From Candidatus Woesearchaeota archaeon (lineage in GTDB: Archaea > Nanobdellota > Nanobdellia > Woesearchaeales > SKIA01), in assembly GCA_007117065.1 (NCBI GenBank), contig SKHI01000011.1, positions 1 through 36,467 of the forward strand: 36,467 bases of DNA, written 5' to 3'. The notes beneath the pieces were generated by a model. That model saw only the letters and a program-made list of their open reading frames with translations. It was not told where the DNA came from and searched no databases. Below are positions 1 to 36,467 of the stretch, piece after piece; the stretch's first letter is position 1; every line of letters begins with the position of its first letter. The position numbers and the translations under genes are program-made.

Positions 1-40
1 AGAAAAATTTAAATAAAAAAAAATATTTTGATAAAGACGT

Positions 41-232
41 TTATTCGGGACGCTTCACATCAATAGGAAGCTTTCCTTCACGAAGTTCTATTTTTGCAAT
101 TTCAATAGGATTATACCCTATTTTAGCAAGCTCTTCTTCTGAAAGAGACACATTCATAGGAGCGCCCTGAGAAAGTTGCAAAGCACGAGCACCAATAAGG
201 CGCGCACGCTCAAAAACAGTGTACTTCATCAT
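41..232 (-). CDS. rpoK: DNA-directed RNA polymerase subunit K (Rpb6/omega-like)
   Basis: 63 aa with YTVFERARLIGARALQLSQGAP and NPIEIAKIELREGKLPIDVKRP, the RpoK signature. Confidence 0.93.
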   Translation of the reverse strand: MMKYTVFERARLIGARALQLSQGAPMNVSLSEEELAKIGYNPIEIAKIELREGKLPIDVKRPE

Positions 233-1008
233 TTAAGCAAACCTCGCAATTCATCACCCTTCTTTTGTGCAAGAGAAATTATTTCTTCAATCTCCTCAAC
301 AGTAAAAGAAGCAGAGCCACCCTTTTGTAAAGCACAAGGAGTACCATCATCGAGTGTTCCCACAGTCAATCGAGCATCATAATATCGCTCTTCAACCTCA
401 GTAGGATCAACGACAAGCATATCATCATACTTAAACACAGTCACCGCAATCGGAAGATGACTGAGAGGGACAGGATTTTCTGTAAGGTTCTCATAGTCAA
501 CACTACCATCCTCATGAACAGTAGGAATACGAGCATCCTGAAGAGCAGCCATAGCAGCAATTGTACCCAAGTCAATCATATTCCCATCATACGCAATAGG
601 AACAATATCTACACTGACCATAAGAATTTTTTCTCCAGGAATGAGACAGAGTTTTTTTACATCAATAGACTTACTCTCACGAATGGTACGATCAATTACG
701 CGAGCAGTCTCAATACTGTCGATTCCCGGTCTTCCACCCTCATGTTTGCGATGACTCATAGCAAGAAATTCTGCGTTGACCATAAGTGCACCTTCGTCAG
801 GAGTATCAGGATACGGCGTTCCCACATCAATTTTTACTCCTGCAATAATTTCTGCATTCCCTGCACGCACGCGAGCGCTTCCATGTGCAGTACTACTAAC
901 CCCGCGGTCAATAGTGATATTTCTAAACTCAAGCAATTTTCTTCCATCTGTACGAATATTTTTTGCAAAAGCTTCTTCTAAGTGTGTTTTTAATGTTTCT
1001 TGACTCAT
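229..1008 (-). CDS. rrp42: Archaeal exosome subunit Rrp42 (RNase PH-like, non-catalytic)
   Basis: 259 aa RNase PH fold; directly follows Rrp41 with a 4-nt overlap. Confidence 0.93.
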   Translation of the reverse strand: MSQETLKTHLEEAFAKNIRTDGRKLLEFRNITIDRGVSSTAHGSARVRAGNAEIIAGVKIDVGTPYPDTPDEGALMVNAEFLAMSHRKHEGGRPGIDSIETARVIDRTIRESKSIDVKKLCLIPGEKILMVSVDIVPIAYDGNMIDLGTIAAMAALQDARIPTVHEDGSVDYENLTENPVPLSHLPIAVTVFKYDDMLVVDPTEVEERYYDARLTVGTLDDGTPCALQKGGSASFTVEEIEEIISLAQKKGDELRGLLK

Positions 1009-1772
1009 TTTTTTTCCTCCGAAAGGATTTTTTTAAGAGCAGTTTTTGCTTCTTGAACACCAGTAATCTCTGATGAAAACTTTTTAAGAAGCGCATCTCT
1101 TTGTACTTTCGTAATAACTTCAATCTCTTCGCGACCCCTCTTTATTGCTTCAATAATAAGCTCTGGTTGAGTAAGACCATCCATCTGAAGAAGAGTAACC
1201 TCGCCAGTACTGGGAATAATCGCGATAGGAATATCAGCGACCTCACCATCAAAGTGTTCTTCTTCACCATCAAGGTCAATAACTACAGTTCCATCAAGAT
1301 GACCAACAGCAACAGCAGAAACAAGGTCTTTCATAACAATACCTGCATCAGCTAGTGCAATCGCAGCGGCACAAATTCCTGCACAACGACTTCCAGCATC
1401 TGTCTGTGTAAACTCAATGTGTACATCAACAACACTATTTGGATAATCAGTAAGGTCAACTACTGGGCTAAGCGCATTCTGTGTAACCATGCTGATCTCT
1501 TGACTTCGTCGATTTGGACCAGGACGCCCACGGCTTCCTGGACCTGAGAAAGGAAGCATGTTATAGTGACAGCGAAGAATACCTGTTTTAGGGTTTTGCA
1601 TAAAGCGAGGGTGTAGTTCCTGAGGCCCATACACTGCCGCGTATGCAGTACTGTTTCCAATAGTAAATACTGCGCTTCCGTCTGCTTGCGGAATCACTCC
1701 TGCCTGAGCAGAAATAGTTCTCGTCTCATTCCATTTACGTCCATCATGACGCGTAATTTCTTTTTTTGTCAT
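1005..1772 (-). CDS. rrp41: Archaeal exosome catalytic subunit Rrp41
   Basis: 255 aa; RHDGRKWNETRTISAQAGV, GPGSRGRPGPNRRSQEIS, DAGSRCAGICAAAIALADAG. Confidence 0.93.
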   Translation of the reverse strand: MTKKEITRHDGRKWNETRTISAQAGVIPQADGSAVFTIGNSTAYAAVYGPQELHPRFMQNPKTGILRCHYNMLPFSGPGSRGRPGPNRRSQEISMVTQNALSPVVDLTDYPNSVVDVHIEFTQTDAGSRCAGICAAAIALADAGIVMKDLVSAVAVGHLDGTVVIDLDGEEEHFDGEVADIPIAIIPSTGEVTLLQMDGLTQPELIIEAIKRGREEIEVITKVQRDALLKKFSSEITGVQEAKTALKKILSEEKK

Positions 1773-2474
1773 TTATTCTACCTCATTACCTGTAAGGTCT
1801 TCTAAAAATTCCTTAATTGTTTCCGTAAGCCCTTGCAAATGGCTGTTTTGCTCAATAAGTCTAATGGAGCGAATAACGATGACTTCCATATCCGGCTCGC
1901 CCTTAATCCATATAACTCCGTTTTGACCTACAACGACATTACAGTCTGTTGCTTTCTTGAGCATGCGAACCATGCTTCCACGCGCACCTATGATGCGAGG
2001 AACTTTTTGGGAGTCCACTTCGATAATAGTCCCCCCTTCAAGCTTAAACAAACCAGGTCCACGCATACTTACGTCAACAAGGTTTTGGCTAGTCACTTGT
2101 GTAATCTTACAACTAATCCAGTCATCAAGTGCGAAGTATCTTGTAAGATCCTCGCCACGCTTAATATACTCGTTGGTTGCCTCTTTCAAGCTTAATACTG
2201 AGTCTACCATGGTATGAAGATCAACTCTCCAACCACTAATCAAAACATCGCTAATACGCCCTACAACTGTGTCTCCTCGTTTAGGAAGATACCTTCCTGC
2301 AAGAGGAATGGTCTTGATAACCTTTCCATCAATCTGAACTAAGCCAATTCTATTTGCTCGTATCGTATCATTGTGTCTGTACGTTCCTTTACTCGGAAGA
2401 TACTCTAAACCAGTGGCTAGTACCTGTCCGGGAACAACTATTTGTCGTTCTTGAATATGTAGTTTTGCTGTCAT
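1773..2474 (-). CDS. rrp4: Exosome RNA-binding subunit Rrp4 (S1/KH); start taken at the internal Met of the 1773..2513 ORF
   Basis: VPGQVLATG N-terminus, S1-like and KH-like segments (PRIIGARGSMVRMLKKATDCNVVVGQNGVIWIKG); GGTAAG-like SD just upstream of ATG 2474. Confidence 0.9.
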   Translation of the reverse strand: MTAKLHIQERQIVVPGQVLATGLEYLPSKGTYRHNDTIRANRIGLVQIDGKVIKTIPLAGRYLPKRGDTVVGRISDVLISGWRVDLHTMVDSVLSLKEATNEYIKRGEDLTRYFALDDWISCKITQVTSQNLVDVSMRGPGLFKLEGGTIIEVDSQKVPRIIGARGSMVRMLKKATDCNVVVGQNGVIWIKGEPDMEVIVIRSIRLIEQNSHLQGLTETIKEFLEDLTGNEVE

Positions 2475-2487
2475 ATACTTACCTTTA

Positions 2488-3210
2488 CTATTTTTCTTCT
2501 TTAGTAATATCAAATTCTCCTTGCGTTTTACTTGCTAAGATATCAACGAAATCATTATATCTGCCCGCAGGGATTTCTAATTTCACGGCTAAAGAACCGT
2601 CTGAGAGCCATTGTTCCGAAACAACGGTTCCATATTGTCCAAATAACCCATATTGCTTACTTGCGTGAAGAGCAGATAATTGCACTTGCGCTATGTATGT
2701 AGCAATTTTTATCGGAATTATTGGACGAATAGCACGAACTGCCTCAGATACTTGAGACTCTGCGGAAGCAAACTCATTAATGCGAAACTTTGCTTCCTCT
2801 AAAGCGCGCCGAATACGTTCTTGAGGGTGAACTGTTTGTGTTGAAGGATTAATGGCAGTCATGTGAATAATGCTTACTATTCTGTTCTTCTTTTTCTCAC
2901 GTAAACCTTCTCTGTATTCATGCGTCAGTTGTACTTCTCCTTGAGAAAAAATTATTTCTGCAATACTCAGCGGATCTGTTGTGTTAAAGAGCGATTGTAG
3001 TCGTTCTTCACTTGCAAAAACCCCTTTTTTTGCATCTGAAAAAATTTTTTGAGCACGCAGTACATCACGCAGAGTAAGAGACTCGTCTCCCTCCTTGTAT
3101 TTTACTGCCTTGTCAGGATCAATAACGATTTCAAAGGTATCTCCTCCTTTACGAAGACGAGCAATGTTTAGTGATACACGCTCTTTATCGAAAGTAGGAC
3201 CACCTCTCAT
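2488..3210 (-). CDS. sbds: Ribosome maturation protein SBDS/SDO1 homologue
   Basis: 240 aa; VSLNIARLRKGGDTFEIVIDPDKAVKYKEGDE and downstream SBDS regions; canonical superoperon position between PsmA and Rrp4. Confidence 0.92.
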   Translation of the reverse strand: MRGGPTFDKERVSLNIARLRKGGDTFEIVIDPDKAVKYKEGDESLTLRDVLRAQKIFSDAKKGVFASEERLQSLFNTTDPLSIAEIIFSQGEVQLTHEYREGLREKKKNRIVSIIHMTAINPSTQTVHPQERIRRALEEAKFRINEFASAESQVSEAVRAIRPIIPIKIATYIAQVQLSALHASKQYGLFGQYGTVVSEQWLSDGSLAVKLEIPAGRYNDFVDILASKTQGEFDITKEEK

Positions 3211-3920
3211 TACGCAATATACCTCTTTATCTCTTCGGATGAAAGGCGAACCACAGACATATCAGTGCGTACATACGCACAGTCAATGCGGTCTGTGGTT
3301 AACGGGCTATCCAGCGACTGTTTGAGAGAAGAAATGGCAAGCTCTATACCTTCCTGTATTGAAAGAGAGTCTTTCCAAGACTTACGCAGTAACTCGGAAA
3401 CCTCATCGCCTTTCTCCCCGATAGCAAGAGCACGATACTGATTATAAACTCCAACAGGGTCCACACTATATAATTTTATACCATCTTTATCAACACCAGC
3501 AATCAGAAGCGTAACACCAAACGGACGGTACCCACCACTTTGCGTCGTTAACTGCATTAAACCAGCTAAGTCCTTTACAATGCTAATAACATCAATAGAA
3601 CTGTCAAACGTAACGTGGTGCTGTTGTGCACGCACCTGAGCACGCTCAACAAGAACGCGAGCGTCAGGAATAATGCCGCTTGCTGTGGCAATGATATGAT
3701 CATCAACATCGAAAATTTTATCCACAGAATCACTTATAATAAGCTCATCAAGGACACGTTTATCTGTTACAAGAACAACTCCTTGCGTAGTGACTACACC
3801 AATAGCAGTACTTCCTTGTTTTACAGTTTTTTTTGCGTATTCAACTTGTAATAGTCTCCCATCAGGAGAAAACATTGTGATTGCCCTGTCATAACCCATC
3901 ATTTGATGTTGTGATTGCAT
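3210..3920 (-). CDS. psmA: 20S proteasome alpha subunit
   Basis: GYDRAITMFSPDGRLLQVEYAKKTVKQGSTAIGV is the alpha-type signature. Confidence 0.95.
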   Translation of the reverse strand: MQSQHQMMGYDRAITMFSPDGRLLQVEYAKKTVKQGSTAIGVVTTQGVVLVTDKRVLDELIISDSVDKIFDVDDHIIATASGIIPDARVLVERAQVRAQQHHVTFDSSIDVISIVKDLAGLMQLTTQSGGYRPFGVTLLIAGVDKDGIKLYSVDPVGVYNQYRALAIGEKGDEVSELLRKSWKDSLSIQEGIELAISSLKQSLDSPLTTDRIDCAYVRTDMSVVRLSSEEIKRYIA

Positions 3921-3933
3921 TTTTTTCTCTCGC

Positions 3934-4233
3934 CTATTTTTTTTGAACGGAAACAGCGTAGAGCTTACTTCGCGCCTGTTTCAAAGAGCCGGACACAAAA
4001 ATACTTTTTACTCCCATCCAAGCAAGAGCTGCCAGAATATGGTCTGTATGTGTGTGTGTAACTCGGAGAATACTGTGGTGCGCGTCATTCTCTAGTGTTT
4101 GTAAACCCATATGAGCCAAACCATGCATACCAAAAAGATATCCGCTTACATCACGCGTGGTTGCTTCTTCAACGAATTCGCAAACAACGTAGCGTTTTTT
4201 TTCTTTGAGTGTCGGTTGAAATGGTTTTGCCAT
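3934..4233 (-). CDS. rnp2: RNase P protein component 2 (Pop5/Rpp14-like)
   Basis: PTLKEKKRYVVCEF...ILRVTHTHTDHILAAL...VSGSLKQARSKLY; exosome superoperon context. Confidence 0.75.
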   Translation of the reverse strand: MAKPFQPTLKEKKRYVVCEFVEEATTRDVSGYLFGMHGLAHMGLQTLENDAHHSILRVTHTHTDHILAALAWMGVKSIFVSGSLKQARSKLYAVSVQKK

Positions 4234-4290
4234 AAGAGAATTAACTTTTTTCTAACTCGTTTTTTTCTCCGTTCAAGAACACAGAATGAT

Positions 4291-5595
4291 TCATACCTTA
4301 AAAAGGTTACGTTCAGTACAAAAGATCTGTTCTTGTTTCTCTAAAAAGGCAAACATATCTGCAGTTGTAGCCTCGTACGATATACGAATAAGAGGCTCAG
4401 TATTGCTTTTACGCACAGAAAACCACCAATCAGCACCAGAGATAAGAACACCGTCTAGTTCGGATACAGAGCCAGTATCAAATAGTGTTTGTGCACGCAA
4501 CAAATCAGCGTCTGGGTCTTGTGAGCGGTAGTTGTGCTCGACAGAAGAGAAATATTTCTTGCGCAAAACAGAAACTAACTCATGCAAAGAAGAATCGCCA
4601 ATAAAAGAAAGAACGAGGGTAAGCAAACCAAAAGGCGCCTCACAACCGTGCATTTGAGCTAAAAATACGTGACCACTCTTCTCAGCACCAATAGCGCTCT
4701 TTGTCTCCTGAACCGCCTTTTGAACATGTACATTACCTACTTTTGTCTGGACATAGTTATCCGCACCAACAGCATCTCGAAGCGCAAGAGTGCAATTGAC
4801 CGTACCTACGGCAGAAGAAAGGCGTTGGGCTAATAAGGCACATAACAAATCAGGAGGAACTGCAATACCTTGCTCGTCTACAAAAATAATTCTATCCCCA
4901 TCACCGTCGAGAAGGACGCCTATACAACCATTTATGGCACAGTACTCCTTGAGTACCTCCTGAGCAGACGCATCAAGAGGATTGGGAGAGTGCAGAGAAA
5001 AAGAACCGTCAATAGATGCATTATAGAGTACAGCAGGAATGCCTGACTGCTCCACAAATGTTTTGGCCTCTTCACAGGATGCGCCACCAGAGGGATTAAT
5101 GAATACTTTCCTTGGAGAAAAAGAGCCAAGACGTATACAAGCAGCAATGTACTCGTGCACAAAAGACGAAGAAACACATGTTCCAGACTCTTCAGGAAGA
5201 TTCTGTGAGAGAAGCGATTTTAGCTCATGCAAACCATTAACCTCTCCAAACGCTACTCCGCCACGAAGATAAAACTTTGCACCATTATACTCTGGAGGAT
5301 TATGGCTTGCAGTAATCATAAGCCCCCCACAAAAATTTTTTTGGGCAACAAGCCACTTTAATTGACTCGTACTGGCAACACCAATATCTGTAATAGAACA
5401 ACCCGCTCGAAGAAAGCCAGAAATGGCTGCTTGCGCAAACGAAGCACTTGAAGCGCGCCCATCACGCGCAACAATAACCGAAGACAAACCTTGATGCGAA
5501 GCAAACGCATATGCAAGACGAACATAGGTGTCAGGAAGTAATTCTTCATCAACAATACCGCGCACATCATAATTTTTAAAAATACGTTCAAACAT
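4291..5595 (-). CDS. manB: Phosphomannomutase/phosphoglucomutase
   Basis: 434 aa; TASHNPPEYNGAKFY, DGDGDRIIFVD, RKSNTEPLIRI. Confidence 0.9.
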   Translation of the reverse strand: MFERIFKNYDVRGIVDEELLPDTYVRLAYAFASHQGLSSVIVARDGRASSASFAQAAISGFLRAGCSITDIGVASTSQLKWLVAQKNFCGGLMITASHNPPEYNGAKFYLRGGVAFGEVNGLHELKSLLSQNLPEESGTCVSSSFVHEYIAACIRLGSFSPRKVFINPSGGASCEEAKTFVEQSGIPAVLYNASIDGSFSLHSPNPLDASAQEVLKEYCAINGCIGVLLDGDGDRIIFVDEQGIAVPPDLLCALLAQRLSSAVGTVNCTLALRDAVGADNYVQTKVGNVHVQKAVQETKSAIGAEKSGHVFLAQMHGCEAPFGLLTLVLSFIGDSSLHELVSVLRKKYFSSVEHNYRSQDPDADLLRAQTLFDTGSVSELDGVLISGADWWFSVRKSNTEPLIRISYEATTADMFAFLEKQEQIFCTERNLFKV

Positions 5596-5706
5596 ATACA
5601 GTAATACGAAAAAGCCTTTTTAAAATCATTGCCTCTGGGAGAGGGATAAACCACATAATAAGCAAACCTTTATATATTCTCAATGAAGTGTTAAGTTTGA
5701 GGGATA

Positions 5707-6108
5707 ATGGTAAAAAAGTTTTTTAGCAACCTAAGAAAACAATTCGAAGTTTCTTCACAAGACTTCTCAGAGTCAGATGAACAATATGTAGAGTTGAGCG
5801 CTACTGGAGCAAAAACAAATAAACATAACAAAATCGTTGTGCGATCATTTGTTTTAGAAGATTTTTCCGACGTAAAAACAATAGTTGATACGCTGAGAGA
5901 AGGATACACCATAGCACTCATAAACATCGCGCCTCTTAAAGAAAAAGATCTTGTAGACCTGAAGAGAGCTATTAGCAAACTCAAGAAAACAGTGAGTGCA
6001 GTAGAAGGAGATATCGCAGGGTTTGGAGACGATTACATCGTAGTAGCTCCATCATTTGCAGAAATCTACAGAGAGAAAAACAAAAAAGAAGAAGTTCTCG
6101 AAGAATAA
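5707..6108 (+). CDS. sepF: SepF-family cell division protein
   Basis: N-terminal amphipathic helix-like MVKKFFSNLRKQF, then VRSFVLEDFSDVKTIVDTLREGYTIALINIAPL...VEGDIAGFGDDYIVVAP. Confidence 0.85.
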   Translation: MVKKFFSNLRKQFEVSSQDFSESDEQYVELSATGAKTNKHNKIVVRSFVLEDFSDVKTIVDTLREGYTIALINIAPLKEKDLVDLKRAISKLKKTVSAVEGDIAGFGDDYIVVAPSFAEIYREKNKKEEVLEE

Positions 6109-6149
6109 TTTTCACAACTATTTTAAACTAGAAGCACTCTGATAGCAAC

Positions 6150-6659
6150 ATGTCAGAAAATATTGAAGAAATACACGGCGAAACATGCCCCGTCTGTTTT
6201 CAAAAAACGCTCACATTACGAGAACAAGTAATGGATATACCATACTTTGGAATCACCCACTTATTTTCAATGGAATGCTCGGGTTGCGATTACTCAATGA
6301 GTGACTTAGAAGCAGAAGAAGAAAGAAAACCAATAAAACAAAGCTTCACCATAGAAACAGAAGCAGATTTGAATGCGCGTGTAGTAAAAAGTGCGTCAGC
6401 AACAATAAAGATACCCCGTATTGCAACCATCGAAAGCGGAGCAAATAGCGATGGATACGTAACAAATGTACAAGGAGTTCTTGAACGAGTAAAAAAAGTA
6501 ATTGAAGAACTTACAGAGGACGACGATAAAGAAATTGCAAAAAAAGCAAAGAATCAACTCAAAAAAATACAACGCGTTCTGTGGGGAAGAGAGATCGTAA
6601 CTATTACTATACAAGACCCAACAGGTAATAGCGCAATTATATCAGATAAAACACAATAA
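6150..6659 (+). CDS. ZPR1 zinc-finger domain protein
   Basis: CPVCFQKTLTLREQVMDIPYFGITHLFSMECSGCDYSMSD...IESGANSDGYVTNVQGVLERV. Confidence 0.9.
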   Translation: MSENIEEIHGETCPVCFQKTLTLREQVMDIPYFGITHLFSMECSGCDYSMSDLEAEEERKPIKQSFTIETEADLNARVVKSASATIKIPRIATIESGANSDGYVTNVQGVLERVKKVIEELTEDDDKEIAKKAKNQLKKIQRVLWGREIVTITIQDPTGNSAIISDKTQ

Positions 6660-6717
6660 AAATAAATAATATTTATTTATAAAAAAAATAAAAGTATTAA
6701 AGAAAAATATTTACGAA

Positions 6718-7026
6718 TTAATCGATAATCTCAATTTCGATATTTAATCCCTCAGGAATTTGTACACGCATAACCAAACGGAGAGCGCGCTCATCAACAC
6801 CTAAGTCGATGAGACGCTTATGGATGCGCATTTCATAACGCTCCCATGTAGCGGTACCTTCACCATCAGGACTCTTTCTCGTAGTGAGCTGAAGTCTTTT
6901 TGTCGGAAGAGGAATAGGGCCGCGCATATCAACTCCCGTTTTTGTGCTAATATCTTTGATATACTCACAGACTTCGTTTACTTTACTAATATCAGCGCTG
7001 GCCAATTTAATTCTTGCTTTCGACAT
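6718..7026 (-). CDS. rps10: 30S ribosomal protein S10
   Basis: [22 protein letters not shown]...[47 protein letters not shown] upstream. Confidence 0.95.
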
Positions 7027-7039
7027 ATCGTATTACTCC

Positions 7040-8317
7040 TTATTTCTTCACTAATGAGATAGCCATCCCAGCAGCCACGGTTTGACCAGAATCGCGAATA
7101 GCGAAACGTGCCATGTGTGGATTATCTTTTTGTGCTTCGATAACAAGTGGTTGAACTGGCCTACAAGTAACAATTGCTGCGTCCCCATTCTTTATGAAGT
7201 CAGGGTTTTCTTCAAGAGTTTCTCCTGTAGCAGGGTTTAACTTTTTCTTGATAGCAGTAATGGTACATGCTTTCTGATCGGTGTGGATGTGGAATACAGG
7301 AGTGTATCCTACAGTCATTACACTTGGGTGATTTAATACAACAATTTGTGCATCAAATTCTTGTGCTACTGAAGGAGGCGCGTCTTCTGGACCGATAACA
7401 TCTCCTCTTGCAACATCTTTCTTTCCGAAACCACGAACGCTAATACCTACGTTGTCACCTGGTTCAGCTTCTTTTTGTTGGGAATGGTGCATTTCAATAG
7501 TCTTTACTTCTCCTTTTACACCGTTACCTTCACGTCCAGGCATAGCAATAACCTTCTGACCTACTTTCATAATACCAGTCTCGATTTTTCCAACTGGAAC
7601 TACACCGATACCAGTAATGTTGTATACATCTTGTATAGGCATACGCATAGGGAGGTTAGTTGGCTTCTCAGGAGCTTGGAATTCGTTAATACCTTCAAGA
7701 AGTGTTTTCTTAGCGAACGGAATCTTATCTCCTTTCTTCGCAATATTGTCTCCTGGAAGACTTGCGATAGGAATGAATTGTACACGGTCCATTTTGTACC
7801 CAACGCTACGTAAAAGCTTGGTTACTTCTTCAACTACTTCGTTAAAGCGAGACTCTTTGTAGTCAACCATATCCATCTTGTTTACTGCAACAACGAGTTG
7901 GTCAACACCCAGAGTTCTGCTTAAGAATACGTGTTCTTTTGTCTGACTGTTTACACCGTCGTTTGCTGCTACAACGAGTACAGCAGCATCTGCTTGAGAA
8001 GCTCCTGTAATCATGTTCTTAACGAAATCTTTGTGCCCTGGAGCATCAATAATTGTGAAATCGTATTTATCAGTTTCAAAGCGCTTGTGAGCTAAATCGA
8101 TAGTTACACCACGTTCTTGTTCTTCTTTAAGACCATCCATAACGTATGCAAATTCAAATCCTGCTTTTCCTAACTCTGCTGCTTTATCTTTTAACTTTCT
8201 TAATTGTTGTTCGCTGATATTTCCTGTATCAAACAGAAGTCTTCCTACTGAAGTAGACTTTCCGTGATCAACGTGACCAATGAACACCAAATTCATATGT
8301 GTTTTTTCTCTTGCCAT
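7040..8317 (-). CDS. tuf: Translation elongation factor 1-alpha
   Basis: [26 protein letters not shown] motifs; GGAGGG SD upstream. Confidence 0.96.
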
Positions 8318-8417
8318 TGTAATAACCCTCCGTTGGTATTGGTAGGTATTTTATGAGAAAGTATAACGATTTATAAACATTACGTCAAATGAGAGAAAAG
8401 AAAAAAAGAAAAAAAAC

Positions 8418-10595
8418 TTATTCGTTTGGACTCAAACCCTTACGAGAGCGAATTTGCTGAATGATTTTTTGTTGTAACTCATCAGGAAGACGCTCAAAGG
8501 TTTGTTCAATAACACTACTTGAACCACGACCACCAGTAGCACTGCGTAAATCATTACTCATACCAAACATCTCACCTACAGGAATCTTTGCAGTTATTTG
8601 CTGCATAGCACCTTCAGCCTGCATGTCAAGGAGTTGACCGCGCTTATTACTAATGAGCTTACTAATCTCACCGACGTACTCTTCAGGCGCGTCAAAGAGA
8701 ATAGTTTGTATTGGCTCAAATAACACAGGATTACACATTGCAATAGCAGCACGGATACCATCACGAACAGCAGGATATAGCTGAGCAGGCCCTCTGTGAA
8801 TAGCGTCCTCGTGCAATTTTGCATCAGTCAAGGTGACAAGCATTCCAAAACCAGGCTCATTTGCTAAAGGACCTTTTTGCATAACATCTTCGAACATGTC
8901 ACTTACCATTTCTTGAATCTCACCAATGTGAACAATACCTCTTGTTCCATCAACAAGCAAATTACCGTTGTAAATGTCACGTACTTGACGCGCATCTTTG
9001 GTCTCCATTCCTTCAGCAACAAGTGCTTCCCAGACATCTCTATCCTTAGACTTCACTCTTCCTTGAGGCACTCTCCCTTTCTTAATAGCCTCACGAATAA
9101 ACTCGGGAAGAGGTTCTGCGCGGAAATAAAGCCTGTTGTGCTTATTAGGCGATTTACCCTCACCATCATCAGCACCTTTTTTTGTAATAGCCTCTCTATA
9201 CACAACAACAGGAGGGCTGGTTGTGATTTGTACACCTTTTTCAGTAATAATACGATTCTCAATAATTTCTAGGTGCAACTCACCCATACCACTAATAAGA
9301 TGCTCGCCTGTTTCTTGATTAATCTCAACACGAATACCTGGATCCTCCTTATTTACTTGAATAAGAACCTCTACAAGTTTAGGAAGATCTTGAGGACGTT
9401 TTGCTTCTATCGCTTTTGTAATAACAGGGTCAAAAATGTGCGTTATTTGCTCAAAGGGCGTTTGTGGACCTGTTGTACAGGACTCACCAGGGAACGCATC
9501 TTTCAGTCCAGCAACACCAATAATATTTCCCGCAGGAACATTATCAACAATTTCTCTTTTTGCACCATTATATACAAAAACTTGTTGAATTCTATTATCC
9601 ATTTTCGCACGGTTTAAGTGCAAGGTATCGCCGCGCTTCATGGTACCGCTAAATAACCTGCCAGCACAAATCTCTCCAGCTTGTGGATCGATGACAATTT
9701 TTGTAATAACAAACGCAACAGGACCTTTTGGATCAGAAGAGAGGAGACTTTTACCAAAGGCTGATTCAAGGTCTCCATGCCAAATCTTAGGAATACGATA
9801 CTGCGTCGCTTTAACAGGACTAGGAAGATGCTTTACAACAGCGTTTAATACTACTTCGTGGATAGGAGCTCTTTTCTGTAAAGCCTTCTTATCAGCCTCA
9901 TCATCACTTCGATATGCAGAGATAATTTCATCAAACTTAATACCTTTCTCTTGCATGTAATCAATACTCATAGCCCAGTTGTGGAATGCGCTTCCGAAAC
10001 AGACACTTCCGTCTTGAACGCTTGGTTGCCATTTAGAAGCGATTTCGTCACTACCCGCAATATCTTTAATCTTCTTATTTACATTCGCAATAATTTTAAC
10101 AAAGCGCTCCTGCATTTGTTGCGGAGTAAGCTGTAATTCTTTAATCAGTCTATCAACCTTATTAATAAACAAGATTGGCTGTACACGCTCACGAAGAGCC
10201 TGTTTGAGAACTGTTTCTGTTTGCGGCATAATTCCTTCAACGGCACAGACAAGAACAATACACCCGTCAACAGCACGCATAGCACGAGTAACGTCTCCAC
10301 CAAAATCTACGTGACCAGGAGTATCAATAAGATTGATGAGAAAGTCTGTACCCTTAATGCTGTGAACCATAGAAACAGCTGCACTGTCAATAGTGATTCC
10401 ACGTGCAGCCTCGTCTTCGTGAAAGTCTAGTTGGCGCGCTTTACCAGCCAAATCCTCACTCATCATTCCCGCGCCACTCAGCAGATTATCAGAAAAAGTA
10501 GTTTTTCCGTGATCAATATGTGCACAAATCGCGATGTTTCGTATCTGGTCTGGTTTATCTGAAACGGACATTACCCGTTCACTCATTTTTGCCAT
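8418..10595 (-). CDS. fusA: Translation elongation factor 2
   Basis: AHIDHGKTTFSDNLL, DTPGHVDFGGDVTRAMR, NKVDRLI; AGGAG SD upstream. Confidence 0.96.
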   Translation of the reverse strand: MAKMSERVMSVSDKPDQIRNIAICAHIDHGKTTFSDNLLSGAGMMSEDLAGKARQLDFHEDEAARGITIDSAAVSMVHSIKGTDFLINLIDTPGHVDFGGDVTRAMRAVDGCIVLVCAVEGIMPQTETVLKQALRERVQPILFINKVDRLIKELQLTPQQMQERFVKIIANVNKKIKDIAGSDEIASKWQPSVQDGSVCFGSAFHNWAMSIDYMQEKGIKFDEIISAYRSDDEADKKALQKRAPIHEVVLNAVVKHLPSPVKATQYRIPKIWHGDLESAFGKSLLSSDPKGPVAFVITKIVIDPQAGEICAGRLFSGTMKRGDTLHLNRAKMDNRIQQVFVYNGAKREIVDNVPAGNIIGVAGLKDAFPGESCTTGPQTPFEQITHIFDPVITKAIEAKRPQDLPKLVEVLIQVNKEDPGIRVEINQETGEHLISGMGELHLEIIENRIITEKGVQITTSPPVVVYREAITKKGADDGEGKSPNKHNRLYFRAEPLPEFIREAIKKGRVPQGRVKSKDRDVWEALVAEGMETKDARQVRDIYNGNLLVDGTRGIVHIGEIQEMVSDMFEDVMQKGPLANEPGFGMLVTLTDAKLHEDAIHRGPAQLYPAVRDGIRAAIAMCNPVLFEPIQTILFDAPEEYVGEISKLISNKRGQLLDMQAEGAMQQITAKIPVGEMFGMSNDLRSATGGRGSSSVIEQTFERLPDELQQKIIQQIRSRKGLSPNE

Positions 10596-10696
10596 TGTTA
10601 TAATTCTCCTGTGAAAGTTAATTTCGTACGTATGAGGAGTAGGTAACGATTTTTAAGGTTTTGGGGTGCGCGAGCTCAAAAAAAATTGAGATATAC

Positions 10697-10705
10697 CTAT
10701 ATAAG
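10697..10705 (+). promoter_or_regulatory. TATA box of a leaderless promoter for the first HTH-Nudix gene
   Basis: CTATATAAG centred about 27 nt upstream of ATG 10728; no SD. Confidence 0.6.
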
Positions 10706-10727
10706 TAACGAATATTTGTGTGCTTGT

Positions 10728-11465
10728 ATGACACACCAGATACGTAAAAACATCATCTTACACCTTATACACCACACGCGAGCGAGTTTTAATGAACTCT
10801 GGAATAACCAAGGAGAATCAAACGCGTTTGCGTATCACTTAAAGCGATTAGAGGAAGAGGGTGTCGTGCAGAAATACTCCGACGGATACGGACTCACTCC
10901 TGATGGGCAAAGCCTCATTACGGATATTGAGGGTGATACAGGTAATAAGACGCGTTTTCCTACCCCTACAGTTATTATCGTTGCTCAAGATGCGAAAGGA
11001 CGCATACTTGCTCAGCAAAGAAAGAAAGAACCGTATCATGGGTACTGGGCGTTTCCTTCTGGGAAGATAAATTTTGGTTGGAATCCGGAAGAACGTGCAA
11101 AGAGAGATTTGTATGAAGAAACAGGGCTCACTGCAGGAAATATTGTTTTACGAGGTATAGAGCACGTAAAAACTATTGATGACGGCACGTTACTCCATCA
11201 CCACACGCTTTACGTATACCAAGCGACTAATTGTACGGGAGAGCTCATTAAGGAAACGCATAAAGCAAAGCATGCGTGGATGAGTACGGAAGAATTCCAG
11301 TCCGGGCAGCGACTGCCTGGAGATTGGTTGTTTGAGTTCATACTTCCTAGCAAGAACTTCTTCATCATAGAAGGTGAGCGTTACATGAAAGAAGGCGTGT
11401 TTACGGGAGAAACAAAAGCAGTATCTGTGAAAGAATATGAGTTGTGCGAGGTCAAGAAAGATTGA
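10728..11465 (+). CDS. Winged-HTH + Nudix domain fusion protein (copy 1)
   Basis: N-terminal MTHQIRKNIILHLIHHTRASFNEL...FAYHLKRLEEEGVVQK wHTH, then Nudix region GKINFGWNPEERAKRDLYEETGL. Confidence 0.85.
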   Translation: MTHQIRKNIILHLIHHTRASFNELWNNQGESNAFAYHLKRLEEEGVVQKYSDGYGLTPDGQSLITDIEGDTGNKTRFPTPTVIIVAQDAKGRILAQQRKKEPYHGYWAFPSGKINFGWNPEERAKRDLYEETGLTAGNIVLRGIEHVKTIDDGTLLHHHTLYVYQATNCTGELIKETHKAKHAWMSTEEFQSGQRLPGDWLFEFILPSKNFFIIEGERYMKEGVFTGETKAVSVKEYELCEVKKD

Positions 11466-11502
11466 CTGGCAAGTATAAAAAGAAAAACATATTTCTCATT
11501 GC

Positions 11503-12213
11503 ATGACACATGAGATACGAAGAAACATCATCCTCACACTCATACACAGACCACAAGCACAGTTTAATGAGCTCTCAAACGTGCAAAGCAATAAGTTATC
11601 CTACCATCTAAACAAATTAATTGATGAAGGAATTATACAGCGCACAGATAAGGGGTACGAACTCACTTCGGAAGGACGCACGCTCGCAACAAACATAGAA
11701 GGAGATACAGGTGCAAGTGTACGCTACCCAACACAAATAGTAATGATAGCAGCGCGAGATGAGAACGGGCGCATACTCGCACAACAAAGACTTAAAGAGC
11801 CCTATTATGGCTATTGGGGGTTGCCCGCAGGGAAATTAAATTTTGGTTGGAATCCAGAAGAACGAGCAAAGAGAGATTTATATGAAGAAACAGGGCTCAC
11901 TGCAGGAAATATTCGCTTTTGCGCAATAGAATACATAAAAACGTATGAAGAAGATACCTTGCTTCACCACCACATCATGCATGTGTACGAAGCAACGAAT
12001 TGCACAGGAGAACTTATTAAGGAAACGCACAAAGCAAAAAACAAGTGGATGAGTGTAGAAGAATATCGCTTGCAACAACGGTTTCCGGGAGACTGGATAT
12101 TTAAATGGCTTTCGCAAAAAGACTTTTTTGTAGTCGAAGGAGAGCTGTATATGAAGGAAAAAGCGTTTGTAGGAGCAAAAACAGTTTCCATACAACAGCT
12201 CACGCAACATTAA
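11503..12213 (+). CDS. Winged-HTH + Nudix domain fusion protein (copy 2, tandem paralogue)
   Basis: MTHEIRRNIILTLIHRPQAQFNELSN...LSYHLNKLIDEGIIQR, then GKLNFGWNPEERAKRDLYEETGLTAGNI; TATA GTATAAAAA about 26 nt upstream. Confidence 0.85.
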   Translation: MTHEIRRNIILTLIHRPQAQFNELSNVQSNKLSYHLNKLIDEGIIQRTDKGYELTSEGRTLATNIEGDTGASVRYPTQIVMIAARDENGRILAQQRLKEPYYGYWGLPAGKLNFGWNPEERAKRDLYEETGLTAGNIRFCAIEYIKTYEEDTLLHHHIMHVYEATNCTGELIKETHKAKNKWMSVEEYRLQQRFPGDWIFKWLSQKDFFVVEGELYMKEKAFVGAKTVSIQQLTQH

Positions 12214-12228
12214 TAAACATATATTGAT

Positions 12229-12402
12229 ATGGTACCGTACGTGGTTGCAGAAAAAGTATCTGTTGATAATGCGAAGAAAGAAAAATTGTTTTATGTCGTC
12301 GCAAACGCAGTATGTATCGAAGGACTGACCAGCGTTGCTTATTGTAAAAGCGAAGCGATTATGAAACAGCACATCCAAACAAATACTGCGTATTCTGTCT
12401 GA
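12229..12402 (+). CDS. Short hypothetical ORF (57 aa), possibly a remnant
   Basis: ATG-to-TGA ORF read directly (MVPYVVAEKVSVDNAKKEKLFYVVANAVCIEG...); no recognisable complete domain. Confidence 0.25.
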   Translation: MVPYVVAEKVSVDNAKKEKLFYVVANAVCIEGLTSVAYCKSEAIMKQHIQTNTAYSV

Positions 12403-12451
12403 GTATAGTAAAAACCCGCCATATCGAAAAATACAAGCAACTCAGAAACAA

Positions 12452-12590
12452 CTATTCGCAGTGAATTCCAAATGTATCAATAAACTGTTTATAATCTAAA
12501 TCCACAACTCCTTGTACAGATTTAGTTTGAGAAAAAGTCACTAAAAAGCCTTTTTTAATATTAAATTTCTTCATAGCATTTTGCAAGCTT
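12452..12590 (-). pseudogene. Possible C-terminal remnant of an ATP-binding (AAA, DUF4143-associated) protein
   Basis: NAMKKFNIKKGFLVTFSQTKSVQGVVDLDYKQFIDTFGI resembles the C-terminal tail of that family; no N-terminal domains present. Confidence 0.35.
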
Positions 12591-12599
12591 AACAAAAAG

Positions 12600-12785
12600 G
12601 GTATACATATAATAAAACCTTTAGGAGGATCAGACCTTGAAATAGAATTAGAAACAGAAAGTCTAGAATCTGTGTACGCATTCATAGAACAAATAAAAAC
12701 AAACTATCCTAAAATAATAAAAAAAATCGATATAGTTATGATAAAAAAAGAGCATAAGTTAGACTTTCTCCCAGGAGAATGGTAA
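12600..12785 (+). pseudogene. C-terminal remnant of an archaeal Lrp/AsnC-family regulator
   Basis: Frame reads GIHIIKPLGGSDLEIELETESLESVYAFIEQIKTNYPKIIKKIDIVMIKKEHKLDFLPGEW* with no start codon or HTH upstream. Confidence 0.5.
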
Positions 12786-12864
12786 AGGCTTTTCTAAAAG
12801 ATATAGCAAAACACTGGACAACTGTGCTCAACGCGTATTTAAACATGTGTTCAATCAGAGCAAT

Positions 12865-13269
12865 ATGTTATTAGGACTACAACGCAAAAATCAAGAATTA
12901 TTACGAGAAGCATTCATTGAAGAGAACAGTTTAATAATTGATGTAGCGCAATGTATAAATCCATACGCACTAGAAGAGTTCTACGAATCATTTGAGCGAG
13001 TATATGTCATTGAAGTAGAATTATTGTACAAATTCAAAAAAGTAATCGAACAATTAGAAACACTAATTCAAAAATATGCTCTTAAAAAAATAATCATAAC
13101 TAATTATAAACACTTATTTGATTATAATAACAAAGTAGAAAAAGAGCATATTTTGACCCATATTTGGCTACGAATGAAAGAACTCTCAACACAAATACAA
13201 ATAGTAGTGGGCATTAGCAGTGCAACACAAAAAAAATACGCACAAACATATTGCGATATCATACGCTAA
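12865..13269 (+). CDS. RecA/RadA-fold protein lacking an intact Walker A motif (ORF opens at GTG 12847; ATG 12865 preferred)
   Basis: SLIIDVAQCINPYALEEFYE...ERVYVIEVELLYKFKKVIEQLE...KKIIITNYKHLF resembles the core beta strands of RadA paralogues; TATTTAAA about 27 nt upstream of ATG 12865. Confidence 0.55.
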   Translation: MLLGLQRKNQELLREAFIEENSLIIDVAQCINPYALEEFYESFERVYVIEVELLYKFKKVIEQLETLIQKYALKKIIITNYKHLFDYNNKVEKEHILTHIWLRMKELSTQIQIVVGISSATQKKYAQTYCDIIR

Positions 13270-13544
13270 TGGGACACACAACACCCAGCCAAAGAACTGT
13301 AATAGAAAGCACACTCAAAGAATTTGAAACATATGGACGATCATTAAGAAAAGAAGAACAAGAAATATACAAAGAAATGCTTGAAAGAGTATATGCGCGA
13401 GTAGGAAACATAAGCTTTACTGGAAGCGTTCACGTATGGAAATTCATATTGCTCTCACTGATACTAGATATTGAATTAAAAAAGAAAACACATGATACTC
13501 ATAGATGTATTTGTACACGAAAACAAGATAGTAACGTGGTATAA
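13269..13544 (+). CDS. Uncharacterised small, mostly helical protein (91 aa) in the polymerase cassette
   Basis: TAATG start/stop coupling with the preceding ORF; overlaps the polB start by 53 nt. Confidence 0.65.
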   Translation: MGHTTPSQRTVIESTLKEFETYGRSLRKEEQEIYKEMLERVYARVGNISFTGSVHVWKFILLSLILDIELKKKTHDTHRCICTRKQDSNVV

Positions 13545-15510
13545 ACAAGAAGAAGAAAACATTTTTCAAGAACACACATACAATCCCAGCGTATACATTA
13601 AGGCAACACCACAAACAGAAAAAATAGTACAGAAGTACTCAATAGAAAAAAAGACCTGTACATTACTAGATGGAACAAGAGACGTTTTTTATAAAATACA
13701 GGTGCCGAAAATATATGCCTTCAAACCATTTGTTAAACGATTAGAATATGAAATAAAACACCAAGAAGAAATCTACTATGGAGACATAAGTCCTGAATAC
13801 AAATTTTTATACGAAAAACAGTTAGAAATACTCAATTATCAACACAAAGAACAAAGAAGACAAATAATTGATTACAGACACATAGCGTTCACAAAACTCT
13901 TTTTAGAAATACATATACATGAACAAAACATTTCAAGCATAACAGTTAACAAAAAAACAGTAACAGGAACTGAACAAGAAATACTTATTCTTTTTTCAAA
14001 AAAATTTGTACAGGTAGACCCTGATATTATCTTTCTAGAAAATGCATACGCTACCATTTCATTTCTTGCAAAAAAATTACGCGAATATGGCATTCCTGAC
14101 ATACTAAACAGATTCACACACGAACTGAATTATAAAGGCGGAAAAACATTTTTTAGCTATGGAAGAGCAGTATACAAAGATTTTAGCGTAAAACTAAAAG
14201 GAAGAATACTCATTAATACAACAACCACAATAGGATCATTAGATTTTATAGGCATACTTGAACTGTGTAAACTCAGCAACGGACTCGTACAAGATATCGT
14301 AAGTAAAAGCTATGGATCAATTTTTAGCACAGCAGTAAATAAAGAGATAGCACTAGAAAAGAAACTCATACCCTATAAAGAAAAACCCTTAGAAGAACCA
14401 CTTTCACTAATCAATTTTACTAAAGGAGATAGAACAGCACACGTGTTTGATCCAATACTAGGAACAACAAAAAACGTATTAGAAATAGATTTTAGTAGCA
14501 TGTTTCCCTGGATAATATATAATTATAATTTAAGTGCAGAAACAATAAAAAAAGGAAAAACCTATCAAAAAATACCTGAACTCCCCATATACTGCGACCT
14601 CTCAAAAAAAGGAATCACACCAAAAGCCATAAAACCCTTTCTAAGTAGAAGGATGGAGGCCAAAACAAATAAGGAAACCGAAATAACAAAAGCACTCAAA
14701 GGAGTGCTTGTAAGTAGCTACGGATACTTACGATTTAGAGAATTTAAACTCGGTACACCAGCCAGCTATATGGCAATTTGTAGCGTAGCAAGAAACATAC
14801 TTATACAAGCAAAAGAAATAGCAGAACAACACGGATTTAGCCTGGTGCATGGAATAGTAGATAGCTTATATCTGCAAAAAAACAACTATACAACAAAAGA
14901 GGTAGAAAAATTAGTACATGCTATATACACACAGTTTGGGATACCTGTAGAATATGAGCTGTTCGACTCAATAACCTTTCTTCCTAGCGTTACAAACAAT
15001 AAAAAACCAGTAGCAACAAAATATTATGCTAAATATAAACAACAAGAAAAATATAAACTACGAGGACTTATGTGCAGAAAAAAAAGCACCCCACCAATCA
15101 TAAAAACATTTCAGAAAAAAATAATACTACTCTGTGAGCAAAAAAATTATTTCACCAAATGTACAACATTGTTAAGAAAATACGTATCTAACATGAAAAA
15201 CAGCGAAAAAAAAGAGTTCATCATGTATCAAACAATAGGAAAAGAACACTATAAAACATACACGATAGGAAAAACACTCATAAAAAAATGTAAAGAAAAA
15301 AATATTTGCATACACCCAGGACAAACAATAGCATATTATTATGGCGGGAAAAAAATATGTCTTGCAGAAGAAGAAAACAACATACAGTACCAAAAATACA
15401 CAGATATGCTCATAGACGCAGTCCATGAAGTAATCAATATATACGGGCATACAAAACAAGAAATAAGAAACGCCCTGCAATATAACACACTTACACAGTA
15501 TTTCTCTTAA
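13492..15510 (+). CDS. Family B DNA polymerase, divergent, exonuclease motifs degenerate
   Basis: Motif A LEIDFSSMFPWIIYNYNLSAET, motif B KALKGVLVSSYGYLRFR, motif C HGIVDSLYL. Confidence 0.9.
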   Translation: MILIDVFVHENKIVTWYKQEEENIFQEHTYNPSVYIKATPQTEKIVQKYSIEKKTCTLLDGTRDVFYKIQVPKIYAFKPFVKRLEYEIKHQEEIYYGDISPEYKFLYEKQLEILNYQHKEQRRQIIDYRHIAFTKLFLEIHIHEQNISSITVNKKTVTGTEQEILILFSKKFVQVDPDIIFLENAYATISFLAKKLREYGIPDILNRFTHELNYKGGKTFFSYGRAVYKDFSVKLKGRILINTTTTIGSLDFIGILELCKLSNGLVQDIVSKSYGSIFSTAVNKEIALEKKLIPYKEKPLEEPLSLINFTKGDRTAHVFDPILGTTKNVLEIDFSSMFPWIIYNYNLSAETIKKGKTYQKIPELPIYCDLSKKGITPKAIKPFLSRRMEAKTNKETEITKALKGVLVSSYGYLRFREFKLGTPASYMAICSVARNILIQAKEIAEQHGFSLVHGIVDSLYLQKNNYTTKEVEKLVHAIYTQFGIPVEYELFDSITFLPSVTNNKKPVATKYYAKYKQQEKYKLRGLMCRKKSTPPIIKTFQKKIILLCEQKNYFTKCTTLLRKYVSNMKNSEKKEFIMYQTIGKEHYKTYTIGKTLIKKCKEKNICIHPGQTIAYYYGGKKICLAEEENNIQYQKYTDMLIDAVHEVINIYGHTKQEIRNALQYNTLTQYFS

Positions 15511-15544
15511 AAAAATATTCTTGCACACACATAGTAGCATAAAC

Positions 15545-15553
15545 CTTATAAAT
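15545..15553 (+). promoter_or_regulatory. TATA box for the cytochrome b5-like lipoprotein gene
   Basis: CTTATAAAT centred 26 nt upstream of ATG 15575. Confidence 0.55.
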
Positions 15554-15574
15554 ACAATTTTTTTCAAAAAATAC

Positions 15575-16027
15575 ATGAAATATAATGTATTATTCGCACT
15601 GGTAGTTGTAGGAATCCTCTTTGTAGGATGTGCAGAACAGGAAGCAATGCAAGACACTCCTGTAGCAGAAACACAAGAAGTACCTCCAGCAGAAGAAACC
15701 ATTGAAGAAACCATTATTGCAGAAGAAGCGACAGGTATTGAAACACAACCTGTTGAGGAAGAAACAATAATTGTTGCAGAAGAAGAGAACAATGGAATAA
15801 GCAGAGAAGAACTTGCAATACACAATACTGCTAACAGTTGCTGGGTCGCCTATCAAGGACGCGTCTACGACCTCACACAATGGCTCAGACAACACCCTGG
15901 AGGAGCACAAGCAATACTTCCTAACTGTGGAACAGCAGAACAATTCGAGGAAGCGTTTACTGCACGACACGGAACACGTGATGATGGACTATTAAGAAAT
16001 GCGCCAATTGGAACATTTGCTGGATAA
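15575..16027 (+). CDS. Lipoprotein with cytochrome b5-like heme-binding domain
   Basis: Signal with lipobox-like LFVGC, acidic linker, then NTANSCWVAYQGRVYDLTQWLRQHPGGAQAILPNCG...FTARHG. Confidence 0.85.
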   Translation: MKYNVLFALVVVGILFVGCAEQEAMQDTPVAETQEVPPAEETIEETIIAEEATGIETQPVEEETIIVAEEENNGISREELAIHNTANSCWVAYQGRVYDLTQWLRQHPGGAQAILPNCGTAEQFEEAFTARHGTRDDGLLRNAPIGTFAG

Positions 16028-16394
16028 ATACAGTTGGGTCTCCGCACCCATTGTACGCTACGCAATAGCACTGGTATACCTCTACTTTGGTATATCTCAG
16101 CTCATACATCCTGAGTCATTTACATTTTTTATTCCTCAGACGCTCAGTGCCCTAGTAGATCCAGTACTTCTTATTTATTTTAATGCAGGTTTTGAAATAC
16201 TCTTTGCAAGCCTCCTCATACTTGGGAAGTACACCAGAATAAGCGCATTCTTGCTCTTCGTACACTTGTTTTTTATCACCCTCAGTCTCGGATTTACCCA
16301 AAATGGAGTACGAGACTTCGGCCTGACCATGGCAACTCTTGCTGTAGCTATACACGGTCCAGACGCCTGGTGTCTTGAGTACAGAAAAAAGTAA
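15999..16394 (+). CDS. DoxX-like integral membrane protein
   Basis: RYAIALVYLYFGISQLIHP...NAGFEILFASLLILGKYTRISAFLLFVHLF; overlaps the 3' end of the b5 gene. Confidence 0.75.
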   Translation: MRQLEHLLDKYSWVSAPIVRYAIALVYLYFGISQLIHPESFTFFIPQTLSALVDPVLLIYFNAGFEILFASLLILGKYTRISAFLLFVHLFFITLSLGFTQNGVRDFGLTMATLAVAIHGPDAWCLEYRKK

Positions 16395-16414
16395 AACGTG
16401 CACAAATATGTTTT

Positions 16415-16912
16415 TTATTTTCGAAAAATCTCCGGATAAACGTCTAAAAACACATGATCACTAGCAACAGATAGGAGCGCTTGAGAGGTGCTGTGAGAAA
16501 AGGAGCTAATCGCAACAAATACTCCTTAAGAGATTAAGTACGTAACCGCAGTCACCAAATCCTCATCCCCGCTTAACAAAAAAACGTTGTCAACATGAGT
16601 TTTATGGTAATCAACAATTATATCTACTGCTATGCGCACATCAATTCCTTTCTCAACGTAGTGCTCTCCTCGCTTACGCAACTCTTTTGTGCACACCGTA
16701 AACGGAGTATTCTGTTCTAATGCATATAAAAAAGATTGTTGTCTCTCAGAAATATCTTCTGGAACACCAACATAGTACGTTGCTTAAAAAATGTTTGTTC
16801 TATAGCGAGAACACACAAAAGATAATATTTTCTTGTAGTCAATGTGATGCACATGCGCATGTTTCTCTGAATGAAACATGTTTGCACCGTCCACGTACAA
16901 ACTTGACGATAT
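16415..16912 (-). pseudogene. NYN/LabA-like (PIN-fold) domain gene interrupted by two in-frame TAA codons
   Basis: One frame reads SSSLYVDGANMFHSEKHAHVHHIDYKKILSFVCSRYRTNIF*ATYYVGVPEDISERQQSFLYALEQNTPFTVCTKELRKRGEHYVEKGIDVRIAVDIIVDYHKTHVDNVFLLSGDEDLVTAVTYLIS*GVFVAISSFSHSTSQALLSVASDHVFLDVYPEIFRK*. Confidence 0.8.
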
Positions 16913-16951
16913 ACTAAGTTATTTAAAAAAAAAAAGAGTATATAAGACCTG

Positions 16952-17383
16952 TCACATGTCTCGTATAATTACCTTTGCAAAACATGGGTGCTCTGGGGAA
17001 AGAATGGACTGCTGCGCACGTTTATCAAAACTGTAGGCATTACGTAATAACGCAAACAAAGAACGCACTGAATCACCACGACGAAGATGACGTATCACTA
17101 TCCGAAATGCTTTTTTGATAAAGGAACACCTCAGATATACAATGACATCTGCGTCATCAAAACTTTGTATAAAATCAAGAAGAAATGCGCCCTCCATAAT
17201 CCAGGAACGCTGCTTTCTTGCTGTATTAAATAATTGCTTGCGCTGTGAGATACTGCGCACAGAATAATCAGAGTAAAACTTTATCTCATCAAGTTGAATA
17301 AGTGGAATAGTATGTGTATGAGCAAGTTGTTGAGCATAGGTCGTTTTTCCCGTTCCAGGTGCTCCGACAACACGAATTTTCAT
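16952..17383 (-). CDS. P-loop NTPase, adenylate kinase-like / topology modulation (FlaR-like) protein
   Basis: MKIRVVGAPGTGKTTYAQQLA (Walker A), IPLIQLDEIKF, RSWIMEGAF. Confidence 0.7.
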   Translation of the reverse strand: MKIRVVGAPGTGKTTYAQQLAHTHTIPLIQLDEIKFYSDYSVRSISQRKQLFNTARKQRSWIMEGAFLLDFIQSFDDADVIVYLRCSFIKKAFRIVIRHLRRGDSVRSLFALLRNAYSFDKRAQQSILSPEHPCFAKVIIRDM

Positions 17384-17421
17384 AAGAATAACAATAAAAA
17401 ATATTTACTTAAAAGGTAGTG

Positions 17422-18354
17422 CTAATCACGCTTTTTCTTCTTCATCTCCTCTTCGAGCTTAAGCTCAGAGAGAAGCTCTTTGTATCGGTTACGAATAGTT
17501 ACTTCGGTAACGCCAGCAACATCAGCTACTGCACGCTGAGTACGCTTCTCACCGTTAATCAACGCTGAGACGTAAAGCGCCGCCGCTGCTATTCCTGTTG
17601 GTCCACGACCAGAGGTGAGAGCAATGTGTCTTGCTTCTTCAATAATCTCTACTGCTTTACTTTGCGTCATAGCAGTGAGTTTTAGCTCTGACGCAAATCG
17701 CGGAATATAGTCAATAGGATTGCTTGGAAGAATTTTTATCTCCAATTCTCTAATTACGAAACGATATGTGCGACCGATTTCTTTTCTATCAATACTACTC
17801 GCCTCTGCCAGTTCATCTAACGTTCTTGGAACGTCGTGCTTTCTACAAGCAGCATAAACTGCTCCTGCTACAACAGACTCCATACTTCTTCCCCGTACAA
17901 GACCTTTCTGTACAGCCATAGTGTATACGCGAGAAGCCTCCTCCTCTACACTTTCAGGCAATTTTAAGAAACTACTAATACGTTTTAATTCACTTAAAGC
18001 AAGTTTTAGATTACGCTCAATTGCTGTACTGACGCGTTGCTGCCATTTCCTGAGACGGAAAAATTTATTCTTATTTTTTCCCCCTAATCGATACAGGTCA
18101 GCTGCTTGTCCTACATCTGTTCCTAGCCCTCTATCAAATTGTCGAAAGCTCATTGGTGCTCCGCTTCGGCGTTTGCTGGCTCCTGCGTCGCTTGAGAATT
18201 CCCTCCATTCTTGGTCGAAATCAACCATTTTATCATCTAATACGAATCCACAGTCGCGACAGATGATTTCCCCGCGATCCCTATTTACAGAGAGATTGAG
18301 ACTTGCGCATTCTGGACATTTTCGTAAAAAACGAGTTGTTTGTGTAACGGTCAT
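17422..18354 (-). CDS. tfb: Transcription initiation factor TFB (TFIIB)
   Basis: Zn ribbon CPECASLNLSVNRDRGEIICRDCGFVLDD, then two cyclin-like repeats. Confidence 0.95.
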   Translation of the reverse strand: MTVTQTTRFLRKCPECASLNLSVNRDRGEIICRDCGFVLDDKMVDFDQEWREFSSDAGASKRRSGAPMSFRQFDRGLGTDVGQAADLYRLGGKNKNKFFRLRKWQQRVSTAIERNLKLALSELKRISSFLKLPESVEEEASRVYTMAVQKGLVRGRSMESVVAGAVYAACRKHDVPRTLDELAEASSIDRKEIGRTYRFVIRELEIKILPSNPIDYIPRFASELKLTAMTQSKAVEIIEEARHIALTSGRGPTGIAAAALYVSALINGEKRTQRAVADVAGVTEVTIRNRYKELLSELKLEEEMKKKKRD

Positions 18355-18546
18355 TAAACTATCCCCAACATAACTATTTTAACACAGTAATGTTTAAAAG
18401 GTGAAATCGACCATAGTATATAAACATTTCGTTTACTTTTTATATAGTGCGTCGTTTGTTTATAAATAAACCACATCAACACATTCACACCCTTTCATGA
18501 ACAAAGAACAAAAACCTTAATAAAAAACAAAAGAGCAAAAACAAGT

Positions 18547-21063
18547 ATGCGGACAGATAAACAAATAAAAAAGGAGTTCCTTATTCATGCAAGAAAGAAT
18601 CCCGACGCGTACTATGCAACAGAAATACTCAACAAGCACGGATATACAAGAAAAGAATGCACTGCGTGTAATAAATATTTTTGGAGCATGCATGAACACA
18701 CAGTTTGTGGAGACAGCAGTTGCCAAGGAAAAATAAGTATTTTCGAGAATAACCCATCACAAAAAAGACTTAGCTACGAACAGGTATGGAGCACGTTTAA
18801 ACAACACATGCACGCGCGAGGATATGCTATTATTAGTCGATATCCAGTGGTGGCGCGGTGGAACCCTACAACAGACTTTACTATGGCAAGCATCGCTGCT
18901 TTTCAGCCATACACCGTAAGTGGTGAGGTTGAACCGCCAGCAAAAAAACTCGTCATTCCACAATTCTGTCTTCGATTTGGAGATATTGATAATGTAGGCA
19001 TCACTGGAAGCCATTGTACGGGCTTTGTAATGATAGGGCAAAAACAATTCGTCCAGCCAGAAGAATGGAGTCAAAATGACGCATTCGAAGACTTATTCAC
19101 GTACCTTACAGAAGAACTCGGGCTCCCAAAAGAAGAAATAACTCTGCATGAAGATGCATGGGCAGGCGGAGGAAACTATGGACCTTGTATGGAGTTTTTT
19201 AGCAGAGGAGTGGAATTATGTAACCAAGTATATATGCTCTATGAACAAACAACACAAGGCGCACAGGAACTCAAACTCAAAGTACTTGATATGGGCATGG
19301 GAATGGAACGTATAGCATGGTTTAGCCAGGGAGCACCAACAGTGTATGACGCAGCATTCCCACAAACACTTACACGCATACGAGAACGCATAGGTATGAA
19401 GTTTGATAGCGCGCTCTACGCACGATTCGCACCATACGGGACACTTCTCAACCTAGATGAAGTAGAAGATATTAGTGCTGCATGGAATGAGGTAGCACGA
19501 AAAACAGGAATACCAGTAACTGAACTACGAGAGAAGATACAACCCATGCGAGCAATATATAGTATAGCAGAACACGCACGCAGCCTCCTCTTTGCACTTA
19601 CAGACGGAGCGCTACCCGGAAACGCAGGAGGATACTATAATTTACGCGTTATTTATCGAAGAGCACAACAATTTATAGACACCTACAACTGGAATATAAG
19701 CCTTGAAGAAGTAGCTGCCTGGCATGCAGAAGAACTAGAAGGGCTCTATCCAGAACTCAAAAAAACAATACGAGAAATACAAGAACTCCTTCGCATAGAA
19801 CACCAAAAATACGAAGAAAACAATATACGAGGAGAAGAGATAATAAAAAAAGCACTTACAAAAGACATAACAATACAAAAACTCATAGAGCTATACGAAA
19901 GTAACGGAGTACCGCCTGAGCGCGTACAACAAGAAGCAAAAAAACAAGGAACACGGATAGACATACCAGAAAATTTCTACGCACTCATCCGAGCACAAGA
20001 ACAACAAGAAACAACACAAAGTACAGAAAAAAAACATCTGCTACTTACATATACAAGCCAAACAGCACCACTCTATTATCTGAGCACGAATAACATTAAA
20101 AGTACCTCACACGTGCTTGAAATACATGAAAACGCCGTTGTCGTCGATAAAACAGTCTTTTATCCAACAGGAGGAGGACAAGAATGCGACCTAGGAACAA
20201 TACAGGGACAACGCGTTATTGACGTATACAAACAAGGAAGCGTCATTATACACATACTAGAAGAAAGACCGACATTCGCAGTAGGAGATATAGTGGAACT
20301 CAGTGTGCAATTAGAGCGGCGCATACAACTCAGCCAACACCATACCGCAGCGCACATCATCAACGGAGCAACAAAAGAATTGCTTGGCTCACACGTCTGG
20401 CAAGCAGGAGCACATAAAGACGTTCATAAAGCAAGACTTGATATCACACACTATGAATCACTACATGACGAACAAATACAACGCATAGAAGAACGCGCCA
20501 AACAAATAATAAACGAAGATAAACCAGTGCTCGTACGTGAAATGAAAAAATCAGTCGCAGAACAAGAATATGGGTTTCGCATATATCAAGGAGGAGCAGT
20601 ACCAGGAAACAAGATACGCATCGTAGAAATACCAGACTTTGACATAGAAGCATGTGGAGGAACACACATGCATAGCACAGGAGAAGTACAACTCATAAAA
20701 ATACTGAAAACAACAAAAATACAGGACGGCATTGTGCGCATAGAATTCGTTGCTGGAACCGCAGCACATAACTATGTACAACAAAGAAATGACATACTAG
20801 AAGAATGTGCAAGCCTGCTTGGAGGAGAGGAAAAAGATGTACTCGCCCGAACAGAAGAGCTATTTACGAAATGGAAAAAAGTAAAAAAACTCCGTAAGAA
20901 AAAACAAGAAATACCACAAGAGCTCACTATACTCGAAGCAAGAGGAGAGAAAAAAGGAGACATACTACAACAAGCAGCAGAAGTAGTAAGTGTACAAGAA
21001 GAACACCTTCCAAAAACACTACGAAGATTCCTTAACGATTTAGAGAAAAGAAAGGAAGAATAG
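18547..21063 (+). CDS. alaS: Alanyl-tRNA synthetase, archaeal type
   Basis: 838 aa; N-terminal CTACNKYFWSMHEHTVCGDSSCQG, editing-domain HHTAAHIINGA and CGGTHMHSTGEV. Confidence 0.96.
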   Translation: MRTDKQIKKEFLIHARKNPDAYYATEILNKHGYTRKECTACNKYFWSMHEHTVCGDSSCQGKISIFENNPSQKRLSYEQVWSTFKQHMHARGYAIISRYPVVARWNPTTDFTMASIAAFQPYTVSGEVEPPAKKLVIPQFCLRFGDIDNVGITGSHCTGFVMIGQKQFVQPEEWSQNDAFEDLFTYLTEELGLPKEEITLHEDAWAGGGNYGPCMEFFSRGVELCNQVYMLYEQTTQGAQELKLKVLDMGMGMERIAWFSQGAPTVYDAAFPQTLTRIRERIGMKFDSALYARFAPYGTLLNLDEVEDISAAWNEVARKTGIPVTELREKIQPMRAIYSIAEHARSLLFALTDGALPGNAGGYYNLRVIYRRAQQFIDTYNWNISLEEVAAWHAEELEGLYPELKKTIREIQELLRIEHQKYEENNIRGEEIIKKALTKDITIQKLIELYESNGVPPERVQQEAKKQGTRIDIPENFYALIRAQEQQETTQSTEKKHLLLTYTSQTAPLYYLSTNNIKSTSHVLEIHENAVVVDKTVFYPTGGGQECDLGTIQGQRVIDVYKQGSVIIHILEERPTFAVGDIVELSVQLERRIQLSQHHTAAHIINGATKELLGSHVWQAGAHKDVHKARLDITHYESLHDEQIQRIEERAKQIINEDKPVLVREMKKSVAEQEYGFRIYQGGAVPGNKIRIVEIPDFDIEACGGTHMHSTGEVQLIKILKTTKIQDGIVRIEFVAGTAAHNYVQQRNDILEECASLLGGEEKDVLARTEELFTKWKKVKKLRKKKQEIPQELTILEARGEKKGDILQQAAEVVSVQEEHLPKTLRRFLNDLEKRKEE

Positions 21064-21760
21064 TTGACCAATACGCTTCTAAAGCCTCACTTGAACCATG
21101 ACCAAATGTGTGCGACTGCAAAGAAGCCCCAAGTTCTTGAGAATATTTGAGCGATTGCGAGAAAGCGACAATCTCATCTTGAGGATCATGAAACACCAAT
21201 ACAGAACAAGAAATACTCTTCATGTATGAAGAAGGACGTAGGGAAGAATAAGAACACAGTACATCACGGATGGGAGTATCCGGTAATCGATACACATGAC
21301 GAAACGCTCTGCGCGCAAACAACTCTTCTTCATCTAATACTGGTTGAGAAGACCAATCCCATACAGGAGCAAATAAGAGTAAACCATCAGGCGAGTAGTG
21401 CGCAGCAGAACCCAAAGCAATACTACCGCCAAAACTACTTCCTAAAAAAAACAGTTTTTTAACAGAAAAAAAACTTTTTTTGTTCGTATACAAATTATCT
21501 AAACAACCTTGTTTCATACAGGACACTACTGCTTGTTGATCAACAACAGGATCAGACGCTAAGAAAACACCCTCGCTCTGAAACAACCCTTGATAGGATA
21601 CAACAAATACGTGAAAGCCTTGCTCATACAAAAAATACATTGAGCGAAAGGAAGGAGTTCCAGGCCAGCCAGGAAAAAGAATAATGGCATCTGCAGGAGA
21701 TGGTTGTAGAAGATACTGAATAAACTGTTTGCCTGCATACGAAAATAATACATGTACCAT
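21032..21760 (-). CDS. Alpha/beta hydrolase
   Basis: FFLGSSFGGSIALGSAAHYSPDGLLLFAPV nucleophile elbow; catalytic Asp/His-like DPQDEIV and FGHGSSEA. Confidence 0.75.
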   Translation of the reverse strand: MVHVLFSYAGKQFIQYLLQPSPADAIILFPGWPGTPSFRSMYFLYEQGFHVFVVSYQGLFQSEGVFLASDPVVDQQAVVSCMKQGCLDNLYTNKKSFFSVKKLFFLGSSFGGSIALGSAAHYSPDGLLLFAPVWDWSSQPVLDEEELFARRAFRHVYRLPDTPIRDVLCSYSSLRPSSYMKSISCSVLVFHDPQDEIVAFSQSLKYSQELGASLQSHTFGHGSSEALEAYWSTILPFFSLNR

Positions 21761-21812
21761 ATAACGTAGATTGAAGAAGCGTTTTTAAAAATAACGAAAA
21801 AAAAATATTCTG

Positions 21813-22190
21813 CTATATCCTATCAGCAATAGAAATGCTCTGCACCTCTTGGGGCTCTAACAATAGCACGCCTCTGAGTGTACGCGAAGGATGTTGTTGA
21901 GCAACCCAAGAGACTGCTTTGTCGAATACAGCGCCGGAATCATGATATTGTATAAGCCCCTTTATTTGATACCCATCAAGGCCATTCCATGCAACAAGAG
22001 AAACAAAAGGATTTTCTCGAACGTTTATACGTGTTTTTTGCATGAAGTAGTCAAAAAGCCACACCATAGTATCAATACAACGGATTGAGGATACAGGAAC
22101 GGCATTTATACCACTTGGACCAGTTGTTGCCAGGACTTTACTTGACGCGTCATGCAACAAGATGTCAACAACAGCCGAAGAGAGCATCAT
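21813..22190 (-). CDS. Pyridoxamine 5'-phosphate oxidase-like (FMN-binding split barrel) family protein
   Basis: VLATTGPSGINAVPVSSIRCIDTMVWLFDYFMQKTRINVRENPFVSLVAW. Confidence 0.7.
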   Translation of the reverse strand: MMLSSAVVDILLHDASSKVLATTGPSGINAVPVSSIRCIDTMVWLFDYFMQKTRINVRENPFVSLVAWNGLDGYQIKGLIQYHDSGAVFDKAVSWVAQQHPSRTLRGVLLLEPQEVQSISIADRI

Positions 22191-23872
22191 GCTTCACATG
22201 CTTCACAGAGTTTCTTCTGATTAAGCTTTTGCGCAGCATTTGTACTATGTTGATAGTACAAGGATTTAATACCTAACTTCCATGCAGCGATATAAAATTG
22301 ATTAATCTCTTTTATCGTTGTTTCAGGATGAATCATGATATTGAGTGACTGGCCTTGATCAACATAATCTTGACGAACAGCTGCTTGATGAATAATGCTC
22401 ATCTGATCGATCTCCGGATAGGTCTTAAAGACTGCGCGCTCTTGTTCTGATAAGAAATCAAGATGTTGAACAGACCCATCGTGGTCACGAATACTCCTCC
22501 ACACCTCAATAGTGTTCTTTCCTTTCTGCTCAAGAAGTTCAGTAAGGAATGGATTCTTAATCGTAGTCTTAATCTTTTGAATATCTTTGACGTAACAATT
22601 ACTCCATACAGGCTCAATCCCTTGTGACACTTGGCCAAGAATAAATGCTGAGGAAGTTGTTGGAGCAATAGCGTTTAACGTAGTGTTTCTTCGCCCATAC
22701 CCTTTGAGTAGCTCTGGCTCACCAAACAAACGAGCAAGTTCTTCAGATGCTTTGTAAGATCGTTCTTTAACAAGCTTGAAGATCTCTAGATTTAGTTTTG
22801 CAGCTTCCTTACTCTCGAAACTGATCATCTTTGACTGTAACAAGGAATGCCAACCAAGAACACCCATACCAAGAGCACGATGGCGCTTTGCAAAATTGTA
22901 TGCCCGCTCCATAAACAAGAAAGTCTTGTTATCCTCTGGATCATCTGAATCTCTGAAACGCTCTAGCTTGGTAAGAAACTCGGTAATGATAGCGTCTAAG
23001 AAATACACCATCGTTTCAACTGCGTCAGTATCCTTCCATTCATGATAATGCAGAAGATTAATTGATGAAAGAACGCACGTAAAGGACTCCTGCTCATTAC
23101 TGGGAAGCATTATCTCAGTACACATGTTACTTGCATGAATTGTTAATTGCTTGTCTTTATACACATCAACAGTGTTCCTATTGGCAGTATCTGTAAAGAA
23201 AATGTACGGATATCCTTTTTCCATACGCATTTGAATAACCTTCGCCCAAAGCTTACGCTTGTCCTCATCACCAGCTATCATCGCTTCCATCCAATCATCC
23301 TCAACGCAGACGCCATGAGTTAGTTTTTGTATGGGGTTTCCTTCACTTCCAATTTCCATGAACTCAGAAGCATCACCGTGGCTTATGGGCAAGTATGGAG
23401 AAAAATGCCCTCTTCGAGTAGAACCCTGACTGACTACATCAACAAGAGTTTCAAAGAGTCGCATGAAATGCGCCGCACCTGATGATTCTCCATTATTCTT
23501 GATAGGAGCACCTCTTTTTCGCAGTTTACCAAAGAAACCAGATGTACCCCCGCCTAACTTAGACATCATACCCGCCTCGGATTGTGCGAATAATATGGAG
23601 CCCATATTATCATCTAAACAAGAACCAAAACAACTAATCGGAAGACCGCGTTCTAAACCGAAGTTTGTCCAAACAGGAGACGCTAAAGAATAATATCCAC
23701 GCGACATGTAGTCATAGAACTTGTCAGCAAACCCTTCAATTTGAAGAATTTTTTCTGCTGCTTGTGCAAGCTGACGTACTCGTTGTTCCGCGGTTTGCCC
23801 TTCAACTAAATATCCTCGTTCAAGAAACGTTCGACTGTGCTCTGTTAACCAAGAAAAATTGCTTTGTTTCAT
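22187..23872 (-). CDS. nrdA: Class I ribonucleotide reductase catalytic subunit, without an N-terminal ATP-cone
   Basis: SLASPVWTNFGLERGLPISCFGSCLDDNM, GGGTSGFFGKLRKRGAPI, ALGMGVLGWHSLLQ, C-terminal KKLCEACEA; Met 23872 preferred. Confidence 0.93.
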   Translation of the reverse strand: MKQSNFSWLTEHSRTFLERGYLVEGQTAEQRVRQLAQAAEKILQIEGFADKFYDYMSRGYYSLASPVWTNFGLERGLPISCFGSCLDDNMGSILFAQSEAGMMSKLGGGTSGFFGKLRKRGAPIKNNGESSGAAHFMRLFETLVDVVSQGSTRRGHFSPYLPISHGDASEFMEIGSEGNPIQKLTHGVCVEDDWMEAMIAGDEDKRKLWAKVIQMRMEKGYPYIFFTDTANRNTVDVYKDKQLTIHASNMCTEIMLPSNEQESFTCVLSSINLLHYHEWKDTDAVETMVYFLDAIITEFLTKLERFRDSDDPEDNKTFLFMERAYNFAKRHRALGMGVLGWHSLLQSKMISFESKEAAKLNLEIFKLVKERSYKASEELARLFGEPELLKGYGRRNTTLNAIAPTTSSAFILGQVSQGIEPVWSNCYVKDIQKIKTTIKNPFLTELLEQKGKNTIEVWRSIRDHDGSVQHLDFLSEQERAVFKTYPEIDQMSIIHQAAVRQDYVDQGQSLNIMIHPETTIKEINQFYIAAWKLGIKSLYYQHSTNAAQKLNQKKLCEACEA

Positions 23873-23873
23873 A

Positions 23874-25148
23874 TTAAAATAAGTCCTCACTCGTTACGCT
23901 CTGCGCTTTCTTCGTATAATTAATAGATCTTTTTGCAAAGAAGTCTACGTGTTTTGTAGCAATTACTTCATCATCAAACCATTCTGTTTCAGCAAGAATT
24001 TTTTCATTTACCTCAAACACTGCAGGAATACCAATACTTGTTAAGGACCTGTTGAAGCGGTCTTTGATGAATTCATCAATAACAATTTTTGGAAGAAAGT
24101 CCAGCTCGCCCTCAGCAAAAATCCAGTCCACAATCTTTTTCTCACTCTCATATGCTTGTAAGCACATTTCTTGAATGCGTAACTCGTGCGCTTTATCAAA
24201 CCATTGAGGGTTTTCTGCGCGTATTATATTTATGACATCAATACCAAAGTTGCCATGAATTTGCTCTTCCTTACTCGTTGCTTCAACAACATTTGATATA
24301 CCTGGGAACTGGTTTCTGTACTTGTTAAAGGACATGATGATGAGGAACTGACTAAACAAGGATACATGCTCAATGAATAATGAAAAGAGCAGTAAGGACT
24401 GCGAATAATCTTTGTTCTCATCAGTATTTGCATAGCGTAAAGCAGCCTCAAGGTAGTCGACACGTTGCATAATAACAGGCTCTTGCTTTAAGTTCTCAAA
24501 CTCATTGTTCAAACCAAGAAGTTCAAGAAGGTGTGCGTATGCATCATGATGGCGAACTTCACTCTCTGCAAATGTTGAACCTACAGAACCAATTTCTGGC
24601 TTGGGAAGCTTCTTGTACACATCCCCCCAGAACGTTTTTACTGCAACTTCTATCTGCGAAATTGCAAGCATCGTCTTTCGAATAGCATCGCGCTCAGAAG
24701 GAGAAAGACGAACCTTAAAGTCTTGAATATCCCCATCATACTTAAACTCTGTATGAATCCAATACGAATGCCGGATAGCATTCACATACTCTTGTAACTG
24801 CGGATATTCGTAGGGTTTGAGATTAATGCGCTTGGAGAAAATGTTGCTTTTTCGCTTACGCGCTTGCTCGTCACGATACAAAATGTATGCTTTCGCAGTT
24901 TTGTGAAAATCGCTTTGCATAAGTTGCTCCTCTACAACATTCTGAATTTCCTCAATACCAGGAACATAGTCAGAATCAGTGCCAGCAATTCTTTCCAGTT
25001 GGGCAACCACTCGATTAGACACCTCCTTTGCATCAGAAAGACTCCCTTGCTGTACCTCTTGCATAGCCTTGTAGATTGCTAATGCAATTTTTTCATCATT
25101 GAATGCTTTTATCGAACCATCTCGTTTCTTAACATACTGTAAACCCAT
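23874..25148 (-). CDS. nrdB: Class I ribonucleotide reductase radical-generating subunit with N-terminal ATP-cone
   Basis: N-terminal VKKRDGSIKAFNDEKIALAIYKAM...YILYRDEQARKRK (ATP-cone), then ferritin-like FAESEVRHHDAYAHLLE with ExxH and Tyr. Confidence 0.92.
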   Translation of the reverse strand: MGLQYVKKRDGSIKAFNDEKIALAIYKAMQEVQQGSLSDAKEVSNRVVAQLERIAGTDSDYVPGIEEIQNVVEEQLMQSDFHKTAKAYILYRDEQARKRKSNIFSKRINLKPYEYPQLQEYVNAIRHSYWIHTEFKYDGDIQDFKVRLSPSERDAIRKTMLAISQIEVAVKTFWGDVYKKLPKPEIGSVGSTFAESEVRHHDAYAHLLELLGLNNEFENLKQEPVIMQRVDYLEAALRYANTDENKDYSQSLLLFSLFIEHVSLFSQFLIIMSFNKYRNQFPGISNVVEATSKEEQIHGNFGIDVINIIRAENPQWFDKAHELRIQEMCLQAYESEKKIVDWIFAEGELDFLPKIVIDEFIKDRFNRSLTSIGIPAVFEVNEKILAETEWFDDEVIATKHVDFFAKRSINYTKKAQSVTSEDLF

Positions 25149-25171
25149 ACTATACAGGTAGAAAAAAACCC

Positions 25172-25180
25172 TTTATAATC
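25172..25180 (-). promoter_or_regulatory. TATA box of the nrdB-nrdA promoter
   Basis: GATTATAAA on the minus strand, about 28 nt upstream of ATG 25148. Confidence 0.5.
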
Positions 25181-25203
25181 TTTGTTATAATAAAACATAC
25201 ATA

Positions 25204-25219
25204 ACACAATATGTGGCAC
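25204..25219 (-). promoter_or_regulatory. Candidate NrdR box (distal half degenerate)
   Basis: ACACAATATGTGGCAC matches the NrdR consensus acaCwAtATaTwGtgt at 11/16 positions by eye; starts exactly 31 bp from the next box. Confidence 0.45.
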
Positions 25220-25234
25220 TTCAATAGAATAATA

Positions 25235-25250
25235 ACACTGTATATAGTGT
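25235..25250 (-). promoter_or_regulatory. Candidate NrdR box (near-perfect)
   Basis: ACACTGTATATAGTGT matches the NrdR consensus acaCwAtATaTwGtgt at 15/16 positions by eye. Confidence 0.6.
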
Positions 25251-25568
25251 TTTGTGCATATTTTTGTACATACGGAAAATAAAGGTAGCGCTGTACAACA
25301 GAAGAGCTACAACGCAGAAAAAACAGCTCTATACACCCCCATTAAAAAGGAGTGGAAGGCACACTATATAGCAGAAAAATAAGCATACAAAAAGTAAACA
25401 AAAGAAGAAGTTCCAACCACCCAGTGTACAAAAGGAGGAACTGGCGAAAGAATGCGAATAGTGAACAACAGAGTTCTCGTACAAAACTAAAAGCACAGAG
25501 TACACTAGCCACTGCAGAGACAGACCATTATATAAATAATAATAACCCCAGCAGAGGTTAAATACACC

Positions 25569-25964
25569 ATGACAATTGTAAATGCCATACTCATGAAAGA
25601 ACAACACGTTCTGGCAGTAAAAAGGAACACCCAACCCTACAAAGGAATGTATGCATTACCAGGAGGACACGTAGAAACAGGGGAGACCAAACACGAAGCA
25701 CTCATTCGTGAAATAAAAGAGGAAATAAATAGCGAAATACGAATAGAGAAACATGTGGGAACAGTTACAGAAAGAAACATGATCGTTCATTTCTATACAT
25801 GTAAAATCATTCAACAAGAACCATGTAAACCAAATGAGGAAATAGCAGATGTGAAGTGGATGAGCATACCAGAATTTATTGAAAACCTCAAGCAACATCA
25901 CGTAGAAAGCTGGGAAGAACTAGAACACATACTACATGAGCAAAGCAGTCAAGTAAAGATTTGA
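25569..25964 (+). CDS. Nudix hydrolase (MutT-like)
   Basis: GGHVETGETKHEALIREIKEEINSEI, a near-canonical Nudix box. Confidence 0.9.
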   Translation: MTIVNAILMKEQHVLAVKRNTQPYKGMYALPGGHVETGETKHEALIREIKEEINSEIRIEKHVGTVTERNMIVHFYTCKIIQQEPCKPNEEIADVKWMSIPEFIENLKQHHVESWEELEHILHEQSSQVKI

Positions 25965-26059
25965 TGAAGAGACATATTAGTATTTATGCCCCTAAAAGTA
26001 AAAAAAGCAGATACTTCTCCTGTACGCGTAATTGCAATAGAGTAATTCAATAAAATAAC

Positions 26060-26293
26060 TTATTCTATATGCTTATGAATAAACTCAAGGAACAACGCGT
26101 TTCCACCCATAGAAATAAAACTAGCCATAGGAATCTCCTCCTCACTAACACTTGAAAAAGCAGTCTCTATCTCTTGAAGATGCTTTACAAGAGTAAAGCC
26201 AATAACATAACAATACGTACTAAACGTAATTATTGTAATAAGATAAACTATGGTAAACTTATTTTTTATAAATATCTTTTCTATGGCCGACAT
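26060..26293 (-). CDS. Small predicted membrane protein, overlaps the 3' end of relE
   Basis: Hydrophobic FTIVYLITIITFSTYCYVIGF segment; start uncertain. Confidence 0.3.
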   Translation of the reverse strand: MSAIEKIFIKNKFTIVYLITIITFSTYCYVIGFTLVKHLQEIETAFSSVSEEEIPMASFISMGGNALFLEFIHKHIE

Positions 26294-26519
26294 CAATAAC
26301 AAGAACTAATAGCTTATCATGTGCAAGATCAACAATACGCCTATAATTGCCAACTCTAAATTTATATGACGTATCACCAACCAACCTTTTCAAATAAGAA
26401 GCTGGTCGAATGCGCAGTTTATCTAAAGATAAAATTATTCTTTCTCTCTCTTGAGAGTCCATTTTATCAAGAAACTTTTCAACTCTTTTTGATAAAATTA
26501 TTTCATACACGAAAAACAC
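26259..26519 (-). CDS. RelE/ParE-superfamily mRNA interferase toxin
   Basis: YEIILSKRVEKFLDKMD...RPASYLKRLVGDTSYKFRVGNYRRIVDLAHDKLLVLVIDVGHRKDIYKK. Confidence 0.88.
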   Translation of the reverse strand: MFFVYEIILSKRVEKFLDKMDSQERERIILSLDKLRIRPASYLKRLVGDTSYKFRVGNYRRIVDLAHDKLLVLVIDVGHRKDIYKK

Positions 26520-26572
26520 CCGTTAATTCTTTGTACAAAAAAAATGTTTACTTTTGGTTGCATATAAAAAAA

Positions 26573-26797
26573 TTATTGTAAGCCATACTTTTTTTTTATA
26601 TCTGATAGCGTTACAAACTTTCCTTCAGAAATCTCTTTTCTTGACAGAGCAATATCTTTTTTTGTTTGCTCAGATAGTTCTTTTGTATCTTCAATAATAT
26701 TCCAAATGACTTCTTCATACGTCTCTCTAGTAAACAATTTCATCTTATTGAGTTCTTGTTGCAACTCAGAACTTATTTGAATAGTTGTGGAAGCCAT
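26573..26797 (-). CDS. Cognate ribbon-helix-helix-like antitoxin
   Basis: MASTTIQISSELQQELNKMKLFTRETYEEVIWNIIED immediately upstream of relE on the same strand; TATAAAT about 28 nt upstream. Confidence 0.75.
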   Translation of the reverse strand: MASTTIQISSELQQELNKMKLFTRETYEEVIWNIIEDTKELSEQTKKDIALSRKEISEGKFVTLSDIKKKYGLQ

Positions 26798-26875
26798 AGC
26801 AGACCATAAATACCTATAATGTATAAATCTATTTATTGAGCACAGTCTTTTCAAAAAAACAAAAAAAACTCTGTT

Positions 26876-27631
26876 TTACGCTTTTGCATGCTTCCAGAGG
26901 AGTAAGAACTGCTTCTTATAATCTTGAGCTACTTGTGGGTTGTGTATGAGAAACACAATAAACGGCTCAGTCATTAGTTGCACCATAACTGTTTCTCCGA
27001 GTATTTCTACACTCGTAAATGTTGAAAGATTAAGATATCTCCTCTGGGAGCCATCTCTTGCATACGCCTTCTCCTCTCGTGCCGACTCGTCAATAAGTTT
27101 CTTTATGCGTAGCCCAAGTGCTTTTCTCTTTGCGTACACTGAGTAAAATAGTACGTCTAGTATCTTTTTTGCTTGTTTGGGATACGCGTGTATGGGCATA
27201 ATTCCTTGAATAAACAATTCTTTACTCGTTTCTGCTTGAGAGAGAAAAATGTTGTATGCTGTTTTAAATCCTTCAACACCTGTGTACGTCTCGATGGTTG
27301 TTGTATGCGTGTGAGCAGCATATTGTTGTGTGAGCGAAGGGAGGTAAGACTCAAATTCATTTTGAATATCTTCTATTTGTTTTTGTTGCTGTGCTAAGAG
27401 TTCTCGTATTCGTTCTGGAGGCGCAGGAATAAATGTTTTTATTTTGTTTTGTACTACGATACTCAGAAGGCCTTTTTGCTCAAGACTAGAGAATACTTCA
27501 TAAACTCTGCCAGAATTTAGTGATGCATGCTTTATGATCGCGCCAGCAGTGCTTTGTCCCAAAGCGAGCAAGGAAGAATATATTTTCGCTTCAGTTTCTG
27601 TCAAACCAACTTTACGGAGGAGTGCTTGCAT
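26876..27631 (-). CDS. TrmB-family transcriptional regulator
   Basis: LRKVGLTETEAKIYSSLLALGQSTAGAIIKHASLNSGRVYEVFSSLEQKGLLS. Confidence 0.88.
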   Translation of the reverse strand: MQALLRKVGLTETEAKIYSSLLALGQSTAGAIIKHASLNSGRVYEVFSSLEQKGLLSIVVQNKIKTFIPAPPERIRELLAQQQKQIEDIQNEFESYLPSLTQQYAAHTHTTTIETYTGVEGFKTAYNIFLSQAETSKELFIQGIMPIHAYPKQAKKILDVLFYSVYAKRKALGLRIKKLIDESAREEKAYARDGSQRRYLNLSTFTSVEILGETVMVQLMTEPFIVFLIHNPQVAQDYKKQFLLLWKHAKA

Positions 27632-27727
27632 GGTAGTACATATGAGAAAGAATTTATAAAATAAGAGGTTTGCCCCCCACTAATGAAGGGGTTTATTTTT
27701 TATTTGGCTAAACAATACTTTTCTGTA

Positions 27728-28192
27728 ATGACAAAAAAAGTTAAGCTTACTCCTCGTATAAGTGATTACGTAGGGACAGCACTGTTTCCTATGTTTCAAG
27801 CATTCAAAGATGCGAATATACCATACGTTTCAAAAATAAAAATATGGACGAACATACTACTGATTGGATTGTATGCAATAGCAGGAGCAGACATACATAA
27901 AAGTGCTCCGTCGACAGAAAACGGAACAATATATCAAAACGAAAGACGCATTAGACCAATAGAGGACACGCTTGAACAAACACTTTCAAAATGGGGATTT
28001 GAAGAGTCAAGCCGGATAGTCCCTAAAGGAATAGCTATGAGCACCCCAGTGGGAGTCATAGATCTAATTATATCACCAGGAACAAGAACGCATTCAAGAA
28101 GAAGTAACGTGGCAGAGATAATCAATACAGAAAAAGAAAAACCCATATATGGACAACCAGTACCTCAATACACCAACTTGAGAGGATTATAA
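27728..28192 (+). CDS. Hypothetical protein with a hydrophobic segment
   Basis: MTKKVKLTPRISDYVG...KIWTNILLIGLYAIAGA; no recognised family. Confidence 0.5.
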   Translation: MTKKVKLTPRISDYVGTALFPMFQAFKDANIPYVSKIKIWTNILLIGLYAIAGADIHKSAPSTENGTIYQNERRIRPIEDTLEQTLSKWGFEESSRIVPKGIAMSTPVGVIDLIISPGTRTHSRRSNVAEIINTEKEKPIYGQPVPQYTNLRGL

Positions 28193-28572
28193 ATGCGCTC
28201 TATTCGCGTCACAAACTCATCGCGAGTATCGCGAACTGTCTGTACATCCTCTGCAAAACGACGCATTTGAGCAGAAAGGTATTCATTCTGGGAGAAAGAA
28301 CTGTCAATGCACGCAGAAAAACTCTGTAGCGTCTGAGTAGCAGCTAGTTCTGTACTAATAATGTACGCGCCGCGCCCAAGAGATTCCCTGCTCCTATATG
28401 CATCACTGTCTAAGAGCATCATCGTCTGAACCCCTGCACTCAATGCATACAAGGTTGCACCGATAAGAGCCGTCTTACGAAGCACGTACCCTGCTTTCCA
28501 AAGAGGAGTGCCTACGCGAGAAATCTTACGCTCCAACCGATCAATTTCTTTTTCTTCAGATATACTAAACAT
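28165..28572 (-). CDS. Hypothetical protein with a TM-like segment and helical C-terminus
   Basis: 135 aa, TALIGATLYALSAGVQTMML; no recognised family. Confidence 0.5.
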   Translation of the reverse strand: MFSISEEKEIDRLERKISRVGTPLWKAGYVLRKTALIGATLYALSAGVQTMMLLDSDAYRSRESLGRGAYIISTELAATQTLQSFSACIDSSFSQNEYLSAQMRRFAEDVQTVRDTRDEFVTRIERIYNPLKLVY

Positions 28573-28629
28573 AAAAGAACTAACAAAAATATTCTTTAAG
28601 TGCGTATAGGAAAAAGAAACGAAAAAAAG

Positions 28630-29364
28630 TTACCAATCAGCAAGCGTTTTCTGATGCCTATTAATAAGCAGCCGTTTAGGAGGCTCTACCCGAGCCCAAG
28701 AAAAACCCCAATCGGAAAGCATAGCCTGGGCATTAGGAGTTATTTTTGGGCTTGCAAGAACACCAGTAACGTTATCAGTACCACGCAATTCCTTCATTTT
28801 CTCTACGTAACGACGCAGCTGGGTTACACACGCAAGACTAGCAGCATACCGTTTACACTCAACAATCACAAGAGTTCCTTGTTTATCATGACCGAACACA
28901 TCGATAAACCCGTATTTTGTATGCTCTTCTCGACTCAACGGAGTAAAATCAGAGGATATCACCTGCGGGTTGTCACGAATATAATCCGACATATCAGCCT
29001 CAGTACCAGCTAAGAGTTGTTTGCGACCATCCTCTAATCGACGACTCATAGCATCATACACCGATGAGACCTCACACAACACAACATCGTTTGTTTGCGG
29101 ATGAGCACCTTCAATAATAACACATCCTTCTTCACGAAATACAGAGATATGGGCACCTGGCTTAATATAATTTATTGGATTCCCGTTAACGGGTTGATGA
29201 ATAAGCAAAGCATTATCTTGCTTTAAGACAATCATTCGATCACCCCAATCAAGCTCTGCTTCCGCACGCCCACTATAGCGTATGCGACAGTGAACAAATG
29301 CAACAAAAAATTCGTTGTGCGTAGATACAAAAGATACTAATGAAGCAAAACTTGATAGGTCCAT
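28630..29364 (-). CDS. nucS: EndoMS/NucS mismatch endonuclease
   Basis: GFIDVFGHDKQGTLVIVECKR nuclease core and C-terminal clamp-binding-like QKTLADW. Confidence 0.92.
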   Translation of the reverse strand: MDLSSFASLVSFVSTHNEFFVAFVHCRIRYSGRAEAELDWGDRMIVLKQDNALLIHQPVNGNPINYIKPGAHISVFREEGCVIIEGAHPQTNDVVLCEVSSVYDAMSRRLEDGRKQLLAGTEADMSDYIRDNPQVISSDFTPLSREEHTKYGFIDVFGHDKQGTLVIVECKRYAASLACVTQLRRYVEKMKELRGTDNVTGVLASPKITPNAQAMLSDWGFSWARVEPPKRLLINRHQKTLADW

Positions 29365-29419
29365 AGTGTAACAAGAAAGAGCTCTTTTTTATACTTTTGT
29401 TTCTCAAAAAAGTATTCAT

Positions 29420-30580
29420 ATGAATACCACACAGTACTGGAGACTTACAGGGCTAAGTACAGCACACATTTTTGTAGTGAGCCTTATCCTGCCCATTCTT
29501 GCACCATATTTTTCTGAACTCGGCTATAGCGAGCAGTGGATTAGCTGGGTATTCGCACTTTTTCCTTTCACTATGATTCTTGCAAGCCTGTACGTAGGAG
29601 AGCTCTCAGATGCCATAGGAAGAAGTTGGGCGATACGAATAGCACTTCTCTTAAGTGCACTCGCATATGGACTATACTGGCAAGCAAGCACACCAGGAAT
29701 CATCCTTGGACGCATTCTTGATGCAATAAGCTATACAGCAATAACCATCCTACTCATCGCAAAAATTCAAACAGTATTAGACACACCGACTCGGGCAAAA
29801 TACACAGGAATATTTACGAGTTGCAAAGACTTCGCACACATAATAGCGCCTTTGGCAGGAGGATGGCTAGCAGAAAAATACTTTGGCGCAACATTTCTTG
29901 TAGCAATTCTTATCCTCTTCATACTCGTTTTTTTCTTACGAAACGCCACCCAACACCAAAAAAAACCTATTGATATCCACCCAATCAACAACCTCCTAGC
30001 ATTCATTACGCATAAAAAACTCCGACCACTTACCATTCTTGGACCTGTAACAAACGCCGCCATACCCATCATCACAGTAGCCCTTCCATTAATCATTCTC
30101 CAAGAACTAGAAATGGGCTACGTTGCAATCGGAGCAGCTACCTCAGCATTCATGGCTGGACATATTCTTCAATTTCTTATCGGAACACTTATAGACAAAT
30201 ATGGCACAATTCCCTTCATGCTCCTTGGAGCAGCGAGTATGGGCTCACTCTTATTTCTTCTCCCATACAGCATACACTACTACCCGGGGCTTCTGCTCTT
30301 ACTTTTTGGATTCGGAGTAGCAGCAGCCATGTGGAATACCGCAGCGCTCAGCTACATAGCAGAGGAAGGGATTAAAGAAAAAAAACAAGGAGCGATATGG
30401 GGCGCGTACGTCAGCTATGCAAAAATTGGAGACACAGTAGGATATCTCCTGCTTGGAATAATTGTTAGTATTGGCGGATTAGGAGGAGCGTTTTTTGTAT
30501 TTGGAAGCATTCTTCTCCTAGGAACAGGAATAAGTAGCTACCTGTTCATTCAGGTAATGCGGATCGATGAGAAGAAATAG
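29420..30580 (+). CDS. Major facilitator superfamily transporter
   Basis: 386 aa with about 12 hydrophobic segments; VGELSDAIGRSWAIR loop 2-3 motif, LIDKYGTIPFMLLG. Confidence 0.88.
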   Translation: MNTTQYWRLTGLSTAHIFVVSLILPILAPYFSELGYSEQWISWVFALFPFTMILASLYVGELSDAIGRSWAIRIALLLSALAYGLYWQASTPGIILGRILDAISYTAITILLIAKIQTVLDTPTRAKYTGIFTSCKDFAHIIAPLAGGWLAEKYFGATFLVAILILFILVFFLRNATQHQKKPIDIHPINNLLAFITHKKLRPLTILGPVTNAAIPIITVALPLIILQELEMGYVAIGAATSAFMAGHILQFLIGTLIDKYGTIPFMLLGAASMGSLLFLLPYSIHYYPGLLLLLFGFGVAAAMWNTAALSYIAEEGIKEKKQGAIWGAYVSYAKIGDTVGYLLLGIIVSIGGLGGAFFVFGSILLLGTGISSYLFIQVMRIDEKK

Positions 30581-31370
30581 CAAGATACAATTTATGTATT
30601 GCTTGATGCACAGCATCCTCTTCATCGCCTGCAAAACGCCCCTGATGAAAATGCTCACGCAAAAAACGATAACCCGCACTCGCCTCTGACCAACGACCAT
30701 TATCAATTGCTTCCTGAACAGCAGAAATAATCTGCCAGACAGAATTTGTCCGCTCCTGAGAAGAAACAGTTTGTTGCAACGAAGCGATTTCTGCACGCAT
30801 AGACTCCTGAACAGCACGAATTTTTTCAGATACATCATGCAAGGACAGAGACTTCTTTAAAGAAGCAAGTTCTTTACGCATAGACTCCTGAACAGCACGA
30901 ATGACAAAGACCTCTTCGCGCAACGTGTTGAGAAGCGAAGTATATGCGATATCATGAGAGGATTCTTGTTTTGGAATCTCTTTTGCAGGTAGAAAAGCTT
31001 CTTGTTCAGGACGAAGAATGCACAGAAGTTCTTGCGGGGAGCTTGCTAGAGATATTTGTTCTGCAAGTTCCTCATGCTTAAACACATCACGAACCCAAGA
31101 GGCAAAATCGTTTTTTTCAGAAGTAACGTGATGAGCAAATAATTCATCTGAGAAAGAAACGAGTGCATGAACAAGGTCATCAATTGAGTAAAGCGTACGC
31201 CCATCATGCAAAATAAAAGGCTTATCTGACGTCGTAAACGCGCGCGAATGCAGGCGCGACAACACCTCTGCAGAAAAAACCGGTTGAGGAGCAGATCTAT
31301 ATGATACCGAGTGACCTAAAAGAGACTCTTCTAACACTCGACGCGCATGCTCATCTATTGAATTGGACAC
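30546..31370 (-). CDS. DUF5752-like protein with C-terminal coiled coil
   Basis: DKPFILHDGRTLYSIDDLVHALVSFSDELFAHHVTSEKNDFASWVRDVFKHEELA, then duplicated IRAVQESMR(K/A)E(L/I)ASL. Confidence 0.65.
   Translation of the reverse strand: MSNSIDEHARRVLEESLLGHSVSYRSAPQPVFSAEVLSRLHSRAFTTSDKPFILHDGRTLYSIDDLVHALVSFSDELFAHHVTSEKNDFASWVRDVFKHEELAEQISLASSPQELLCILRPEQEAFLPAKEIPKQESSHDIAYTSLLNTLREEVFVIRAVQESMRKELASLKKSLSLHDVSEKIRAVQESMRAEIASLQQTVSSQERTNSVWQIISAVQEAIDNGRWSEASAGYRFLREHFHQGRFAGDEEDAVHQAIHKLYLAISSHRSALPE
30795..30902. repeat. 27-nt exact direct repeat, two copies, 81-nt period, inside the DUF5752-like gene
   Basis: acgcatagactcctgaacagcacgaat at 30795-30821 and 30876-30902. Confidence 0.9.
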
Positions 31371-31477
31371 CTAACTCCCCCCATACATACTATAAACAAG
31401 AGACAACCTATAAATATTTATCACCCCCTTAAAATGAATACACATATTTATGAGTGTAAACGACAGGTAACAAACGT

Positions 31478-31804
31478 ATGTACGAAGAGCTAAAACACAT
31501 AGGGGCCCAGGTAGACGCATTAGAAGAAACACACAATGAGGTTCTCGATACTGCTGAAGCCATAAACAGAGAAATAAACCTCTTTCACGAAGAAATACAT
31601 ATTCACGTCCAAGAACTGCATGAAGCCATACAACAACTGCGCACAGACATGCGCATACGCATAGAACATGCAAAAAAAGCAACCAACATTCTCTCCCTTC
31701 TCGCACAAAAAGACGAACTAGCACCTATAGCAGCACGTATTGAAAAACAACCATACGAATTCTATGCCCGAAGCGAGTGGTTTAAAAAGCAATTATCGCA
31801 GTAA
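31478..31804 (+). CDS. Hypothetical coiled-coil protein
   Basis: 108 aa, helical heptad-like pattern LKHIGAQVDALEETHNEVLDTAEAINREINLFHEEI. Confidence 0.6.
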   Translation: MYEELKHIGAQVDALEETHNEVLDTAEAINREINLFHEEIHIHVQELHEAIQQLRTDMRIRIEHAKKATNILSLLAQKDELAPIAARIEKQPYEFYARSEWFKKQLSQ

Positions 31805-32629
31805 CGCACGAGCAGCAGCCAGGGCAATACGGAGCTGAGCATCTTTTGGAGGGCGGACAGTAAGGCGCTGAATAAGAAAACCAGGTTTAAGCAACCAAGA
31901 AAAATACTTTGGATGAGCAGACGCAAACAAAATAAGCTCATACGTTAACGAAGCAATAGGTATAAGATACGCAATACGTGTGAGTAACAAGAGCCAGAAA
32001 GGAAGATCAAGAGGAGTAACGCTATACACCGCAATAGCAACTAACAACACCAGAACAATAAACGAAGTACCGCACCGCGGATGAAACATACTCTGAGAAC
32101 GAGCAGCAGCCAAAGACAACGTACCCGTACGCTCAAATGCGTTAATCACCTTATGCTCAGCACCATGAAGCATAAATAATCGATACATCTCAGGAATAAA
32201 AGAGATAAGCAACACATAACACACTAAAAGAATAATACGTACAAGACCATCGACAACGTTAAACAACACAACGTGATCCACAGAAACAAACGAGTGAGCG
32301 ACATATAAGGGAAGTAAAAAGAAGAGGAGTATTGCACCAACTAAAGAGAAGAAAACAGTTCCTAAAAATAACCAGGACGGAAGTTCCACTTCATCATCAG
32401 CAAGTTTACTTGCTATAAACGTTGATTTAAGGCCTAAATGTAATAATGCAAACAAAATGAGTATCCCGCGAACAAAAGGAACAGACACAAGAGAAGACTG
32501 CAAAATACGCGAAGAACCACTTCGAAGAACAATACCCTGGCTCGTCCCTACAGCAAGAGCGTAACGATGACCAAACAATAAAAAAACTCCATCAAGAACT
32601 GCTTGACCACCAAGAAAAGAACGCTTCAT
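31793..32629 (-). CDS. DUF1385 family (YqhQ-like) membrane protein
   Basis: GGQAVLDGVFLLFGHRYALAV, MLHGAEHKVINAFERTG, HPRCGTSFIVLVLL. Confidence 0.88.
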   Translation of the reverse strand: MKRSFLGGQAVLDGVFLLFGHRYALAVGTSQGIVLRSGSSRILQSSLVSVPFVRGILILFALLHLGLKSTFIASKLADDEVELPSWLFLGTVFFSLVGAILLFFLLPLYVAHSFVSVDHVVLFNVVDGLVRIILLVCYVLLISFIPEMYRLFMLHGAEHKVINAFERTGTLSLAAARSQSMFHPRCGTSFIVLVLLVAIAVYSVTPLDLPFWLLLLTRIAYLIPIASLTYELILFASAHPKYFSWLLKPGFLIQRLTVRPPKDAQLRIALAAARALLR

Positions 32630-32683
32630 ATAACTGCATTACGCGTAATAGTATTTAAATATGAGGATGAAATAACCCCATCC

Positions 32684-32959
32684 ATGGTTGAGCAAAAATT
32701 ATTTGATACATACTATGCAATAACACAAGAGGCACTTGAGGTAGCAAGAAAAGCACCTATTCAAGAACAAGATAAGGCCGAGGAAGTCTTTGATATGGTA
32801 GAACGATACCTCTCAGACGCACAGTACTTCGCAAAGAACAACGACCGAACAAGAGGATTTGCAGCAATTAACTATGCGCATGGATGGCTTGACTGCGCTG
32901 CGCGGATGAAAATATTTCTCGTAGACGACAACAGACTCTTTACTGAAGACGGCTCATAA
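32684..32959 (+). CDS. DUF357 family protein
   Basis: AEEVFDMVERYLSDAQYFAKNNDRTRGFAAINYAHGWLDCAARM; TATTTAAATA about 27 nt upstream of ATG 32684. Confidence 0.75.
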   Translation: MVEQKLFDTYYAITQEALEVARKAPIQEQDKAEEVFDMVERYLSDAQYFAKNNDRTRGFAAINYAHGWLDCAARMKIFLVDDNRLFTEDGS

Positions 32960-33809
32960 CAGTAAGTCGCTTATGCGCAGAGTCAAGATATGACTTGGCC
33001 TGTTCATACGCCTGTGAAATATGCTCTCCCTCGCTACGCGAAAGAAGAGACAGAATTACCTCGCCACCAGAACGCGCAATTCGTTGTAATTCAGGCTGCG
33101 TAAACACGTTCGATTCTTTTTGTTTTAACAACAATAAACGATTTTCTAATTCTTTTATGAGATCAAGAAGAACTACAGGACGTTTTTCAGCGTCGAGCTG
33201 ATTGTACAACTCCGCCTGCACCTTAATTTTTTCACGCATGCCAGCAGTCGCGCCCTTATATGAACTGTACACCCGACCAATACTTACATTAAGAATCTTT
33301 GCTTTTTTGATAAAATCAGAAAAAAGACCCTGAATATCTCGCTGTTCTTGCGAATATTCAATAACAGTATCTGTGGGAGAAGGAGTAAGAGAAATATATG
33401 TTTGTTGTACAAGAAGAGTGAACACACCCATAGCAAAGACATTAAGCATGAGGATAAAAAATATGTCTGCCTGAGGGAGAAGCTGAGTAAACAAGGCAAT
33501 AAATACCGCAATAATACCAAATAATGCAACGTACAAATATTTTTGTTCTAAATGATCACTTGTGGCAAGAGCAAGAACACTGAGACCATAAACAAAACTA
33601 GGAGCAAAGGAGAGCAGAACAGCACCAAACGGAGCATTGGAAAGGATACCAATCACACCAAGAACAAAAAAAAGAAAGAGAAAAAAAAAACCAGTCATAT
33701 GATGTACAAGAACTTGATGCGGATGATGCGCACGAAGAGGATGATTATCTGGGTGTTGCGGATGCTTAGGATCTAACTTGTGCGAAAGAGACATAAATCT
33801 TTTGGGCAC
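32940..33809 (-). CDS. Hypothetical membrane protein, His-rich N-terminus, four or five TM segments, helical C-terminus
   Basis: 289 aa, HPQHPDNHPLRAHHPHQVLVHH then hydrophobic segments. Confidence 0.6.
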   Translation of the reverse strand: MPKRFMSLSHKLDPKHPQHPDNHPLRAHHPHQVLVHHMTGFFFLFLFFVLGVIGILSNAPFGAVLLSFAPSFVYGLSVLALATSDHLEQKYLYVALFGIIAVFIALFTQLLPQADIFFILMLNVFAMGVFTLLVQQTYISLTPSPTDTVIEYSQEQRDIQGLFSDFIKKAKILNVSIGRVYSSYKGATAGMREKIKVQAELYNQLDAEKRPVVLLDLIKELENRLLLLKQKESNVFTQPELQRIARSGGEVILSLLSRSEGEHISQAYEQAKSYLDSAHKRLTVMSRLQ

Positions 33810-33845
33810 ATAATACTATTTAAATATAGCTATGCACATCACTTC

Positions 33846-34796
33846 TTAGTCCATACGCGGATACACAGAATCACTCATAAACACTTTATCCATTTTGGCA
33901 GCAACACCACGCGCCTCAAGAAGTTGTTCTGCATGAACACGAGCAGTACCTACCCCAACTAATTCGCCCTTGAGAGTGCATATTTGCACGCGATCTCCCT
34001 TTACAATATCCTCTGAAAACATACTGATACCAGGAGTTTTGAGGGTGGCGCCATGCGTCAAGCTATGAACGGCGCTGTCCAGAACAACAATAATGGGAAG
34101 GTGGGAGACAAGTTGCTCGGCTGGAACAAACAGAGACCTGAAAGCATCCTCTCGACCTTCCAAAGCTTCTTGGTAACAATCAGTGAGTTGCTGTAAAGAA
34201 ACCGCTTCCGACTCGTCACGACCGGCAGCAACTGTTCTTCGTAATTCAGCCATGTGTGCACCAACACCCAAACGCGCACCAAAATCATGACAGAGTTTAC
34301 GAATATATGTACCCGCCTGAACATCAGCAACAAAGAGAATATCTCTTCCCACTACATCGAGGAATTCAAAACGATGAATCGCTCGCTCGCGAACACGACG
34401 CGCAACGGCACTGCGCTTGGGAGGAAGCTGAGAAATAATACCTGTAAACTCTTTTGCCATCTGATGAATTTTATACTCCGGAACATCTTTGTGTATATGC
34501 ATCACACCAACATATGTTTTTTTAGATACAAGACCATATTCCATAAGACGCGTAGCCTTACCAGTAGCAATAGGAAGAACCCCAGTAACATTTGGATCAA
34601 GCGTTCCTGAGTGACCACTTTTTTCAATACCTAAAATTTGTTGCACATACGCCGATACTTGATGGCTGGTAGGCCCCGCAGGCTTATCAATAACAACAAG
34701 ACCAAAATCAATTAAGTCAGCTAAAGGACGTTCATCAGGATAACAACCATACTTTTGTGATGGAACAGATTCCTCGCGAACAATTAATTCATCCAT
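33846..34796 (-). CDS. cbf5: tRNA/rRNA pseudouridine synthase Cbf5 (TruB family, H/ACA RNP)
   Basis: VVIDKPAGPTSHQVSAYV, KSGHSGTLDPNVTGVLPIATGKATRL, AGTYIRKLCHDFG, PUA-like C-terminus; Met 34796 preferred. Confidence 0.93.
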   Translation of the reverse strand: MDELIVREESVPSQKYGCYPDERPLADLIDFGLVVIDKPAGPTSHQVSAYVQQILGIEKSGHSGTLDPNVTGVLPIATGKATRLMEYGLVSKKTYVGVMHIHKDVPEYKIHQMAKEFTGIISQLPPKRSAVARRVRERAIHRFEFLDVVGRDILFVADVQAGTYIRKLCHDFGARLGVGAHMAELRRTVAAGRDESEAVSLQQLTDCYQEALEGREDAFRSLFVPAEQLVSHLPIIVVLDSAVHSLTHGATLKTPGISMFSEDIVKGDRVQICTLKGELVGVGTARVHAEQLLEARGVAAKMDKVFMSDSVYPRMD

Positions 34797-34968
34797 GCAG
34801 AAGAGAAATACTGTATGGTTTTTAAGAGTGGCGGGAAAAAAACAACACGCCCCCTCACATACAGACTGCAATCAAAAGAACTGCGCCCGTTAAAAAAAGA
34901 AGGGAAGAGAACAGACAAAAAAACAAAAACCCATACGCATTTATAACACAAAGAAGATTGTTTACCTT

Positions 34969-36036
34969 GTGAAAACAATAGTAGTCCTGCCAACGTATAA
35001 CGAAAAAGAAACTATACAAGAAGTGCTTAGAGGAATACTTACACATGACGTAGAAGTACTTGTAGTAGATGATTCCAGTCCCGATGGAACAGGAAAAATA
35101 GTCGCAGAATTACAGAAACAAAATGCCCGAATACACCTTCTTAGCGGCAGGAAGAAAGGATTGGGAGATGCGTACAGACGAGGATTTGCATACGCAACAC
35201 AGCACCTCAACGCAGACATTCTCATGGAGATGGATGCAGATCTCAGCCATAATCCCAAGGACATCCCTCGACTCCTCAAGCCCATACTCCAACAAGAAGC
35301 AGATTTTGTTATCGGAAGCAGATACTGCCCAGGGGGATCAATAGAGGGCTGGGGAAGATATAGAAAAAGCGTAAGTTACTGCGGAAACCTTCTTGCACGA
35401 ATAATAGGAGGAATTCGAGAGATAAAGGACACCACTGCAGGATTTAGAGCACTGCGCGCAGAAATAGTGCAGGATTGGGATGCGAGTGCCACCAAAGGAT
35501 ACAGCTTTCAAATAGGGCTCCTCCATCACGCACTTCAAAACAAATATCGCGTACAGGAAATACCTGTCCGATTCACAGACAGAAAAGTGGGCAAGAGCAA
35601 ACTTGGAATGACTGACATATTAGAATTCTTTTTTGTAGCATTGCGTATAGGATTTCAGACGTACCGACGAATACTTATCTTTCTTCTGATAGGGTTTACA
35701 GGACTTTTGATAAACATTGGTGCACAAAGCATTTTTTTACGACTATTACATATACAATCCCTCATCGCACTCGCACTCGCAATAGAAGTAAGTATCCTTT
35801 GGAATTTTTTCTGGCACGATAACATGACGTTTGCTGATAGAAAACGAGGAAACATATTGTATCGAGGAGTAAAATATCATATCACAAGCATTCTTGGAGC
35901 TGGAATTAATTTTATCTTAGCAGCCACACTTATATTACACTTTGCATTCATCGATGAGCTTGCAAACCTTATTGGAATAGGAGTAGCAACAATATCAAAT
36001 TTTCTTCTTAGCTATTACTGGGCTTGGAAAAAATGA
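34969..36036 (+). CDS. Dolichol-phosphate mannosyltransferase-like GT2 with C-terminal GtrA-like membrane domain
   Basis: VVLPTYNEKETIQEVL, VLVVDDSSPDGTGKIV, EMDADLSHNPKDIP; GTG start with TATA about 26 nt upstream. Confidence 0.9.
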   Translation: MKTIVVLPTYNEKETIQEVLRGILTHDVEVLVVDDSSPDGTGKIVAELQKQNARIHLLSGRKKGLGDAYRRGFAYATQHLNADILMEMDADLSHNPKDIPRLLKPILQQEADFVIGSRYCPGGSIEGWGRYRKSVSYCGNLLARIIGGIREIKDTTAGFRALRAEIVQDWDASATKGYSFQIGLLHHALQNKYRVQEIPVRFTDRKVGKSKLGMTDILEFFFVALRIGFQTYRRILIFLLIGFTGLLINIGAQSIFLRLLHIQSLIALALAIEVSILWNFFWHDNMTFADRKRGNILYRGVKYHITSILGAGINFILAATLILHFAFIDELANLIGIGVATISNFLLSYYWAWKK

Positions 36037-36110
36037 AACCAACCTACCTGTCACGCACCTCACACATGGTGCACGCGAATCCTTACTGCCATGTGAGCTG
36101 ATTGTGCAAC

Positions 36111-36467
36111 TCATTTTTTTTGCACCAAATAATGAACTCCTGCAAAGACGAAAAGAAGGAGGATGCCAATACCAAAGAAGGAAAAAAGTTCAACAAAACG
36201 ATTGGTGTACCGCTCAAGAGGAGAGGACGAAGCTGAGCGCAGAGGCATATCGTATAATGAGGGAATAGTTTGATTCTGAGTAGTAAACGTATCAAGAACA
36301 GGCTTATCCGCCACCTCAAAAGACAGAGACGCATTATCTTGAGTAATTTCGCGCAGAGAGGTGTTCTCTTGTACAGATAGAGCTTCGTTTTGCTCGAAAA
36401 GAACGTGAGAGGACGTGCTTTGAGTAGATGCTTGTCCTGAGAAACCACCGCCACCACCGCCACCACC
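36111..36467 (-). CDS. C-terminal part of a secreted/membrane-anchored protein, truncated by the window end
   Basis: Open frame from 36467: GGGGGGGGFSGQASTQSTSSHVLFEQ...RFVELFSFFGIGILLLFVFAGVHYLVQKK*, C-terminal TM anchor. Confidence 0.7.
   Translation of the reverse strand, partial: GGGGGGGGFSGQASTQSTSSHVLFEQNEALSVQENTSLREITQDNASLSFEVADKPVLDTFTTQNQTIPSLYDMPLRSASSSPLERYTNRFVELFSFFGIGILLLFVFAGVHYLVQKK

Follow-up and report, generated by a model that had tools for sequence, protein, structure and literature searches.

Ribonucleotide reductase operon and NrdR boxes

The window (the whole stretch of DNA analysed, 36,467 nucleotides) encodes TFB, a proteasome alpha subunit, SBDS, an exosome-type RNase PH protein, EF-2 and a Cbf5-type pseudouridine synthase, and so its host is an archaeon. 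A genome of 0.9 Mb, in a phylum with many small genomes, suggests a DPANN lineage, probably Nanobdellota. On its minus strand is a class I ribonucleotide reductase (RNR) operon, nrdB-nrdA, preceded by two palindromes that resemble bacterial NrdR boxes. The features of this region are as follows.

22187..23890, minus strand: nrdA, class I RNR catalytic subunit without an ATP-cone (TIGR02510, NrdE-prime; 772 bits, cut-off 602)
23874..25148, minus strand: nrdB (PF00268 and PF03477; best solved relative 5olk, a beta subunit 1 with cone)
25184..25195, minus strand: candidate TATA region of nrdB, TTTTATTATAAC (putative; TATA-like 8-mer with two mismatches)
25204..25219, minus strand: NrdR box B, proximal to nrdB, coding strand GTGCCACATATTGTGT (31 bp from box A; five mismatches, matrix rank 4)
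25235..25250, minus strand: NrdR box A, distal to nrdB, coding strand ACACTATATACAGTGT (one mismatch to consensus, matrix rank 1)

Box A (ACACTGTATATAGTGT, at 25235) and box B (ACACAATATGTGGCAC, at 25204) lie at -102/-71 relative to nrdB, and their starts are 31 bp apart, reproducing the positions and spacing given in an earlier sequence-only reading of this DNA. That reading also described box A as one base away from the NrdR consensus (ACACWATATATWGTGT), which agrees with the single mismatch counted here, and box B as weaker. Box B does have five mismatches, with one good half-site and one degenerate half-site, yet it scores fourth of the 36,452 window positions with the matrix described below. 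C4 and G13 are kept in both boxes (ACAC...GTGT in box A and ACAC...GCAC in box B). The locus thus has two palindromes separated by a whole number of helical turns with an RNR operon downstream, and the pair scores 27.2 bits. The listed start of nrdA is GTG, with an ATG at 23872 as an alternative.

A single box identified by consensus is weak evidence, because 0.82 consensus sites with three or fewer mismatches are expected by chance in the window. As the consensus was insufficient for box B, a symmetrised scoring matrix was built from 74 boxes preceding nrdR genes that belong to other families in this phylum, with the window's own family excluded. By this matrix box A ranks first in the window, and the next-best pair, which reuses box B, scores 6.8 bits. 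In dinucleotide shuffles of the 420-bp intergenic stretch, the score of box A alone was reached in 15 of 4000 sequences and that of the pair in 0 of 4000. The box pair is beyond chance. In a pattern search of the 907-kb assembly, box A is the sole site with at most one mismatch and all others have at least two; the pattern permitted R at position 6, such that the "0 mismatch" of box A in that search is by construction. The sites with two mismatches (L003-L010) were considered as further operators and rejected, being mostly within open frames and having no good partner at 30-33 bp.

Origin of the nrdBA operon

The ATP-cone of this enzyme sits at the N-terminus of NrdB and is absent from NrdA. 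The same organization (NrdA without a cone, NrdB with an N-terminal ATP-cone, and an nrdB-nrdA operon) is found in NrdAi/NrdBi of Leeuwenhoekiella blandensis (PMC5794259; PDB 5olk), whose NrdB is 64% identical to that of the window. The two systems differ in that PMC5794259 covers viruses and bacteria, with archaea unmentioned, whereas the window host is an archaeon; in addition, the L. blandensis genome is without nrdR. The nearest relatives of NrdB in the search are bacterial (up to 69% identity), and in the NrdA tree the protein is nested in bacteria beside two gammaproteobacteria (SH-aLRT 88). Among 380 genomes of the phylum, a cone-bearing NrdB occurs at full strength only in the window genome (G000) and one congener (G003), the remaining matches being cones of other RNRs or distant NrdB proteins. 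On the evidence of the search and the tree, the class I nrdBA operon is the part acquired from bacteria.

NrdR of the window genome and of the phylum

A full-length nrdR gene was found elsewhere in the genome, at L001:1495-1947 on contig C11; together with the box before nrdB in a congener (below), this means that the refuting condition named in the sequence-only reading did not hold. This contig is separate from that of the operon and is archaeal, with eIF5A-like, Obg-like and other archaeal-type genes alongside nrdR. The 150-aa product scores 185.5 bits against the equivalog model TIGR00244, 61 bits over the curated cut-off of 124.65, and matches both the Zn ribbon and the ATP-cone (PF03477, 75.5 bits). 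It keeps all four Zn cysteines (two CxxC pairs), the RRRR motif, R17 and R37. Residue 15, which is the base-reading D15 in Streptomyces coelicolor NrdR (PMC9110341), is E, a conservative change; in the phylum this position is D in 69 of 82 proteins and E in 12. Every solved chain that matches the protein is called NrdR. The genome has only two ATP-cones, those of NrdB and NrdR. A box was also looked for upstream of the window genome's own nrdR, and none was found.

NrdR has been described as rare in archaea (PMC9110341, PMC12176259), and the sequence-only reading likewise took it to be uncommon. This does not hold for the phylum sampled here, in which NrdR is the norm (268 of 380 genomes over the TIGR00244 cut-off). 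Upstream of nrdR, 49 of 94 regions (almost all of them from this phylum) hold a box with three or fewer mismatches, compared with 1.3 in shuffles. Box pairs (seven or fewer mismatches) before nrdR peak at 30, 31 and 32 bp (8, 9 and 19 loci, respectively; 0 in shuffles), and pairs also precede some other RNR genes (e.g. L081 and L083). The nrdR gene therefore appears to be native to the phylum, although the resolution of the NrdR tree is too weak to prove vertical descent; the nearest proteins by path are those of two congeners. Because NrdR is unexceptional here, the earlier suggestion that bacterial-type regulation was "acquired or retained" has to be divided: nrdR appears resident in the phylum, while acquisition applies to the nrdBA operon. 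In haloarchaea, nrdR adjoins class I genes (nrdR-nrdB-nrdA or nrdR-nrdA-nrdB loci; PMC3019208, Table 3), whereas in the window genome it is on another contig, in the congeners it is beside class II nrdJ, and in the phylum it is broadly distributed. No paper on NrdR in DPANN was found within the literature searched.

Class II RNR and a cobalamin riboswitch in the congeners

In two congeners (G002 and G003), nrdR is followed directly by class II nrdJ (TIGR02504) and has a box approximately 130 bp upstream. G003 also has nrdBA, with nrdB split over two contigs, and is the sole other congener with this operon. It has a near-perfect NrdR box (one mismatch) before nrdB, such that the box is conserved in this relative; no second box is clear there, the best half-site scoring near zero. 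Between this box and nrdB is a riboswitch, on a contig with archaeal-type genes:

L029:748-808 (G003), minus strand: AdoCbl-II riboswitch (RF01689; 52.1 bits, cut-off 36.5)

The window genome differs in both respects. An Rfam search of the window gave no match and hence no riboswitch, and neither class II nrdJ nor class III nrdD (NRDD) was found in the genome. With no nrdJ, nrdBA is its only detected RNR; as the assembly (51 contigs) has a completeness of 97%, the absence of nrdJ is likely rather than certain. A coherent reading is that where both enzymes are present cobalamin should shut off class I, while a genome that lacks nrdJ would be harmed by the riboswitch and does not carry it, NrdR control of nrdBA having stayed. 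In this genus an imported enzyme has probably come under resident control, and the controls vary with the presence or absence of an alternative B12-dependent enzyme.

AdoCbl-II is over the cut-off in 7 of the 380 phylum genomes, and the genes behind these matches (L242-L247) include a CobO/BtuR adenosyltransferase (L243) and ECF-S-like membrane proteins (L242 and L245). Another genome of the same family (G001; contamination 5%) has two nrdR genes (L023 and L026) and a class II RNR inside an open frame of 1561 aa that may include an intein. G002 encodes a lone 92-aa ATP-cone protein (L233:1862-2140) before V/A-type ATPase-like genes.

Promoter geometry

The sequence-only reading placed the boxes just upstream of the nrdB TATA box. 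TATA-like 8-mers start at +55 from the box A start in both the window genome and G003. In G003 the riboswitch, necessarily downstream of the transcription start, helped with the placement. The location is plausible given the shared offset, but each match is imperfect, with two mismatches. The end of box B is approximately 8 bp from the candidate TATA region, and so a bound NrdR tetramer should clash with TFB. The match that places the TATA box is weak, and repression of nrdB is therefore what we infer from this arrangement. The order of elements is different in most phylum nrdR promoters, where the boxes are downstream of the TATA box. Among those with 31-32 bp pairs, 30 of 38 have a TATA-like 8-mer without mismatches ahead of box 1, at a distance that is most often 24-27 bp, and so the transcription start probably falls within the pair. 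NrdR sites of Mycobacterium tuberculosis are likewise downstream of the transcription start (PMC4428469).

Proposed regulation of nrdBA

The pair at 25204/25235 is, with high probability, an NrdR operator through which NrdR loaded with ATP and dATP would repress nrdBA, an operon of bacterial origin under resident NrdR; every sequence test applied supports the identity of the boxes. Counting against this reading are the degenerate box B, the lack of a clear second box in G003, the position of the boxes upstream of the likely TATA box, the E at position 15 of NrdR and the absence of a box before the window genome's own nrdR. The proposed model is as follows. When dATP accumulates, the NrdR tetramer would take up ATP and dATP. 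The loaded tetramer would hold the two boxes, which are separated by three helical turns, and bend the DNA, by homology with NrdR that in the presence of both nucleotides engages two boxes at a three-turn distance and kinks DNA (PMC9110341). Bound NrdR would block assembly of TBP, TFB and RNA polymerase at the nrdB promoter, turning nrdBA off, and would release the operator when dATP is low. ATP and dATP would also act on the enzyme itself via the N-terminal ATP-cone of NrdB. This resembles the bacterial NrdR regulon (S. coelicolor and Escherichia coli; PMC9110341, PMC12176259) in its Zn-ribbon and ATP-cone protein and in the two palindromic boxes approximately three turns apart (31 bp here) before RNR genes; spacers between NrdR boxes are 15-16 bp in most bacteria (PMC12051234). 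The differences are an archaeal (TBP/TFB) promoter, a pair that apparently sits just upstream of the TATA box and a degenerate box B.

The boxes could instead be chance palindromes in AT-rich intergenic DNA or the site of an unrelated regulator, given that about one consensus match with three or fewer mismatches is expected per window. This is highly improbable, as no shuffle reached the pair, the boxes adjoin an RNR operon in a genome that has nrdR, a congener also has a box and boxes recur across the phylum. A less remote alternative, though still improbable, is that box A alone is functional, or that NrdR acts in an activator-like manner upstream of the TATA box to tune transcription, with box B a relic. 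The one strong box of G003, with its second not clear, and a candidate TATA located downstream of the box in both genomes are consistent with this. However, box B is the fourth-best site in the window and is exactly at the canonical distance, and E. coli nrdHIEF requires both boxes for high-affinity binding (PMC12051234).

The boxes may also have arrived with nrdBA from an NrdR-bearing bacterial donor rather than evolving under resident NrdR after transfer. Of 21 bacterial genomes with the nearest NrdB proteins, only Hydrogenovibrio UBA650 has nrdR, and of 26 loci scanned, only that same genome has clear boxes before nrdB (a pair 30 bp apart); therefore NrdR presence and boxes go together. The bacteria closest to the archaeal operon in the NrdA tree are gammaproteobacteria, and Hydrogenovibrio UBA650 is one of them, which fits such a donor. 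On the other hand, the other gammaproteobacterium (L100) has neither nrdR nor a box, the Flavobacteriales loci scanned carry no boxes, the Hydrogenovibrio UBA650 pair is at -272/-242 before nrdB, unlike that of the window, and the same kind of box already precedes nrdR in the archaeal phylum. Arrival with the operon is less likely than not, though more probable than the alternatives above, and the imported bacterial nrdBA operon likely came under resident NrdR.

Beyond this locus, we consider it somewhat probable that NrdR is an established RNR regulator across this archaeal (probably DPANN) phylum on TBP/TFB promoters, that it captured an imported class I operon at least once, and that in this genus it is layered with a cobalamin riboswitch that would switch between class I and class II. 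With NrdR the norm and its paired operators canonical, archaeal promoters must be subject to a nucleotide-sensing repressor of bacterial type. While the kind of system is known, its prevalence in an archaeal phylum and the layered controls in the genus are new.

Neighbouring genes

The possibility that the boxes serve the divergent Nudix gene (25569-25964) was considered and set aside, as approximately 320 bp separate it from the boxes and a TATA-like sequence of its own (TTATATAAATAA) is present near 25528. Elsewhere in the window, positions 13492-15510 encode a 672-aa family B DNA polymerase-like protein, which is divergent and has only a weak Pfam match.
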